Origin: Martelella mediterranea
GTDB lineage: Bacteria > Pseudomonadota > Alphaproteobacteria > Rhizobiales > Rhizobiaceae
NCBI RefSeq assembly: GCF_004342225.1
Contig: NZ_SMAR01000021.1
Location: 1-64,000 of the forward strand
Length of the DNA: 64,000 nt
Reading direction: 5' to 3'
Shown here: positions 1 to 64,000 of the stretch, piece after piece
Layout: every line of letters begins with the position of its first letter
Position numbering within the stretch: position 1 is the stretch's first letter
The notes under the pieces: generated by a model
Told to the model about the DNA's origin: nothing
What the model saw: only the letters and a program-made list of their open reading frames with translations
Databases searched by the model: none
Translations under genes and position numbers: made by a program

Positions 1-2
1 GG

Positions 3-86
3 TTCTCGGCAACAAGCCTCGCCTTCATCCAGACCGCGATGATCAAGCTCATGACAAGGCGGCTCGCCCGCTATCCGCTTTCTTGA
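3..86 (+). CDS. C-terminal end of a truncated ORF, possibly IS5-type transposase
   Basis: An open frame enters from the left edge and stops with TGA at 84-86. The visible end reads FSATSLAFIQTAMIKLMTRR and then a short basic/hydrophobic tail. A hydrophobic helix followed by a short basic tail is usual at the C-terminus of IS5-group DDE transposases, and the bases just after the stop (GAACAGACTCTAAGG) resemble the terminal repeat region of IS427-like elements. Only 27 codons are visible, so this is a family resemblance from memory and not a firm call. It would mean that an insertion sequence ends about 250 bp upstream of rplM. Confidence 0.35.
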   Translation, partial: FSATSLAFIQTAMIKLMTRRLARYPLS

Positions 87-219
87 ACAGACTCTAAGGC
101 CACAAGTGTAAATGCTCCCGAAGGTGCAGGTTTTGGAGACTGTGTAGTGGTATTATTATACCTCAATTTTAAGATGTTGATTTTGCTTTATAAAATGTGA
201 AGATCGGTCGCTGTTTCAA

Positions 220-248
220 CTTGACGGTTCACCGCCCTGCCCTTATAA
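220..248 (+). promoter_or_regulatory. Probable housekeeping promoter of rplM-rpsI
   Basis: CTTGAC at 220-225 is a perfect alphaproteobacterial -35 box. It is followed 17 bases later by TTATAA at 243-248 as the -10 box. The predicted start near 255 gives a 5' UTR of about 110 bases before rplM. The stretch from 90 to 219 is AT-rich and holds no gene that I can support. Confidence 0.6.
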
Positions 249-255
249 ACGCGCA

Positions 256-307
256 AACACTTCGCTCCCGAAGCGGGTGTTTTCAGTCTTGATGAATTAC
301 CATCAAG
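256..307 (+). promoter_or_regulatory. Two hairpins in the rplM 5' leader
   Basis: Immediately after the predicted transcription start lie two inverted repeats. The first spans 256-281 (AACAC/GTGTT plus CGCT/AGCG, with one bulge) and ends in TTTC. The second is a perfect 7-bp stem, CTTGATG at 288-294 with CATCAAG at 301-307. Both precede the ribosome-binding region. Their position suits autogenous or attenuation control of a ribosomal protein operon, but no known leader class was recognised. Confidence 0.4.
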
Positions 308-365
308 AAAAGCAACAAGAAACGTCTGCTCCTTATGGATGCAGATCAATTTGAGAGTATCAACA

Positions 366-830
366 ATGGTTACCTTCTCCCAGAAGCCTGAAGAGGTGGA
401 AAAGAAGTGGATCGTGATCGATGCCGAAGGCCTCGTCCTCGGCCGTCTCGCTTCGCTCGTTGCCATGCGTCTGCGCGGCAAGCATAAAGCCACTTACACC
501 CCGCATGTTGATGATGGCGACAACGTCATCGTGATCAATGCAGACAAAGTCGTCCTGACCGGCCAGAAATACTATAACAAAATGTATTACTGGCACACGG
601 GTTATCCCGGCGGTATCAAGGAACGCAATGCGCGCCAGATTATCGAAGGCCGTTTCCCGGAACGTGTCATTGAGAAAGCTGTTGAGCGCATGATCCCGCG
701 CGGTCCGCTTGGCCGTCGCCAGATGAAGAACCTGCGCGTTTACGCCGGTACCAACCACCCGCATGAAGCTCAGCAGCCCGAAGCCCTCGACGTTGCAAAG
801 CTCAACAAGAAGAATGTGAGGAGCGCATAA
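366..830 (+). CDS. rplM: 50S ribosomal protein L13
   Basis: Structural protein of the large ribosomal subunit, which binds 23S rRNA early in assembly. The 154-residue product carries the L13 signatures: [16 protein letters not shown] near the start, then [20 protein letters not shown], and a C-terminal [20 protein letters not shown] block. An in-frame ATG exists 27 bases upstream, but the ATG at 366 gives the family N-terminus ([10 protein letters not shown]) and normal alphaproteobacterial length. The stop codon overlaps the start of rpsI (TAATG), so the two genes are translationally coupled. This is the first gene of the operon, behind the promoter at 220-248. Confidence 0.97.
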
Positions 831-1309
831 TGGCCGAGCTTTCCGATCTGAAGGCACTTGGCGATGTCGCCACCGCTGAAGAAACCCCTGCAGCCCCTGT
901 GCATGAACGTAAGGTTGATGACCTTGGCCGAGCTTACGCGACCGGTAAGCGTAAAGACGCTGTTTCCCGCGTATGGGTTAAAGCTGGCACAGGCAAGATC
1001 ACCGTCAACGGCAAGGACTTCACCGAGTACTTCGGCCGTCCGGTTCTGCAGATGGTCCTTCAGCAGCCGATCGTCGCAACTGCGCGTGATGGCCAGTTCG
1101 ATATCGTCGCAACAGTCACCGGCGGTGGACTTTCCGGCCAGGCCGGTGCTGTCCGTCACGGCATTTCTAAAGCCCTGACCTACTACGAGCCGGGCCTGCG
1201 CTCTGTGCTCAAGAAGGGTGGCTTCCTGACACGCGATAGCCGTGTTGTTGAACGTAAGAAGTACGGCCGCGCGAAAGCCCGTCGTTCGTTCCAGTTCTCC
1301 AAGCGCTAA
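830..1309 (+). CDS. rpsI: 30S ribosomal protein S9
   Basis: Small-subunit protein whose basic C-terminal tail reaches the P-site tRNA. The 159-residue product has an N-terminal extension of about 30 residues, typical of alphaproteobacterial S9, before the conserved core beginning [14 protein letters not shown]. It ends in the diagnostic tail [17 protein letters not shown]. The start ATG overlaps the rplM stop by one base. A rho-independent terminator follows. In Sinorhizobium meliloti argC lies a little downstream of this pair; here the next gene is convergent valS and argC lies 14.6 kb away. Confidence 0.97.
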
Positions 1310-1355
1310 TCGACAAGGGCGGGCTATCGTCCGCTTTTGCAGACAAGTTTTTAAG

Positions 1356-1388
1356 AAGGCGAGACCCGCGTGGTTTCGCCTTTTTTGT
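1356..1388 (+). terminator. Rho-independent terminator of rplM-rpsI
   Basis: An 11-bp stem (AAGGCGAGACC with GGTTTCGCCTT, one G-U pair) around a CGCG loop is followed by TTTTTTGTTT. It lies 46 bp after the rpsI stop. Confidence 0.85.
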
Positions 1389-1433
1389 TTGCGTTGATGC
1401 AGGCTGCTTGTGCATTTCGGCACGCGAGATGAT

Positions 1434-1466
1434 ACAAAAAAGGCGCCTGATCGGATCAGGCGCCTT
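1434..1466 (-). terminator. Rho-independent terminator of valS
   Basis: AAGGCGCCTGATC and its exact complement form a 13-bp palindromic stem at 1440-1466. Reading on the minus strand, the stem is followed by a run of T. It lies just past the valS stop and faces the rpsI terminator. Confidence 0.85.
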
Positions 1467-1493
1467 CCTATTCAGACTATTTGCGGCTCTTCG

Positions 1494-4406
1494 TTATTCG
1501 GCTTCGGTTACCCGAGAAAGTGCGACGGCAAGCTGGCTGCGCTGCTGATTCAGCTCTTCAAAGCGCTCACGTTCGGTCGCAACAACTTCAGGGTCAGCAT
1601 TAGCGATGAATTTTTCATTGCCCAGCTTTTTCTGACTTTTCTCGATGTCCTTGTCGATCTTGCCAATCGCCTTCTCAAGGCGTGCGGTTTCAGCGGCAAT
1701 ATCGATAAGGGAGCCGAGTGGAATGCAGGCGGTTGCCTCACCGACGATCACCTGAGCAGAACCCTTCGGTGCGACCGTTTCGAAATCGAGCGATTCAACG
1801 CGTGCAAGGCGCTCGATCGCCGGATAATGACGTGCGGTGCGTTCGCGGGTTTCAGAGTTTGCCCCAACGAAGACCAGCGGGGCCATGGCACCTGCCGGAA
1901 CATTCACCTCAGCGCGGGCAGAGCGAATGCCGGAAATAAGCTCGACCAGCCAGTTGATCTCTTCTGCAGCCTTCTCATCGCGGTGAAGCGGTGTGTGCCA
2001 GTCAGCATGCGCCAGCATACCCTGACTGCCGATATGCGCCCAAAGCTCTTCCGTCATGAATGGCATGAAGGGGTGAAGAAGCTTATAGGTTTCCGAGAGG
2101 ACATAAGCGATGCAGGCCTGTGCCTCGGCCTTGGCTTTCTCGTCCTCTCCGTTGAAGACAGGCTTCAGAAGCTCAAGATACCAGTCACAAACCTCATGCC
2201 AGACGAAGTGATAAAGTGCACTGGCGGCTTCATTGAAGCGGTAGTGTTCGATTGCGCGCGTGACATCTTCCGCTGTTCGCGAAAGCTCTGTCAGGATCCA
2301 GCGATTGATCGTTTGTGTCGCGGCCTCGGGCTTGAATTCCGGATCAAGGCGCATGCCGTTCATTTCGGCGAAGCGCGTTGCGTTCCAGAGCTTGGTGCCG
2401 AAATTGCGATAGCCGGCGATACGGCTGGTATCGAGCTTCACGTCCCTGCCCTGCGCGGCCATGATTGCGAGGGTGAAGCGCATTGCGTCTGCGCCGTACT
2501 CGTCGATCAGGTCGAGCGGGTTGATGACGTTCCCTTTGGATTTCGACATCTTCTGCCCGTTCTTGTCACGCACCAGCGCGTGGACATAAACCGTATGGAA
2601 CGGTTCGACCGGCCTGCCGTCCTCATCCTTCATGAAGTGCAGCGCATCCATCATCATGCGCGCAACCCAGAAGAAGATAATATCGAAACCCGTGACCAGA
2701 ACGCTTGTCGGATAATAGCGTTCCAGCTCCGGTGTCTTCTCCGGCCAGCCAAGCGTCGAGAAAGGCCACAGGCCTGACGAAAACCAAGTATCCAGAACGT
2801 CTTCGTCACGCGTCAGAATGTTGCCGGGTTCAAAGTTCTCAAGCTGTTCTTCAACCCATGCCTTCCAGGGACCTTCATGGGAAATGTAATGCTGAACAGC
2901 CGCATCAAGCGCTTCCTGCTCTGTCTTCTCCACGAAAACAGAGCCATCGGGGCCATACCATGCAGGAATCTGATGTCCCCACCAGAGCTGGCGCGAAATG
3001 CACCACGGCTCGATATTCTCCATCCAATCGAAATAGGTCTTCTCCCAGTTCTTCGGCACGAATTTCGTACGGCCTTCGCGGACCGACTCAATCGCAGGCT
3101 CGGCGAGCGTTTTGGCATCGGCAAACCACTGGTCCGTCAGCATTGGTTCAATGACAACGCCGGAACGGTCGCCGAAGGGCTGCATGATCTTCTTGTTTTC
3201 AACGAGCGGAACGGCATTGCCTTCTTCATCTGCAATGGTGACGGCAAGTCCCTCGGCATTGATCGATTCAATAATCTTCTTGCGCGCTTCATAGCGGTCC
3301 AGACCGCGATACTCGTCCGGCACCAGGTTGATGTCGTCAACGTCAGATTCGCTCGGAAGCGTGCCCGATTTTGCAATCTCCATCGCCTCGGCAGCGCAGA
3401 CGGCGTAAGGCTCGCCGTCGCTGCGCATTGCTGCCTTTTCGTCCATCAGGCGGTATGCCGGGATTTTGTTGCGCCGTGCGACGCCATAGTCGTTAAAGTC
3501 ATGCGCACCGGTGATCTTGACCGCCCCGGAGCCGAAGTCGGGATCCGGATACTCGTCGGTGATAATCGGGATCAAGCGGCGGTGCTCTTTCGGGCCAACC
3601 GGGATTTCACAAAGCTTTCCGACGATCGAGGCATAGCGCTCGTCGGAGGGATGAACGGCAACCGCTCCATCGCCGAGCATCGTTTCCGGACGCGTGGTTG
3701 CAATAGAAATATAATCGCGCTCTTCCTGAAGCGTGATATTCCCATCCTCGTCCTTTTCAACATATGTATAGGTCTGGCCATCGGCCAGCGGGTATTTGAA
3801 ATGCCACATGTGGCCGTCGACTTCCTTGTTCTCGACTTCGAGATCGGAAATCGCGGTTTCAAACTCGGGGTCCCAGTTGACAAGACGTTTGCCACGGTAG
3901 ATCAGCCCCTGTTTGTAAAGGGTGACAAAGACTTCAAGCACGGCCTCCGACAGGCCCTCGTCCATGGTGAAACGTTCGCGCGACCAGTCGCAGGAGGCGC
4001 CGAGGCGCTTCAACTGGTTGAGGATCTGGCCGCCGGATTCATCCTTCCATTCCCAAACCTTGTCGATGAAGGCCTCGCGCCCCATTTCGCGGCGTCCGGG
4101 AAGCTGCTTTTCCATGAGCTGGCGCTCGACAACCATCTGCGTTGCAATGCCGGCGTGATCCATGCCCGGCTGCCAGAGAACGTCCTTCCCGCGCATACGT
4201 TCAAAACGGACCATGATATCTTGCAGCGTATTATTGAGCGCGTGTCCCATATGCAGCTGCCCGGTCACATTCGGCGGGGGGATCACGATGCTGAAAGACT
4301 CGGCTCCGGGTTTTGCGTTGGCGCCAGCGCGAAACGCATCTGCGTCTTCCCAACGGCGAGCGATTTTCGGTTCGACGCTCTTGGCGTCATAAGTCTTGTC
4401 CAGCAT
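1494..4406 (-). CDS. valS: Valyl-tRNA synthetase
   Basis: Cytoplasmic class I aminoacyl-tRNA synthetase that charges tRNA-Val and edits mischarged threonine. The product is 970 residues, a normal length. The HIGH signature appears as HMGH at residues 52-55, and the KMSKSKGN signature lies near residue 615. A long editing domain lies between them, and a coiled-coil tRNA-binding arm rich in Lys/Glu ends the protein. The ATG at 4406 gives the usual N-terminus MLDKTYDAKSVEPKIARRW; an in-frame TTG two codons upstream is less likely. popZ and pcm lie upstream on the same strand, as in other Hyphomicrobiales. Confidence 0.97.
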   Translation of the reverse strand: MLDKTYDAKSVEPKIARRWEDADAFRAGANAKPGAESFSIVIPPPNVTGQLHMGHALNNTLQDIMVRFERMRGKDVLWQPGMDHAGIATQMVVERQLMEKQLPGRREMGREAFIDKVWEWKDESGGQILNQLKRLGASCDWSRERFTMDEGLSEAVLEVFVTLYKQGLIYRGKRLVNWDPEFETAISDLEVENKEVDGHMWHFKYPLADGQTYTYVEKDEDGNITLQEERDYISIATTRPETMLGDGAVAVHPSDERYASIVGKLCEIPVGPKEHRRLIPIITDEYPDPDFGSGAVKITGAHDFNDYGVARRNKIPAYRLMDEKAAMRSDGEPYAVCAAEAMEIAKSGTLPSESDVDDINLVPDEYRGLDRYEARKKIIESINAEGLAVTIADEEGNAVPLVENKKIMQPFGDRSGVVIEPMLTDQWFADAKTLAEPAIESVREGRTKFVPKNWEKTYFDWMENIEPWCISRQLWWGHQIPAWYGPDGSVFVEKTEQEALDAAVQHYISHEGPWKAWVEEQLENFEPGNILTRDEDVLDTWFSSGLWPFSTLGWPEKTPELERYYPTSVLVTGFDIIFFWVARMMMDALHFMKDEDGRPVEPFHTVYVHALVRDKNGQKMSKSKGNVINPLDLIDEYGADAMRFTLAIMAAQGRDVKLDTSRIAGYRNFGTKLWNATRFAEMNGMRLDPEFKPEAATQTINRWILTELSRTAEDVTRAIEHYRFNEAASALYHFVWHEVCDWYLELLKPVFNGEDEKAKAEAQACIAYVLSETYKLLHPFMPFMTEELWAHIGSQGMLAHADWHTPLHRDEKAAEEINWLVELISGIRSARAEVNVPAGAMAPLVFVGANSETRERTARHYPAIERLARVESLDFETVAPKGSAQVIVGEATACIPLGSLIDIAAETARLEKAIGKIDKDIEKSQKKLGNEKFIANADPEVVATERERFEELNQQRSQLAVALSRVTEAE

Positions 4407-4529
4407 TTTCAAGCCAATTCCCGAGTTTGACGCTAAAGGCCGGTTCGACGAAAACAGGCTTTATCGCGCAAAAACAATGTTTGAGGCCGCCTCTCGTTGA
4501 TCGGCAGACAGCCTTTGAAGGATAGATGT

Positions 4530-4558
4530 TGTTAAGCGGTTGCGCCAAAACCTGTCAA
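4530..4558 (-). promoter_or_regulatory. Candidate promoter of valS
   Basis: On the minus strand TTGACA (4553-4558) is followed after 17 bases by TTAACA (4530-4535), a good sigma-70-type arrangement. It would give a leader of about 115 bases with no ATG in it, so no leader peptide of the kind seen before cysS. Confidence 0.45.
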
Positions 4559-4562
4559 CAAT

Positions 4563-4593
4563 AAAGCCGCCCCGGAATGGGACGGCTTTTTCA
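4563..4593 (-). terminator. Terminator after popZ
   Basis: The stem AAGCCGTCCC/GGGGCGGCTT with loop ATTCC is followed on the minus strand by TTATTGTTG. On the plus strand the same stem is also followed by T residues, so it may work both ways. Confidence 0.75.
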
Positions 4594-4615
4594 AAAGATA
4601 CGTTGTCAGGCGCCA

Positions 4616-5335
4616 TCAATCGCGCGCTGGCTTGCGCATACGCTCCAGCTCTTTGGCAACCATACGCTCAACGATCGAAGGCATATTCTGATCAAGCCAT
4701 GCGCTCAGCAGAGGACGAAGTTCTTCAGCAACGATCTCCTCGATGCTGCGGACACCTTCCTGGCTCAGCGCTGCAGACAGTTCCTGCAAGGCACTTGTGA
4801 TCCGTGCTTCTGCATCCGCAGAAACCAGCCCGCTTTGCTGGTTTTCAGAGGTCTCTTCTTTAGTGGAAGAAGGCTCCGGCGAAACCTCGTCCGTTTTTTC
4901 TTCACCAGCGGAAGCCGCTCTTATCTGATCTGCAACCTCGCCCATCGAACCAGGATAGACTTCCTGCTCTGCCATATAGTCTGAGGCATGAAGCTCACCT
5001 GAAAACGTCCCGGTTTCTTCATGAGCGCTCTCATCTTTCGGCGCGGCCGACTGAGACGACTGATCACCATGGGTTCGAGAAACAACGACAGGTTCTTTCT
5101 GGGCCCAGTCTGCCGCTAAATCATCGTCCGTCTGAGAACTCTCGGGCTGCATGAGGTTATGAACGCTGGCACTCCCGCCGGCCGCGGCTAAACGATCACG
5201 ATCATAACCGCTCGGGTTGGGATCGCTGCGTCCGGAAAACTCCCGCTCTGTTTCTTCACCGCTGTCGATAATTCTGCGGATTGAAGCGAGGATTTCTTCC
5301 ATCGTCGGTTCTTGCTGAGCTTTGGGCTGCGCCAT
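4616..5335 (-). CDS. popZ: PopZ-family polar organizing protein (DUF2497)
   Basis: PopZ assembles a polymeric matrix at the cell pole and anchors the chromosome origin through ParB in alphaproteobacteria. The two conserved ends of the family are clear: an N-terminal helix with EPTMEEILASIRRIIDSGEE, and a C-terminal module LRPLLSAWLDQNMPSIVERM followed by VAKELERMRKP. Between them lies a long acidic, Ser/Pro/Glu-rich low-complexity linker, typical of PopZ. The ATG at 5335 has an AGAGG ribosome site and gives 239 residues; a longer frame upstream lacks family features. It sits between pcm and valS. In S. meliloti, tolC occupies the pcm side of this position, but no tolC is present here. Confidence 0.85.
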   Translation of the reverse strand: MAQPKAQQEPTMEEILASIRRIIDSGEETEREFSGRSDPNPSGYDRDRLAAAGGSASVHNLMQPESSQTDDDLAADWAQKEPVVVSRTHGDQSSQSAAPKDESAHEETGTFSGELHASDYMAEQEVYPGSMGEVADQIRAASAGEEKTDEVSPEPSSTKEETSENQQSGLVSADAEARITSALQELSAALSQEGVRSIEEIVAEELRPLLSAWLDQNMPSIVERMVAKELERMRKPARD

Positions 5336-5498
5336 TACTGACCTCTCTGCGCCTGACGGCGAAAATACTGGGCACGACTCGTTCAAACTATACTGTGTGC
5401 CTTTCCACAGTCAGACGGGAACTATCCTAATTTAAGGATCTATACACAGATTTTTCATTCTCTTGGAAAAACAGACTGCCACAATTCGCAAACACGAT

Positions 5499-5521
5499 CA
5501 GGACGGTACAAATCTGTCCTG
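5499..5521 (-). other. Small hairpin after the methyltransferase gene
   Basis: A perfect 6-bp stem, CAGGAC/GTCCTG with an 11-base loop, lies 26 bp past the stop of the methyltransferase gene. The following minus-strand bases are only weakly T-rich, so termination here would be inefficient. The whole 211-bp space between popZ and the methyltransferase gene contains nothing else that I recognise. Confidence 0.3.
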
Positions 5522-5546
5522 TCGGAGAAGGAACAACCTTAAAGGA

Positions 5547-6218
5547 TCAGAACTCGAACTCTCTCGCCTTTGTGAAACCGGGTAGCGGTCTGATCGCGGC
5601 GTTGAATGCGGAGATATACGAGCAGACATCGCGCTCGCGCCAGTAAAGCCGTGCCCGCGCTGCATTGCCATACCCTTCCACGGCCACCAGACGCCCGCCA
5701 TCGCGCAACTGATCCAGCAGCGCCTGCGGAACAAACTCGATAGCGCCATTGACGAAGATGGCGTCGTAAGGTGCCTCCGGGGCGTAACCTTCCTCGATAT
5801 TGCCTGTGACCACAGCCGCATTGTCGTAACCAAGATCAGCAAGATGCTGACTGGATTCGGATGCGAGATTTTCATCGCTTTCGATGGCAACAACAGAGTT
5901 TGCGAGAAGCGAAAGGATCGCTGTTGAGTAGCCTTCGCCCGACCCGACCACCAGAACGACGTCGTTCTTCTTGACCTCAAGCAGCTGCACCAGCTTTGCC
6001 AAAGGCGACGGTTCCATCATGAAGCGAGCAGGCTTGTCGTCAGCAGCCTGGCTGACCGGGATATCTTCATCGATATAGGCAAGCGCCTTCTTTTCCTGCG
6101 GAAGGAAAGCTTCGCGCGGCACTGACAGGAATGCCGAGATGACCGGATGCGACGTAACGTCCGTCGTACGGATCTGGTTTTCTACCATTTTAATGCGCGC
6201 CGCTTCGAAATTCATCAT
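5547..6218 (-). CDS. pcm: Protein-L-isoaspartate O-methyltransferase family protein
   Basis: SAM-dependent methyltransferase of the Pcm family, which methylates isoaspartyl residues in damaged proteins; the rhizobial homologue is known mainly by homology. The product is 223 residues. It has the Pcm-like N-terminus MVENQIRTTDVTSHPVISAF with VPREAFLP, and a nucleotide-binding motif DVVLVVGSGEGYSTAILSLL in which the usual GSGSGY reads GSGEGY. The start is one of two adjacent ATGs (6218 or 6215) behind GAGGTGAAGG. The upstream region carries a partial copy of the dispersed repeat described below. Confidence 0.8.
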   Translation of the reverse strand: MMNFEAARIKMVENQIRTTDVTSHPVISAFLSVPREAFLPQEKKALAYIDEDIPVSQAADDKPARFMMEPSPLAKLVQLLEVKKNDVVLVVGSGEGYSTAILSLLANSVVAIESDENLASESSQHLADLGYDNAAVVTGNIEEGYAPEAPYDAIFVNGAIEFVPQALLDQLRDGGRLVAVEGYGNAARARLYWRERDVCSYISAFNAAIRPLPGFTKAREFEF

Positions 6219-6248
6219 TGCCTTCACCTCGCAAGTTTCCGGTTCGCC

Positions 6249-6312
6249 ACTGCGTAGATTCAAAAAGCTTAGTGCGTCCTTTGTGTATCCGAATGGATCC
6301 ATGGTGCTCTAA
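6249..6312. repeat. Dispersed RIME-like repeat, partial copy A
   Basis: This stretch matches one end of the repeat seen in full at 20260-20365, 33601-33703 and 35017-35122. It contains GCGTAGATTC, then TTAGTGCGTCCTTTGTGTAT, CCGAATGGAT and GTGCTCTA. The other palindrome (the half with GAAAATCG and CGATTTTC) is missing. It lies in the 5' region of the methyltransferase gene and has diverged more than the full copies. Confidence 0.7.
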
Positions 6313-6561
6313 AGCTTGGTTTTTCATAGATGTGCGCAACGTCTGTGACAAGGCAGTTTCGACCCGATATCAATCGAAAACAAGCGCTATCGGGAATTTC
6401 GTATATCTGTTGAAGAGACAAAGGCGAGAGAAAAGCTTCGGTAGAAGACAAACAAAGGCGCGGTAGCAAATGAGTCACCTACTTTATAGGTGCCTGGGCG
6501 GCTTCACAACGGCATGACCGTTTTCGCATTTCAAAAGGTTAAGCTCTCGAAGGAGAAGGAA
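6313..6561. other. Gene-free stretch downstream of tRNA-Cys
   Basis: No open frame with a credible start or family match is seen on either strand. A small stem AACGG-CATGA-CCGTT at 6508-6522 is followed on the plus strand by TTCGCATTT but is too short to call a terminator. The stretch carries the 3' flank of the tRNA-Cys gene and the 5' flank of the methyltransferase gene. Confidence 0.5.
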
Positions 6562-6635
6562 TGGAGGCCTCGGCCGGAATCGAACCGGCGTGCAAGGATT
6601 TGCAGTCCTCTGCGTCACCACTCCGCCACGAGGCC
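6562..6635 (-). tRNA. tRNA-Cys (GCA)
   Basis: On the minus strand a complete 74-base cloverleaf is visible. The acceptor stem is GGCCTCG/CGAGGCC, with discriminator T and an encoded CCA. The D arm is GCGGAGTGGTGACGC, the anticodon loop CTGCAAA has anticodon GCA, and the T arm is CCGGTTCGATTCCGG. It stands alone as a single tRNA gene. Confidence 0.97.
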
Positions 6636-6667
6636 TCACTGCTTCTTGTTCAGAAGCGTTGGCGGGC

Positions 6668-6696
6668 ATTTAGAATGATTTCGAAAAGGGTGCAAG
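6668..6696 (-). promoter_or_regulatory. Promoter of tRNA-Cys
   Basis: On the minus strand CTTGCA (6691-6696) is separated by 17 bases from CTAAAT (6668-6673). This places the start about 25 bases before the mature tRNA. Confidence 0.5.
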
Positions 6697-6902
6697 AGCG
6701 AAGTGACAAAAATCCTTCAAAGAATCCTGAAGTGCCCAGGAATGAACCCCTGACTTTTTTCGGGAGCAATTCTGATCGTGAAGCTTAAGTGTGGAACGTC
6801 ACAACAAAATCAGGCTATGCTCCGGGTCATGCATTAGCAGTGACGCTTTTTAGCATCGGGCAGCTCTGCCCTTCTTCATTATGAGCAATCGGGGGATTTC
6901 TC

Positions 6903-8873
6903 TTGCGCAAACTTTCAAAAACTCGTTTTCTCAGAATGAACGTAGATGGTTTCGGAAGAGAATTGGCTGGCTGTACGGGCGGAAAGCCATTCGCCATATT
7001 GCTGCTTCTGCTTTTCGCCTGTTTCGTTGCCCCGCAAACAATGATGGCACAGGAACCGGGCAGCAGAAGATCCGCGTCAGACCTCTTTGATACGATTTAC
7101 GATACTGCGATTGGTGATAGTGATCGTATCCATGCCTACAAAACGCTGGTGGAAAATCCAATTTCACCACCGGATACGAAAAGTCCGCGCGCCACGCTGG
7201 AGAGCTTTCTGGTTATTATGCGGACTGCCACCGATCTCTGGGTTGAGACGCGTGACCAGTTTTTTAGCAACAGCAACTTTTTTCTGACTTCTAAGGAAAA
7301 GGATCAGCTTGAGCTTGTTTCCGCGCTTTTGGGAAAAGCTGCTCTCACTTTCGATATGTCGGCGGTGCCTGCCGCGTCGCGCGAACGCGCAAGCGTCGAA
7401 ATCGTTCTGCAGATGCAGGAAATCCTTGACCGCGTGTATCTTCCGGCACTTGAAGAGGTTCCTGGCGTGCCTGCAGGCTTGACGCAAGATAACCGGGAGC
7501 CACCTGAAAGGTGGACAATTCCGGGAACGAACCTGACTATTGCACTGCAGGAAGACGGTCCGAGAGCGGGAGAGTATCTGTTTACGCAAGGAACAGTCGA
7601 TCGCATTCCAAGTGACTACGATGTCATTAAAGCGCTACCGATTGCTTCTGACCGCGGCGAAGATCTCTATTCCTACTACATCTACACGCCCGGTAATCTC
7701 GTTGCACCGCAATGGTATCAATATATCCTGAGCGGGCCGCCGTGGTTGCAAAAAACCTTCTCCGGACAAACCGTCTGGCAATGGGCGGGAATGGCGCTTC
7801 TGCTGCTTTTCAGCCTGATTGGTATCATGCTGTTTGCACGCTGGAATGCGCGTCGCGCTGTTCCTGTTGATCCGACGCTCAGGCAAATTCGCCACGTTAT
7901 CAACCCGGCCCTTCTGATCGTGATAGCGAATGCATTTCAGTTTTTGTGTGAAGAGCAGATCAACATCACCGGCGGCCTGCTTGTGTTGCTGACGACTGTG
8001 ACCAGCGTTACGATCTGGACCGCTGCGGCCTGGTTCACCTATCAGGCTTTGCAATTGATCTACCTTGCAACAAGCCGAAGCTCTGCCTTCAACAAGGCCA
8101 GTCTCGACGTCAGCCTGATTCGTACAGCATTCAGAGTCGTGTCATTTCTGGTCGCGATCATTGTTCTCGGGTATGGCGCAACGCGGATTGGAATACCGAT
8201 CTATGGTGTTGTCGCTGGTCTTGGTGTTGGTGGCCTTGCGATTGCGCTGGCCGCGCAGCCAACACTGGAGAATTTTATTGGTGGTATGATCCTTTATGCT
8301 GACCGGATCATCCGGGTTGGCGAGTTCTGCCAGTTTGAGGATATGTCCGGAACCGTAGAAGAGATCGGTATCCGTTCAACCCGTATTCGTGCCCTCGACC
8401 GAACACTGATCATCGTTTCCAACGCCGACCTCGCCAAGCGCAAAATCATCAATTACAGCCAAAGAGATGTGTTCCTGTTCCGCCATAAAATCGGGCTGCG
8501 CTATGAAACGGAATCTCAGGTTCTGCGCGCGATCATCGCAGATATCAGGAACCTTCTTGAGCAAAGCGAATCGGTTCTTGAAGAGCCACTGCGTGTTCGC
8601 CTTATCGAATACGCCGACTTTTCGATCCTGATTGATGTTTATGCCAACATCGCATCCACAGATCTCAATGCCTTTCTCGAAGTTCAGGAAGATCTTTTGA
8701 TTTCGATTCGCTCGATTGTTGAAAACCACGGTGCAGGCTTCGCCTTCCCGTCGTCGACTGTTTACCTCTCGCGCGATCAGATTCCGGAACCGATCACTGA
8801 CCAGGCCGTTTCAGGCCATAAGGAGCCCGGCGAGACGTCATATTCCGCCAGCGGCAATAGCAGCAAAACCTGA
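6903..8873 (+). CDS. MscS-family mechanosensitive ion channel
   Basis: Inner-membrane channel of the MscS superfamily that releases solutes on hypo-osmotic shock. The 656-residue product starts with a basic stretch and a hydrophobic signal/anchor at about residues 28-48. A periplasmic domain of about 230 residues follows, then four to five membrane segments from about residue 285. The conserved pore helix and beta domain are clear: GLGVGGLAIALAAQPTLENF, then GGMILYADRIIRVGEFC, TVEEIGIRSTRIRALDRT and NADLAKRKIINYS. The TTG at 6903 is chosen because GGGGGA lies 6 bases upstream; an ATG at 6936 has no good ribosome site. The large periplasmic N-terminal domain places it with long MscS homologues rather than the short MscS type. 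Confidence 0.85.
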   Translation: MRKLSKTRFLRMNVDGFGRELAGCTGGKPFAILLLLLFACFVAPQTMMAQEPGSRRSASDLFDTIYDTAIGDSDRIHAYKTLVENPISPPDTKSPRATLESFLVIMRTATDLWVETRDQFFSNSNFFLTSKEKDQLELVSALLGKAALTFDMSAVPAASRERASVEIVLQMQEILDRVYLPALEEVPGVPAGLTQDNREPPERWTIPGTNLTIALQEDGPRAGEYLFTQGTVDRIPSDYDVIKALPIASDRGEDLYSYYIYTPGNLVAPQWYQYILSGPPWLQKTFSGQTVWQWAGMALLLLFSLIGIMLFARWNARRAVPVDPTLRQIRHVINPALLIVIANAFQFLCEEQINITGGLLVLLTTVTSVTIWTAAAWFTYQALQLIYLATSRSSAFNKASLDVSLIRTAFRVVSFLVAIIVLGYGATRIGIPIYGVVAGLGVGGLAIALAAQPTLENFIGGMILYADRIIRVGEFCQFEDMSGTVEEIGIRSTRIRALDRTLIIVSNADLAKRKIINYSQRDVFLFRHKIGLRYETESQVLRAIIADIRNLLEQSESVLEEPLRVRLIEYADFSILIDVYANIASTDLNAFLEVQEDLLISIRSIVENHGAGFAFPSSTVYLSRDQIPEPITDQAVSGHKEPGETSYSASGNSSKT

Positions 8874-8901
8874 CGGGTGGCCTGTCGCCCGTCATCATGT
8901 G

Positions 8902-9582
8902 ATGGTGAGGCCGATGTGGAACTGGTTCAGCGAAAATGCGACTGCACTCAATGCACTTGCAAGCATATTTACGCTCTTGATCTGGGCCATTTATCTGCAA
9001 ATTCTCGTCGGCAGCTACCGTGAGGGCCATAGGGCCAAGATCCTGATCAATCGCGGGGCTGGCCCGACGTTGAACGGCCGTTGCCTGATCGCGAATATGA
9101 GCGCGAAAGCCATATACATCGATGCCGTGCTTCTCGACTTCTGGCTTGAGCAGGATGGTCAGAACCAGCACCACAGCTACTCGCTCAGCAATCTGAGCTT
9201 TGAACGATACGAAGCGCGTGACCCACGGTCGAAATGGTTCCAGGGACCGCTCGATGCGGGCGAGCATATTGATATCGGTTCTTTCCATGCCCTCGTGGAA
9301 ACGATGTCGCCTGACGGCTTTGATTCTTATGACAAGCTCCAGAGTATCAAAATCACGGTTGCTGCCACCTATGCCTCTGAAGACCGCCCTGTTGCCGCAG
9401 AAAGGGTTTTTGATGTCTTTCAGAATGGTTCAGAACAGCTTCTTTCACCGAGAAGCTATTCGGCACATCAGATTCGCTCCCGTCGCGGACGCAGACGCAT
9501 CATAAGTGCCATGCGGTCTCTCCATGATTCTGAACGGCCAAACACTGAGAAGGACACTGGAGCGGTGAAGCCGTTTACCTAG
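8902..9582 (+). CDS. Hypothetical membrane-anchored protein
   Basis: No family was recognised. The product is about 226 residues. One N-terminal membrane helix (ALASIFTLLIWAIYLQILVG, about residues 15-35) is followed by a soluble domain of mixed composition and a basic C-terminal segment containing RSRRGRRR. Start choice is uncertain: ATG 8902 or 8914 both keep the helix near the N-terminus, while longer in-frame starts overlap the end of the channel gene. It lies 28 bp after the MscS-family gene on the same strand, so it is probably cotranscribed and may be an accessory protein of that channel; this is inference from position only. Confidence 0.6.
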   Translation: MVRPMWNWFSENATALNALASIFTLLIWAIYLQILVGSYREGHRAKILINRGAGPTLNGRCLIANMSAKAIYIDAVLLDFWLEQDGQNQHHSYSLSNLSFERYEARDPRSKWFQGPLDAGEHIDIGSFHALVETMSPDGFDSYDKLQSIKITVAATYASEDRPVAAERVFDVFQNGSEQLLSPRSYSAHQIRSRRGRRRIISAMRSLHDSERPNTEKDTGAVKPFT

Positions 9583-9675
9583 GTTTTTCCGACGGCCCTG
9601 GCCTCAATAGCCGCGCTGATATTCAATGCGATTGTGGATGAAAATTATCTGTTTCATTTTTTTTATAAAAAGGGC

Positions 9676-9704
9676 TTGGCAAATCGCCTTCGCGTTTGTA
9701 TTAA
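9676..9704 (+). promoter_or_regulatory. Promoter of tRNA-Asn
   Basis: TTGGCA at 9676-9681 and TATTAA at 9699-9704 are separated by 17 bases, about 38 bases before the mature tRNA. Confidence 0.55.
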
Positions 9705-9741
9705 CCCGCTCACACCGCAGCGCCCAACCGGGCGCAAATGT

Positions 9742-9816
9742 TCCCTGGTAGCTCAGCGGTAGAGCACTCGACTGTTAATCGATAGGTCGTCGGTTCGAAT
9801 CCGACCCGGGGAGCCA
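9742..9816 (+). tRNA. tRNA-Asn (GTT)
   Basis: A 75-base cloverleaf with acceptor stem TCCCTGG/CCGGGGA, D arm GCTCAGCGGTAGAGC, anticodon loop CTGTTAA (anticodon GTT), T arm GTCGGTTCGAATCCGAC and an encoded CCA end. Confidence 0.97.
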
Positions 9817-10369
9817 TTTCTTTTCTGTACAGCCCGAAGACATAGGTAACAGAATGTGCCTAAGACACGGGTGACAACCTCGTGCCGAACGGGTTGTCGA
9901 TAATCTGCAATGTTATCTGTTCCACATCTTCTATGTTGAGGTTTCCGACGCCCGATTGTGGGGTTTGGAACCTGTGACTATGCATCGGCCCCATACAGTT
10001 TCGTGAATGGCAGTGTCCATCACAGTGCTCATGCTTGATGGCAACAAGCGCTCCGCCTCTTCGGTGAATGAGGTTGTCTGGGGACGGTTTATTGTGTGCC
10101 GGATGGGCTTGAGCGTCGCTGTGTGATGGTCTCACAGAAACTGTGGATAGGTTGAACGCGCCGCGTTGCCCCGCTTCGTTGCGGGCAGCGATCATGTTTT
10201 TCGCTGGAAAAGGATTTTCTCAAGCGGGACAGAGATTATTGCCAGATCAATCCTCTCCCCGATTCGGATTGCAAGCGTGCCGGGGGCTGCTTTGGCCTGA
10301 AGCGCTTGTGTGATCGCGCCTCAGGCAATTTAATAACGATGTCATGATGCTGAAAGCTACGGAAAAGGC
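9817..10369. other. Gene-poor stretch, possible decayed IS481-type element
   Basis: No credible gene is present in these 553 bp. An open frame on the minus strand (9860-10195) has no family features and is probably chance. Two degenerate direct repeats, AAGACATAGGTAACAG (9837-9852) and AAGACACGGGTGACAA (9862-9877), match at 12 of 16 positions and are spaced 25 bases apart. From memory, repeated GACA-GGTAACA units of this sort occur near the ends of rhizobial IS481-family elements. The location just 3' of a tRNA gene is a common insertion site. No transposase reading frame remains, and no duplicate of the tRNA 3' end was found. Confidence 0.3.
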
Positions 10370-13300
10370 TTACGCCGCATCCTCATTTTCTTCTGCATCT
10401 GCCGGGATGTAGTTAAGCACCGGCGCCAGCCAGCGCTCGACATCTGCGATGCTCATACCCTTTCTCGCCGCATAGTCTTCAACCTGATCTCTCTCGATTT
10501 TGGCAACGCCAAAATAATAGCTGTCGGGATGCCCGATATAAAGACCAGAAACGGATGAGCCCGGCCACATCGCGAAGCTCTCCGTCAGTTCGACGCCAGT
10601 TGCATTTTCCGCATCCAGAAGGTCGAACAGTGTCTGCTTTTCCGTATGATCCGGCTGGGCAGGATATCCAGGCGCAGGACGAATGCCGCCATAGGCCTCA
10701 CCAATCAGCTCTGTGTTGGAGAAAGCCTCATTCGGGGCATATCCCCAGTAATCACGTCTGACGCGCTCATGCATGCATTCTGCAAAGGCCTCAGCAAAGC
10801 GATCAGCCAGTGCCTTGACCATAATCGACGAATAATCGTCGTTGGCCCGTTCAAATCGTTCAGCAATCGCCACTTCCTCGATTCCGGCCGTCACAACAAA
10901 GCCACCGACATAATCCGGCTTGCCGCTTTCCAGCGGAGCGACAAAATCAGACATGGCGACGTTTGGCCTATCGCGGCGTTTTGAAAGCTGCTGGCGCAGT
11001 GTATAGAAAGTCGCCAGCTCCTGTGAACGCGTTTCATCCGTGTAAACGCGGATGTCATCGCCCACCGTGTTTGCTGGCCAGAAGCCGATGACAGCGCGCG
11101 GGCGGAACCATTTTTCATCAATGATCTGCTTCAGCATCGCGTTGGCCTCAGCAAAGAGTTGACGGGCTGTCTCGCCCTGTTTTTCGTCTTCCAGAATATC
11201 CGGATAGCGTCCGCGCAATTCCCAGGTCTGGAAAAAAGGTGTCCAATCGATATAGCGCGCCAGTGTTTCCAGGTCGTAATCCTCAAACACCTTCGTTCCG
11301 AAGAAAGATGGCTTATGTGGCTCATAAGCCTGCCAGTCGATCTGCACGGGGTTGGCGCGTGCAGCTGCAAGCGGTAAGCGGTTTTTGCGGGCTTCCGCCT
11401 TGCGATGCTTTTCAGCAACTTCGGCATATTCATCACGGATGCCTGTGACGTATTTCTCCTTCAGCTCCCGCGTCAGAAGATTGTTGACCACACCAACGGC
11501 ACGGCTGGCATCGGTCACATAAATCGCCTGACCAGCCTGATAAGCGGGGTGAATCTTGACAGCCGTATGCACCCGGCTTGTGGTCGCTCCACCGATCAGG
11601 AGGGGGATGTCAAAACCCTGCCGCTCCATCTCGCTTGCAACATGAACCATCTCATCCAGTGACGGTGTGATCAGTCCGGAAAGTCCAATGATATCGGCGT
11701 TGTGCTCCTTTGCCGCTGCAAGTATCTTCTCTGCCGGGACCATCACACCAAGGTCGATGATCTCATAATTGTTGCAGGCGAGAACGACTCCCACAATGTT
11801 CTTGCCGATGTCATGGACATCGCCCTTCACCGTTGCCATGATCACCTTGCCGGCGGCCTGATTGTCTTCACCACCGTTCCGGCGTTTTTCTTCTTCCATA
11901 TACGGCAGAAGAACGGCAACGCCCTGTTTCATGACGCGCGCCGACTTCACAACCTGCGGCAAAAACATCTTGCCAGCGCCGAACAGGTCACCCACGACAT
12001 TCATACCGGCCATCAACGGGCCTTCAATGACATGCAGTGGCCTTTCAGCGGCCTGCCGTGCTTCTTCGACATCGGATTCGATATATTCGGTAATGCCGTT
12101 GACGAGGGCATGTTCAAGCCGCTTTTCGACTGGCCATTCACGCCACTCAAGGTTCTGCTTGCGCTCTTCACTCTTGCCCGTTCCGCGATACCGCTCGGCG
12201 ATATCCAGAAGCCGTTCCGTGGCATCTTTGCGGCGATTGAGAACGACATCTTCGCAGGCTTCTTTCAGCTCCGGATCAATCGTTTCATAAACGATCAGCT
12301 GCCCCGCATTGACAATGCCCATATCCATGCCGGCCTGAATGGCATGATAGAGGAACACTGCATGCATTGCCTGTCTTACGGGTTCATTGCCGCGGAACGA
12401 AAAGGACAGATTGGAAACACCGCCGGAGATATGGGTATGTGGCAGGCTTTCGCGAATGGCTTTCGTCGCCTGAATGAAGTCAACACCATAATTGTCGTGC
12501 TCTTCAATGCCGGTGGCGACCGCAAAAATATTCGGATCAAAAACAATGTCCTCTGGCGGAAAGCCGACCTGCCGGGTGAGGATATTGTAGGCGCGGGTAC
12601 AGATATCGACCTTGCGCTCGAATGTATCCGCCTGCCCCTGCTCGTCAAAGGCCATCACCACCGTTGCAGCGCCGTAATTGCGGATCAGGCGTGCCTTGGC
12701 GATGAAATCCTCTTCGCCTTCCTTAAGTGAAATTGAATTCACCAGCGCTTTGCCCTGGGTGCATTTCAGTCCGGCCTCAATGATCTCAAACTTGGAGGAA
12801 TCGATCATCAGCGGAACGCGCGCGATATCAGGTTCGGCTGCCAGAAGGTTGAGATACTCAACCATCGCCTTTTCAGAATCGATCAGCCCCTCATCCATAT
12901 TGATGTCGATGATTTGCGCCCCGGCCTCGACCTGATCCCGGGCGACATCCAGCGCCGTTGCATAGTCTGCATTTGTAATCAGTTTTCTGAAGCGTGCCGA
13001 ACCTGTCACATTCGTGCGTTCACCGACATTCACGAAAGGAATGTCTTCTGTGAGAACGAAAGGTTCGAGTCCGGACAAGGCCAGCAGCGGCTTATGCTCC
13101 GGGATTTCGCGTGGGGGATACTGCGAAACCGTCTCGGCCAATGCGGCAATATGATCGGGCGTTGAACCGCAACAGCCACCGATCACGTTTACAAGCCCCT
13201 GCTCTGCAAACGGCCGGATGAGTTCGGCCATCTGATCCGGATCCTGGTCATACTGTCCGAACTCGTTCGGCAAGCCAGCATTCGGATAAGCGCAGATGAA

Positions 13301-14140
13301 GGTGTCTGCAACGCCCGACAATTCCTGCAGATGCGGAAGCATGGCATCAGCACCGAGCGCGCAGTTCAGGCCGATAGTAAAGGGGCTGGCGTGGCGCAGC
13401 GAATACCAGAAGGCTGACGGTGTCTGGCCCGACAGTGTACGCCCTGAAAGGTCGGTGATCGTGCCGGAGATCATGAGCGGAAGCTCAATCCCCTTGTCCT
13501 CAAACGCCTGCCGTGCAGCAAAAACGGCTGCTTTGGCATTGAGCGTATCAAAAATCGTTTCAATCAGAATCAGGTCTGAACCGCCGTCAATCAGGCCATT
13601 AATCTGCTCACGGTAGGCAATCCGTAAATCATCAAAGGAAACAGCGCGATAGCCAGGATTATTAACGTCAGGCGAGATCGAGGCCGTGCGATTGGTCGGG
13701 CCGACAGCACCGGCAACAAAACGGCGGCGGCCGTCTTCTTTTTCAGCACGGATGGCCGCGCGACGGGCAAGGCGCGCGCCGTCGCGGTTCAGATCGTAGA
13801 CGACGTCTTGCATCTGATAGTCGGCCTGCGCGATGCGAGTCGCTGAAAACGTGTTGGTCTCCAGAATATCCGCTCCGGCGATTGCGTAGTCGAAGTGTAT
13901 GTCTTCGACCGCCTTCGGTTGTGACAGGATCAGGAGGTCATTGTTACCCTGCTGATGACAGGCGCAGCCGACAAACCGATCGCCACGGAAATGGTCTTCA
14001 TCAAAGCCAAGCCCCTGAATCTGTGTACCCGTTGCACCATCCAGAACAAGAATGCGTTCGCGCGCAGCTTTTTCAAGTGCAGCGCGAATTTCAGAGCCGG
14101 TACGCCTGGGCAATTCTTCTCCGAACAGATCATCAAACAT
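10370..14140 (-). CDS. metH: Cobalamin-dependent methionine synthase
   Basis: Transfers a methyl group from 5-methyltetrahydrofolate to homocysteine through methylcobalamin. The product is 1256 residues and contains all four modules. The homocysteine/zinc domain has GLNCALGAD near residue 258 and [11 protein letters not shown] near 322. The folate domain begins with [14 protein letters not shown] near 370. The cobalamin domain has the [10 protein letters not shown] axial-histidine motif near 775. The reactivation domain has [12 protein letters not shown] near 1155. ATG 14140 is chosen because GGAG lies 7 bases upstream; the frame extends to a TTG two codons earlier. A palindromic operator lies 33-52 bp upstream. 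The gene stands alone without metF. Confidence 0.97.
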
Positions 14141-14172
14141 CAGCAAACTCCAAATGCGAAAGGTCGCAAATC

Positions 14173-14195
14173 ACATAAAGATATCTTTATGTCAA
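14173..14195 (-). promoter_or_regulatory. Palindromic operator and -35 box upstream of metH
   Basis: ACATAAAGATATCTTTATGT at 14173-14192 is a perfect 20-bp palindrome. On the minus strand a TTGACA (14190-14195) overlaps its edge, so a protein bound there would cover the spacer of the promoter. In alphaproteobacteria the ArsR-type regulators SahR/SamR control metH and metF through AAAGATATCTTT-like palindromes; the assignment here rests on that recalled motif and on position. The regulator gene itself is not in the window. The rest of 14196-14478 carries no feature that I can support. Confidence 0.6.
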
Positions 14196-14478
14196 TATAC
14201 GGTGTATTTCTAATATTACCTGACAGCACCGATATGTCTTCACGTTACGTTCAATGCACTGCCAAAGTTGCACGAATTTCACTCGATATGATTGATATCA
14301 ATACAAAACCGCGTTGAACCCTTACAACGAATAGGTATAACTTTGTACCCGAGATTGTGGTCGGGCTCTGCAGGAAATCAACCTTTTGCGCAAAGCCAGT
14401 TCATAACCCCAGACAGGTCGGGTTGGAGGCGAAAAGCATGTCGCAAACCCGGATCATAACAGAGCGGAGGATGATCCC

Positions 14479-15741
14479 ATGAAGCCAAAGGTCAATACAC
14501 TTGTTGCGCCACCGCGCTGGATCAAGCGGCCCTACCATCGTGAATGGTTGTGGCAGCAGGCCAATAACCTGTTTGACTATTTTCAGTATCGCTCCATCAA
14601 TCCCAAGGGTGGATTCTACGAGTTTGATGTTGATGGTAAACCACTTCAGGCAGATAACCCGACGCGCGGTATTCATACGACGACGCGCATGATTCACTGC
14701 ATGGCGATTGGTCACCTTCTGGGCCGTCCGGGCTGCGACGATCTCCTCAACCACGGCATGAACTACCTATGGGAGCATCATCGCGATCAGAAGAATGGCG
14801 GCTATTTCTGGCAGATCAACGACGACGGTCCGCTCGGAGAGCCTACCAAGCAGGCTTATGGTCACGCCTTTGTTCTTCTGGCCGCTTCCTCCGCCAAGTT
14901 TGCGGGCCACCCGCTGGCTGATGCTATGATTGCCGATGTCACCGAGGTCATCAAGGAGCGGTTCTGGGAAGACAAATACGGTGCGGTTGCCGAAGAGTTT
15001 CATACGGACTGGACACCGGTTCCGGGCTATCGCGGTCAAAACTGCAATATGCATATGACCGAAGCACTGATGGAAGCTTATGAAGTGACCGGCAATGTTG
15101 AATATCTGACAATGGCCAAGAGCATTGCGGAGCTGATTATCAACACCCATGCCAAAGCCTGCGACTACCGTGTTCCGGAACATTTTACCGAGAACTGGCA
15201 GGTCGATTACAGTTACTCCGGAAATGAAATGTTCCGCCCTGCCGGAACGACACCGGGCCATTGGCTGGAGTGGACAAAGCTTCTGCTGCAGCTTCATACG
15301 CTCACCGGACGCAGTCATGCATGGATGCCAAAAGCCGCGCAGGAACTCTTCAAATCTGCATTCAAATACGGATGGGATTTTGAAAAGAAAGGCATCTTTT
15401 ACACGCTTGACTGGAACAACGAGCCCGCCAACCGCTCTAAACTCTGGTGGCCGCATTGCGAGGGCATCGGAGCCACGCATTTTCTGACACAGCACTTTGG
15501 CGACAACATGCACATGCTGGCCTACCGCCGTCAGTGGAGCTTTGTTGCAAGCCATCTTCTGGACCATGAAAAAGGCGGATGGCATGAAGAACTAACCGAC
15601 GACCTCGCACCGGCACATACGATCTTTCCCGGCAAGAGCGATATCTATCACGCACTGCAGGCCTGCCTGATACCGCTTTATCCTGCATTGGGAAGCGTTC
15701 CGGAAATGATCTACCGTGATGTGAAACACGATCTGGCATAA
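14479..15741 (+). CDS. AGE/YihS-family sugar epimerase or isomerase
   Basis: Member of the N-acylglucosamine 2-epimerase superfamily, (alpha/alpha)6-barrel enzymes that interconvert sugars by proton transfer between histidines. The 420-residue product is of normal length. RGIHTTTRMIHCMAIGHLLG, then GMNYLWEHHRDQKNGGYFW, and KQAYGHAFVLLAASSAKFAG carry the conserved Arg and His residues of the aldose-ketose isomerase branch (YihS, mannose isomerase), as does the late WWPHCEGIGATHFL block. ATG 14479 follows CGGAGG. No sulfoquinovose, sialic-acid or mannose catabolic genes are next to it, so the substrate is unknown. The gene has its own terminator and so is a single-gene unit. Confidence 0.8.
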   Translation: MKPKVNTLVAPPRWIKRPYHREWLWQQANNLFDYFQYRSINPKGGFYEFDVDGKPLQADNPTRGIHTTTRMIHCMAIGHLLGRPGCDDLLNHGMNYLWEHHRDQKNGGYFWQINDDGPLGEPTKQAYGHAFVLLAASSAKFAGHPLADAMIADVTEVIKERFWEDKYGAVAEEFHTDWTPVPGYRGQNCNMHMTEALMEAYEVTGNVEYLTMAKSIAELIINTHAKACDYRVPEHFTENWQVDYSYSGNEMFRPAGTTPGHWLEWTKLLLQLHTLTGRSHAWMPKAAQELFKSAFKYGWDFEKKGIFYTLDWNNEPANRSKLWWPHCEGIGATHFLTQHFGDNMHMLAYRRQWSFVASHLLDHEKGGWHEELTDDLAPAHTIFPGKSDIYHALQACLIPLYPALGSVPEMIYRDVKHDLA

Positions 15742-15771
15742 AGTCGGCTGCTTTGCTCTTTCACTTGAAGG

Positions 15772-15794
15772 CGGCCCGATCGGGCCGTTTTCTG
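15772..15794 (+). terminator. Terminator after the AGE-family gene
   Basis: CGGCCC-GATC-GGGCCG followed by TTTTCTG, 30 bp past the stop codon. Confidence 0.75.
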
Positions 15795-15924
15795 TCTGTT
15801 GAGCCAGACGTGTCCTTTGCGCCGAATGCAGTTGAACCTTGCCTGTCAGCACGGTAAACAACCATGAAAATCTGATGCCGCACGCGAGACAACTTTGTCC
15901 GCGCTTTATCCGGAAGGACCGATA

Positions 15925-16857
15925 ATGACTGCGAAAATCTTCATTGATGGCGAACATGGCACGACCGGATTGCAGATCCGCACGCGCATGGCCAAGCGCC
16001 GCGATGTGGAAATGCTGTCCATTCCGGCTGCCGAGCGGCGCAATGCTGCGATACGTGAGGACTTTCTCAATCAGGCAGATATCGCTATTTTATGCCTGCC
16101 TGATGATGCGTCGCGGGAGGCCGTCAGCATGCTTGAAGGCAATAACAGCACTCGCGTTATCGATACGTCAACGGCTTATCGTACCAATTCTGAATGGGCC
16201 TACGGCTTTGCAGAAATGGATAAAGACCAGGCCGATAAAATCCGCTCGTCCAGCCGGGTTGCCAATCCTGGTTGTTATCCGACTGGTGCGATTGGTCTGA
16301 TCCGGCCTCTGCGCGCTGCCGGAATCATTCCGGACACCTATCCAGTCACCGTAAATGCGGTTTCCGGCTATACCGGCGGTGGCAAAAACCTGATCGCTCA
16401 GATGGAAGATCAGAGCCGGGATGATTATCTCGACATTCCTCACTTTCTTTACGGGCTCAATCTCTCGCATAAACATGTGCCAGAGATGACGCAGCACGGA
16501 CTTCTGGCACGCGCGCCGGTTTTCTCGCCGTCTGTCGGTCGTTTTCCGCAAGGCATGATCGTGCAGGTGCCGCTCTACCTTGAAGCGCTTGATGGTGCAC
16601 AGGATATGAAAAGCATTCATGCCGCTTTAAGCGCACATTATGCCGGACAGTCTATTGTGAAAGTTGTGCCAATTGAGGACAGTGCTTCCCTGCCCCGCCT
16701 CAACGCCGAAGCGCTGGCCGGTGAGGACACGATGAAGATTTATGTGTTCGGCAAAGCCGGCGGCAAGCACGTTAATCTGGTGGCGCTGCTGGATAATCTG
16801 GGCAAGGGCGCTTCCGGCGCCGCAGTTCAGAATATGGACCTGATGTTATCTGCCTGA
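15925..16857 (+). CDS. argC: N-acetyl-gamma-glutamyl-phosphate reductase (type 2)
   Basis: Third step of arginine synthesis: NADPH-dependent reduction of N-acetylglutamyl phosphate to the semialdehyde. The 310-residue product matches the short type 2 family. [15 protein letters not shown] is the nucleotide-binding N-terminus, [20 protein letters not shown] holds the catalytic Cys, and [10 protein letters not shown] is the conserved histidine block. ATG 15925 follows GGAAGGA; the frame runs 30 bases further upstream without support. In S. meliloti this gene lies close downstream of rplM-rpsI; here metH and the AGE-family gene lie in between, which points to a rearrangement. Confidence 0.93.
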
Positions 16858-16951
16858 TCTGGATGGTAAACGATGCGTCATCTTAATGGCGTATCGAAGC
16901 CTGCTGACCTTCTCGCTATATTGTCTTCAAGACTTTATCAGCGAGGTTATT

Positions 16952-17785
16952 ATGTCCCAGCACGAAAGACTTCCCGTTTTCTTCATACCTCATGGCGGCG
17001 GTCCTTGGCCATATATCCATGGAACAGACGGCATTCTGCCGGACGAGGACCCGTGGAAGGAACTTCAGGATTTTCTGCGTGGATTTGACACCGCGCTTGG
17101 CAGACGTCCAAAGGCCGTTCTTGTGATCTCAGCGCACTGGGAAAAGGTTGATCGGCTGACGATATCGACGGCAAAACAACCGGGTATGCTGTTTGATTAT
17201 TATGGCTTTCCAGAACACACCTACGCGCTGAGCTATCCGGCTCCGGGTGCTCCTGAAATCGCGGATCACGTTCAAAACGTACTAAAGGCAGCCGATATCG
17301 AAACCGGGGCGGATGCGGAGCGTGGATACGACCACGGTGTCTTTATCCCGTTCATGCAGATTTATCCGGATGCCGATGTTCCGCTGGTGATGATGTCGCT
17401 GGACCCGGATCTGACAGCCGAAACCCACTTCAGGATCGGCCAGGCTCTCGAACAACTCCGGGATGAAGACATTCTGATCGTGGCTTCGGGATTATCCTAT
17501 CACAATATGCGTATGTTTTATCGACAGGATGATCAGCACGCAGAACAGGCCAGACGTTTTGATACCTGGCTTCAGAATGCCGTTGCTCTTCCTTCTCCAG
17601 AACAGCGCGCCGCCGCGCTTTCAAAGTGGGCGGATAACCCGGATGCGCTGGCTGTTCATCAGCCGGATCATGATCATCTGGTTCCGGTCTTTGTCGCCGC
17701 CGGTGCTGCCGGCCGCGACATGGGTAAAGTGATCTTCAATGGTAATTTTCTCGGGAAGCCTTATTCGGCATTCCGTTTCGGCTGA
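16952..17785 (+). CDS. DODA-type extradiol ring-cleavage dioxygenase-like protein (LigB family)
   Basis: LigB-superfamily protein related to 4,5-DOPA dioxygenase (YgiD in E. coli). The 277-residue product keeps the expected metal and catalytic histidines: FFIPHGGGPWPY, LVISAHWEK, ERGYDHGVFIPFMQIYP, SGLSYHNMR and PDHDHLVPVFVA. ATG 16952 has GAGG 7 bases upstream, and the longer frame has no conserved sequence. The true substrate of bacterial homologues is usually unknown, and no aromatic-degradation genes are adjacent. It lies 94 bp after argC on the same strand. Confidence 0.85.
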   Translation: MSQHERLPVFFIPHGGGPWPYIHGTDGILPDEDPWKELQDFLRGFDTALGRRPKAVLVISAHWEKVDRLTISTAKQPGMLFDYYGFPEHTYALSYPAPGAPEIADHVQNVLKAADIETGADAERGYDHGVFIPFMQIYPDADVPLVMMSLDPDLTAETHFRIGQALEQLRDEDILIVASGLSYHNMRMFYRQDDQHAEQARRFDTWLQNAVALPSPEQRAAALSKWADNPDALAVHQPDHDHLVPVFVAAGAAGRDMGKVIFNGNFLGKPYSAFRFG

Positions 17786-17882
17786 GGCATGTCAGCGTTT
17801 CCGGCAGGCCAAGGCTTATCATGACCTGTTGTGCCGCCAGTGTGGTGAATTTAAAAACCAAACCAGAAACATAAACCTGATG

Positions 17883-17953
17883 GTCACCCTCCTTGAGTCT
17901 GACGTTCGTTCAAAGCAATCGAAACAATGAAACGAACGTCAGATTTGGGTGAC
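17883..17953. repeat. Long interrupted inverted repeat between convergent genes
   Basis: Inner arms TCTGACGTTCGTT (17898-17910) and AACGAACGTCAGA (17931-17943) are perfect 13-bp complements. Outer arms GTCACCC (17883-17889) and GGGTGAC (17947-17953) add 7 more pairs, giving about 20 bp of stem in a 71-bp unit. It lies between the dioxygenase-like gene (+) and ctaA (-). There is no clear T run on either side, so it is either a bidirectional transcription barrier or the remnant of a small palindromic element. Confidence 0.6.
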
Positions 17954-17967
17954 TGGCTCTGTCTTTT

Positions 17968-19059
17968 TTATACGATTTCGAACATCGGTTTCCGGTAGCC
18001 CCGCAAATGTCTGGTGACAAGCGCCAGAACGATAATTGCAACGCCCTGATGTGAAAGCGCCAGCCAGAGTGGCATCTGCATAACCAGTGTGAAAATACCA
18101 AGCGTTGCCTGGATGGTGACGGCGGCCAGAATGATCGCTGCGCCGCGTGCATGTTGCGACAATTCAAGGTCCAGCCCACGGCGCGCTGCCGCCCGCCATT
18201 CCGTCAGAAAATGGAAAAGCGCCAGCAGAAACAAAATATACCCGCCAATACGGTGGGTAAACTGAACCGTTTTGGGATTTTCGAAAAAGTTGATGAGTGC
18301 TGGTTGCTGCAAAAGCAGATCAGACGGAACGATGGCACCATCCATCAGCGGCCATGTGTTGTAAGACATCCCGGCATCAAGGCCGGCCACAAGCGCGCCA
18401 AGGTAAATCTGTACAAACGTTGCGAGCAATAAAAGTCCAGCAAACAGGTGGGAAATGAAGCTTGGCGGCGCTTCATGCTTTCGTGGTTTCAGACCGCTTG
18501 CAATATAGATGCAAGACGCAAAAATAAGACAGGCCATAATGAGGTGAACAGCCAGTCGATACTGACTGACATCGGTGCGTTCAACCAGACCGGATGAAAC
18601 CATCCACCAGCCGATAAAGCCCTGCAGGCCTCCAAGCGCAAGAACACCGGTCAGCGGCCAGCCCAGTCCTTTGGCCAAACGCCCCGACATCCAGAAATAG
18701 AGCAATGGAACAGCAAAGATCAGTCCGATGGAGCGGGCCAGAAAGCGGTGTGCCCATTCCCACCAGAACAAGGACTTAAAGCCTTCCAGCGTCATGCCCT
18801 GATTGAGCTGCTGATATTCCGGTATGCGTTTATAAAGCGCGAACTCTTCCTGCCATTGTTGCAGGTTCAGGGGCGGGATGACGCCATGGATCGGCTTCCA
18901 TTCTGTGATTGAAAGTCCGGAATGCGTAAGCCGCGTCGCACCACCGACGAGCACAAGACAAAAGAGGGTTAAAACCACCAGATAGAGCCAGATCCGAACT
19001 GCGGTAGCATTGTGCTTCTGCTGATTGTCGGTCCAGTCCGCCGTTTTACCAAACGCCAT
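17968..19059 (-). CDS. ctaA: Heme A synthase (COX15/CtaA)
   Basis: Inner-membrane enzyme that oxidises heme O to heme A for aa3-type cytochrome oxidase. The 363-residue product shows eight hydrophobic segments and the family motifs GGATRLTHSGLSITEWKPIH, FWWEWAHRFLARSIG, and a second-half histidine block QFTHRIGGYILFL. The late SHQGVAIIVLALVTRHLRG completes the fold. The length is typical of alphaproteobacterial type 2 heme A synthase. It is divergent from the DUF2842 gene, which is a common neighbour in this order. Confidence 0.94.
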   Translation of the reverse strand: MAFGKTADWTDNQQKHNATAVRIWLYLVVLTLFCLVLVGGATRLTHSGLSITEWKPIHGVIPPLNLQQWQEEFALYKRIPEYQQLNQGMTLEGFKSLFWWEWAHRFLARSIGLIFAVPLLYFWMSGRLAKGLGWPLTGVLALGGLQGFIGWWMVSSGLVERTDVSQYRLAVHLIMACLIFASCIYIASGLKPRKHEAPPSFISHLFAGLLLLATFVQIYLGALVAGLDAGMSYNTWPLMDGAIVPSDLLLQQPALINFFENPKTVQFTHRIGGYILFLLALFHFLTEWRAAARRGLDLELSQHARGAAIILAAVTIQATLGIFTLVMQMPLWLALSHQGVAIIVLALVTRHLRGYRKPMFEIV

Positions 19060-19157
19060 ACATCAAACTCCGTTTCGCATCGTGCCATGCAGCTCTTCAC
19101 ACCGCCAAAACATGCGCATAGTGTCTGGGTTTACGTATTAAGGGGGGATTCGGTTTC

Positions 19158-19373
19158 GTGCCAGTCAGATTGCGCAAATTTCTGGGAACGATCGTAATTG
19201 TCGCACTTGTGATCATTTACGCGCTGGTCGCGACTGCCGTTGCGACTGTGCTTCTCGGCGACCAGCCGTGGTGGATTGCCCTGCTCTACTTCCTGCTGAC
19301 GGGGCTTTTATGGATCCTGCCGGCCATGGTTATCATCCGCTGGATGGCTGGGCCGCCATCAAACAGTGATTAA
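19158..19373 (+). CDS. Small membrane protein, DUF2842 family
   Basis: The 71-residue protein has two membrane helices (IVIVALVIIYALVATAVATV and IALLYFLLTGLLWILPAMVI) separated by a short loop with QPWW. This matches the DUF2842 family of alphaproteobacteria, whose function is unknown. The start is GTG at 19158, giving the family N-terminus MPVRLRKFLG. It is divergent from ctaA, and the family is often found beside heme A synthase, which suggests but does not show a link with respiratory-chain assembly. Confidence 0.8.
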   Translation: MPVRLRKFLGTIVIVALVIIYALVATAVATVLLGDQPWWIALLYFLLTGLLWILPAMVIIRWMAGPPSNSD

Positions 19374-19486
19374 CCCCTTTATCTTTAGAACTGAATTTGT
19401 CCTGGCAACGGAACGGATAGTCTTTTCCAGCATTGAAATGCGTGTAAGCTCGATGCATCTGGAAAAAAGGCAGGGAATTGAAAACG

Positions 19487-19777
19487 ATGATTTCACCACA
19501 ACAACTTCGTGCCGCCCGCGCACTGCTTGGCCTGTCAGACACAGAATTTGCCGCCCGTGCCGGCATCTCAGCAGACGCTCTTCATGCTGCAGAGACCGAC
19601 GGCACTTCTTATGATCAGGCTGTCTCTGAGCAGATTAAGAAAACACTTGAGCAGATGGGTGTCGCGCTGATTGCCGATGGAGAAGGTGGCGGTGGGTGCG
19701 GCGTTCGCATGAAATCTCCGCGCGAGGCTGAAGATGGTATCCGTCCGGAAGATCTCAACGCCACCAATGATGACTGA
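19487..19777 (+). CDS. Small helix-turn-helix protein (XRE-like)
   Basis: A 96-residue protein. Its first half, MISPQQLRAARALLGLSDTE followed by FAARAGISADALHAAE, has the spacing of a Cro/C1-type helix-turn-helix. The second half is short and Gly/Asp-rich. ATG 19487 is preferred because AGGGA lies 10 bases upstream; a TTG at 19478 is also in frame. There is no toxin partner next to it. Its role is unknown, and it could be a solitary regulator. Confidence 0.65.
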   Translation: MISPQQLRAARALLGLSDTEFAARAGISADALHAAETDGTSYDQAVSEQIKKTLEQMGVALIADGEGGGGCGVRMKSPREAEDGIRPEDLNATNDD

Positions 19778-19789
19778 CAGGGGCGCATC

Positions 19790-20239
19790 TCAGGCCCGCT
19801 TCTGCCAGCGTCCATCCGGTCCCTGCTGCCAATAAGTGAGGCTGTGTGACCCACCGCGCAGTTTTTTCCAGCTCTCGCGCGCATGATTGAGCTCGTCATT
19901 ATCATGACCATCAAACATGACGACAACGCGCTGATAACGTTCGATGTCGGCAACCTCGGCGGTCTCAACATAAAAACGGATATCTGACTGGTTGGTATCA
20001 GCGCTTTGGATCGTCAGCAGTACAGGCTGTTCTGCGGTCCCTTCTTCGCTTTCGACGCCATGGGGAATGAAGCTGTCGGCGCGAAATGTCCAGAGCAACT
20101 GATCGAGGCGATCACACATGCCTTCGCTTGTGGCCTGAACCGTAACGCGCCAACCGCGTTCAACACTCTTTTCCACGAGCGGCGGAAGCGCTGCATCAAG
20201 CTTTGATTCGGTCAGGTGATAAAACAGAACCTCGGTCAT
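19790..20239 (-). CDS. holC: DNA polymerase III subunit chi
   Basis: Links the clamp loader to single-strand binding protein at the replication fork. The 149-residue product begins MTEVLFYHLTESKLDAALPP, the usual HolC N-terminus, followed by LVEKSVERGWRVTVQA and a central block CDRLDQLLWTFRADSFIPHG. The ATG at 20239 has AAGGAG upstream. The gene lies downstream of pepA on the same strand, the usual arrangement, but here the gap between them holds a full copy of the dispersed repeat. Confidence 0.92.
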   Translation of the reverse strand: MTEVLFYHLTESKLDAALPPLVEKSVERGWRVTVQATSEGMCDRLDQLLWTFRADSFIPHGVESEEGTAEQPVLLTIQSADTNQSDIRFYVETAEVADIERYQRVVVMFDGHDNDELNHARESWKKLRGGSHSLTYWQQGPDGRWQKRA

Positions 20240-20259
20240 GAAGCCGCGCTCCTTGCATT

Positions 20260-20365
20260 CTAGAGCGCAGTGCATCCATTCGGATGCACAAAGTACGCTC
20301 TAACCCACTCAATCTAAACATCGTGCTTTCCGAAAATCGATTCCGGTTTTCGAGCCGATGCTGTC
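20260..20365. repeat. Dispersed RIME-like repeat, full copy B
   Basis: About 106 bp with two palindromes. One is built around CTAGAGCGCAGTGCATCCAT and its complement near ACAAAGTACGCTCTA. The other is CATCGTG...CGAAAATCGATTCCGGTTTTCG...CGATG (listed in pieces). It fills the pepA-holC gap and ends one base before the pepA stop codon. It has the same orientation as copy D at 35017 and is inverted relative to copies A and C. Confidence 0.85.
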
Positions 20366-20366
20366 G

Positions 20367-21851
20367 TCAGGCGTTATCCTCATAGTGGGCACGAACAAGT
20401 TCATCGAGCAGACGCACGCCGAACCCGGATGCCCAACCACGGCTGATTTCAGTCTTTGGCGAACCCATGGCCGTTCCGGCAACATCCAGATGCGCCCATG
20501 GCGTGTCACCAACAAACCGCTGAAGGAATTGGGCTGCGGTGATCGAGCCTGCATTACGCGACCCACCGGTGTTGCGCATATCTGCGAACCGGCTGTCGAC
20601 CATCTTGTCGTATTCCTCGCCGAGGGGAAGCCGCCACAGCTTTTCAGCCGTTGTCAGGCCTGCATCGTAAAGCTCGCCTGCCAGCGTATCGTCATTGCTG
20701 AACAGGCCCGCGTGATGGGTTCCCAGAGCCACGAGAACCGCGCCGGTCAGTGTCGCCAGATCAATCATGAAGCGCGGCTTGAAGCGTTCTTTTGTATACC
20801 AGAGCGCATCAGCCAGAACGAGGCGACCTTCTGCATCGGTATTGATAACCTCAATCGTCTGGCCGGACATTGAAGTCACGATGTCACCGGGGCGTTGCGC
20901 ATTACCGTCCGGCATGTTCTCAACCAGTCCGAGAATGCCAACCGCATTCACCTTCGCTTTCCGGGCAGAAAGGGCATGCATCAGGCCGATAACGGCGGCA
21001 GCACCGCCCATGTCACCCTTCATGTCTTCCATTGAAGCCGGTGGCTTGAGTGAAATACCGCCAGTGTCAAAAACAACGCCCTTGCCAACAAAAGCCACCG
21101 GAGCGTCGTCTTGTTTGCCGCCGTTCCAGCGAATAACCGCCAGATAAGGCGGGCGAACAGACCCCTGCGCGACGCCGAGCAGTGCCCCCATGCCAAGTTC
21201 TTCCATCTGAGCACGGTCCAGAATATCGACCTCTGCGCCCAGTTCTTTCAGTTCCAGTGCCTTATCGGCAAATTCTCGCGGTCCCAAAACGTTGGCCGGA
21301 AGATTGACCATGTCGCGCGCCAGCAGAACGCCGCCGCCAATTGCCTTGCGCTCTTCAAAGGCGCGGGTCGCTTCCTCTGCGGCGGCGGTTACAATTTCCA
21401 CCGATATTTCAATATCTTCATCCTTCTTCTTGGTCTTGAACTGGTCGAAGTTGTAGGTGCCAAGAAGCATTCCCAGAGCAAAATCTGCAGCATTGGCTGC
21501 GCTGGTATCTGCACCGGGTGCATCGATGAAGATGACCAGTTTCTTCGCTTTCCCGGCAACTGAAGACGCCTTTCCGCCAGCGCGCATCCAGTCATAGCCA
21601 GCCATTGTTGCAGGCTCGCCAAGACCGATCAGGCAGAGCCGCTCAGCATCGCTGTTGGCAGGTGCGAGCATGTCCAGTGTCAGGCAGAGTTCAGATTTAA
21701 AATCAGCAGTAGCGATAGCGCGGCTAATCACCCCGTCAATTCCCTCACCAAGGGCAGGAAGTCCTGCAGGCTTTCCGCCTTTTGTGACAAGAGAAATCGC
21801 GGATGCGCCCGCAGTTTGGGCCGAAGTAGCAAAGGAAATTGAAAAACTCAT
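20367..21851 (-). CDS. pepA: Leucyl aminopeptidase (M17)
   Basis: Cytoplasmic dinuclear-metal aminopeptidase that trims N-terminal residues from peptides; some homologues also bind DNA. The 494-residue product has the M17 signature [16 protein letters not shown], the metal-binding block [20 protein letters not shown] with [11 protein letters not shown], and the late [15 protein letters not shown] segment. ATG 21851 is used because GGGAG lies upstream; the frame extends 9 codons further. It is followed by holC, as in many proteobacteria. Confidence 0.95.
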
Positions 21852-22109
21852 GATGAAACTCCCGATCCTGATGGGCACTGGCGGCTTTTAACGAATCCAC
21901 CTTCGAGGCCGTTTGCCAATGTGTAAGCGTTGTTATCACAACTTAGCAAGGACGGTTGACCGGGACGCAGGAACTCTTAAAAACTCCGTTGAACGACTGC
22001 CCCGATATCTGGGCCGTACCATTTCCTTCGCTCCAGGTGAGGACGACCCGACTTGCAAAGCATTCCACCGCGCGGCACCTGCCGTAAACTCGCAACATCT
22101 GTCAGCGCA

Positions 22110-22838
22110 ATGCAGCCCGTGACGCTTGCATTCTGGAGTGTTTTTGCGCTGTGGTGGCTCATCCTCGCCGTGTTTTATCTTTTCCCCGGGCTCGACATTG
22201 CCGCGTCCCGGCACTTTTTTGTTGAAACGGTCTGCGGCACAAGTGAGCCTGCCGGTACGATATGCGGAAGCTTCCCGATATCTGAGAATCAGGCTCTCGA
22301 GGTTCTTCGCAGTTTTTATTTCTATCTTCCTGTTCTTTTCGGGCTCTGGGTGATCTACCAGTTGATTCTGGCCTGGTCGCATCACGGTGCCAGCTATGAC
22401 AAAAAACGGATCAACCGGCTGCTGGCTGGTCTCGTTTCGCTGATCATCGGCCCCGGCCTCATGGTCAATGAGTTCCTCAAGAGCACCTCTCACCGCCCTC
22501 GCCCGCGCAACACAGACTTTTTTGGCGGGGATCTTGTTTTCTTTCCTGCCGGAGATTTTGGCGGAGCTTGCGGATCCAATTGTTCATTTGTGTCTGGTGA
22601 GGCTGCCGGCGCAGGGTGGCTGTTTTGCTTCGCCCTGTTTCTGATCCCGAAAAAATACCGCCCTTTGTTCATGCCTTTGCTGATCGCGATCTCGTTGACG
22701 ATGCCCGTTATGAGGCTGGCATATGGTGGCCACTATCTTTCGGATATTTTGCTGGGATGGCTCTCGTCGGTGGTCGTTTTTCTCGGTATTCTGACTTTTT
22801 TTACCAAAACTGAAACCAAACCGGCGCCGCCGATGTGA
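22110..22838 (+). CDS. PAP2-family lipid phosphatase, LpxE-like
   Basis: Inner-membrane PAP2 phosphatase of about 242 residues with six hydrophobic segments. The three catalytic motifs are visible: KSTSHRPRPR (motif 1, K-x6-RP), CSFVSGEAAG (motif 2, usually PSGH), and MRLAYGGHYLSDILLGW (motif 3, with His and Asp). In motif 2 the His is replaced by Glu, as I recall for rhizobial LpxE-type enzymes. It lies 109 bp before lptF on the same strand, so lipid A or a related lipid phosphate is a reasonable substrate. Phosphatidylglycerophosphate or undecaprenyl diphosphate are alternatives. ATG 22110 has a poor ribosome site. Confidence 0.78.
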   Translation: MQPVTLAFWSVFALWWLILAVFYLFPGLDIAASRHFFVETVCGTSEPAGTICGSFPISENQALEVLRSFYFYLPVLFGLWVIYQLILAWSHHGASYDKKRINRLLAGLVSLIIGPGLMVNEFLKSTSHRPRPRNTDFFGGDLVFFPAGDFGGACGSNCSFVSGEAAGAGWLFCFALFLIPKKYRPLFMPLLIAISLTMPVMRLAYGGHYLSDILLGWLSSVVVFLGILTFFTKTETKPAPPM

Positions 22839-22947
22839 AGTGTGCCGTTTTGTGTAAAAAATCAACCTAATATTCAGCACCTTTGCGATTTAACGGCTAT
22901 AACGATATGACAACTGCGATAACCGCGAAAGTGCTCAGCAAAGTGCC

Positions 22948-24099
22948 ATGAAGATACTGGAACGCTATATATTTTCGCGCGTGGCACGCATGTTTCTGGC
23001 AGTCTTGGTGCCGGTCATCGCTATTTTGTGGCTCACACAAGTCCTCGGGCGGATTGACCTTGTGACTGATAGCGGTCAGTCGATTGTATCCTTTATCACG
23101 CTCGCGACGCTGATTCTGCCGACAGTTATTCCAACCGTTCTTCCCTTTGCCGTCGTGCTTGGGACCGCGCAGACGCTTACTGCGATGAACAACGATTCCG
23201 AACTCGCTGTCATCGATGCCGGAGGGGCCGCCCGCTCAGTCGTTTACAAGCCTGTTCTGCTGTTCGCTGTTCTGTTGTGTGCGTTCTCCTTTGTTCTCGA
23301 TAACTATATCGAGCCTAAATCCCGCGCTCAGGCCAGAGTGGTGATTGCCTCGGTTTATGCGGATCTGCTGTCATCCGTCATTGAGGAGAAAACGTTTCGC
23401 GAAGTTGAGGATGGCCTTTTCATCCAGATTTCGCAAAGAATGTCAGGACGGGTTCTCAAAGGGCTTTTCGTTGCAGACTATCGTGAACCGGATAATGCCT
23501 ACATTTACTATGCCAAGGAAGGCGCTGTGGATCCAGGCGGTAGCCAGCTGATTATGAAGGACGGGCAGGTTCAGCGCGAAGATGCCGCCGGGAACGTTTC
23601 CATTGTTCAGTTCGATTCTTATTCCTTCGATCTCTCTGCGCTCACGGAAGACCGCAGCCAGACCAGCCGGCGAGCGACAGACCGTGGACTGGGCTACCTT
23701 CTGAATCCGCCTAAAGATGATCCGGATTATCTTGGAAATCCGGGTGCTTATCGTGCTGAATTAACGCGCCGTCTTACCGATTGGACGCTTCCGCTGACCT
23801 ACGCGATCTTTACAATTCTTATCGTCGGCGATGCGCGGTCTCATCGTGAACGCCGCATGCCGCCCATGGCAACGGCTTTCGGGCTTGCCCTGTTTCTCAG
23901 GCTAGCGTCACATTTCAGCACAAACCAGGCGGAAAACGATCCGGCCTTCATCTATATCGCTTATGCGATTGCGATTATGACACTTCTGCTCGGCGTCTAT
24001 CTTCTCCTGAAGCCGCGGCGGGCACGGCGGCGCGGATTACTTCTGAGCGTTTTGGGAAATCCTGGCAAAGGAAATGCCACGAATGGAGAAGAGCAATGA
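22948..24099 (+). CDS. lptF: LPS export ABC transporter permease LptF
   Basis: One of the two permeases of the LptB2FG transporter that extracts LPS from the inner membrane. The 383-residue product has three N-terminal membrane helices, a periplasmic beta-jellyroll region (about residues 130-270) and three C-terminal helices. The N-terminus ILERYIFSRVARMFLAVLVP and the segment LATLILPTVIPTVLPFAVVL are typical. The stop overlaps the lptG start by four bases (ATGA), showing translational coupling. Confidence 0.92.
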   Translation: MKILERYIFSRVARMFLAVLVPVIAILWLTQVLGRIDLVTDSGQSIVSFITLATLILPTVIPTVLPFAVVLGTAQTLTAMNNDSELAVIDAGGAARSVVYKPVLLFAVLLCAFSFVLDNYIEPKSRAQARVVIASVYADLLSSVIEEKTFREVEDGLFIQISQRMSGRVLKGLFVADYREPDNAYIYYAKEGAVDPGGSQLIMKDGQVQREDAAGNVSIVQFDSYSFDLSALTEDRSQTSRRATDRGLGYLLNPPKDDPDYLGNPGAYRAELTRRLTDWTLPLTYAIFTILIVGDARSHRERRMPPMATAFGLALFLRLASHFSTNQAENDPAFIYIAYAIAIMTLLLGVYLLLKPRRARRRGLLLSVLGNPGKGNATNGEEQ

Positions 24100-25169
24100 T
24101 CTTCTCCACACTCGGGCGCTATTTCCTGAAAGCTTATTTTGCCACTCTTGGATGGTTTTTTGTTGGTGTCGTTTCGATCATTTATCTGATCGATTTCAGC
24201 GAAGTGGTTGGCAATATATCTGCAGCGGCCGGTCAGGGTATCGGCGACGCTCTTTTGATTACGGCGCTGAGACTGCCCTATATTTTTCAGCAGACAGTGC
24301 CGTTCATTGCCCTGTTTGCGGGCATGGTGACCCTTATTGCGCTGAACCGTCGTTACGAACTTGTTGTAACCCGGGCAGCGGGCATCTCGGTCTGGCAGTT
24401 TATGACTCCCTTCGTGGCTGGCGCTTTCATTCTAGGGCTCTTCAGTATTCTGGCTTTAAATCCGCTTGCGTCCTGGAGCCAGCAGCGCGCGACCGCGATC
24501 CAGTCCGTTGGCAGTAACGGAAACAGCGATACAATTCCCTGGCTTCGCCAGCGAACCGATGGGCAGGATACGATTATCGGCGGTCGGGCGATTACGAATA
24601 ATGGTACTCAGCTTGTCGGCGCTGTGGTGATCTTTTTCGGTGATCAGGGGCAGATTACAAAAAGGCTGGATGCGCGCACGGCGACTTTGAGCGATGGCTG
24701 GTGGGATCTGGAGGAGGTTACTCAGATCGTACCAGGGGATCTGACGACTCAGATGGCGACGACCAGAGTGAAGACCAATCTTGAACAGAAGTTTGTGCAG
24801 CAGAGATTGCTTCAGGCAGACTTGGTTAATTTTTATGATTTGCCGGAGAGTATCCGGAAGGGCCGGCAGTTCGGAGTTTCGACAAAAGCCCTTGAGACAC
24901 AGTACAACTACCTGCTTTCGCTGCCCTTGCTGATGGTGGCGATGACGCTGATTGCAGCAACGGTATGTCTGAAGTTTTCACGATTCTCTCAGTCCCCTGT
25001 GGTGATTCTGGGTGGAATCCTGTCCGGCTTTCTGCTTTATGTGACAAGCGTACTTGTTAAGGCATTTGGCAGTAGCGGAGTTCTGCCGCCGTTGGTTGCG
25101 GCGTGGATACCTGTGGTTGTCGCTATGGCATTGGGATTGACGATTTTGTTGCATCAGGAGGACGGTTAG
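24096..25169 (+). CDS. lptG: LPS export ABC transporter permease LptG
   Basis: Partner of LptF in the LPS transporter. The 357-residue product begins MIFSTLGRYFLKAYFATLGW and has the family's helix pattern, with TVPFIALFAGMVTLIALNRR after helix 2 and a periplasmic domain starting near residue 130. C-terminal helices include LPLLMVAMTLIAATVCLKFS. It overlaps lptF by four bases and lptD by one base (TAGTG), so the three are one operon. Confidence 0.93.
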   Translation: MIFSTLGRYFLKAYFATLGWFFVGVVSIIYLIDFSEVVGNISAAAGQGIGDALLITALRLPYIFQQTVPFIALFAGMVTLIALNRRYELVVTRAAGISVWQFMTPFVAGAFILGLFSILALNPLASWSQQRATAIQSVGSNGNSDTIPWLRQRTDGQDTIIGGRAITNNGTQLVGAVVIFFGDQGQITKRLDARTATLSDGWWDLEEVTQIVPGDLTTQMATTRVKTNLEQKFVQQRLLQADLVNFYDLPESIRKGRQFGVSTKALETQYNYLLSLPLLMVAMTLIAATVCLKFSRFSQSPVVILGGILSGFLLYVTSVLVKAFGSSGVLPPLVAAWIPVVVAMALGLTILLHQEDG

Positions 25170-27529
25170 TGGCTCGGCGTATTTTGAGCAAACCGCATCT
25201 CGCCGGGCTGTTTCTGCTCGCGAGCGTTGCCTCCGTGGCAATCACAGCATCTTATTCTCCGTCTTCGGCGCAGTCCGCTGCGCCTGTTTCCGATTCGCTG
25301 CCCCAGGGTGAGGCAGAAGGCAAAATGCTGCTTTCTGCCAATGAGCTCGTGTATAATCACGATACGCAGAAGGTTTTTGCGCTTGGTGGCGTTCAGATTT
25401 TCTACGACGGGTATCGGATGGTTGCCGATAAGGTCGAGTATGACCAGAAGGCTGGCCGTCTGATGGCGTTTGGCGGCATCGAGGTTATCGACCCCGATGG
25501 GAACAGGATGCGCGGTGAACAACTGGATGTCACCGATGACTTCGCCAATGGCTTTGTAGACGCAATCAGTGTGCGTACACCCGATGATCTGTCGATCGCC
25601 GGCGAGCGTGCTCAGCGTGTCGACGGCAACAAGATGATTGTCGAAAAAGGTGTTTATACGGCCTGTCTTCCTTGCTCTGAAACGCCCAAAAGGCCGCCTT
25701 TCTGGCAGATCAGAGCAGAGCGTGTAATCCAGAATGGCGAGACCCACACGATCCGCCTGGAGTCGCCGCGCTTTCAGCTCCTCGGCCAGACCATCGCCTT
25801 TCTACCTTCGATTGAGGTTCCCGATCAGACAATCAAACGTAAACGAGGTTTTTTGTTCCCTTCTATGAGCATGGCTGAAAATCTCGGCTTCGGTTTGTCG
25901 GTTCCCTACTACTTGCCGATCAGTCCGAGCTCGGATGTCACCTTCACCGGAACGGGATACACGCAGCAGGGCTTTCTGCTCGACGTCGAATATCGCAAGC
26001 GCTACCGAAACGGTGAGCATATCTTACGGCTGGCCGGCATTGATCAGATGAAGCCGGATAATTTCCGGGCAGACACAAGTGATGCTGAGGCCAACGGCCG
26101 TGGAATGATCGCGTCAACTGGCCAGTTTCGTATCAACCCGCGCTGGGTGTTCGGCTGGGATGTTATGGCGCAGACGGATAGTAACTTTTCCAAGACCTAC
26201 AGCATCGCCGGTCACTCCGATGATACCTTTAACAACCAGATCTATCTGGAAGGTCTGGGCAAACGCAGCTCATTTTCAGCAAAAGCGAATTATTTCGACG
26301 TTCAGGATGCCGACACGCAAAATGCGTCGGAAAAGAAGCAGGCGATTGTCGCTCCGGTTATCGACTATAACTATATCGCTCCGGAACCTGTCAAAGGTGG
26401 TCAGCTTACAGTCACAAACAACCTCACAAATATTATTCGCCGTAAAAGTGATGTCGATCCTACAAGCGTGAACGACCGTTTCCTTGGCCTCGAAGGCTCC
26501 AGCACCCGTCTGACAAGCGAGCTCAGCTGGAAACGGACATTCACGACCTCGGGTGGCCTGCAACTCACCCCGCTTCTGGCAGCCAGAGCAGATGGTTATC
26601 TGCTGGATGTCGATGCGCCGAACCAGATTGATCCAAGCTCTTATCATTACGATGGCAACTTTGTGGATCAGAGCACAGCGGCTCGCGGCATGGTGACCGC
26701 AGGGCTTGAAGTTCGTTATCCCTGGATTGCGACCAATGGCTTCAGCTCACATGTTTTCGAGCCGATTGCTCAGGTTTTTGTTCGACCGGATGAACCTCAT
26801 GCCGGTGGATTGCCGAACGAAGATGCGCAGAGTTTTGTCTTTGATACGTCTAACCTTTTCGAGCGTGACAAATTCTCTGGTTTTGACCGTGTTGAAGGCG
26901 GCACTCGTGCAAACCTGGGGTTCCGTTACACCGGCGACTTCGATTCCGGCATTCAGGTTGAAGGTGTATTTGGTCAGTCGTTCCAATTGGCTGGCGAGAA
27001 TTCATTCGCTCAGCCCGACCTTGTCGGTGTCGGCATTGATTCAGGCCTGGAATCTTCGCGATCGGACTATGTCGGGTCGGCTGCGGTGCGGCTGCCTGAT
27101 TATGGCCTGACTCTCAGCGGTGGTGCACGTTTCGATGAAGAAAACCTTGCGCTTAACCGCACCAGCGCAGCAATAGACTTCACGTCTCTGCACTTCGATA
27201 CCGGGCTGGATTACAACAGTGTTGACGCCCAGCCGGGCTATGCATACGAGGAAGACAATCGCGAGCTGAAATCAACCAGTACAATCAAGTTCAATCAGAA
27301 CTGGTCTGTTTCCGGCTCTGCGACCTGGGATATGACAGACAAGCAGATCACCCGTAGCTGGGTTGGCCTTACCTATGAAGATATCTGCACGGCATTCTCA
27401 CTGGTTTACAAACAGCGCTTTGAAGATGGCGGTCAATCTGCCGTGAACTGGTCGATTGGTGGCCGTCTCACTTTCCGCACACTGGGAGATATTGCGGTTG
27501 GCTCCCTTGACGGCGACACATTCAATTAA
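25169..27529 (+). CDS. lptD: LPS-assembly outer-membrane protein LptD
   Basis: Outer-membrane barrel that inserts LPS into the outer leaflet together with LptE. The 786-residue product has a signal peptide (ILSKPHLAGLFLLASVASVA, cut near an AQSA), an OstA/LptA-like N-terminal domain (about residues 55-190: ANELVYNHDTQKVFALGGVQ), and a long beta-barrel ending in LTYEDICTAFSLVYKQRF. The start is GTG at 25169, with AGGAGGAC just upstream; this overlaps the lptG stop. Few cysteines are visible (VYTACLPCSE and EDICTAF), consistent with the disulfide-assembled family. Confidence 0.94.
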   Translation: MARRILSKPHLAGLFLLASVASVAITASYSPSSAQSAAPVSDSLPQGEAEGKMLLSANELVYNHDTQKVFALGGVQIFYDGYRMVADKVEYDQKAGRLMAFGGIEVIDPDGNRMRGEQLDVTDDFANGFVDAISVRTPDDLSIAGERAQRVDGNKMIVEKGVYTACLPCSETPKRPPFWQIRAERVIQNGETHTIRLESPRFQLLGQTIAFLPSIEVPDQTIKRKRGFLFPSMSMAENLGFGLSVPYYLPISPSSDVTFTGTGYTQQGFLLDVEYRKRYRNGEHILRLAGIDQMKPDNFRADTSDAEANGRGMIASTGQFRINPRWVFGWDVMAQTDSNFSKTYSIAGHSDDTFNNQIYLEGLGKRSSFSAKANYFDVQDADTQNASEKKQAIVAPVIDYNYIAPEPVKGGQLTVTNNLTNIIRRKSDVDPTSVNDRFLGLEGSSTRLTSELSWKRTFTTSGGLQLTPLLAARADGYLLDVDAPNQIDPSSYHYDGNFVDQSTAARGMVTAGLEVRYPWIATNGFSSHVFEPIAQVFVRPDEPHAGGLPNEDAQSFVFDTSNLFERDKFSGFDRVEGGTRANLGFRYTGDFDSGIQVEGVFGQSFQLAGENSFAQPDLVGVGIDSGLESSRSDYVGSAAVRLPDYGLTLSGGARFDEENLALNRTSAAIDFTSLHFDTGLDYNSVDAQPGYAYEEDNRELKSTSTIKFNQNWSVSGSATWDMTDKQITRSWVGLTYEDICTAFSLVYKQRFEDGGQSAVNWSIGGRLTFRTLGDIAVGSLDGDTFN

Positions 27530-27727
27530 CCAATTTTATCGCGCCTGTATCTTGTGTTTATAAAGTATTGCTGAAATGCATGGCTTCTGGTGCCTTGCTT
27601 TTGCCTCAGGAATAGACCAGAAATAGCGCTGAATTCATTGGCATTTGAGCCATTTATATAGAGATATCAGCCGATGCCTGATGATACAGTTCACGGCTGC
27701 ATCCGCGTCCTTTGGAAAGGATATCGA

Positions 27728-28681
27728 ATGAGAACCGCTCGTTTTACCGTTACCGCTCTGACCGCCGTCATGATAGCGGTCGCTGGTGTCACTGCCGCCC
27801 CGTCTTCACCAGCTATGGCAAAGACCGTCGATATCGCCGTCATTGTCAACAATATCCCGGTCACGAATGACGATATCAGCAAGCGCCGTAACCTGCTCCG
27901 CCTCATGGGAGAAAAAGGCAATCTGAACGAGAAGGCGCGCGAAGCCATGATCGATCAGGCCTTGCAACAGTCTGAGATCGCGTTCCGCCGGATGTCTGTT
28001 ACGAGTGACGAGGTTGACCAGGCTTTTAATAATTTTGCGCAAAGCAACGGCATGTCCGTCAATCAGATGGAACAGGTATTGCGGCAGGCCGGTGTCGGTG
28101 TTGACCACTTCAAATTTTATATGGCCATCACGATGAGCTGGAAGAATATTTTGCGCGCTCGTTATGGCGGCGGCGGCCTGCTTCCTCAGGATGAGTTTAT
28201 TGCACAGCTTCAGGAAGCAGAAAAAGAAGGTAAAAAACCGCATACTTATGAGTATCAGCTAAAACGTATCGTTTTTGTCGTACCGGAAAAGGAGCGGGCC
28301 TCGCTTCTCGGGAAGCGCAAGCGCGAAGCAGAGGCGTCTCGTTCGAAATTTCCGGGATGTGATCAGGCGATCGACTTTGCAGCAGCGCGCAACGATGTAA
28401 CCGTGCTTGATCTCGGGCGGTTTCTTGAACCGCAATTGCCTCCCCAGTGGAAGGATGCGGTCGTAAAGGCCAAAGGCGATACGACGTCGGTTCAGACATC
28501 CCCCTACGGCGCTGAGTTTCTTGCTATTTGCAAGAAAACCGAAACCAGTGACGACTACGCCGCCCGGCTGGTCCTGAGCTCGAAAGAAGACTCTGCTGAG
28601 ACCGATTTCAAGAAAGAAAACGATCAGTATATGAAGGAACTTGAAGACAAAGCGCAGATCGTGACGCCTGGCAAGAACTAG
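27728..28681 (+). CDS. surA: SurA-type periplasmic chaperone / peptidyl-prolyl isomerase
   Basis: Periplasmic chaperone that escorts outer-membrane barrels such as LptD. The 317-residue product has a signal peptide (about residues 1-33, ending SPAMAKT) and a SurA N-terminal domain: IAVIVNNIPVTNDDISKRRN, then AREAMIDQALQQSEIAFRR. A parvulin-like region follows but is short, as in other Hyphomicrobiales members, so isomerase activity is uncertain. ATG 27728 follows GGAAAGGATATCGA. About 200 bp separate it from lptD; the order lptD-surA-pdxA-rsmA is conserved. Confidence 0.83.
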   Translation: MRTARFTVTALTAVMIAVAGVTAAPSSPAMAKTVDIAVIVNNIPVTNDDISKRRNLLRLMGEKGNLNEKAREAMIDQALQQSEIAFRRMSVTSDEVDQAFNNFAQSNGMSVNQMEQVLRQAGVGVDHFKFYMAITMSWKNILRARYGGGGLLPQDEFIAQLQEAEKEGKKPHTYEYQLKRIVFVVPEKERASLLGKRKREAEASRSKFPGCDQAIDFAAARNDVTVLDLGRFLEPQLPPQWKDAVVKAKGDTTSVQTSPYGAEFLAICKKTETSDDYAARLVLSSKEDSAETDFKKENDQYMKELEDKAQIVTPGKN

Positions 28682-28703
28682 AACCAATCCGGAGCATTTC
28701 GCC

Positions 28704-29717
28704 ATGGCGCTGCCTCTAGCTTTATCTCAGGGAGATCCCGCTGGCATAGGCCCGGAACTTGCCATCAAGGCCTGGGTCAACCGCGTCGAGTCGGGCGTGC
28801 CGCCATTCCTTTTCTTCGGCGATCCGCGCATTCTGAAGCAACGCGCTTCGCTTCTGGGCTTTGGTGACGTGCCTGTGGTCAACGCGTCACCGGAAACAAC
28901 TGTTGCGACCTTCAGCGAAGCTCTTCCGGTCTTTGCAATCGATGCAGCTTGCCCGATAGACCCCGGCAGGCCCGACCCGATGTCTGCGCCCGGCACAATT
29001 TCAGCGATAGAAACTTCGGTAAAAATGACAATGCGCGGCAAGACTGCGGCAGTTGTTACAAATCCGATAGCGAAATCCGTACTTTACGAGGCCGGGTTTA
29101 AGTTTCCCGGACACACAGAATTTCTGGCAGAACTTGCAATGAAAGAGACCGGTGAGCGTTATCGTCCGGTGATGATGCTTTCTTGTCCGTCGTTAAAGGT
29201 TGTGCCTGTTACAATCCACATTCCGCTTGCTGATGTTCCTGCGGCGCTCACCTCAGATCTGATCGTTGAGACGGCGCGCATTACTGCTCAAGATCTCACA
29301 ACACGATTTGGCATTAAGCAGCCGGTTCTCGCCTTTTCCGGCCTTAACCCGCATGCAGGCGAGAGCGGTACGATCGGGCGCGAAGATGAAGATATTATCC
29401 GCCCGGCGCTGCAAATCCTGGAACGTGAGGGGCTGAAGGTCAAAGGCCCCTTGCCTGCTGATACGATGTTTCATGCCGCAGCGCGCTCAAGCTATGACGT
29501 TGCTCTTTGCATGTATCATGATCAGGCGCTCATACCGGTCAAAACCCTTGGGTTTGAGGATGGAGTGAATTCGACACTCGGTTTGCCTTTCGTTCGAACA
29601 TCCCCGGACCATGGAACCGCGTTTGCAATTGCGGATAAGGGGGTGGCCGCCCCTTCAAGCCTCATGGAAGCATTGAAACTTGCCGCACAGATATCCTCTC
29701 ATGGAACCGGCCGATGA
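28704..29717 (+). CDS. pdxA: 4-hydroxythreonine-4-phosphate dehydrogenase
   Basis: Pyridoxal-phosphate synthesis: NAD-dependent oxidation of 4-phosphohydroxy-threonine. The 337-residue product is of normal length. [17 protein letters not shown] begins it, [15 protein letters not shown] carries a metal-binding His, and the end has [20 protein letters not shown] and [15 protein letters not shown]. It overlaps rsmA by four bases (ATGA). Pairing with rsmA is conserved across proteobacteria. Confidence 0.95.
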
Positions 29718-30541
29718 GCGCAATTGACGACCTTCCTCCATTGCGCGAGGTTCTGGCGGAGTATGAACTGAATGCGAAAAAGGCACTCGGTCAGAATTTT
29801 CTTCTGGACCTGAATCTCACGCAGAAAATTGCGCGGACAGCCGGTTCACTTGAAGGTGTACATGTTATCGAGGTTGGCCCCGGTCCCGGCGGTCTGACGC
29901 GGGCTATTTTGTCTCTGAATGCGGAAAGGCTGACGGTCATCGAGCGAGACGGGCGCTGCCTCCCGGTTTTAGCGAAGATTGCTGAGCGCTACCCGGAACG
30001 GCTCGAGATTATCAATGGCGACGCGCTTGAGCAGGATTTTACAGCTCTGGCGGGCGGCAAGCCCGTCAAGATCATCGCCAATCTTCCGTACAATGTCGGG
30101 ACGCAGCTTTTGGTTAACTGGCTGCTGCCTTCCGGGTGGCCGCCCTGCTGGCAGTCACTGACGCTGATGTTCCAAAAAGAAGTGGCGCAGCGCATCGTCG
30201 CTCGTCCGGGTGACAAGCATTATGGGCGCCTTGGCGTGCTTGCCGGATGGCGCAGCGAGGCTCGCATCGCCTTTGATGTGCCACCACAGGCGTTTACACC
30301 ACCACCAAAGGTAACATCCAGCGTTGTAAACCTGACGCCTCGTGCCCGGCCCTTTCCTGTTGCTGCCGATAAACTTGAAAAGGTTACACAGGCTGCCTTC
30401 GGGCAGCGCCGGAAAATGCTGCGTCAGAGTCTGAAAAGTCTCGGTGGTGAAACACTGCTTGAAAAAGCCGGCATCGACCCGAAGCGGCGCGCTGAAACGC
30501 TCAGCGTTGAAGAGTTCTGCAACCTCGCCAGTCTGCTCTGA
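29714..30541 (+). CDS. rsmA: 16S rRNA dimethyladenosine transferase (KsgA)
   Basis: Dimethylates the two adjacent adenosines in the 3' hairpin of 16S rRNA during ribosome assembly. The 275-residue product has the SAM motifs [37 protein letters not shown] and the catalytic [11 protein letters not shown] block, and ends with the family's [15 protein letters not shown] segment. It overlaps pdxA and ends convergently with gmk only 39 bp away. It is the last gene of the lpt-surA-pdxA-rsmA string. Confidence 0.96.
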
Positions 30542-30580
30542 ACGCCGGACGGTCAGAGCAGATCCATTTCCGGCAAGCGT

Positions 30581-31231
30581 TTATTCGTTTAGCAGAGCCG
30601 CGACGTGGTCCGGTACGGTCCTCACATAGTCGCGCTTGGCTCTTTCTGCCCTGAGGATTGATCGCACAAGATCATATGCGTCATCAAGGTCATCATTAAT
30701 GACGACATACTCGTAGTCCCGCCAGCGTGCGATTTCGCCGGTGGCATTGGTCAGTCGGACTTCCATTGCGTCTTTGCTGTCTTCTGCGCGTGCCTGTAGC
30801 CGCGCTTTCAGCACCTCCATTGAGGGAGGAAGGACGAAGATGCCAACAACATCATCCGGCATTTTCTGCTTTAATTGCTCAGCACCCTGAACATCAATGT
30901 CAAAGAGCACATCGTGGCCCGCTGCGAGTGACTTTTCCACGGCTGCCTTTGGCGTGGCATAGAAGTTGCCATGCACTTCCGCCCATTCCAGAAAAGCCTC
31001 GGAATCGCGCTGTTTCTTGAACTCTTCAACAGACAGGAAGAAATAATGAACGCCTTCAGACTCACTTGGGCGCTTCTGGCGTGTTGTTGCACTGATCGAC
31101 AGGTCAATCAGTGGGTCTTCTTTCAGAAGGCGACGGGCAATCGTCGACTTTCCTGCACCTGACGGGGCCGCAAGCACAAGCATAACGCCACGCCGGCTGG
31201 CGGCTTCACCATGATTTGCTGCATCACCCAT
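30581..31231 (-). CDS. gmk: Guanylate kinase
   Basis: Phosphorylates GMP to GDP. The 216-residue product has the P-loop LAAPSGAGKSTIARRLL, the GMP-binding SISATTRQKRPSE with YFFLSVEEF, and FDIDVQGAEQLKQKMP. It starts 4 bp after yicC, so the two are cotranscribed; yicC-gmk pairing is common. It is the last gene of the fab-mltG-yicC-gmk series. Confidence 0.95.
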   Translation of the reverse strand: MGDAANHGEAASRRGVMLVLAAPSGAGKSTIARRLLKEDPLIDLSISATTRQKRPSESEGVHYFFLSVEEFKKQRDSEAFLEWAEVHGNFYATPKAAVEKSLAAGHDVLFDIDVQGAEQLKQKMPDDVVGIFVLPPSMEVLKARLQARAEDSKDAMEVRLTNATGEIARWRDYEYVVINDDLDDAYDLVRSILRAERAKRDYVRTVPDHVAALLNE

Positions 31232-31235
31232 CTCA

Positions 31236-32129
31236 TCACTCCAGGTTTTGTAATTGTTCGCGAAACTGGTCGATCACCGTTTTTAACTCAAGGCCTGCCG
31301 ATGTCACAGCCACAGCATTTGATTTTGAACAGATCGTATTGGCTTCGCGATTGAACTCCTGCGCGAGAAAGTCGAGCCTTCTTCCACATGGTCCACCTTG
31401 ATCAAGGAGCGCACGGGCAGCTTCAATATGAGCATAGAGGCGGTCGATCTCTTCTCTGATGTCGGCCTTTGTTGCCAACAACATTGCTTCGGCATGCAGT
31501 CGGTCGTGATCAAGTGTATGGGCAGCGTTCATAAGCTGACCGATCTGAGTTTCCAGTTTGCCCAGAATCGCACTCGCATTTCTGGACGGGTCACACTCAA
31601 TCTGCTGTGTCAGTTGTTCAATTCGGTCTATCTGTCCGGAAAGAACGGCGCTGATCTTTTGCCCCTCTGAAGACCGGGCTTCAAAGAGCTGATCGAGAGC
31701 ATACGTAAATGCCTGCATGATCTGCTGATCACGTTCGGCAATTGTCTCTTCGCTGTCATCAGCCTCACGGAATTCTGCGATCCCGCGAATATTCAGCAAA
31801 CGATCCACACTCATCGGGGATTGATCAACCGCCTCACCGAGACGCTTTTGCAAGTCGATAACTGCGTCCAGAGCCGTTTCATTGACAACCAGCGAAAGTC
31901 TGCTCTCCGTCAGCGATACCGACAAGCCGATCTGAACATTTCCCCGGGTTAACTGACGGCTGGCAAGATCCTTGACCGGCGTTTCAAAGTGCTCAAACCC
32001 TGAAGGTAACCTTAGGCGGAGATCAAGTCCCTTCCCGTTGACCGAGCGAAATTCCCAGACCCATTGGTAGCGGCCCATTTGCCCCGAACTTCGCGCAAAT
32101 CCAGTCATTGATTGGGTGGTCAACTTCAT
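31236..32129 (-). CDS. YicC/YloC-family endoribonuclease
   Basis: The YicC family was long uncharacterised and is now regarded as an endoribonuclease involved in RNA turnover. The 297-residue product has the diagnostic N-terminus LTTQSMTGFARSSGQMGRYQ and the SVNGKGLDLRLRLPSGFE block. The C-terminus LDFLAQEFNREANTICSKSN carries the conserved acidic/Glu-rich motif. It is followed immediately by gmk. Length and both ends agree with the family. Confidence 0.92.
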   Translation of the reverse strand: MKLTTQSMTGFARSSGQMGRYQWVWEFRSVNGKGLDLRLRLPSGFEHFETPVKDLASRQLTRGNVQIGLSVSLTESRLSLVVNETALDAVIDLQKRLGEAVDQSPMSVDRLLNIRGIAEFREADDSEETIAERDQQIMQAFTYALDQLFEARSSEGQKISAVLSGQIDRIEQLTQQIECDPSRNASAILGKLETQIGQLMNAAHTLDHDRLHAEAMLLATKADIREEIDRLYAHIEAARALLDQGGPCGRRLDFLAQEFNREANTICSKSNAVAVTSAGLELKTVIDQFREQLQNLE

Positions 32130-32234
32130 TCTCCCGCAGTCTTCGGTGCCAAATCCGATAGCGGTTTAACATCAAATTCGAAGAAGCGCATAATATGTAT
32201 CAATTGAGATGCCGTTTTGTCGTCGGCAGTGCGT

Positions 32235-32263
32235 CACCACTGGCCGCGAGCCGACCAGTGGTG
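32235..32263. other. Perfect hairpin just after mltG
   Basis: CACCACTGG (32235-32243) and CCAGTGGTG (32255-32263) form a 9-bp stem 22 bp past the mltG stop. Neither strand has a T run after the stem, so it is not a standard terminator. It may pause transcription or protect mRNA 3' ends. Confidence 0.4.
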
Positions 32264-32284
32264 AAAAAAGACGGGCGCGGCCGG

Positions 32285-33433
32285 TCAGTTGGACTGACTG
32301 CCGGAGGCTTCCAGCTTGCGCCACGCACGAACGTTGGCGTTGTGCTCACGCAGTGTCTTTGCAAAAGCGTGCCCACCGGTTCCGTCTGCCACAAAGTAAA
32401 GTGCGTCGGTCGATGCCGGATGCGCCACGGCTTCCAGCGCAGCGCGGCCCGGATTGGCAATCGGTGACGGTGGCAAACCGTCGATCTTGTAGGTATTGTA
32501 AGGTGTTTCCTTATCAAGATCTGACCGATAGATCGGACGGTCAGAGGGTTTGCCCTCTCCGCCGAAAAGCCCATAGATTACGGTCGGGTCAGACTGCAGA
32601 CGCATACCCTTGTTCAGCCTGTTGATGAATACGGCTGCAACGCGCGGTCGTTCACTTGGTACACCCGTTTCCTTTTCAACAATTGAGGCCAGCGTGACAA
32701 ACTCATTCTTGTCGTCGATGGGCAGGTCCTTGTCGCGGCGTAACCAGATTTCGTCGACAAGCTCGTCCTGCCCCTCACGCATTTCCTCTACAATTTGTGA
32801 ACGTGGTGTACCACGCGCAAATTTGTAGGTTTGCGGCATCAGACTGCCTTCCGGCGGGCGTTCTTCGGGCAGGTCGCCGGTCAGATTGGGATCATCTCTC
32901 AGTCGATCAAATATCTCTGCAACTGTGAAGCCCTCAGGGATCGATACGCTGTACAGGATCGATTTGCCGGATTCGAGCAGATCCGCAACCTCTTCCATCG
33001 AGGCGCCTGCTTCAATCGCGTAGTCACCTGCCTTGAGCGTACGTCCGTCGCGATAGCGTGCTGCGGTGATGTATCTGAAAAGTCGCGAATCGGTGACAAT
33101 GCCTTCGCGCTCCAGCTGCCGTGATATTTCGTTCAACCCGGACCCGCTACGAACTGTGAACTCTTCGGCAGTCTCAAGCGGCCCGGCGGAACGGTAAGCC
33201 GACATCGCCCAATAATATCCAGCCAATGCAGCAACACATCCCAGAACGACGATTGTCATGAGAAAATTCAGGAAAATCACGAACTGACTTTTAGCCCTGT
33301 GAGAACGTTGTCTCGGCTCAGGCACTCGCTCCGGGCGAAGCGCTTCTTTTGCGGATTTGGGCACGATACGTTTCGTGCGCTTGTGCGACCGGCCATCGTT
33401 TTCCTGGTCATGATCTTGATCGGAACCGCTCAC
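32285..33433 (-). CDS. mltG: Endolytic murein transglycosylase MltG
   Basis: Inner-membrane lytic transglycosylase that cleaves nascent glycan strands and sets their length. The 382-residue product has a basic cytosolic N-terminus of about 50 residues, one membrane helix (VIFLNFLMTIVVLGCVAALA), a LysM-like region (SGLNEISRQLEREGIVTDSR), and the YceG domain with the catalytic Glu in SIVEKETGVPSERPRVA and NKGMRLQSDPTVIYGLFG. The start is GTG at 33433, preceded by a GGGGG ribosome site. Downstream of fabF is a common location. Confidence 0.93.
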   Translation of the reverse strand: MSGSDQDHDQENDGRSHKRTKRIVPKSAKEALRPERVPEPRQRSHRAKSQFVIFLNFLMTIVVLGCVAALAGYYWAMSAYRSAGPLETAEEFTVRSGSGLNEISRQLEREGIVTDSRLFRYITAARYRDGRTLKAGDYAIEAGASMEEVADLLESGKSILYSVSIPEGFTVAEIFDRLRDDPNLTGDLPEERPPEGSLMPQTYKFARGTPRSQIVEEMREGQDELVDEIWLRRDKDLPIDDKNEFVTLASIVEKETGVPSERPRVAAVFINRLNKGMRLQSDPTVIYGLFGGEGKPSDRPIYRSDLDKETPYNTYKIDGLPPSPIANPGRAALEAVAHPASTDALYFVADGTGGHAFAKTLREHNANVRAWRKLEASGSQSN

Positions 33434-33555
33434 CAGACCCCCTTGTTCGACCGCATAAGGTCGTAAAACTTACTCGCCTGCTTCAAAGAACTATATCTTT
33501 CTGGCGATTGATTAGGATGATTCTGTACCGACAGAAAAGATGTCGCTAACAACAG

Positions 33556-33583
33556 AAAACGGCTGCAAAATGTCAGCCGTTTT
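33556..33583. terminator. Bidirectional terminator between fabF and mltG
   Basis: AAAACGGCTG (33556-33565) and CAGCCGTTTT (33574-33583) form a perfect 10-bp stem whose ends supply T tracts on both strands. It should uncouple fabF from mltG. Confidence 0.75.
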
Positions 33584-33600
33584 CCTGCTTGAAACCTGCT

Positions 33601-33703
33601 ACAGCATCGGCCCGAAAATCGGAATCGATTTTCGCAAAGCACGATGCGTAGATTCAAAAGATTAGAGCGCCTTTGTGCATCCGAATGGGTGCAAGGCGCT
33701 CAA
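33601..33703. repeat. Dispersed RIME-like repeat, full copy C
   Basis: It begins CAGCATCGGCCCGAAAATCG and continues with AATCGATTTTCGC, AGCACGATGCGTAGATTC, then TTAGAGCGCCTTTGTGCATC, CGAATGGG and GGCGCTC. Both palindromes are complete. It lies between the fabF stop and the terminator, and is inverted relative to copy D on the other side of fabF. Confidence 0.85.
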
Positions 33704-33721
33704 AGTGAAGAAACGTGCTGT

Positions 33722-34984
33722 TTAAGCCTCGAAACGGCGCAGCACGAGAGACGCGTTAGTACCACCGAACCCGAATGAGTTCGAAAGGGCGACATTGATA
33801 TCCCGCTTGCGCGCGACCTTCGGCACAAGATCAATAGGCGTATCCCGTTCCGGATTATCAAGGTTGAGCGTCGGAGGGGCGATATTGTCGCGAATGGCAA
33901 GTGTCGAGAAGATCGCTTCGATTGCGCCGGCTGCACCCAGAAGGTGTCCCGTTGCCGACTTTGTCGAGGACATCGAAACCTTCGAGGCGGCATCGCCCAT
34001 CAGACGCTCGACAGCGCCAAGTTCGATCGTGTCCGCGATGGTCGAGGTGCCATGTGCATTGATGTAATCAACATCTTCCGGCGAGAGGCCTGCGCGTTTG
34101 AGAGCCGATGTCATGCAGCGGAAGGCACCCTCACCGTCTTCGCTCGGCGCTGTAATGTGGTAGGCATCGCCACTCAGACCATAACCGACAACTTCGGCAT
34201 AAATCTTTGCGCCTCTGGCCTTGGCATGCTCCAGTTCCTCGAGGACCAGAACGCCTGAGCCTTCACCCATGACAAAGCCATCGCGATCTGAGTCGTAGGG
34301 ACGTGATGCTTTTTCGGGCTGGTCGTTGAAGCTGGTTGAAAGTGCCTTGCAAGCGGCAAAGCCGGCCAGCGACAGACGGCAAAGCGGCGATTCGGTGCCA
34401 CCGGCAACCATGACGTCTGCATCACCGAATGCAATCAGACGGCTTGCATCACCAATGGCATGAGCGCCAGTCGAGCAAGCGGTTACAACGGAATGATTCG
34501 GGCCGCGCAACTTATGGCGAATGGAGACCTGTCCCGAAGCCAAATTGATCAGGCGACCCGGGATGAAAAACGGTGAAATCCGGCGCGGACCACGGTCACG
34601 GAGCGTGTAACCAGCTTCGACAATACCTTCCAGACCGCCAATGCCTGAGCCGATCAGAACACCGGTTGAGATCTGGTCTTCGTCATTTGCAGGGTGCCAG
34701 TCGGCGTCAGCAAGCGCCATATCGGCGGCAGCCATGGCATAGACGATGAAGGGATCGACCTTGCGCTGCTCTTTGGGTTCAAGCCACTGATCGGCATTAT
34801 AAGTCCCGTCAGACCCATCGCCCAGAGGGATGGAACAACCAATCTTGGCTGCAAGATCGTCTGTCTCGAAAGCCGTGATTTTACCTGCTCCGCTCTTGCC
34901 TTCAAGAAGGCGTGACCAGGTAACTTCTGTGCCACATCCAAGCGGAGTGACCATGCCCATTCCGGTGATTACGACCCGCCTCAT
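33722..34984 (-). CDS. fabF: 3-oxoacyl-ACP synthase II
   Basis: Condensing enzyme of fatty-acid elongation (KAS II). The 420-residue product has the Cys-His-His triad in VVTACSTGAHAIGDASRL, YINAHGTSTIADTIELGA and KSATGHLLGAAGA, and ends SNSFGFGGTNASLVLRRF. ATG 34984 follows GAGAGGTAGAG. The gene follows acpP on the same strand but is bracketed by two inverted copies of the dispersed repeat, and a terminator separates acpP from it, so it probably has its own promoter. Confidence 0.96.
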   Translation of the reverse strand: MRRVVITGMGMVTPLGCGTEVTWSRLLEGKSGAGKITAFETDDLAAKIGCSIPLGDGSDGTYNADQWLEPKEQRKVDPFIVYAMAAADMALADADWHPANDEDQISTGVLIGSGIGGLEGIVEAGYTLRDRGPRRISPFFIPGRLINLASGQVSIRHKLRGPNHSVVTACSTGAHAIGDASRLIAFGDADVMVAGGTESPLCRLSLAGFAACKALSTSFNDQPEKASRPYDSDRDGFVMGEGSGVLVLEELEHAKARGAKIYAEVVGYGLSGDAYHITAPSEDGEGAFRCMTSALKRAGLSPEDVDYINAHGTSTIADTIELGAVERLMGDAASKVSMSSTKSATGHLLGAAGAIEAIFSTLAIRDNIAPPTLNLDNPERDTPIDLVPKVARKRDINVALSNSFGFGGTNASLVLRRFEA

Positions 34985-35016
34985 CGTCGGCTCTACCTCT
35001 CACGTTCATTCACATT

Positions 35017-35122
35017 CTAGAGCGCCGTCACATCCATTCGGATGCACAAAGGACGCTCTAACCTATTGAATCTACGCATCGTGCTTTCCGAAAATCCATT
35101 CCGATTTTCGGGCTGATGCTGT
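35017..35122. repeat. Dispersed RIME-like repeat, full copy D
   Basis: It starts CTAGAGCGCCGTCACATCCA, TTCGGATGCACAAAGG and ACGCTCTA, and continues with GAATCTACGCATCGTGC, CCGAAAATCCATTCCGATTT and TCGGGCTGATGCTG. It lies in the fabF 5' region, 33 bp upstream of the start codon, inverted relative to copy C. Confidence 0.85.
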
Positions 35123-35201
35123 AATCCGTCGGTTCTCACTATCCTGCAAAGGAGCGAAGACGACGCATATGAATAACCGGCCACTCACCGCGACCAGAAG
35201 A

Positions 35202-35228
35202 TAAAAAAATGGCCCGTTTTCACGGGCC
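35202..35228 (-). terminator. Terminator of acpP
   Basis: GGCCCGT/ACGGGCC with loop GAAA is followed on the minus strand by ATTTTTTT. It is about 55 bp after the acpP stop. Confidence 0.85.
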
Positions 35229-35284
35229 GATCAAGGCGGATTCGCACGAACATTGTGGAACCCGCCTGCATTTCACGAGAAAAA

Positions 35285-35521
35285 TCAGGCCTGAGACTTC
35301 TCGATAAACTTGATCGCGTCACCGACGGTCAGGATCGAGTCAGCGGCATCATCGGGAATTTCAACGCCGAATTCTTCTTCGAAGGCCATGACCAGCTCAA
35401 CGGTATCGAGCGAGTCCGCGCCGAGGTCATCGATGAAGCTTGCGCTTTCAACAACCTTGTCAGCGTCAACGCCCAGGTGATCAACTACAATTTTCTTAAC
35501 GCGTTCTGCGATATCGCTCAT
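35285..35521 (-). CDS. acpP: Acyl carrier protein
   Basis: Carries growing acyl chains on a phosphopantetheine arm. The 78-residue product has the attachment site [20 protein letters not shown] with Ser37, and the standard start [23 protein letters not shown] 35521 is chosen over a frame 8 codons longer because it gives the invariant family N-terminus. It sits between fabG and fabF, with 283 bp upstream to fabG that contain no other gene, so a separate strong promoter is likely. Confidence 0.97.
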
Positions 35522-35804
35522 GTCGGTTTCCTCGACCTGTCTCAATTACTATGGGATGCCACCCCATCCACCAAAGTGAACGCCGACCGTTTCCGAAAAG
35601 GTGGACAGAACCGGCGGCAAACATGTGAACCAGCATCCATTCTGATCGTGCCGTTAAGTAAAATACGGACACAACCGTTTGGACTGTTCGATGCAGTCTC
35701 GGCCCGCTTACCATGGTTTAATCATGGCGCAAAGCCTAAAATACGCGGTTATCAGGCTTCATGGCGCAATTCCTCACACCAGAAGCACACAAACCAGCGT
35801 CATC

Positions 35805-36542
35805 TTATATCATCGCCATGCCGCCATTGATATGCAGCGTCTGGCCAGTAACATAACCGGCTTCTTCTGAAGCCAGATAAATCACTGCGGAGGCAATGTC
35901 ATCACCGCTGCCCATACGCTTCATCGGGACAGCAGAGAGAATCGCATCTTTTTGCTTCTCGTTGAGCTTGTCGGTCATGGCTGTCTCGATAAAGCCCGGC
36001 GCAACACAGTTCACAGTCACGTTGCGAGGCGCAACTTCCTGCGCCAGAGATTTGGAGAAACCAATCATACCAGCTTTCGAAGCACAATAGTTAGCCTGCC
36101 CCGGATTTCCGGTCACACCGACGATCGACGTAATGTTGATCACGCGACCATAGCGGCGGCGCATCATTGGATGCATCAGCGTTCGGGTCAGCAGGAAGGC
36201 TGCGGTCAGGTTGACCTCAAGCACGCTCTCCCAGTCTTCATCGCTCATGCGGACAAACAGCCCGTCTTTGGTAATACCGGCATTGTTGACAAGAATATCA
36301 ACGCCTTCCAGCTCGCTTTCAACCTTGGCACCGAGCTCTTTGACGGCTTCGCGATCCGACAGGTTCGCCGGAAATGCGTGCGCGCGTTCGCCGAGTTCTG
36401 CAGCAAGAGCCTCGAGTTTTTCGGCACGCGTGCCATGAAGTGCAACAGTTGCACCCTGCGCATGGAGCTTGCGGGCGATTGCCTCACCGATGCCGCCGCT
36501 TGCGCCTGTTACCAGAGCCTTACGGCCCGTCAGATCCAACAT
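35805..36542 (-). CDS. fabG: 3-oxoacyl-ACP reductase
   Basis: NADPH-dependent reductase of the fatty-acid elongation cycle. The 245-residue SDR has the cofactor motif VTGASGGIGEAIARKLHAQG, the NNAG motif in ILVNNAGITKDGLFVRM, and the Ser-Tyr-Lys triad in NITSIVGVTGNPGQANYCAS with the following Lys. It ends in VTGQTLHINGGMAMI, typical of FabG. It lies 101 bp after fabD. Confidence 0.96.
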   Translation of the reverse strand: MLDLTGRKALVTGASGGIGEAIARKLHAQGATVALHGTRAEKLEALAAELGERAHAFPANLSDREAVKELGAKVESELEGVDILVNNAGITKDGLFVRMSDEDWESVLEVNLTAAFLLTRTLMHPMMRRRYGRVINITSIVGVTGNPGQANYCASKAGMIGFSKSLAQEVAPRNVTVNCVAPGFIETAMTDKLNEKQKDAILSAVPMKRMGSGDDIASAVIYLASEEAGYVTGQTLHINGGMAMI

Positions 36543-36643
36543 TTCGTAACCCCGTCCGTTGAATTTTCATTCAGGAAAACGGCAGTGCCGATTACCCGTC
36601 ATTCGTTTTTTCAGTTCCAGCCTTGAAAACCACTGGTCCGTCT

Positions 36644-37588
36644 TCAGCCCTTCAGCGCTTTCAAAACATTATCGATATCATCCGGAGAAGACACAGCAAC
36701 ACCATTCAGCGACCGGTCAATGCGGCGTGCCAAACCGGTCAGGACTTTCCCTGCTCCGATTTCGTAAAGTGTGCTGACCTCATTGCGCGCAAACCATTCT
36801 ACGCTCTCGCGCCAGCGAACGCGCCCGGTAACCTGTTCCACCAGAAGACGCACAATTTCATCCGGATCACTGACCGGCTCTGCAACAACATTGGCAATAA
36901 CGGGCACCACGGGCGCCGCCTTGCTGACTTCGGCCAGCGCTTCTTCCATTGCAGCGGCTGCTGACGCCATAAGCTTTGAATGAAAAGGTGCTGAAACAGG
37001 CAGCAGAAGCGCGCGCTTCGCGCCCTTCTCACCGGCAATTTCGACGGCCTTTTCAACCGCGTCCTTTTCGCCGGAAATTACGACCTGTCCGCCACCATTA
37101 TCATTTGCGATCTGGCAAGCGCCGAATTTCGATGCATCTGAACAAAGTGATTCCACCTCGTCGAAGGAGAGGCCGATGATCGCAGCCATTGCCCCCTTAC
37201 CGACCGGAACAGCGGCCTGCATCGCATTCCCGCGAATACGCAGCAGACGCGCAGTATCGGCGAGTGAGAAGGTTCCGGCCGCACACAAAGCGGAATATTC
37301 ACCCAGTGAATGGCCGGCGACATAGGAAATGTCGTTTTTCAGGTCGAGGCCTTCACTTTCCAGCGCTCGAATCACTGCGACAGACACAGCCATCAGAGCG
37401 GGTTGGGTATTGGCTGTCAGCTGCAGAGCGTCTTCGGGGCCTTCCCATATTGTTTGCGAAAGCTTCTCACCGAGCGCGTCATCCACTTCTTCGAACACGT
37501 GGCGAGCAACTGAAAAAGCCTCTGCCAGTGTCTTTCCCATGCCAACGCTCTGACTTCCCTGTCCGGGAAAGGTAAATGCGGCTGTCAT
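36644..37588 (-). CDS. fabD: Malonyl-CoA:ACP transacylase
   Basis: Loads malonyl groups onto ACP for fatty-acid synthesis. The 314-residue product has FPGQGSQSVGMGKTLAEAF at the start, the nucleophile motif VAGHSLGEYSALCAAG, and LPVSAPFHSKLMASAA with the catalytic His. It is the first gene of the fabD-fabG-acpP-fabF series on the minus strand. The 274 bp upstream, shared with a divergent aldo/keto reductase gene, show no further feature. Confidence 0.95.
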   Translation of the reverse strand: MTAAFTFPGQGSQSVGMGKTLAEAFSVARHVFEEVDDALGEKLSQTIWEGPEDALQLTANTQPALMAVSVAVIRALESEGLDLKNDISYVAGHSLGEYSALCAAGTFSLADTARLLRIRGNAMQAAVPVGKGAMAAIIGLSFDEVESLCSDASKFGACQIANDNGGGQVVISGEKDAVEKAVEIAGEKGAKRALLLPVSAPFHSKLMASAAAAMEEALAEVSKAAPVVPVIANVVAEPVSDPDEIVRLLVEQVTGRVRWRESVEWFARNEVSTLYEIGAGKVLTGLARRIDRSLNGVAVSSPDDIDNVLKALKG

Positions 37589-37862
37589 TTCAGGGTTCCT
37601 TCCGCCTGGTCATTTCCGCAATTTTAGAACTTGCGAAAATGAATGAACCATTTGTATTTTGGCAACTCTCAAAGCTCTGGTCACGAGCCGTGGTTGCCGT
37701 AAAAGTGTTTTTCCAATCCACACTTCAAGGCGGCAAGTCAATAGTTGAAGGTCTATATCGCCTTTCTATATCAAGCGTGCGCCTACGGACTTCTGTGTCT
37801 GAAACCGGGACTCAGAAAGCTATAAAAATTGATGTAGTAAGTTAAAAAATTAAGGTAACCGA

Positions 37863-38906
37863 ATGAAAATGAAAGATTTAGGCAGAACAGGAATTTCAGT
37901 TTCCGAGATCTGCCTCGGCACAATGACCTGGGGTTCTCAAAACACAGAGGCTGAGGCCCATGCGCAGATGGATTATGCCGTGGAAAATGGCGTTAATTTT
38001 ATTGACACAGCCGAACTTTACCCGGTGACGCCGCTGAGCGCTGAAACACAGGGGCGCACTGAAGATTATATCGGAACATGGCTTGAAAAGCGTGGAAAGC
38101 GCGATGACATCATTCTCGCAAGCAAGGTCACGGGTCCGGGGCGTCCCTGGATTCATGAAGGTAAACCACTCACCCCGCAAATCATTCGTGATGCTCTGGA
38201 AACCAGTCTGAGACGACTGAAAACGGATTACCTCGATCTCTACCAGATCCACTGGCCAAATCGTGGTCATTTCCACTTCCGGAACAACTGGGGCTACAAT
38301 CCGTATCATCAGGACCGTCATCAGGCACGCATCGATATCGAGCTGACGCTGGATACGCTGGATAGCCTAGTCAAAGAAGGTAAGATCCGGGCCATCGGCC
38401 TTTCAAATGAAACGACATGGGGTACCCAGAAATATCTGACACTTGCGGAGATGAAGGATCGGGTTCGCGTTTCAACGATCCAGAATGAATATTCTCTGCT
38501 CTACCGTCACCACGATCTCGATCTGGCGGAGCTTTCGCATCACGAGGACGTCGGACTGCTGGCCTACTCGCCTCTGGCGACCGGTCTTTTAAGCGGCAAA
38601 TATCTCGGCGGTAAGGTTCCTGCCGGATCTCGGGGAGATATTGGCGGTGATCTCGGCGGGCGGCTTAACGAAAGGCAGGAACCTGCCGTTCAGGCCTATT
38701 GCAGAATAGCCGAAGAATATGGCCTGAGCCCGGCACAGATGGCATTGGCATTTGTGCTTTCCCGCCCGTTCGTCACGGCTGCGATCATTGGTGCGACGAA
38801 GATGGATCAGCTTAAGACCAATATTGGCGCTGCTGATGTCGCCGTTACCGATGAGATACTGACTGAAATTGCAGCGGTGCATCGCGAATATCCAATGCCG
38901 TTTTAA
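37863..38906 (+). CDS. Aldo/keto reductase, Tas-like
   Basis: NADP(H)-linked oxidoreductase of the aldo/keto reductase family. The 347-residue product resembles E. coli Tas in length and in its long insertion after the first catalytic residues. FIDTAELYPVTPLSAETQGR holds the Asp and Tyr, IILASKVTGPGRPW the Lys, and LYQIHWPNRGHFHFRNNWGY the His. The cofactor end has AAIIGATKMDQLKTNI. ATG 37863 follows AAGG. Substrate is unknown; it is divergent from fabD and monocistronic. Confidence 0.87.
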   Translation: MKMKDLGRTGISVSEICLGTMTWGSQNTEAEAHAQMDYAVENGVNFIDTAELYPVTPLSAETQGRTEDYIGTWLEKRGKRDDIILASKVTGPGRPWIHEGKPLTPQIIRDALETSLRRLKTDYLDLYQIHWPNRGHFHFRNNWGYNPYHQDRHQARIDIELTLDTLDSLVKEGKIRAIGLSNETTWGTQKYLTLAEMKDRVRVSTIQNEYSLLYRHHDLDLAELSHHEDVGLLAYSPLATGLLSGKYLGGKVPAGSRGDIGGDLGGRLNERQEPAVQAYCRIAEEYGLSPAQMALAFVLSRPFVTAAIIGATKMDQLKTNIGAADVAVTDEILTEIAAVHREYPMPF

Positions 38907-39044
38907 GACATGACAGATGGCTGCATTGCAATTTCCTGATCTGCGCACCATATTCCCTCCAATAGCGGGGGCATGTTCTTGTTTTTCCTTCAAGCTGCCA
39001 GCCATTACTGACTGACAACTCGTTTCGAAAGGCAGGATTCCCGG

Positions 39045-39965
39045 ATGGATTATCTGTTCGTCGCCCTGGGTCTGGCCGGGCTTTATTTTGGCGCAGAATG
39101 GCTTGTTCACGGCGCCGTATCCGTTGCGCGCAGGCTGGGTGTTTCTGCCCTCATCGCTTCACTCATCATCGTTGGGTTCGGCACTTCGCTCCCCGAGCTC
39201 CTGGTGTCAGTTCGTGCTGCAACGACCGGCGCTGCCGGCATTGCTCTTGGCAACGTGGTAGGATCGAACATTGCCAATATTCTTTTGATCATCGGCGCCA
39301 GCGCGGTGATTTTCCCGATTGCCGGATGGGATAAATCCGTCAAACGTGATGTTGCGGCGATGGTCGGATCAGCAGCCCTTCTTCTTGTTCTCGTTCAGTT
39401 CAGCGTCATCGGTCGCGCAGCGGGTCTTCTGCTGCTGATATTGCTCGCGCTCTATCTTTTCAGAACCTATCGCGCCGCACGCGCAGGAGAAGCTGACCTT
39501 GAAGAGCTACCAACAGACACCCTTGCGACCGGAAAAGCGACACTCTTTATTCTGCTTGGCCTTGTTGTTCTCGTCGCCGGTGCTGAATTCCTGATTCGTG
39601 GCGCCACCGATCTGGCCAGCCAGTTCGGCGTCTCGGATGCCGTCATCGGCCTGACGGTGGTCGCACTTGGTACTTCCCTGCCGGAGCTTGCAACCGCGAT
39701 TGTTGCTGCAAGCCGCAAGCATTCAGATGTTGCGGTCGGAAATGTAACCGGATCTTCGATTTTCAATACGCTTTGCATCCTCGGTCTTACTGCGGTGATT
39801 GCTCCGATGCCGGTGGAGGACAGTTTTGCGAAATTGGATGTGCCGGTCATGCTGGCGGCCAGCCTGTTCTTTGGAGGGATGCTGTTCTTCGCCCCCAAAT
39901 TTCATCGGGCAACGGGCCTGGGAATGCTCATAGCCTATGGCGGGTATATCGCTTATCTTGTTTGA
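39045..39965 (+). CDS. Calcium/sodium antiporter (YrbG/CaxA family)
   Basis: Inner-membrane exchanger of the Ca2+:cation antiporter superfamily. The 306-residue product has ten hydrophobic segments and two internal repeats, each with the signature: GFGTSLPELLVSVRAATTG then ALGNVVGSNIANILL, and ALGTSLPELATAIVAASRKH then VAVGNVTGSSIFNTL. The length fits the YrbG-like branch. There are no accessory genes next to it. Confidence 0.9.
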   Translation: MDYLFVALGLAGLYFGAEWLVHGAVSVARRLGVSALIASLIIVGFGTSLPELLVSVRAATTGAAGIALGNVVGSNIANILLIIGASAVIFPIAGWDKSVKRDVAAMVGSAALLLVLVQFSVIGRAAGLLLLILLALYLFRTYRAARAGEADLEELPTDTLATGKATLFILLGLVVLVAGAEFLIRGATDLASQFGVSDAVIGLTVVALGTSLPELATAIVAASRKHSDVAVGNVTGSSIFNTLCILGLTAVIAPMPVEDSFAKLDVPVMLAASLFFGGMLFFAPKFHRATGLGMLIAYGGYIAYLV

Positions 39966-40020
39966 TCTTACGCGTTTCAGGCGGCCAGATCGCTTTGTTT
40001 GCCTGATTGAAGCTGCTGTG

Positions 40021-40049
40021 CTTGCCATTCTGTGGAGAATGTGTATAAG
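40021..40049 (+). promoter_or_regulatory. Promoter of the rpsF-rpsR-rplI operon
   Basis: CTTGCC (40021-40026) is separated by 17 bases from TATAAG (40044-40049). The predicted 5' UTR is long, about 215 bases. The 305-bp space between the antiporter gene and rpsF has no gene. Its last part contains several short stems (for example GGC-TTA-GCC near 40222) and two CCG motifs, which could be a ribosomal-protein leader, but I could not match it confidently to the S6:S18 motif. Confidence 0.5.
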
Positions 40050-40270
40050 CGCGCCATCCGATATGTTCGGTCTTCTGGCTGGTGGCTGAACGGAGGGCCG
40101 TTTTCTGTTTTCAAGAAAACGTCTGGCACGTAAAAAGTGCTTGCCTCCCGTGTCGCCGCTCTCGACCGTCTCGTCAAACGCTTTTCTTGCCGGGGATTTC
40201 CCCTTCAGGAGCAGTCGTTGAGGCTTAGCCGCCGAGGTCCGGACATCGAATGCAAGAAAGGCAAATACCA

Positions 40271-40645
40271 ATGGCACTTTATGAACACGTGTTTCTGGCG
40301 CGCCAGGACGTCACGGCCCAGCAGGTCGACGCGATCGTCGAGCAGTACAAGGGCGTAATCGAAGAGCATGGCGGCAAAGTTGGCCGGATCGAAAACTGGG
40401 GTCTTAAGTCCCTCACCTACCGGATCAAAAAGAACCGTAAAGCACACTACGCTTTGATGGACATTGATGCCCCGGCTGCTGCGATCCACGAAATGGAACG
40501 CCAGATGCGCATCAATGAAGATATTCTTCGCTACATGACCATCAAGGTCGAAGCACACGAAGAAGGCCCGTCGGCGATGATGCAGAAGCGTGACCGCGAC
40601 GATCGTCCGCGCCGTGATGGCGGCAATCGCCGTCCGCGCAACTGA
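40271..40645 (+). CDS. rpsF: 30S ribosomal protein S6
   Basis: Small-subunit protein that pairs with S18 in the platform. The 124-residue product begins [20 protein letters not shown] and contains [20 protein letters not shown]. It has an Arg/Asp-rich C-terminal tail ([19 protein letters not shown]) longer than in E. coli unmodified S6. ATG 40271 gives the family N-terminus. rpsR follows after 26 bp. Confidence 0.96.
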
Positions 40646-40671
40646 TCATCAAGGTTCAAGGAGAGTATAAA

Positions 40672-40920
40672 ATGGTAGCTATCGCTTCTATCCCGACCCG
40701 CCGCCCGTTCAATCGCCGTCGCAAGACCTGCCCGTTTTCCGGCGCGAACGCACCAAAAATCGATTACAAGGACGTTCGTCTCCTGCAGCGCTACATTTCC
40801 GAGCGCGGCAAGATCGTTCCGTCCCGCATCACCGCCGTCAGCCAGAAGAAGCAGCGTGAACTCGCACGCGCAATTAAGCGTGCCCGTTTCCTCGGCCTTC
40901 TGCCTTACGTCGTTTCCTGA
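40672..40920 (+). CDS. rpsR: 30S ribosomal protein S18
   Basis: Binds S6 and 16S rRNA in the platform. The 82-residue product shows [20 protein letters not shown], the [20 protein letters not shown] block and the conserved end [14 protein letters not shown]. It has a strong AAGGAG ribosome site. A terminator follows the gene. Confidence 0.97.
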
Positions 40921-40936
40921 TCGATGACTTTGGGAA

Positions 40937-40963
40937 GAGGCGCCTTCTGCGCCTTTTCTTTTG
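40937..40963 (+). terminator. Terminator after rpsR
   Basis: AGGCGC-CTTCT-GCGCCT followed by TTTCTTTT, 18 bp after the rpsR stop. It would separate or attenuate transcription into DUF2232-rplI. Confidence 0.75.
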
Positions 40964-41064
40964 GCTCCTGTGCGGTGGGCGCGCAGCAGCTTTTTGAAAA
41001 CCCAGGTTGAGAAGCATTTTATCTATCTGCGCTTCTCTAACTGCTTTGAAAGCAGGACAGCGAA

Positions 41065-42036
41065 ATGAAGACCATCAACGGCAAAACATTGCTGATCGGT
41101 GCGCTTGCCGGATTGAGCGCTTTCATGCTGGCCTTTGCCGCAAGCATGAACGTGTTGTTTTCAACACTGCTCTCCGCGGCTTCCGCTCTTCCAATTCTGA
41201 TTGTTGGCCTCGGCTGGGGCAGTGTGGCGGCGATTGTGTCAATCGTTGTCGCTGGCGCTCTGGGGGCTGTGATGGGGTCGCCTTTTTTTGCCCTCTACAT
41301 TCTGGTTGCCACCTTTCTTCCGGCTGGCTGGCTAAGCCATCTGGGTAATCTGGCCCGGCCTGCCTCTGAGCTTGGCGGGCCTGAAGGTCTGACGGCATGG
41401 TATCCGCTTTCTGACATCCTTCTTCATTTGTGTGGCGCAGTCGCGCTCGGCCTCATTATTGTCGGGGCAATTGCAGGTTATGGTCCGGATACGACCGGTG
41501 AACTGATTGACGCATTCATTTCTGCACTTGAAACGCAGGATCCACAAATCGCCGCTGATCCCGCGATGATTGAACAGTTCAAGAGTATGTTCGTCATCAT
41601 GGTCCCGATGGTTCAGGGCGCGATGTCGGTGATCATGCTGTTCATTGCCTATCACATTGGCGTGCGGATTGCCGGAGCATCCGGTCTCACTGGACGGCCG
41701 CGGGAAGACGTGGCTCAGGCGCTTCGAATGAACACGAACGCGATTTTCGTATTTCTTGGCGCTTTGGTTCTGACATTTTTCGGAGGTGTGATTGGCTTGA
41801 TCGGCGCTGCCTGCCTTGGGGCGTTTGGCGGTGGCTTTCTTCTGGCTGGTCTCGCCCGCATGCACCTTGCGGCACGTGGTCAAAGCTGGCGCTTACCGGT
41901 GATCGTTCTCTCCTACCTGTCCCTGATGTTTACATTCCCGGCTCTGATCTTCGTGATTATGGGCCTCACTGATACGCGCCGTGCCATTGCGCTTTCCAGT
42001 GGCGCTTCCAACGACGAAACAGAAAACGACAACTGA
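41065..42036 (+). CDS. DUF2232 multi-spanning membrane protein
   Basis: Integral membrane protein of 323 residues with about eight hydrophobic segments. It matches the DUF2232 family that sits between rpsR and rplI throughout Hyphomicrobiales. Its first helices (LLIGALAGLSAFMLAFAASM and VGLGWGSVAAIVSIVVAGAL) resemble substrate-binding S components of ECF-type transporters, but no energy-coupling partner is nearby and the function is unknown. rplI starts 26 bp after it. Confidence 0.83.
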   Translation: MKTINGKTLLIGALAGLSAFMLAFAASMNVLFSTLLSAASALPILIVGLGWGSVAAIVSIVVAGALGAVMGSPFFALYILVATFLPAGWLSHLGNLARPASELGGPEGLTAWYPLSDILLHLCGAVALGLIIVGAIAGYGPDTTGELIDAFISALETQDPQIAADPAMIEQFKSMFVIMVPMVQGAMSVIMLFIAYHIGVRIAGASGLTGRPREDVAQALRMNTNAIFVFLGALVLTFFGGVIGLIGAACLGAFGGGFLLAGLARMHLAARGQSWRLPVIVLSYLSLMFTFPALIFVIMGLTDTRRAIALSSGASNDETENDN

Positions 42037-42062
42037 AACAAAACACCTGAAAGGAAATCAAA

Positions 42063-42692
42063 ATGGATGTTATTCTGCTTGAACGCATCGCAAAGCTCGG
42101 TCAGATGGGCGAAACCGTAAAGGTTCGTGATGGCTATGCACGTAACTACCTTCTGCCGACCGGCCGCGCCCTTCGCGCCAACGATGCCAACAAGGCACGC
42201 TTTGAAGCTGAACGCGCTGTTCTTGAAGCCCGCAACCTTGAGCGCCGCAGTGAAGCGCAGAAGATTGCTGACACGCTTGATGGCAAGTCATTCATCGTTG
42301 TTCGCGCGGCTGGCGAAACCGGTCAGCTCTACGGTTCAGTTGCCACCCGCGATATCGTCGAAATCCTCGGCGAAGAAGGCTACCACATCACCCGTAACCA
42401 GGTCGTTCTCAACAACCCGATCAAAACGGTTGGCCTGCATAAGGTCGAGATTCAACTCCACGCCGAAGTCTACGTCACCGTTGAACTGAACGTCGCCCGT
42501 TCCGCTGAAGAAGCCGAGCGTCAGTTGCAGGGTGAAGACCTCACTTCAGCTGATGCCATTTACGGCGTTGATGAAGATGCGCTTCGTCCGGAAGACTTCT
42601 TCAATCCGGATGCTGACTATGATCTCGATGAAGAGGACGGCGAAGAGGCTGCTTCTGAGTCGGAAGAAGAAGAAGAAAACAAAGGCGAATAA
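42063..42692 (+). CDS. rplI: 50S ribosomal protein L9 with long acidic tail
   Basis: Binds 23S rRNA domain V near the L1 stalk. The 209-residue product has the canonical N-domain ([40 protein letters not shown]) and C-domain ([17 protein letters not shown]). E. coli L9 is 149 residues; the excess here is mostly an acidic tail from about residue 170 with [19 protein letters not shown]. Acidic L9 tails are known in rhizobia. A strong terminator follows. Confidence 0.96.
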
Positions 42693-42721
42693 GGTTCGTT
42701 TTGTTCTCACTTTAAGATCTG

Positions 42722-42751
42722 GCCCGGTTTCCGCTGAAACCGGGCTTTTTC
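42722..42751 (+). terminator. Rho-independent terminator after rplI
   Basis: GCCCGGTTT-CCGCT-GAAACCGGGC followed by TTTTTCTTTTT, 30 bp after the stop. Confidence 0.9.
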
Positions 42752-42955
42752 TTTTTCTTCATCGATTTTATAAAAACCTTTCCGTAGCCGTTTGATTCGC
42801 TTTGAGGCTTTGCGCTGGCACCTCTTGCCGGATCTTTCGGCGCACCCCGTTTGCCTTGTGGATTGCTGTTGAGAACCGATCTTACCGTGCGGTGAGCGTT
42901 TCTTTGCGTTATGCTTTCCACGACAAGTTTTCCACGAAGCCGAACCGGACACGCT

Positions 42956-44449
42956 ATGAACGATCTTGCGCCGCCATCCTCATTCAATCAGGCCGGAGCA
43001 CCACAGCAGCGGGAAGCACCAAACAACCTGGAAGCAGAGCAGGCTCTTCTGGGCGCGATTCTGGTTAATAACAGTGCGTTTTTCCGTGTTTCGGACTTTT
43101 TGAAGTCCGAGCATTTCTATGAGCCGCTTCATCGCAAGATTTATGAGCTTGCCGGCGATACGATCCGAATGGACAAAATCGCCAATACGATCACGCTCAA
43201 AACCCACCTGCCCGCCGACATCAAGGTTGGCGATCTCACGGTAGCGCAGTATCTGGCACGGCTGGCAGCCGAAGCGGTTACGATCATTAACGCTGAAGAC
43301 TACGGTCGCACGATCTATGATCTGGCATTGCGTCGTTCGCTGATCGATATCGGTTCGGACATCGTCAATACAGCTTACGATGCACCGATTGACCTGCCGC
43401 CGATGGAGCAGATCGAAAACACCGAGCGGCAGCTTTTTGCTCTGGCCGAGACCGGGCGTTACGAAGGCGGCTTCACAAGCTTTGAGAACGCCGTCACGAT
43501 CGCCATTGATATGGCCGGTAAGGCTTTTGAAAATGACGGACATCTTTCCGGCATTTCCACCGGGCTGAACACGCTCGACGAAAAAATGGGCGGCTTGCAG
43601 CGCTCCGACCTGATTATTCTCGCTGGACGTCCGGGTATGGGTAAAACCTCTCTGGCAACAAACATAGCCTGGAATGTCGCCTCGGCTTATGAGCCGGAGG
43701 TGAAACCGGATGGCACCATTGAGGCCAAACAAGGCGGCGTTGTCGGCTTTTATTCGCTCGAAATGTCGGCCGAACAGCTCGCAACCCGTATCATTTCAGA
43801 ACAAACCGAGGTTTCCTCTTCCAAAATCCGTCGCGGTGATATTACCGAAGCCGATTTTGACAAACTGGTTGCCTGTTCGCAGGCCATGCAGAAAGTGCCG
43901 CTGTACATCGACCAGACAGGTGGCATTTCCATTGCCCAGCTGTCTGCGCGTGCCCGCCGCCTGAAGCGGCAGCGCGGCCTCGATTTGCTTGTTGTCGACT
44001 ATGTTCAGTTGATGACGGGTTCGAAAAAGTCCGGCGAAAACCGTGTTCAGGAAGTCACCGAGATTACGACTGGCCTCAAGGCGCTTGGCAAGGAACTTAA
44101 TGTCCCGATTATCGCCCTGTCTCAGCTTTCACGTCAGGTCGAAAATCGCGAGGACAAGCGTCCGCAACTTTCCGACCTTCGTGAATCCGGCTCAATCGAG
44201 CAGGACGCTGACGTCGTGTTGTTCGTATATCGAGAAGAATACTACGTTCAGAACCTTGAGCCGCGCGACCCGGACGATCCCGCTTACGATGAGTGGAAGA
44301 TGAAGTACGAAAAGGTCAGAGGGACTGCGGACGTGATCATTGCCAAGCAGCGTCACGGACCGACAGGTACCGCAAACCTCGCCTTCCAGGCAGCGTATAC
44401 GCGCTTTGCCGATCTGGCCGATCCGTCATATTCAAGTTTTGACGAATAA
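42956..44449 (+). CDS. dnaB: Replicative DNA helicase
   Basis: Hexameric 5'-3' helicase that unwinds DNA ahead of the polymerase. The 497-residue product has the N-terminal DnaG-interaction domain (NNLEAEQALLGAILVNNSAF) and the RecA-like domain with Walker A in AGRPGMGKTSLATNIAW. It also has GFYSLEMSAEQLATRIISEQ, Walker B in LDLLVVDYVQLMTG, and DLRESGSIEQDADVVLFVYR. No intein interrupts it. ATG 42956 gives the usual N-terminus; a longer frame begins 15 codons earlier. Confidence 0.96.
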   Translation: MNDLAPPSSFNQAGAPQQREAPNNLEAEQALLGAILVNNSAFFRVSDFLKSEHFYEPLHRKIYELAGDTIRMDKIANTITLKTHLPADIKVGDLTVAQYLARLAAEAVTIINAEDYGRTIYDLALRRSLIDIGSDIVNTAYDAPIDLPPMEQIENTERQLFALAETGRYEGGFTSFENAVTIAIDMAGKAFENDGHLSGISTGLNTLDEKMGGLQRSDLIILAGRPGMGKTSLATNIAWNVASAYEPEVKPDGTIEAKQGGVVGFYSLEMSAEQLATRIISEQTEVSSSKIRRGDITEADFDKLVACSQAMQKVPLYIDQTGGISIAQLSARARRLKRQRGLDLLVVDYVQLMTGSKKSGENRVQEVTEITTGLKALGKELNVPIIALSQLSRQVENREDKRPQLSDLRESGSIEQDADVVLFVYREEYYVQNLEPRDPDDPAYDEWKMKYEKVRGTADVIIAKQRHGPTGTANLAFQAAYTRFADLADPSYSSFDE

Positions 44450-44511
44450 TCGCGTGCGATTTGTGCGGATAACGCTATGATCGTGCCGGGAACGCAACGA
44501 ACGGCGATTTT

Positions 44512-45687
44512 ATGACGGATTATTCGAACGAACTTATTGATGAAGAGGCTGAGGCTGAAGCATTTGAGAGCGCGGCTTCGCGATTGACGGTAGATCTTGG
44601 CGCAATTGTCGAGAACTGGAAGACAATGCAGCGTCTTTCAGGCTCGGCAAGAGCAGCTGCTGTGCTGAAGGCCGATGCCTATGGTCTTGGTGTTGAGGAT
44701 GTTGGAGAGGCCCTTTATGAAGCAGGTGCGCGCGATTTTTTTGTCGCGCTGCCGGAGGAAGGGGCGAACCTCAGGACGTTTGCCCCGGAAGCCCGTATCT
44801 TCGTGCTTTCCGGTATGTGGCCGGGCTCTGAGCAATTTTTCTTCGACTACGATCTCGTTCCTGTGCTGATCAGCCGCGAGCAGATTGCCCTTTTCTCTGC
44901 GGTCACCAGCGAGCACGGTGAACACCCCTGTGCCCTGCAGGTTGATACCGGATTTAACCGGCTGGGCCTGAGCGTTGAAGAGGCGCTGGAGCTTGCCGAA
45001 GATACGGCGCGTCCGGCAACCTTTTCACCGGTTCTGATCCTGTCTCATCTGGCGTGTGGCGACGATGCAAACGCGGAAATGAACCGCGAGCAGCTGGAGC
45101 GTTTCAGGCTGATTGCGGACGCCTTCGAGGGGATTGAAACAAGCCTTTCTGCCTCCGCCGGAATTTTTCTGGGGTCTGATTATCATTTCGACCTGACCCG
45201 GCCCGGAATTGCACTTTATGGTGGCGATTCGCAGCCTGGAACCGCGAAACAGCTGAAGACCGTTGCAACGGCCGAAGCCCGTATTCTTCAGATCCGCAAT
45301 GCGAAAGCCGGTGAGACGGTAAGCTATGGGGCGACATGGAAGCTTGAACGGGACAGCCGGCTGGCCATCGTCGCCACCGGCTATGCTGACGGCTATATGC
45401 GCGCTCAATCCGGGTCCGGAACGCCAGTGCGCGACGCCGTAAAAATCGAAGGTCATGGCTATATCGCTGGCCACCGGGTTCCGATTGCAGGCCGCATCAC
45501 CATGGATCTGACGATCTTCGATGTGACCGACGTTCCGGAAAGCAAAATCCGACCGGGTGATTTTATTGAACTGATCGGCCCTCATATTCCGGTGGATGAG
45601 GCGGCAGAGGCCGCCGGTACAATCGGGTACGAAATTCTGACATCTCTTGGTTTGCGGTATCAGCGTCGCTATATCCAGCCTTCCTGA
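44512..45687 (+). CDS. alr: Alanine racemase
   Basis: PLP enzyme that makes D-alanine for peptidoglycan. The 391-residue product has the PLP-lysine motif AVLKADAYGLG with Lys53, and the second catalytic Tyr in ETVSYGATWKLERD. It has an acidic N-terminal extension of about 25 residues. GRITMDLTIFDVTD is the conserved C-terminal block. Position between dnaB and radA is standard in the order; radA follows after 21 bp. Confidence 0.95.
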   Translation: MTDYSNELIDEEAEAEAFESAASRLTVDLGAIVENWKTMQRLSGSARAAAVLKADAYGLGVEDVGEALYEAGARDFFVALPEEGANLRTFAPEARIFVLSGMWPGSEQFFFDYDLVPVLISREQIALFSAVTSEHGEHPCALQVDTGFNRLGLSVEEALELAEDTARPATFSPVLILSHLACGDDANAEMNREQLERFRLIADAFEGIETSLSASAGIFLGSDYHFDLTRPGIALYGGDSQPGTAKQLKTVATAEARILQIRNAKAGETVSYGATWKLERDSRLAIVATGYADGYMRAQSGSGTPVRDAVKIEGHGYIAGHRVPIAGRITMDLTIFDVTDVPESKIRPGDFIELIGPHIPVDEAAEAAGTIGYEILTSLGLRYQRRYIQPS

Positions 45688-45708
45688 TCAGCGAGACAAA
45701 GCGAAGCC

Positions 45709-47109
45709 TTGGCCAAAACGAAAATACAGTTCATCTGCCAGAATTGCGGAACGGTACATCCGCGCTGGGCTGGAAAATGCGATTCCTGCGGCGCATGGAA
45801 CACGATTGTCGAGGAGAACCCGACGGCGGGTATTGGCGGCGGCCCTGCCCGCGCGCCAAAGAAAGGCCGTCCGGTCGCCCTCGTTGCCCTTGATGGCGAA
45901 AGTGAGGAAGCGCCGCGTATCGGGAGCCATATCGCGGAGCTGGACCGTGTTACCGGTGGTGGTTTTGTGCGCGGTTCGGCTGTTTTGGTCGGTGGCGATC
46001 CGGGTATCGGAAAATCGACTTTGCTGATGCAGGCCGCTGCCGCCCTGTCACGCCAGAATCAACGTGTCATCTATGTATCTGGTGAAGAGGCCATCGCGCA
46101 GGTTCGTCTGAGAGCCAAGAGGCTGGGCGCCTCCGATACACAGGTTCTGCTTGCCGCTGAAACCAATGTCGAAGATATTCTGGCCACGCTTGCCAGTGGC
46201 CCCCGCCCCGATCTGGTTATTATTGATTCCATCCAAACCCTGTGGAGTGATCAGGCGGAGGCAGCACCTGGCACGGTGACGCAGGTGCGCACCGGCGTTC
46301 AGGCCATGATCCGCTTTGCCAAGCAAACCGGTGCTGCGATGGTTCTCGTGGGACATGTCACGAAGGAAGGCCAGATTGCCGGTCCGCGTGTTGTCGAGCA
46401 TATGGTTGATGCCGTTCTCTATTTTGAAGGTGAACGCGGACACCACTATCGGATCCTCAGAACTGTCAAAAATCGCTTTGGCGCGACCGATGAAATTGGT
46501 GTCTTCGAGATGGGAGACAAGGGACTTCGGGAAGTCGCAAACCCCTCCGAGCTTTTTCTCGGTGAGCGCAATGACAAAGCACCCGGCGCTGCAGTCTTTG
46601 CAGGAATGGAAGGCACAAGGCCTGTGCTGGTGGAAGTGCAGGCCCTCGTCGCGCCAACGTCTCTCGGAACCCCGCGGCGCGCGGTTGTGGGCTGGGATTC
46701 GGCGCGGCTATCAATGATCCTGGCGGTTCTTGAGGCGCATTGCGGAGTCCGCCTTGGAAACCACGATGTCTATCTGAATATAGCCGGTGGCTATCGGGTT
46801 ACTGAACCTGCTGCCGATATGGCGGTTGCCGCAGCTCTGATTTCATCTCTGGCCGGACTTGCTCTTCCGCCTGATAGCGTTTATTTCGGCGAAGTAAGCC
46901 TGTCGGGTGCAATTCGCCCCGTGGCCCAGGCTGCCCAGAGGTTGAAAGAAGCGCAGAAACTAGGGTTTTCAAGCGCGCTTTTGCCGTTGGGAACGGCGGA
47001 AATTGCAAACGGTCACAAGAACGGTTTAAAAGAGCTCAGTGCTTTGCCCGAACTGGTTGCGATGATAGCCGGTTCGAAATCGAAAAGTGGCGATGCGTCT
47101 GAAGACTGA
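45709..47109 (+). CDS. radA: DNA repair protein RadA
   Basis: RecA-like ATPase that promotes branch migration in recombination. The 466-residue product has the N-terminal zinc finger with Cys10, Cys13, Cys24 and Cys27 (CQNCGTVHPRWAGKCDSCG), Walker A in GGDPGIGKSTLLMQAAA, the RadA motif VKNRFGATDEIGVFEM, and a Lon-like C-terminal domain. The start is TTG at 45709, the only in-frame choice giving the family N-terminus MAKTKIQFIC, so translation may be modest. Confidence 0.95.
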   Translation: MAKTKIQFICQNCGTVHPRWAGKCDSCGAWNTIVEENPTAGIGGGPARAPKKGRPVALVALDGESEEAPRIGSHIAELDRVTGGGFVRGSAVLVGGDPGIGKSTLLMQAAAALSRQNQRVIYVSGEEAIAQVRLRAKRLGASDTQVLLAAETNVEDILATLASGPRPDLVIIDSIQTLWSDQAEAAPGTVTQVRTGVQAMIRFAKQTGAAMVLVGHVTKEGQIAGPRVVEHMVDAVLYFEGERGHHYRILRTVKNRFGATDEIGVFEMGDKGLREVANPSELFLGERNDKAPGAAVFAGMEGTRPVLVEVQALVAPTSLGTPRRAVVGWDSARLSMILAVLEAHCGVRLGNHDVYLNIAGGYRVTEPAADMAVAAALISSLAGLALPPDSVYFGEVSLSGAIRPVAQAAQRLKEAQKLGFSSALLPLGTAEIANGHKNGLKELSALPELVAMIAGSKSKSGDASED

Positions 47110-47194
47110 ACTGAACCATAGAATTCGGCCCCAGGGCCACATACAAGAAAAATGAGGCCGGGACATTACGGCCATTGGACGAGCGGAGCCCTGA

Positions 47195-47773
47195 ATGCCA
47201 GTCACGTTGTTCGATCTGATTGTTGTTGGCGTGATATTGTTTTCCGCTGTTCTTGCGATGATCCGCGGTTTCTCACGCGAAGTGCTTGCGATTCTGGCAT
47301 GGGGGCTGTCGGCGGTTATCGCTTATTTCGGCTACCCGTTTCTGCAGTCCGCCTTTGAAGGTTTTCTGGGGGACGCGCGATTGGCAATCGGTGGCGCTTT
47401 TGCGGTGATCTTTCTGGTCGCTCTGGTGATTTTCTCCTTCCTTACGACCCGACTGGCCGATTTTGTAATCGATAGCCGGGCCGGTGTACTGGACCGTTCA
47501 CTGGGATTTGTTTTCGGTCTTTTCCGTGGATTGCTTATCCTTGTCGTCGCTGTTGCATTCTGGAACTGGCTTGTTGGCGACGCACAAAGCCCCGATTGGA
47601 TAACGAACGCCAAATCGAAGCCGGTGCTCGACTCACTGGCGGCAAAACTGGAAACGTTGCGTCCGGGGGGAAATCTCGAGGCCTCGTCCCTTTATACGGA
47701 GCAGGAGCGCATTCTGGCGATGGCTGATAAAAAAGTTGTCGCAATCGTACCGGACACCGATCGGGCGTCGTGA
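47195..47773 (+). CDS. cvpA: CvpA family membrane protein
   Basis: Inner-membrane protein named for colicin V production and encoded next to purF in many proteobacteria. The 192-residue product has four hydrophobic segments. The N-terminus FDLIVVGVILFSAVLAMIRG plus FSREVLAILAWGLSAVIAYF is diagnostic. The C-terminal 60 residues are soluble. purF follows after about 50 bp. Confidence 0.9.
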   Translation: MPVTLFDLIVVGVILFSAVLAMIRGFSREVLAILAWGLSAVIAYFGYPFLQSAFEGFLGDARLAIGGAFAVIFLVALVIFSFLTTRLADFVIDSRAGVLDRSLGFVFGLFRGLLILVVAVAFWNWLVGDAQSPDWITNAKSKPVLDSLAAKLETLRPGGNLEASSLYTEQERILAMADKKVVAIVPDTDRAS

Positions 47774-47824
47774 TATGACGCCCGGTACACTCCAACTCTT
47801 CGCGCTGCCTTCCGGGGTATGCGA

Positions 47825-49330
47825 ATGCCGGATCGGAAAATGACAGACAGTTTTGACCTTGATGAGAATTTCAGCCTGGATGATGACACGTTGCATGAAG
47901 AATGCGGCGTTTTTGGCATTTTGGGCCATCCGGATGCGGCAGCGTTGACCGCATTGGGTCTCCATGCTCTGCAGCATCGCGGCCAGGAAGCAGCTGGTAT
48001 CGTGTCATATGATGGGCAGCAGTTCCGGTCCGAGCGCCATCTCGGTCTTGTTGGCGATCACTACACAGATCCGGCCATGCTTGAAAGCCTGAAGGGCGCG
48101 CTGGCCATGGGCCATGTGCGCTATTCGACAACCGGTGGAACCGTTCTTCGCAACGTGCAGCCTCTGTTTGCCGAGCTGGAAGTGGGCGGTATCGCGATTG
48201 CGCACAATGGCAATTTCACCAATGGTTTGTCGATGCGCCGCAAGCTGATTTCAGATGGTGCCATTTGCCAGTCAACTTCAGATACAGAAGTTGTTTTGCA
48301 CCTGATTGCCCGCTCGCGCGCCAAAACCTCATCGGACCGCTTCATTGATGCCATCAATCAGATGGAAGGTGGATATTCAATGATCGCGATGACGCGCACC
48401 AAGCTGATTGCCGCACGCGATCCGAACGGCATTCGCCCGCTCGTCATGGGCGAAATCAACGGCAAACCCATTTTCTGCTCGGAAACCTGTGCGCTGGACA
48501 TCATTGGCGCGAAATTCGTACGCGATGTCGAGAACGGCGAAGTTATTATTTGCGAGCTTCAGCCCGACGGTTCGGTGTCCATTGACTCGCGAAAGCCGGC
48601 CCTGAAGAAGCCGGAACGCCTCTGTCTTTTCGAATATGTCTATTTCGCCCGGCCTGATTCCGTTGTCGGTGGCAGAAATGTCTATCAGACGCGCAAGAAC
48701 ATGGGTTTCAATCTGGCCAAGGAAGCGCCGGTCGACGCCGATGTTGTGGTGCCGGTACCCGATGGCGGCACACCGGCAGCAATTGGTTATGCGCAGGAAA
48801 GCGGAATACCCTTCGAACTTGGTATCATCCGTAACCACTATGTCGGGCGCACTTTTATCGAGCCGACACAGCAGATCCGTGCCTTTGGCGTCAAGCTGAA
48901 GCACTCGGCCAACCGCGCTGTTATCTCTGGCAGCCGCGTTGTGCTGATCGATGACTCGATCGTGCGTGGTACAACTTCGGTGAAGATTGTTCAGATGCTG
49001 CGTGAAGCCGGGGCGAAAGAAGTCCATATCCGCGTTGCAAGCCCGATGATCTTCTATCCGGACTATTATGGTATCGATACACCCGATCGCGACAAGTTGC
49101 TCGCCAACAATCACGAAACACTGAAAGATATGTGCGAGTTTATCGGAGCCGACTCCCTCCAGTTTCTTTCAATTGACGGTCTTTATGATGCAGTTGGCGG
49201 GGAGAAGCGAAACAACGCGCTGCCTCAGTTTACAGACCACCAGTTTACCGGCGACTATCCGACCAGGCTTCTGGATAAGGAACACGAAACAGAGTTCAGT
49301 AAGGTTGAGTTGCTGGCCGGAAACGGCTGA
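47825..49330 (+). CDS. purF: Amidophosphoribosyltransferase
   Basis: First committed step of purine synthesis: PRPP plus glutamine to phosphoribosylamine. The 501-residue product has a short propeptide before the nucleophile Cys27 in LHEECGVFGILGHPDAA, RGQEAAGIVSYDGQQF, the PRPP-binding VVLIDDSIVRGTTSVKIVQM, and VVPVPDGGTPAAIGYAQESG. ATG 47825 is preferred because GGGG lies 7 bases upstream; ATGs at 47819 and 47840 are alternatives. It is followed by a strong terminator. Confidence 0.95.
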   Translation: MPDRKMTDSFDLDENFSLDDDTLHEECGVFGILGHPDAAALTALGLHALQHRGQEAAGIVSYDGQQFRSERHLGLVGDHYTDPAMLESLKGALAMGHVRYSTTGGTVLRNVQPLFAELEVGGIAIAHNGNFTNGLSMRRKLISDGAICQSTSDTEVVLHLIARSRAKTSSDRFIDAINQMEGGYSMIAMTRTKLIAARDPNGIRPLVMGEINGKPIFCSETCALDIIGAKFVRDVENGEVIICELQPDGSVSIDSRKPALKKPERLCLFEYVYFARPDSVVGGRNVYQTRKNMGFNLAKEAPVDADVVVPVPDGGTPAAIGYAQESGIPFELGIIRNHYVGRTFIEPTQQIRAFGVKLKHSANRAVISGSRVVLIDDSIVRGTTSVKIVQMLREAGAKEVHIRVASPMIFYPDYYGIDTPDRDKLLANNHETLKDMCEFIGADSLQFLSIDGLYDAVGGEKRNNALPQFTDHQFTGDYPTRLLDKEHETEFSKVELLAGNG

Positions 49331-49402
49331 TTAGTCGCTGCAAAATATTCAACGCGCAGCGCCCGGCTCATGCAGGGTGGTTTTTGAATGTAAGACATGG
49401 TG

Positions 49403-49440
49403 AAACAGGGAAAGAGCAATTCACGCTTTTCCCTGTTTAT
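49403..49440 (+). terminator. Terminator after purF
   Basis: AAACAGGGAAAGAGC and GCTTTTCCCTGTTT form a stem of about 13 bp, followed by ATTTGTCTTTG, 73 bp after the purF stop. Confidence 0.85.
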
Positions 49441-49541
49441 TTGTCTTTGTAACCCTTGAGAAAATGCCTGTTCGCGAACCAGCGGACGTAACGATTGCTT
49501 TAAAGACTCGAGTAAGAGTTTTAAAATGTCAGCGGGATTTT

Positions 49542-50288
49542 ATGATGACGTTTGATCTGAAAGGACGGCTTGCCGTCGTCACCGGCGCTTCGCGTGGGAT
49601 CGGATACTTTACGGCACTGGAACTGGCAAAAGCCGGTGCGCATGTTGTTGCCTGTGCACGCACTGTTGGTGGTCTGGAAGAACTGGATGATGCCATTAAG
49701 GAAGACGGCAATGGCTCGGCAACGCTGGTGCCGATGGACCTTGCCGATATGGCAGCCATCGACCGCCTTGGTGGCTCGATCTTCAAGCGCTGGGGCAAAC
49801 TGGACATTCTTGTTGCCAATGCGGGCGTTCTGGGTGTGGTTTCTCCGCTTTCGCACATCGAGTCCAAGGTCTTCGAGCAGGTCATGACAATCAACGTGAC
49901 GGCAAGCTGGCGTTTGATCCGCTCATTGGAACCACTATTGCTGAAATCGGATGCCGGCCGCGCCGTCTTTCTTTCGTCGGGCGCTGCGCACAGCTGCAAA
50001 CCATTCTGGGGCCCCTATTCAGCGTCCAAGGCGGCCGTTGAAGCGCTGGCACGCACATGGGCGGGAGAAACGGCGCATACGCCAATCAAAGTCACAAGTT
50101 TCGATCCAGGACGCACCCGCACGGCAATGCGCGCGCAGGCTGCCCCCGGAGAAGATCCGATGACATTGCCACATCCCTCCGAAGTTGCGGCAAAGATACT
50201 GCCCTTGACGACGCCTGAGTATCAGGAAAGCGGAAAGCTTTACGTTTTTCGCGATGAACGTTTGAAGGATTACCGTTTGCCTTCATGA
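49542..50288 (+). CDS. SDR-family oxidoreductase
   Basis: Short-chain dehydrogenase of 248 residues. The cofactor motif is VTGASRGIGYFTALELAKAG, then DILVANAGVLGVVSPLSHIE. The catalytic Ser is in AVFLSSGAAHSCKPFWGPYS, with Tyr and Lys in PYSASKAAVEALARTWAGE. ATG 49542 (or the adjacent 49545) has GCGGGA upstream; a longer frame has no conserved sequence. The gene follows purF in many Hyphomicrobiales, but the terminator between them suggests separate transcription. Substrate is unknown. Confidence 0.87.
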   Translation: MMTFDLKGRLAVVTGASRGIGYFTALELAKAGAHVVACARTVGGLEELDDAIKEDGNGSATLVPMDLADMAAIDRLGGSIFKRWGKLDILVANAGVLGVVSPLSHIESKVFEQVMTINVTASWRLIRSLEPLLLKSDAGRAVFLSSGAAHSCKPFWGPYSASKAAVEALARTWAGETAHTPIKVTSFDPGRTRTAMRAQAAPGEDPMTLPHPSEVAAKILPLTTPEYQESGKLYVFRDERLKDYRLPS

Positions 50289-50354
50289 TCAGGCCGTGAC
50301 CGCGCGCTTTGCGCGGCAAGTGTCCGATGTCTTTTCTCTTCATTTGTGGTGCCG

Positions 50355-51500
50355 CTATAATTTGCGGATGCGCCACATCAGAAGCGCACAGGTGCCGAGC
50401 AAGGCACCTGCAAGCACGCAGACAGCGTAAAAGTTTACCCCTTGATAAAGACTGCTCATGATCAGAGGACCGAAGAAAACGGCCACATATGTTGCCGTTG
50501 TATTGAGCCCGATGAGTGTGCCTCTTGCATGCGGGTTACGCTGAGCAAGACGCAAAACCACAAGACTGATGCCGAAGTGGTTTGAGATCCCAAGCAGGAA
50601 CGCGACACCAAGCGAAGCCAGCAATGTGTGCGTTGCGGCGATGAGAGCGAGGTAGAGCACCATCGAGGCGAGCAGGAAAAACGGAAACGCCCGTCCGGGA
50701 CCAAGCCTGTCAACCTGACGGGCGGATGCTCCGCCAAGACCGAAGCCAATGCCATATGCGATCACGACAGTACTGGCGAGCGTCGCGTTAAGGTTCTGTA
50801 CCTCCCGGATATGGTGACCGAGCAAGGCATATGTGCCGTAAAAGGCAATCATGAACAAAAGACCGGTGAGTAGCAGGCTTTTCGCACCTGCGATCCGTAG
50901 TGCCTGCACTCTGGAAAGTGCCGGGGCCTTTTCCGCAGGCCGGTTTGTTTTCAGACCAAGAACGGCGATCGCCAGCGCGGCAGCCAGGCTTCCCAGAACC
51001 GTATAGGCGATCCGCCAGTTCAGGACGTCGCTTAAAAGCGCTGATACCGGAACACCGGCAACAAGAGCGATAGACCACCCCGAAAGCACGATACCCAGCA
51101 CGCGCGCGCCCTGCCCCTCAGGCGCGCTCATAACGGCTTCTGCATAAATGGCCGGCAGCAATATGCCTGTCGAAAAACCCGCCAGAGCCTGAAACAGTGC
51201 GAGCATTTGCCAGTTTATGCTGATTGCGGACCCGGCAAAGGCGATCATGATCAAAGTCACTGAACCCGTCAGTATGATTCGGGTATCGATCCGATCAATC
51301 AATCCGGACAGAAAAAAAGCCGAAAAAGCTGCGGCGGCTCCGAACGCCGAGATCGCGCGCGTAATCGCAACCGGTCTGGTATTCAGAGATTGAGCGACAT
51401 CGCCAAGGATCGGGCCGAGGATGAATGAGTTCGCGCCAATGAGAAAAACACCAAGTATCAGCGCTGACAATTTAAGCGGCTTCAGGTTTTTATTTTGCAA
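50355..51500 (-). CDS. MFS transporter
   Basis: Major facilitator protein of about 381 residues with twelve hydrophobic segments. The loop between helices 2 and 3 reads GLIDRIDTRIILTGSVTLIM, and ARQVDRLGPGRAFPFF lies at the equivalent position in the second half. The start is uncertain: the open frame runs to 51722, but that would overlap the divergent regulator gene. TTG at 51500 places the first helix at the N-terminus. The regulator lies head to head, so amino acid or related efflux is a fair guess; the substrate is unknown. Confidence 0.78.
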   Translation of the reverse strand: MQNKNLKPLKLSALILGVFLIGANSFILGPILGDVAQSLNTRPVAITRAISAFGAAAAFSAFFLSGLIDRIDTRIILTGSVTLIMIAFAGSAISINWQMLALFQALAGFSTGILLPAIYAEAVMSAPEGQGARVLGIVLSGWSIALVAGVPVSALLSDVLNWRIAYTVLGSLAAALAIAVLGLKTNRPAEKAPALSRVQALRIAGAKSLLLTGLLFMIAFYGTYALLGHHIREVQNLNATLASTVVIAYGIGFGLGGASARQVDRLGPGRAFPFFLLASMVLYLALIAATHTLLASLGVAFLLGISNHFGISLVVLRLAQRNPHARGTLIGLNTTATYVAVFFGPLIMSSLYQGVNFYAVCVLAGALLGTCALLMWRIRKL

Positions 51501-51513
51501 GAAATAGCTCGTT

Positions 51514-51555
51514 GAATTGTGTTCTGGATAGCCGCAGTATGTCCGAACATAATTC
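51514..51555. promoter_or_regulatory. Inverted repeat between MFS and Lrp genes, candidate operator
   Basis: GAATTGTGTTC (51514-51524) and GAACATAATTC (51545-51555) are complementary at 10 of 11 positions, with centres 31 bp (three helix turns) apart. The spacing suits an Lrp-type oligomer. The repeat lies in the 128-bp divergent promoter region. Confidence 0.5.
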
Positions 51556-51628
51556 ACGATCAAGCGAACAGGCAGTCGTGCGGCAAAAAACGAATAGCAT
51601 TCAGAGATCAGGAAGAGCCGTTCCCATA

Positions 51629-52087
51629 ATGGACCAGAAAGACCGAAAGATATTAGCGCTTCTGGCGGACAATGCAGACAGGTCCTTCGTTGAACTCGGT
51701 GAAAAGGTCGCGCTTTCACCACCTGCCGTTCACGAGCGGGTCAAGCGGCTGAAACGTGACGGCGTTATAACAAAAACGGTGGCGTGTCTGGACGGAGCAC
51801 TGATTGGCTGCCCGCTTCTTGCTTTTATTCATGTTGATACCGATAGCTGGCGGCAGCAATCCATGCTTGAGGCGTTTCAGCAGGTCGCAGATGTGGAGGA
51901 GATTCACAGCGTTGCGGGTGAAACCGGATATATCCTCAAAGCCCGCACGCGTGACACCTCAGAGCTTGAGGCATTGCTCAAACGACTGCAAGCCATTGAT
52001 GGTGTTTTAAGAACCCGCAGTCATATCGTGCTGAATACAGCGCTTGAACGCGGCCCATCACCCGATCCTGAGCGCGGCTGGAACTGA
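51629..52087 (+). CDS. Lrp/AsnC-family transcriptional regulator
   Basis: The 152-residue product has an N-terminal winged helix-turn-helix (MDQKDRKILALLADNADRSF, ELGEKVALSPPAVHERVKRL) and a C-terminal RAM/AsnC ligand-binding domain (VEEIHSVAGETGYILKARTR). Length is typical. ATG 51629 follows GGAAGAG; the frame extends 39 codons upstream without conservation. It is divergent from the MFS gene and probably controls it and itself through the inverted repeat between them; an amino acid is the likely effector. Confidence 0.88.
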   Translation: MDQKDRKILALLADNADRSFVELGEKVALSPPAVHERVKRLKRDGVITKTVACLDGALIGCPLLAFIHVDTDSWRQQSMLEAFQQVADVEEIHSVAGETGYILKARTRDTSELEALLKRLQAIDGVLRTRSHIVLNTALERGPSPDPERGWN

Positions 52088-52134
52088 CTGGCGCAAACGC
52101 GGTGGAAGTGGCTCAAAACCACCGGCAAAGCCTG

Positions 52135-52163
52135 CTTGACTCACCGCAGGCCGAAAGGCATAA
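52135..52163 (+). promoter_or_regulatory. Promoter ahead of the cysS leader
   Basis: CTTGAC at 52135-52140 is a perfect alphaproteobacterial -35 box. A 17-base spacer leads to GCATAA at 52158-52163 as a weaker -10 box. The predicted start falls at about 52170, at or next to the ATG of the leader peptide (52171), so the leader may be translated from a leaderless mRNA as is known for trpL in Sinorhizobium. Confidence 0.5.
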
Positions 52164-52170
52164 GACCATC

Positions 52171-52212
52171 ATGAAAACGACCATTTGCATTTGCTGCATT
52201 ATTATTCACTAG
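52171..52212 (+). CDS. Cysteine-codon leader peptide of cysS
   Basis: A 13-codon frame encodes MKTTICICCIIIH. Cys codons (TGC) occupy positions 6, 8 and 9, which is extreme for a peptide this short because Cys is the rarest residue in most proteins. It lies 111 bp before cysS, between a promoter and a terminator-like hairpin. The natural reading is transcription attenuation: low Cys-tRNA stalls the ribosome on the Cys codons and allows transcription into the cysteinyl-tRNA synthetase gene. This is inferred from layout; I do not know of a described cysS leader of this kind in the order. Confidence 0.65.
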   Translation: MKTTICICCIIIH

Positions 52213-52290
52213 CGTTCTCGCTGGTCGGTCGTTCCTGTCCTGAAATCAACTCATTCGACAGACGTCCCGGCCGGGGCGCTGGTTCTTTTG
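52208..52290 (+). promoter_or_regulatory. Candidate attenuator of cysS
   Basis: Three foldings can be drawn. The first is a 7-bp hairpin ACTAGCG/CGCTGGT (52208-52225) that overlaps the leader stop codon. The second is a pairing of CGGTCGTTCCTGTC (52226-52239) with GACAGACGTCCCG (52257-52269), about 10 bp with bulges, which would act as antiterminator. The third is a GC-rich hairpin CGTCCC-GGCC-GGGGCG (52263-52278) followed by CTGGTTCTTTT, terminator-like. The second and third share 52263-52268 and exclude each other. Drawn by eye; energies not computed. Confidence 0.5.
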
Positions 52291-52323
52291 ATGTACTGAG
52301 CTGACTGATTTCGGGAGAATAGG

Positions 52324-53745
52324 ATGGGTACACCCCTCAGACTTTATAATACACTGACGCGCGAGAAGCAGGATTTCGAGCCGATCGATCCGAACAATGT
52401 GCGCATGTATGTCTGCGGGCCGACGGTTTATGATTTTGCCCATATCGGTAACGCCCGCCCCGTCATCGTTTTTGATGTGCTTTACCGCCTCCTGCGCCAC
52501 CTCTATGGCGAGCAGCACGTCACCTATGTCCGCAATATCACCGATGTGGACGACAAGATTAATGCCCGCGCGAAACGCGATTATCCGGAGCTGCCGCTGA
52601 ATGCGGCCATCCGCAAGGTGACGGAGAAAACCGCCGACCAGTTCCACAAGGATGTCGAAGCTCTGGGCGTGATAGAACCGTCTGTCGAGCCACGCGCCAC
52701 CGAACATATCGACGGCATGGCAGCGATGATCCAGACACTGATCGACAAGGGCAATGCCTATATCGCCAACGGCGCCGAAGGCCGCGAAGTGCTGTTCAGC
52801 GTTCCTTCAATGCCCGATTACGGGCAATTGTCGCGTCGCAACCTTGAGGACCAGCAGGCCGGAGCCCGTATCGCTGTTGAAAGCCACAAGAAGAGCCCGG
52901 CAGATTTTGTTCTCTGGAAGGAAAGCGCGGCTGATGAACCGGGCTGGGATGCGGTTTTTAACCATGACGGCGAAACCGTCACGATTAATGGCCGTCCCGG
53001 CTGGCATATCGAATGCTCGGTGATGTCGGAAAAACATCTCGGCGAGACCTTCGATATTCATGGCGGCGGGCTGGATCTGATTTTCCCGCATCACGAAAAC
53101 GAAATCGCCCAGTCCTGCTGTGCTCACGGCAACCATACGATGGCGAATGTCTGGATGCATAACGGTTTTGTGCAGGTCGAAGGCCGGAAGATGTCGAAGT
53201 CGGAGGACAATTTCTTCACCATCCACGAGCTTCTGGAGACGACAAATTTCGGCGGTCGCAAATGGCCCGGTGAAGTTCTCCGGCTGGCCATGCTGATGAC
53301 GCATTATCGCGAGCCGATCGATTTTTCGGTGAAGCGGTTGGAAGAGGCTGAGCGTCTGATCTCAAAGTGGCCGGTAGCAGGCGACGAAAAAGCAGAGCCG
53401 GACACAAAAATGCTAGAGGCTCTGTCGGATGACCTCAACACGGTATCGGCTATTCAAAGACTTCATGCGCTGGCACAAAAAGCCAATTCCGATGCTGCGT
53501 TGTTGCCGGTTTTTGCAGCAAGCGCTCAACTGCTTGGGCTGCAACGTCATGAGGCGCGCATAGATGAAAGCACCAGCGCAGCAATCCAGCACAGAGTCGA
53601 TGAAAGACTCGCCTTCATCCGCGACAAGAACTGGGCGGAGGCAGACCGGATCCGCGATGAGCTTGCATCTCAGGGCATTCAGCTAAAAGACTCAAAAAAC
53701 AAGGAAACCGGCGAACGCGAGACAACATGGGAGGTCAAGCGATGA
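52324..53745 (+). CDS. cysS: Cysteinyl-tRNA synthetase
   Basis: Class I synthetase that charges tRNA-Cys. The 473-residue product has the zinc-ligand Cys and HIGH-like motif in [20 protein letters not shown], the second zinc block [20 protein letters not shown] followed by [20 protein letters not shown], and KMSKSEDN. The C-terminus has the [20 protein letters not shown] helix. ATG 52324 follows GGGAG. The gene overlaps a GFA-family gene by four bases. A cysteine-codon leader lies upstream, and the cognate tRNA gene lies at 6.6 kb. Confidence 0.96.
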
Positions 53746-54245
53746 CGACATCGGTCCTCTCCGGCGGGTGCCAGTGCGGCGCGGTGCGCTACCATGTGAA
53801 AGGTGCACTCTCCTACCCTCACATCTGTCACTGCCGCATGTGCCAGAAGGCCTCAGGCAACTACTTCATGCCGCTTGCCGGTGCACATCGTGATGATTTC
53901 AGCCTGACGCGGGGTGCGCCCGGTTGGTTTCATTCCTCTGATCAGGTTCGGCGTGGCTTTTGTGCGGACTGCGGCACGCCGTTGTTTTTCGAAACTATAA
54001 GCGCTGACTCGATTGCGGTTACGCTTGGCAGTCTGGATGATCCCAAAGCCTTGTCGCCAGTCTCACAGGACGGCGTCGAGGCTCGGGTTCCCTTCTTTCA
54101 TGAACTCGCTGGCCTTCGCGCGATACCAACCGACCGCTCAGACCTGCCTGGCGGCACTGCTGCGATTGCCGCCAGCAACCACCAGCACCCCGACCATGAT
54201 ACTGAAAAATGGCCGGAAAACGAAAAAACGACTGCCGGACAATAA
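53742..54245 (+). CDS. GFA-family zinc protein
   Basis: Member of the glutathione-dependent formaldehyde-activating (GFA) fold family, small zinc proteins of mostly unknown substrate. The 167-residue product has the zinc cysteines in [30 protein letters not shown] and [16 protein letters not shown]. It starts inside the cysS stop (ATGA), so translation is coupled. The C-terminal 25 residues are His/Asp-rich and not conserved. True formaldehyde activity is unlikely to be implied by the family name alone. Confidence 0.87.
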
Positions 54246-54283
54246 GGCCGAAAAGGCCAGTTTTAGGGACGGAGACCCACGAC

Positions 54284-55903
54284 ATGGAAAAGCGCGAACG
54301 CATCTATCTGTTCGACACCACATTGCGCGACGGCCAGCAGACGCCGGGCATCGACTTTTCGGTGGAGGACAAGATTGCCATTGCCGGCATGCTCGACGCG
54401 GTCGGCATCGATTATGTCGAAGGCGGTTATCCCGGCGCAAACCCTACCGACACTGCGTTTTTTGCTGAAAGGCGCACTACGCGGGCAAAGCTGACCGCTT
54501 TCGGCATGACCAAACGCGCCGGTGTTTCCGCTTCCAACGATCCGGGCCTTGCCACACTCCTCGACAGCCAGAGCGATGCCGTCTGTCTGGTCGCCAAGAG
54601 CTGGGACTACCATGTGGATGTTGCGCTTGGCATTTCGAACGATGAGAACCTCGTCTGCATTTGCGAAAGCGTCAAAGCTGTCGCCGCTGCAGCCAAGGAG
54701 GCCATGGTCGATTGCGAACACTTCTTCGACGGCTACAAGGCAAACCGGGACTATGCCCTCGCCTGCGCGAAGACGGCCTATGACGCCGGCGCGCGATGGA
54801 TCGTTCTTTGCGATACGAATGGCGGTACGCAGCCGGACGAGGTCACCGAGATTGTCGCCGACGTCATTGCCGCCGGCATTCCCGGCACGTTTCTCGGTAT
54901 CCATGCCCACAATGACACGGGCCAGGCCGTGGCCAATTCGCTTGCCGCCGTTCGTGCCGGGGTGCGGCAGGTTCAGGGCACGCTGAACGGGATCGGCGAA
55001 CGCTGCGGCAATGCCAACATCATCACGCTTGCTGCAACGTTGGCGCTGAAGCCGCGCTACATGAACCGCTTCGTGCTGGGTATCGACGCGGAAGGGCTGA
55101 CCGAGCTTACCGGCCTTTCACGCGGCTTCGACGAGCTTTTGAACCGCGCGCCGGATCCGCAGCTACCCTATGTCGGCGCATCTGCCTTTGCCACCAAAGC
55201 CGGCATTCACGCCTCTGCACTGCTCAAAGATCCGAAAACATACGAACACGTCGACCCGGAACAGGTTGGCAATATGCGTCGCGTCATGGTTTCCGATCAG
55301 GGCGGAAAATCGAATTTTATCAATGAACTGCAGAAAAGAGGTATTGTCGTTTCTAAAGACGACCCGCGCCTCGACCGGCTGATTGCGATGGTCAAGGAAC
55401 GCGAAGCCGCCGGCTACGCCTATGAAGGCGCCGATGCCAGCTTCGAGCTTCTGGCGCTCAGGGAGCTGGGCTCGGTTCCGCATTTCTTTCACGTCGATAG
55501 TTTCCGCGTCATGGTTGAGCGCCGCTATGACAGCCATGGCCGCATCAAGACCGTCTCGGAAGCGGTGGTGAAGCTCGATATTGACGGCAGGCCGGTCATG
55601 TCCGTTTCGGAAGGCGACGGCCCGGTGAATGCGCTCGACCGCGCATTTCGCAAAGATCTTGGCAAGTTCCAGAGCGAAATCGCCGACCTCAAACTGGCGG
55701 ATTACAAGGTGCGTATCCTCAATGGAGGTACGGATGCGATCACCCGCGTTCTCATCGAAAGCATCGACGACGATGGCGTGCGCTGGTGGACCGTCGGTGT
55801 CTCGGAAAACATCATCGATGCCTCATTCCAGGCGCTGGTCGACTCGATTGTCTTCAAGCTGATGAAAAACCGGAAGATGGCCGGTCGCGCTGCTGCAGAA
55901 TAG
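54284..55903 (+). CDS. cimA: Citramalate synthase
   Basis: Condenses pyruvate with acetyl-CoA to (R)-citramalate, feeding isoleucine synthesis without threonine. The 539-residue product has the HMGL-like barrel with FDTTLRDGQQTPGIDFSVED, the metal-binding IHAHNDTGQAVANSLAAVRA, and GTLNGIGERCGNANIITLAA, plus a C-terminal LeuA-type regulatory domain. The N-terminus and length match the CimA/NifV-like group (TIGR00977) rather than LeuA. ATG 54284 follows a purine-rich site. It lies 38 bp after the GFA gene, so all three from cysS may be cotranscribed. Confidence 0.88.
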   Translation: MEKRERIYLFDTTLRDGQQTPGIDFSVEDKIAIAGMLDAVGIDYVEGGYPGANPTDTAFFAERRTTRAKLTAFGMTKRAGVSASNDPGLATLLDSQSDAVCLVAKSWDYHVDVALGISNDENLVCICESVKAVAAAAKEAMVDCEHFFDGYKANRDYALACAKTAYDAGARWIVLCDTNGGTQPDEVTEIVADVIAAGIPGTFLGIHAHNDTGQAVANSLAAVRAGVRQVQGTLNGIGERCGNANIITLAATLALKPRYMNRFVLGIDAEGLTELTGLSRGFDELLNRAPDPQLPYVGASAFATKAGIHASALLKDPKTYEHVDPEQVGNMRRVMVSDQGGKSNFINELQKRGIVVSKDDPRLDRLIAMVKEREAAGYAYEGADASFELLALRELGSVPHFFHVDSFRVMVERRYDSHGRIKTVSEAVVKLDIDGRPVMSVSEGDGPVNALDRAFRKDLGKFQSEIADLKLADYKVRILNGGTDAITRVLIESIDDDGVRWWTVGVSENIIDASFQALVDSIVFKLMKNRKMAGRAAAE

Positions 55904-56005
55904 TGCTGCCATCATTTTCTTTGATTGATACTGCAATGAAGGCGGCTGGCGTTTAATCAAACGAACGTTTATTGAACGCTATTCGCTTTTTTGAAAGATC
56001 ATGCC

Positions 56006-56953
56006 ATGTCAGCGCATCCACCAGAGCCCGCCGCCACAACAGTTTCAAACGGAAAGCCAGCGGATGGAGATACGCTACCTGGCCTGATACTTGCGCTTTC
56101 GGTGTATATGATGTGGGGCCTTCTGCCGCTGTACCTTCAGCTGATCTCCGATCTCCCGCCAATGGAAGTACTGGCGCATCGTATCATCTGGTCGCTTCCT
56201 TTTGCCGGTGTCGTCATTTTGGCTGCCGGTCAGACGCGGGATGTCCGTGCGGCGATCAGGCGTCCGCGCATGCTGGCGCTGGCTGCGCTTTGCTGTATCT
56301 TCATCAGCATAAACTGGGGCGTATACATCTGGGCCGTCAGCAATGCACACACAGTCGATGCAGCACTCGGCTACTTTATCAATCCTCTTTTTTCGATTGC
56401 ACTGGCGGCAATCATACTGCACGAAAAGCTCACCAAAGGGCAGATCCTGGCCATCGGCCTGGCATTTTGCGCCGTTATGATTCTGACCATCGAGACGGGC
56501 AGTCTTCCGCTTGTCGCCCTGGCCCTTCCTGTGTCGTTCGGGCTTTACGGGCTTTTGAAAAAACTGGTTCCGATTGGCGGAAATGCCGGCTTTACCCTTG
56601 AAGCACTTATCATGAGCGGCCCGGCGCTTGCCTATATCATTTATCTTGAGGCAACCGGCTCCGGACACTTTCTGAATTCTCTACGCAATGCCCTTCTTCT
56701 CGTGGGCTGTGGTGCGGCGACTGCGATACCGCTGATGATTTACGCGAACGCTGCGAAGCTGCTAAAACTTTCGACGATCGGCATCATGCAGTATATCGCG
56801 CCGAGCATGATATTTCTGGTCGCGGTTTTAATTTTTCGCGAGCCTCTGGAACTACCAAAGCTGAGCGCCTTCGCGCTGATCTGGACAGCGCTGGTTATCT
56901 ATACGCTGTCCATGTTCAGAACGCGGCGAAGCCGCAAACTCAAAGGCGGCTGA
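56006..56953 (+). CDS. rarD: EamA-family transporter RarD
   Basis: Membrane protein of the DMT/EamA superfamily; RarD members are called chloramphenicol-sensitive proteins, substrate unknown. The 315-residue product has ten hydrophobic segments. The RarD signature GLILALSVYMMWGLLPLYLQ begins the first helix, then EVLAHRIIWSLPFAGVVI, and SINWGVYIWAVSNAHTVDAA. The start is uncertain: ATG 56006 or a TTG at 55991. The 3' end overlaps the convergent LOG gene by 14 bp. Confidence 0.87.
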   Translation: MSAHPPEPAATTVSNGKPADGDTLPGLILALSVYMMWGLLPLYLQLISDLPPMEVLAHRIIWSLPFAGVVILAAGQTRDVRAAIRRPRMLALAALCCIFISINWGVYIWAVSNAHTVDAALGYFINPLFSIALAAIILHEKLTKGQILAIGLAFCAVMILTIETGSLPLVALALPVSFGLYGLLKKLVPIGGNAGFTLEALIMSGPALAYIIYLEATGSGHFLNSLRNALLLVGCGAATAIPLMIYANAAKLLKLSTIGIMQYIAPSMIFLVAVLIFREPLELPKLSAFALIWTALVIYTLSMFRTRRSRKLKGG

Positions 56954-57560
56954 TGACCTCAGCCTCTCCATCACGGCCGTTCTCAGCGGCCCAGATGGCT
57001 TCAATGGCCGGAAGAATATCACCGATTTCATCGATCAATTGTGGGCGAACCTGATGGCTGGTGTGCAGGAAGCCCTGCCCGTGCATGTGATCCATCAGCT
57101 GGATCATCGGGTCCCAGAAGCTGTCAACATTACCCAGAATCATCGGCTTTGAGTGACGCCCGAGCTGTGCCCAGGTCATGATTTCCACGATTTCCTCAAG
57201 CGTGCCAATGCCACCTGGAAGGGCCACAAAAGCATCGGAGCGCTCAAACATCTTGTGCTTGCGCTGATGCATATCAGGCGTAATGACAAGTTCGTCGAGT
57301 TTCTCGAGCTGGTCGCGTGTCGCTTCCATATCCACGAGGAATTCCGGAATAATGCCGAGTACATGCCCGTCATGCTCCAGAACGCCTTCTGCGACAGCGC
57401 CCATGATGCCTTTTGTGCCACCGCCATAAACGAGGCCATAACCCGCCCGGGCGATTGCTTCACCCAGTGCTTTTCCCGCAGCCATATAGGCCGGGTGACT
57501 GCCCGGTCTGGAGCCGCAATATACGCAAATACGTCGAATCGGATCTTGTTCTGTTTTCAT
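56940..57560 (-). CDS. LOG-family protein (TIGR00730)
   Basis: Rossmann-fold protein of the LOG/lysine-decarboxylase-like family. The plant members are cytokinin riboside 5'-monophosphate phosphoribohydrolases, and bacterial ones probably hydrolyse purine nucleotides. The 206-residue product has RRICVYCGSRPGSHPAYMAA, LVYGGGTKGIMGAVAEGVLE and the signature PGGIGTLEEIVEIMTWAQLG. ATG 57560 gives the family N-terminus. It converges on rarD. Confidence 0.88.
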   Translation of the reverse strand: MKTEQDPIRRICVYCGSRPGSHPAYMAAGKALGEAIARAGYGLVYGGGTKGIMGAVAEGVLEHDGHVLGIIPEFLVDMEATRDQLEKLDELVITPDMHQRKHKMFERSDAFVALPGGIGTLEEIVEIMTWAQLGRHSKPMILGNVDSFWDPMIQLMDHMHGQGFLHTSHQVRPQLIDEIGDILPAIEAIWAAENGRDGEAEVISRL

Positions 57561-57743
57561 GGTTTCACTCAAGCGTATTTGCGCTGCATCGGTCAAGATC
57601 ATTGCAAATCGATCACAAATGGGCTTTTCCCGTGTGCAACCGCAGTATGTGCGTTAAAGAAGGCTTGTACTCGTTTCGCTGCATGTCTAGCGTTTTCAGC
57701 AGATTAGCTGCGCGCATCCGTTCGGCGTTTTCTGGAGAAAAGA

Positions 57744-59156
57744 ATGGAAAAAAGAAAAACGCTCCCGCTTATTCTCGTGGTTCTGCTCTTATTGATTGCA
57801 GCAGGAACCTGGTATTACTGGCAAAAGCAGAACACCTCCTCTGCTCCGCCCCCACCTGATGCCGCAATGACCGGCGACCAGACCGAGGATTCTGGTTCTT
57901 CCAGCACGCCGGATCAAAGCACAAAAGCCGAAACGCAGACAACTGAAGCGTTCGATGAGAACACAACAAAAAGCCGGCCAGAACAGCAAGCGGTTTTGCG
58001 CGTTCCGACCTTCGATGTTTTACGTGTGGGGCCTGATGGTACAGCTGTTATCGCCGGTGCGGCGGAGCCACTGGGTGAACTCGACGTCAAAGAAAACGAC
58101 GATACGCTTGTTTCTTCCAAAGTGACCGCAGAGGGAAATTTTGTCGCGATTATCGATACACCGCTGAAACCCGGTGACCATCTGATCTACCTTCAGCTAT
58201 CTATGCCTGACGGGCGTACAGTGCGTTCTGAACAGACCGCGACAATCTCGATTCCGGAAACCAGCAATGGCGAACTTCTGGCCGTTATTACCGAGCCCGG
58301 AAAAGCCTCGGAACTGGTCAACACGCCAAAGCCGAAGCAAACAGCGATGCCTCAAACCAATGGCAATACGATGATTGCTGAAAACCAGAAGGACCAGGAA
58401 AGCGCTGACGCTGAGCAGACTATGTCCTCGGATAACGGCGCGCCTGTGCAGAGCCAGAACACTGAGCTGCCGCCGGTTACGGTCAATACGGGCGATGAAA
58501 CGACCGGCGATGCCGCAACGTCGCAAGCGCGCGAAAAGCCGGTTGCGCCAACGGTTCGGATCAAGGCTGTTGAAATTGAGGGGGATACCCTGTTCATCGC
58601 GGGTGAAGGTCTGGCCGGGGCAAGGGTTCGCGGCTATCTCGACGACACTTTTCTGAGCGAAAGCGAAGTGAATGTTGAGAGCAATTTCGTTCTCGAAAAG
58701 AAGGTGAGTGTTCCGGTCGGACTGCATACTGTGCGGGCCGATATGCTGGATGACGATAACAATGTCATTGCCCGCGCAGTTGTTCCGTTCGACCGGCCGG
58801 AAGGTGATCAGATCGCGGCGGTATCCGCAACAGAGGGCCAGCGGACCGAAACCGGTTCCGATGGCACGCAAACCTTCGTTCAGCCTCAGCTCACAAAAAG
58901 CGACAATGCCGTAATCATTCGCCGTGGCGACAATCTCTGGCGCATTTCCCGCAGGTTTTATGGCCGTGGCGTCCGGTATACGACGATCTATCTGGCGAAC
59001 GAGCCACAGATCGCCAATCCGAATGTCATCCTTCCCGGTCAGGTCTTCTCACTGCCACCTGAGCCGCTGCCCATCGGTGAAGCCGAGTCCATCCATCGGC
59101 GGTTACTGAGCGGTGAACATGTCGGGCCTGACGCATTGCCCCCTGCGGACCGATGA
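57744..59156 (+). CDS. Membrane-anchored LysM-domain protein
   Basis: The 470-residue product has an N-terminal membrane helix (LPLILVVLLLLIAAGTWYYW), a Thr/Ser/Gln-rich linker, and two Ig-like segments (about residues 85-175 and 270-350; DVLRVGPDGTAVIAGAAEPL and AVEIEGDTLFIAGEGLAGAR). It has a C-terminal LysM domain (IIRRGDNLWRISRRFYGRGV, RYTTIYLANEPQIANPNVIL). The layout resembles periplasmic peptidoglycan-binding LysM proteins common in Hyphomicrobiales; the function is unknown. ATG 57744 follows GGAG. Confidence 0.85.
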   Translation: MEKRKTLPLILVVLLLLIAAGTWYYWQKQNTSSAPPPPDAAMTGDQTEDSGSSSTPDQSTKAETQTTEAFDENTTKSRPEQQAVLRVPTFDVLRVGPDGTAVIAGAAEPLGELDVKENDDTLVSSKVTAEGNFVAIIDTPLKPGDHLIYLQLSMPDGRTVRSEQTATISIPETSNGELLAVITEPGKASELVNTPKPKQTAMPQTNGNTMIAENQKDQESADAEQTMSSDNGAPVQSQNTELPPVTVNTGDETTGDAATSQAREKPVAPTVRIKAVEIEGDTLFIAGEGLAGARVRGYLDDTFLSESEVNVESNFVLEKKVSVPVGLHTVRADMLDDDNNVIARAVVPFDRPEGDQIAAVSATEGQRTETGSDGTQTFVQPQLTKSDNAVIIRRGDNLWRISRRFYGRGVRYTTIYLANEPQIANPNVILPGQVFSLPPEPLPIGEAESIHRRLLSGEHVGPDALPPADR

Positions 59157-59174
59157 TCGGATAGCGAAATAGTT

Positions 59175-59203
59175 AAAGGCGGTGATCAAAGATCACCGCC
59201 TTT
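59175..59203. terminator. Bidirectional terminator
   Basis: AAAGGCGGTGATC-AAA-GATCACCGCCTTT is a perfect 13-bp stem 18 bp after the LysM gene. It also lies 44 bp after the convergent hydrolase gene. Confidence 0.8.
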
Positions 59204-59247
59204 CATCTGAAAAGAAACGCGATTGCGTTCTCAATTCACCGTACCTG

Positions 59248-60225
59248 TCAGGGCACCAGAAATTCAAACGGCTCTGCTGCTTCAAGTTGGCCGGCAACAT
59301 CACCGCCCGGAATTTTAGGGTTGTTGAGGCCGAGCTTTCTGGACGGTTCACCTTCAGCAAGATTGAATTCTTCAAGGTCGACCCAGAACACAGACGGGTT
59401 GATCACGGAATCGAAGTAATAGCGTTTATGTTCGTGCTCAGCGACCGTACGCCAAAGCGTAGAGGCAATGTTCGGTTTTTCAGGATCGGACATGCCAAGC
59501 GGCGTAGAGATTGCACGAACCTGCGAAAAGACGGAAGCCAGCGCAGCACGCCGGTCTTTCAAAGGTGTGGCCGAGCGAAGATTATAACTTGCCCGGGCAA
59601 AGCGATCGGCCGCGTTGACCGTTCCCGGCAGGAAGTTTTTGCCACCCACCAGGTTCCAGTAACCGTTGATGGCCAGTTGCTGGTCATAGACCGGCGAATT
59701 GGTCATAACCCGATAATCGCGACTGTGGTGAATATGCAATTTGGCATCGACAAATTCGAAGATTGCGCTGTCGCCTGAGGCATCGGAAAGAGCAAGATGG
59801 ACGCTGGCTGGCGCGCCATTGGGTGCTTCGCCGGTAATAACTGTCAGAGGGTCGCCCTGCATCGCAGCGACCGCCTCTGACACCGTGGCGAAGTTATCAA
59901 GCATGTACTGAAGCCAGGCCCCCACGGAGATCAGTGGTTTTCCACGCTCATCTGAATCGCCATAGGCCGACTCGACGAGATAAAGCATATTGCCTGCCAG
60001 ACCGGCCTCATTCATGCCATCAGATGTCGCGAGATTATAAATAGCGACGATGACGGAGCCATATCTGGACGTCCATTTCACAGACCCCTCGCCAACGCCG
60101 CCATCGCGTTTTAAACCGCGTGGAAAGACCCAGAGATCGGATTCCATTTCCACGTCACGCCAGTCCATAGAACGGCCTGTGATAAACGTCTGGTTACCCG
60201 TTTCGTAGAAAATACGCGTGCACAT
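59248..60225 (-). CDS. Linear amide C-N hydrolase (choloylglycine hydrolase family)
   Basis: Ntn-hydrolase of the bile salt hydrolase/penicillin V acylase family. The 325-residue product starts MCTRIFYETGNQTFITGRSM, which places the nucleophile at Cys2 after Met removal and Arg18 and Asp21 at the expected catalytic positions. VMTNSPVYDQQLAINGYW carries the Asn of the active site. There is no signal peptide, so it should be cytoplasmic. ATG 60225 follows AGGAGG. Brucella has a member implicated in bile resistance; the natural substrate here could also be an acyl-homoserine lactone or other amide. Confidence 0.87.
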   Translation of the reverse strand: MCTRIFYETGNQTFITGRSMDWRDVEMESDLWVFPRGLKRDGGVGEGSVKWTSRYGSVIVAIYNLATSDGMNEAGLAGNMLYLVESAYGDSDERGKPLISVGAWLQYMLDNFATVSEAVAAMQGDPLTVITGEAPNGAPASVHLALSDASGDSAIFEFVDAKLHIHHSRDYRVMTNSPVYDQQLAINGYWNLVGGKNFLPGTVNAADRFARASYNLRSATPLKDRRAALASVFSQVRAISTPLGMSDPEKPNIASTLWRTVAEHEHKRYYFDSVINPSVFWVDLEEFNLAEGEPSRKLGLNNPKIPGGDVAGQLEAAEPFEFLVP

Positions 60226-60305
60226 GGTTGTCCTCCTGCGAAATGCAAAACTGTCAGCAGAAGCTAACGTCGATCCCTCGGGATAACAATGTTATTTTTT
60301 TGGGA

Positions 60306-61409
60306 TCAGAGATGGCTGCGTATAGCCACAAAGCGGGCAAGCATTGGCCCGAGCGCCATCACGAAGAAGAAGCGGGCAATCTGCATAGACATCACAAAGG
60401 CCACATTGACATCCGTTGAAGCCGAGATAATCGCGACGGCATCCGCACCTCCGGGACTGGTGGCAAGATAAGCGGTCAGCGGATCGATACCGACGAAAAC
60501 AACAAGCAGGGCAGCAAAGAATCCGCAAACGATGATCAGTGCCAGAATGGATGCAAGGACACGCGGCAGCGCCCTGCCCGCATGCCGAATGACTTCACGA
60601 TCAAAGCGCGATCCGATGCCCCAGCCTACAAATGCATAAGATATTGCAAGCAATATCTGAGGAAGCTCGATTTCAATAACGCCCAGGACATTGAGTAAAG
60701 AGCCGAGAAGAACCGGCACAATCATGGCACCAGCAGGCAACCTGGACCACCTGCCCAGAAAAACACCGCCGATAACCATAACCAGCGTCTGAAAAAGCGG
60801 TCCCCAGCGCGGTTCGCTCAGCCAGGCGATCATAACCGTTTCGCCACCCGTGGCCCCGGTCCATATTTTAGCGATTGTGGCTGCCACGATCGTTACAATG
60901 ACGACGCGCGTATATTGCATGAAGGCGACAAGCCGCATATCTGCGCCGAACGATCCTGACATCAGCGTCATGACCGTTGCTGCGCCGGGAAATGAACCCC
61001 AGATCGCAGTGGTGCCCGGCAGCACCTTCAGTTTCGCCAGAACCCAGCCGAGACCAACTGCGGCAAAGACCACCGATAGAACACCAGTGACAAAGATCAT
61101 CCAGTCAGCACTGACTTCCTGCACAATCGGCCAGGTGATCGTGCGTGCTATGAGGCAGCCGATCACGCCCTGAGCCAGATTGAATGGTAGCTTCGGTACT
61201 TCTATTTTATGGCCCAGCCCGGAAAACAGGATAGCCGCGAGCATCGGCCCCAGCAGCAAAGCAGCAGGAAGGCCGATAAGTTCGATGAGACAGACAAAGA
61301 CAGCGGAGACGCACGCAAGCGCAGCCCAGAGATGAAACGATGTCTTGCCACTTTCCGGCAGCGAAGCCGCATGCGCAGGGTCTGTTTGCGGCTCATGTTC
61401 GGCAGTCAT
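60306..61409 (-). CDS. AbrB-family membrane protein
   Basis: Multi-spanning protein of 367 residues in the AbrB/ammonia-monooxygenase-like (AbrB_dup) family. It has two repeats of about five helices each, with GSFPGAATVMTLMSGSFGAD in the first and ATSPGGADAVAIISASTDVN in the second. The family name is historical and does not imply regulation or ammonia oxidation; transport is the best guess. It lies 80 bp upstream of the amide hydrolase gene on the same strand, so the two could be cotranscribed. Confidence 0.83.
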   Translation of the reverse strand: MTAEHEPQTDPAHAASLPESGKTSFHLWAALACVSAVFVCLIELIGLPAALLLGPMLAAILFSGLGHKIEVPKLPFNLAQGVIGCLIARTITWPIVQEVSADWMIFVTGVLSVVFAAVGLGWVLAKLKVLPGTTAIWGSFPGAATVMTLMSGSFGADMRLVAFMQYTRVVIVTIVAATIAKIWTGATGGETVMIAWLSEPRWGPLFQTLVMVIGGVFLGRWSRLPAGAMIVPVLLGSLLNVLGVIEIELPQILLAISYAFVGWGIGSRFDREVIRHAGRALPRVLASILALIIVCGFFAALLVVFVGIDPLTAYLATSPGGADAVAIISASTDVNVAFVMSMQIARFFFVMALGPMLARFVAIRSHL

Positions 61410-61485
61410 CGGCTTACTGGCCTGCTTATTGGGTGTCAGTCTCTTCTGGCTAGATCGCCCGGTCGGTTTTCAATGAAAAGCCAGT

Positions 61486-61827
61486 TCAGCGGATTTGCGG
61501 GCAGTCTTTCTGACGCATCGCAACATCCATAGCGTTTACGCGCCCTTTGGTGTAGGCAATTGCCGCTGACTTATCAACCGAACCCGTCTGCGGTACGCTT
61601 CCAAGGCTTGCTCCCAGAACGCGCACGTCAGCGACAATCGCATCATCCTGAAGCAGTGAGAGCTGTTTGAGCTTGGCCTTTTCATCAGCATAATCACGAT
61701 CAAGACTTTCGCAGCTTTGCGCCATGAAAGGCTGCGGAGATACAGCCATCGCGCCGATGGTTTCAGAGCGCTGCGTACAAGCAGTCGCTGCAAGGCCAAG
61801 AGACAGAATAATCAGTGAGGCGCGCAT
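61486..61827 (-). CDS. Small lipoprotein, hypothetical
   Basis: A 113-residue protein with a lipoprotein signal: a short basic start, hydrophobic SLIILSLGLAAT, then the lipobox ATAC with Cys17 as the lipidated residue. The mature part has two further cysteines (SCESL near 38 and KDCPQIR near the C-terminus) and a helical central region. No family recognised. It is followed on the same strand by the AbrB-family gene 76 bp away. Confidence 0.68.
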   Translation of the reverse strand: MRASLIILSLGLAATACTQRSETIGAMAVSPQPFMAQSCESLDRDYADEKAKLKQLSLLQDDAIVADVRVLGASLGSVPQTGSVDKSAAIAYTKGRVNAMDVAMRQKDCPQIR

Positions 61828-61945
61828 GGGGAATCTCCGGTTGGATCAGAAAATGTTATATATCTCTAATATCTTTAAAGCGCAGTTGTTCCCCATGTCG
61901 AAGAACTTAACAAGTCTCTTGTTGGCTAAATGATTGCCTGCTCTA

Positions 61946-62545
61946 TCAAGTTTCGGCCAGCACATCCGGCGTTATCACAGCACGGCCATTCGTGAGGTCG
62001 CGCAATAAGATGGCAAGCGAAACCAGATGATCATCCGGAATGCTGACCGTAAACACGGCGCCTTTTTCGTCAAAATTTCGGTTTTTCAAACTCAGCCCTT
62101 CAACGGACTGAATTCGCGAATCGACCAGTGCCAGGTCGGTAAACAAAACTTCGATCTGCAACTCTGTTGTTGCGATGACCGTTTGCTTCGGTGCTAATCT
62201 CAAGCATTCGGCGGCTGAGCCGCCATATGCCCTGATGAGACCACCGGCGCCCAGCTTTATGCCGCCGAACCAACGTGAAACCAGAACGCACACCTGATCG
62301 ATATCCTGCCCTTCGATTGCCTGAAGAATAGGTTTTCCCGCGGTTCCGCCGGGTTCTCCGTCATCGGAGAAGCGATATTGCTGACCAATCCTCCATGCCC
62401 AGCAATTGTGAGATGCATCTGTGAAACTGTTGGCAGATATAAACGCTTTCGCCGCCGCCTCATCGCTGATGAGGGCGGCAATGGTCGCGAAACGGCTCTT
62501 TTTGATTTCCCGCTCGCTGGTAAAGGTTTCGGTCAGTACAAACAT
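61946..62545 (-). CDS. YigZ/IMPACT family protein (UPF0029)
   Basis: The 199-residue product begins with EREIKKSRFATIAALISDEA and has the family signature FSDDGEPGGTAGKPILQAI, followed by VSRWFGGIKLGAGGLIRAYG. These are the hallmarks of the IMPACT/YigZ family, which has been linked to translation control and to nucleic-acid binding. Length is normal. It stands alone. Confidence 0.92.
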   Translation of the reverse strand: MFVLTETFTSEREIKKSRFATIAALISDEAAAKAFISANSFTDASHNCWAWRIGQQYRFSDDGEPGGTAGKPILQAIEGQDIDQVCVLVSRWFGGIKLGAGGLIRAYGGSAAECLRLAPKQTVIATTELQIEVLFTDLALVDSRIQSVEGLSLKNRNFDEKGAVFTVSIPDDHLVSLAILLRDLTNGRAVITPDVLAET

Positions 62546-62603
62546 CGTTGGTTTTCATCCGGCGATCAGATGAAGGCGTTAGACCGCCTTGACCGACGAT
62601 ATG

Positions 62604-63014
62604 TCAAGTGCTGGCGGTCAAACGCCGGGCTGCCAAGGACGCCAGAAAACCTGTAAGACCGGTTGCAAACGTGCCCCAGATCATGTCGACGATCACGACG
62701 TTCCACGACCAACCCGAAAGTGTCGCCATGTTGGTGAGGTCATAGGTCCCATAAGCCATGAAGCCGAATATGGCTCCGTTTAACAGCCCGCGAAGTGCTG
62801 AACGATGCTTTACACCGGGAATGACGACAAAATAGTATATGCCGATCATATACATAAAGTAAAAAGTTAATCCGGCGGTCCAATTCGGACTGGAGAGGAG
62901 AAGATCGCCGATATGCGACTCATAGAAACTGAAGGCGACTGTTCCAAGCCAGATAAAATCCAGGATGGAAAAAACGACAACGGTCGCGATCAGTCCGATG
63001 ATGTAAGCCAGCAT
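62604..63014 (-). CDS. DUF2177 membrane protein
   Basis: A 136-residue membrane protein with four hydrophobic segments. VFSILDFIWLGTVAFSFYES at the start and NGAIFGFMAYGTYDLTNMAT mark the DUF2177 family. ATG 63014 follows GGAGGAGG. It starts 31 bp after the ChrR-type gene on the same strand. In Rhodobacter and relatives, DUF2177 genes belong to the sigma-E/ChrR singlet-oxygen regulon, so a role in the envelope response to photo-oxidative stress is a fair inference. Confidence 0.82.
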   Translation of the reverse strand: MLAYIIGLIATVVVFSILDFIWLGTVAFSFYESHIGDLLLSSPNWTAGLTFYFMYMIGIYYFVVIPGVKHRSALRGLLNGAIFGFMAYGTYDLTNMATLSGWSWNVVIVDMIWGTFATGLTGFLASLAARRLTAST

Positions 63015-63045
63015 TGAAAGTTCCTCCTCCACCCTTTTAAAGAAT

Positions 63046-63753
63046 TCATATCCCCAGGAAGGGCTGAACAAGACGTACGACACGGCTCTGAAACTTCAGC
63101 GGTGCTTCCGTCACGGCAAGACAGATGCACTCTGCATCCGGTGTCACCATCGGCTGATGAACGGTGTCGTCGTCCTCTTCCTCGAGATCACCGGGCCCGA
63201 AGGTAACCCCTTCCGAGACAAAGGCTCCGGTCAGAACGAGCGTCAGTTCGCGGCCGGTATGCGAATGCTCAGGCACAGGCTTTCCGGCAGGAATGCGCAG
63301 CAGCCGGGCTGTTATTTTCTCATCACCGGTCGCAATCGGATAATGATATGCGCCGACACCGAGCCGTTTCCATTTGAGGTTTTCAAGCGAGCCGCCAATA
63401 TAGGTTCGCAACGGTTCAGGTATGGCGAGATCAGCCGCAGATGGCTTTTCAGCGCCTGAAGCCGTGTTCTCCGGGATACGCTTTGCCGAAACAGGATCGG
63501 GGCCGTCATCTTTTTCAAGCCGGGATAGCATTGCCGCCCAGGCACTCTCTTCGAAATCGGCATCGGTTTCCGGTTCAATTGCTTCCATCATCGCCCCGCC
63601 GGCGACTTCCATCGCAGCAAGCCGTTTTCTGCATTCCGGGCACAGAGCGAGGTGCGTGGCAACCGCGATGCTCCACCCTTCCTCGAGACTACCTGCTGCA
63701 TATTCAAGAAGCAGTTCGTCGCTGACATGGTGTTTGATTGTTTTTGTTGTCAT
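63046..63753 (-). CDS. chrR: ChrR-family zinc anti-sigma factor with cupin domain
   Basis: Anti-sigma factor of the ChrR group, which holds its ECF sigma factor inactive until singlet oxygen or organic peroxide is sensed. The 235-residue product has an N-terminal zinc domain with His8/9, His34, Cys38 and Cys41 (ATHLALCPECRKRL) and a C-terminal cupin with PVPEHSHTGRELTLVLTGAF. Its ATG overlaps the sigma gene stop (ATGA), so the pair is translationally coupled. DUF2177 follows. Confidence 0.9.
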   Translation of the reverse strand: MTTKTIKHHVSDELLLEYAAGSLEEGWSIAVATHLALCPECRKRLAAMEVAGGAMMEAIEPETDADFEESAWAAMLSRLEKDDGPDPVSAKRIPENTASGAEKPSAADLAIPEPLRTYIGGSLENLKWKRLGVGAYHYPIATGDEKITARLLRIPAGKPVPEHSHTGRELTLVLTGAFVSEGVTFGPGDLEEEDDDTVHQPMVTPDAECICLAVTEAPLKFQSRVVRLVQPFLGI

Positions 63754-64000
63754 CGTGTTTCTCCAAGCGCGTGCCTGAGCCTGGAAAAGGCTGCGCGAAT
63801 GCGAGACTTTACAGTTCCCAGCGGCAGATTGGTTTTCTCCGCAATCTGACTGTGAGGCAGTTCTTCAAAGAACGACATCTTCAGAAGATCGGCCTGTTCT
63901 GCCGGTAATTCCGAAAGTGCGCGCCTTATCCTTTCAGCATTCTGGTCCTTTTCAAAATAACTATCTGGAGCCTCTGGCTCATCGGGAACAAAGGCCGGGT
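63750..64000 (-). CDS. ECF sigma factor (partial, runs off the right edge)
   Basis: The last 82 codons or so are visible. They hold the region 4 helix-turn-helix: LSELPAEQADLLKMSFFEEL, HSQIAEKTNLPLGTVKSRIR and AAFSRLRHALGETR. This is a typical ECF/RpoE sigma-4 domain. Region 2 and the start lie beyond position 64000. The stop overlaps the start of the ChrR-type gene by four bases, which identifies it as the cognate sigma factor (ECF11/RpoE type). Confidence 0.88.
   Translation of the reverse strand, partial: PAFVPDEPEAPDSYFEKDQNAERIRRALSELPAEQADLLKMSFFEELPHSQIAEKTNLPLGTVKSRIRAAFSRLRHALGETR

Follow-up and report, generated by a model that had tools for sequence, protein, structure and literature searches.

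A conserved leader with cysteine and isoleucine codons as a candidate two-input attenuator of the cysS-cimA operon in rhizobia and their relatives

The window, meaning the whole stretch of 64,000 nucleotides analysed, contains a short leader open reading frame that lies behind a promoter and directly ahead of cysS. The gene order is leader, cysS, a GFA-like gene, cimA and rarD, and the features from the promoter to cimA are:

52136–52141, forward strand: -35 element TTGACT, assigned from the sequence; in nearly all relatives a TTGAC is found 35–38 nt 5′ of the leader ATG.
52159–52164, forward strand: -10 element CATAAG, with a 17-nt spacer from the -35 element and about 6–7 nt to the ATG.
52171–52212, forward strand: leader open reading frame MKTTICICCIIIH, with three Cys (TGC) and five Ile (ATT) codons and a TAG stop; orthologous Cys/Ile leaders occur across the family and order.
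52306–52318, forward strand: Shine-Dalgarno region of cysS (TGATTTCGGGAGA), assigned from the sequence and from complementarity to an anti-Shine-Dalgarno stretch.
52324–53745, forward strand: cysS, cysteinyl-tRNA synthetase (TIGR00435, 432 bits against a cut-off of 340).
53742–54245, forward strand: gene for a small GFA-like protein, placed between cysS and cimA and overlapping the stop of cysS; a weak match, below cut-off, to the GSH-dependent formaldehyde-activating family.
54284–55903, forward strand: cimA, (R)-citramalate synthase, catalysing the first step in isoleucine synthesis from pyruvate (TIGR00977 equivalog, 603 bits against a cut-off of 450).

The leader codons at 52171–52212 read ATG AAA ACG ACC ATT TGC ATT TGC TGC ATT ATT ATT CAC TAG, which places Cys at codons 6, 8 and 9. 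This confirms the original prediction of a 13-codon frame with three TGC codons behind a promoter and ahead of cysS, the latter gene being matched above the TIGR00435 cut-off. The enrichment in both residues, which had been judged hard to explain by chance, also holds relative to the proteins encoded in the window (Cys 0.83%, Ile 6.0%), where the probability of at least three Cys in 12 residues is 1.2e-4 and that of at least five Ile is 4.4e-4. A covariance model search finds one copy of the leader in the genome of the window. In Rfam searches the leader region has no family match at E ≤ 10 apart from two chance matches, and the T-box covariance model does not match it. The window promoter is not flagged by a strict promoter scanner; the TTGAC/ATAA/ATG spacing of 19 + 8 nt is kept in named Rhizobium, Sinorhizobium and Agrobacterium genomes. 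Because the -35 box lies 35–38 nt 5′ of the AUG almost everywhere, and 35–37 nt from it in nearly all leaders of the family, the A of the leader AUG is probably the transcription start, making the transcript leaderless. Window positions 50355–52087, immediately 5′ of the leader, hold a divergent pair of genes for an MFS transporter and an AsnC/Lrp-family regulator; the pair is mostly missing from the same place in the fetched relatives. Downstream, GFA-like genes occur between cysS and cimA in one to three tandem copies across the family, and cysteine/glutathione chemistry is a possible link between them and a Cys/Ile-controlled operon.

Comparison across genomes, all of them samples, establishes the leader and its two-residue codon content. 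A DNA search matched 324 of 396 family genomes, with the longer alignments starting at the leader start. When the region upstream of cysS is read in one genome per genus, leaders of 13–21 residues are found in nearly every genus of the family (for example MNTALCIICTIIR, MKTSFAICGICIIG and MKTVICIICRKIIR), and cimA lies downstream of cysS in nearly all relatives. The family set holds 84 distinct leaders, 76 of which are dual, and all 76 dual leaders contain at least one Cys and have Ile as the third residue from the end. Cys accounts for 13.6% and Ile for 31% of leader residues compared with a window-protein background of 0.8% and 6.0%. Across the set, Ile codons interchange between ATT and ATC and Cys codons between TGC and TGT, length varies in frame and the stop is nearly constant. 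The original prediction had been staked on conservation of the ATG, the Cys codons and the stop, and all three are kept among relatives. It correctly placed a conserved Cys-codon leader before cysS and missed the isoleucine half: Ile codons were mentioned in it and not used, although they match the Cys codons in conservation and track cimA.

The leader element is found by pattern scan ahead of cysS in named genomes of Rhizobium, Sinorhizobium, Ensifer, Ciceribacter, Pararhizobium and Agrobacterium; pattern matches in two further loci (L167 and L211) were set aside as chance. Across the order the covariance model matched 139 of 397 genomes. Forty matches representing about 30 families were fetched; every one precedes cysS, and the 38 with enough sequence all have cimA downstream. 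Among the other orders in the class, it matches 5 of 289 genomes, one of which is the window's own, and a few cysS-cimA operons there carry Cys/Ile leaders such as MKTAATIWCICCTIIIS and MNTTICIICCIITC. Apparent Cys-only frames before cysS in other alphaproteobacteria (L328, L330, L338, L354 and L357) proved to be out-of-frame readings of the end of the upstream gene. Three loci (L033, L047 and L053) keep cysS-cimA and have no leader; in these and in L078 cysS is followed by cimA or GFA genes, the leader is lost and the upstream region looks rearranged in some.

The same comparison ties the codon content of the leader to the two genes. All seven sampled Agrobacterium-type genomes lack cimA and have Cys-only leaders (MKTTICTCC, MKTTICCCC, MKTMICCCC, METMICTCC and MKLTICLCC); the label Agrobacterium derives from identical leaders in named genomes, and the named Agrobacterium genomes are also Cys-only. 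Genome G018 likewise carries a Cys-only leader, MNTSLANCCRC, and cimA was not found in it even at E 1e-20. In the cysS tree G018 sits among dual-leader genomes in a clade separate from Agrobacterium, with moderate support (SH-aLRT 85). In G092 cimA is lost and the leader is absent, as it is from the remaining cimA-less genomes of the family. In G954, which belongs to a different order, the leader is likewise Cys-only (MFVRAFSPCCCACCCR) and a cimA ortholog is absent. Five genomes with dual leaders that seemed to lack cimA (G025, G089, G197, G263 and G308) were discounted, their contigs ending or their assemblies breaking before its expected place.

In G781 and G914 cysS and cimA occupy separate, far-apart loci and each has a leader of its own. 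The leader of cysS is Cys-only (MTCRCCR...), with the pattern MTCRCCRKNTTES(L/P)A in the form MTCRCCRKNTTESLA or one ending in SPA, and that of the solitary cimA is Ile-rich without Cys (MNIINAIITKGLIISG or MNIINAIIIKGLIISG). These lineages amount to natural control experiments, in which Ile codons vanish where cimA is removed and the leader splits in two where the genes are separated. The candidate control codons match the amino acids of the operon, Cys for cysS and Ile for cimA, in several lineages. Since Cys and Ile codon content follows the presence and arrangement of cysS and cimA, we regard this tracking as the strongest argument for a leader that reads the two amino acids. Given that Ile codons go with cimA and the leader splits with the genes, codon content may also be readable as a record of what an operon senses. 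As a side observation, G781 has only weak threonine deaminase-like matches and cimA-less genomes have strong ones, a pattern that fits cimA as the sole entry into isoleucine synthesis in G781.

Between the leader and cysS the window contains a series of candidate RNA segments:

52176–52182, forward strand: segment A (AACGACC, leader codons 2–4), pairing with D; from covariation over 76 leaders and a swap test.
52208–52225, forward strand: hairpin B:C (ACTAGCG-TTCT-CGCTGGT), spanning the stop codon of the leader; mostly invariant, with 96% of cells paired in an alignment of 76 sequences.
52226–52239, forward strand: segment D (CGGTCGTTCCTGTC), pairing with A or alternatively with E; from covariation and the swap test.
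52238–52248, forward strand: anti-Shine-Dalgarno stretch TCCTGAAATCA, just 3′ of D, complementary over 11 bp to 52306–52316.
52257–52269, forward strand: segment E (GACAGACGTCCCG), a candidate to pair with D in place of A; from a conserved motif and complementarity.
52263–52278, forward strand: GC-rich hairpin CGTCCC-GGCC-GGGGCG with a T-rich tail, a possible weak terminator, not conserved as such.

Helix A:D is established by comparison of the leaders. Together with B:C it has 90.6% of cells paired over the 76 sequences and seven pairs changed on both sides, values reached by none of 500 shuffles. In swap tests A and D pair more strongly within a leader than after exchange between leaders (p=8e-11) and the anti-Shine-Dalgarno stretch prefers its own Shine-Dalgarno over 83 leaders (p=2e-4), the covariation and swap p-values ignoring shared ancestry. 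Hairpin B:C is missing from the Cys-only Agrobacterium leaders. The sensing step, consisting of the codon pattern and one RNA helix, is thus well supported at the level of sequence. The original prediction had also proposed that 52226–52239 pairs alternatively with 52257–52269, which corresponds to D:E. This pairing is possible and the sequence is conserved, and the swap test detects no covariation in it beyond the conserved motifs. When a ribosome was positioned on each codon in turn, equilibrium folding showed no opening of the cysS Shine-Dalgarno at the control codons, mean accessibility being 0.34 at the control codons, 0.32 at the stop and 0.34 without a ribosome.

Our results suggest a model in which the leader is a ribosome-mediated attenuator with two inputs, charged tRNA-Cys and charged tRNA-Ile, that controls the cysS-(GFA)-cimA operon, and we consider this very likely. 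As the transcript probably begins at the A of the leader AUG, a ribosome would load directly on its leaderless 5′ end. When Cys-tRNA and Ile-tRNA are both plentiful the ribosome would complete the leader and depart, allowing A to pair with D and hairpin B:C to form over the stop codon. The operon would then be kept low, either by pairing of the cysS Shine-Dalgarno with the strand just after D or by the GC-rich hairpin. With either tRNA uncharged, stalling on the Cys or Ile codons would block A:D, leaving D free for E and the operon expressed. Expression would in turn raise Cys-tRNA through CysS and isoleucine through CimA. It is likely, if less firmly so, that such an attenuator is order-wide and possibly class-wide, that it is leaderless, and that it reads two unrelated signals, the charging of tRNA-Cys and of tRNA-Ile, to set one operon in which a tRNA synthetase is coupled to isoleucine synthesis by the citramalate route, with a modular codon content in which control codons are gained, lost or split along with the genes of the operon. 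If true, a two-input attenuator operates over much of one bacterial order, the rhizobia and their relatives, which raises the physiological question of why cysteine charging is coupled to the citramalate route to isoleucine.

The output of the switch may differ from the Shine-Dalgarno sequestration described above. The same sensing step could act on transcription termination, intrinsic or Rho-dependent, an alternative that we rate at somewhat below even chances. The GC-rich hairpin and T-rich tail of the original prediction are present in the window at 52263–52278, where three overlapping terminator-like sites are found against 0.5 expected, and across the family such U-tract sites exceed shuffles (7 of 84 leaders compared with 1.3). 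A U-run also ends the published uORFC-8-2 element (PMC8632094), and with cimA lying far downstream, regulation at the level of transcription is favoured over regulation of cysS translation alone. Against termination, 7 of 84 leaders do not make a general terminator and the U-tract is not kept even by close relatives in the same genus. In several Mesorhizobium-like genera (a label given by impression, as for any genus not backed here by a named genome) the GC-rich hairpin instead includes the cysS Shine-Dalgarno itself and the U-tract is absent.

A simpler reading is that the leader is a Cys-only attenuator of cysS, with Ile codons that are filler or are shaped by RNA structure. The first gene is cysS, every leader ahead of it has at least one Cys, Agrobacterium has exactly such Cys-only leaders and a class of cysS leaders is published for Rhodobacterales (PMC8632094). 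This reading is nonetheless unlikely given the constancy of Ile at the third position from the end (76/76), its 31% share of residues and the variation between ATT and ATC. The Ile run is moreover lost with cimA in separate lineages and stands alone before the solitary cimA of G781 and G914. The published class, uORFC-8-2 (Brewer et al. 2021, PMC8632094), is a cysS uORF reported only from Rhodobacterales, with tandem Cys codons at positions 14–15 and an intrinsic terminator/U-run. It shows that the original prediction was not quite right in regarding a cysS leader as undescribed. uORFC-8-2 was itself proposed to act by ribosome-mediated attenuation, and its description mentions neither isoleucine nor citramalate (PMC8632094). 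Both elements are short Cys-codon uORFs directly ahead of cysS in Alphaproteobacteria; the window leader differs in its occurrence in rhizobia and relatives, in its dual Cys/Ile codons tied to cimA and in a U-tract that is not conserved. By extension, the published Rhodobacterales motif may also contain an isoleucine half that was overlooked.

It is very unlikely that the codon bias reflects the function of a small trans-acting peptide. The leaderless trp leader peptide of S. meliloti does have trans functions (PMC7298713), but a length of 9–21 residues, insertions and an interchangeable order of Cys and Ile speak against conservation at the level of peptide sequence, and composition follows the downstream genes rather than a fixed motif. 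A chance open reading frame, or a conserved RNA that is non-coding, would account for the high nucleotide conservation around the stop codon in hairpin B:C and is highly improbable in view of the in-frame length variation, the ATT/ATC and TGC/TGT interchange, the nearly constant stop and the exact promoter-to-ATG spacing over an order.

Leader attenuators that read several amino acids are well known from thr (Thr and Ile) and ilvGMEDA (Ile, Val and Leu), and leader-peptide control of an aminoacyl-tRNA synthetase operon from E. coli pheST. Control of a synthetase operon is shared with pheST, which differs in responding to a single amino acid through a classical terminator. As in thr, ilvGMEDA and the Caulobacter ilv leader, control codons match the products of the downstream operon; unlike in the thr and ilv leaders, the two inputs here would pertain to a tRNA synthetase and to a biosynthetic enzyme unrelated to it, both encoded in one operon. 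The Caulobacter ilv leader carries control codons for several amino acids (PMC4117421). The rnTrpL/peTrpL system of Sinorhizobium meliloti is a leaderless trp attenuator, with the AUG of its 14-codon leader at the very 5′ end of the transcript (PMC10117765, PMC7298713). It is similarly a rhizobial attenuator, the AUG start of the cysS leader being predicted from promoter spacing only, and differs in its Trp codons and in a terminator that yields an sRNA. Cys-codon leaders also precede cys operons in Mycobacterium (Seliverstov et al. 2005, PMC1262725). These resemble the present element in their Cys runs and lack of an obvious terminator; they belong to another phylum and their genes are cys operons and cbs, with neither a tRNA synthetase nor Ile. 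A literature search, in which subscription papers were thinly covered, returned no description of a Cys/Ile leader, a cysS-cimA attenuator, a rhizobial cysS leader, a leader before cimA or the leader peptide sequences.

Near the end of one Agrobacterium-type locus (L073:2904-3058) lies a strong palindromic stretch, probably a repeat element, which draws chance matches to miRNA families; the Rfam matches in L073 were rejected as miRNA artefacts.
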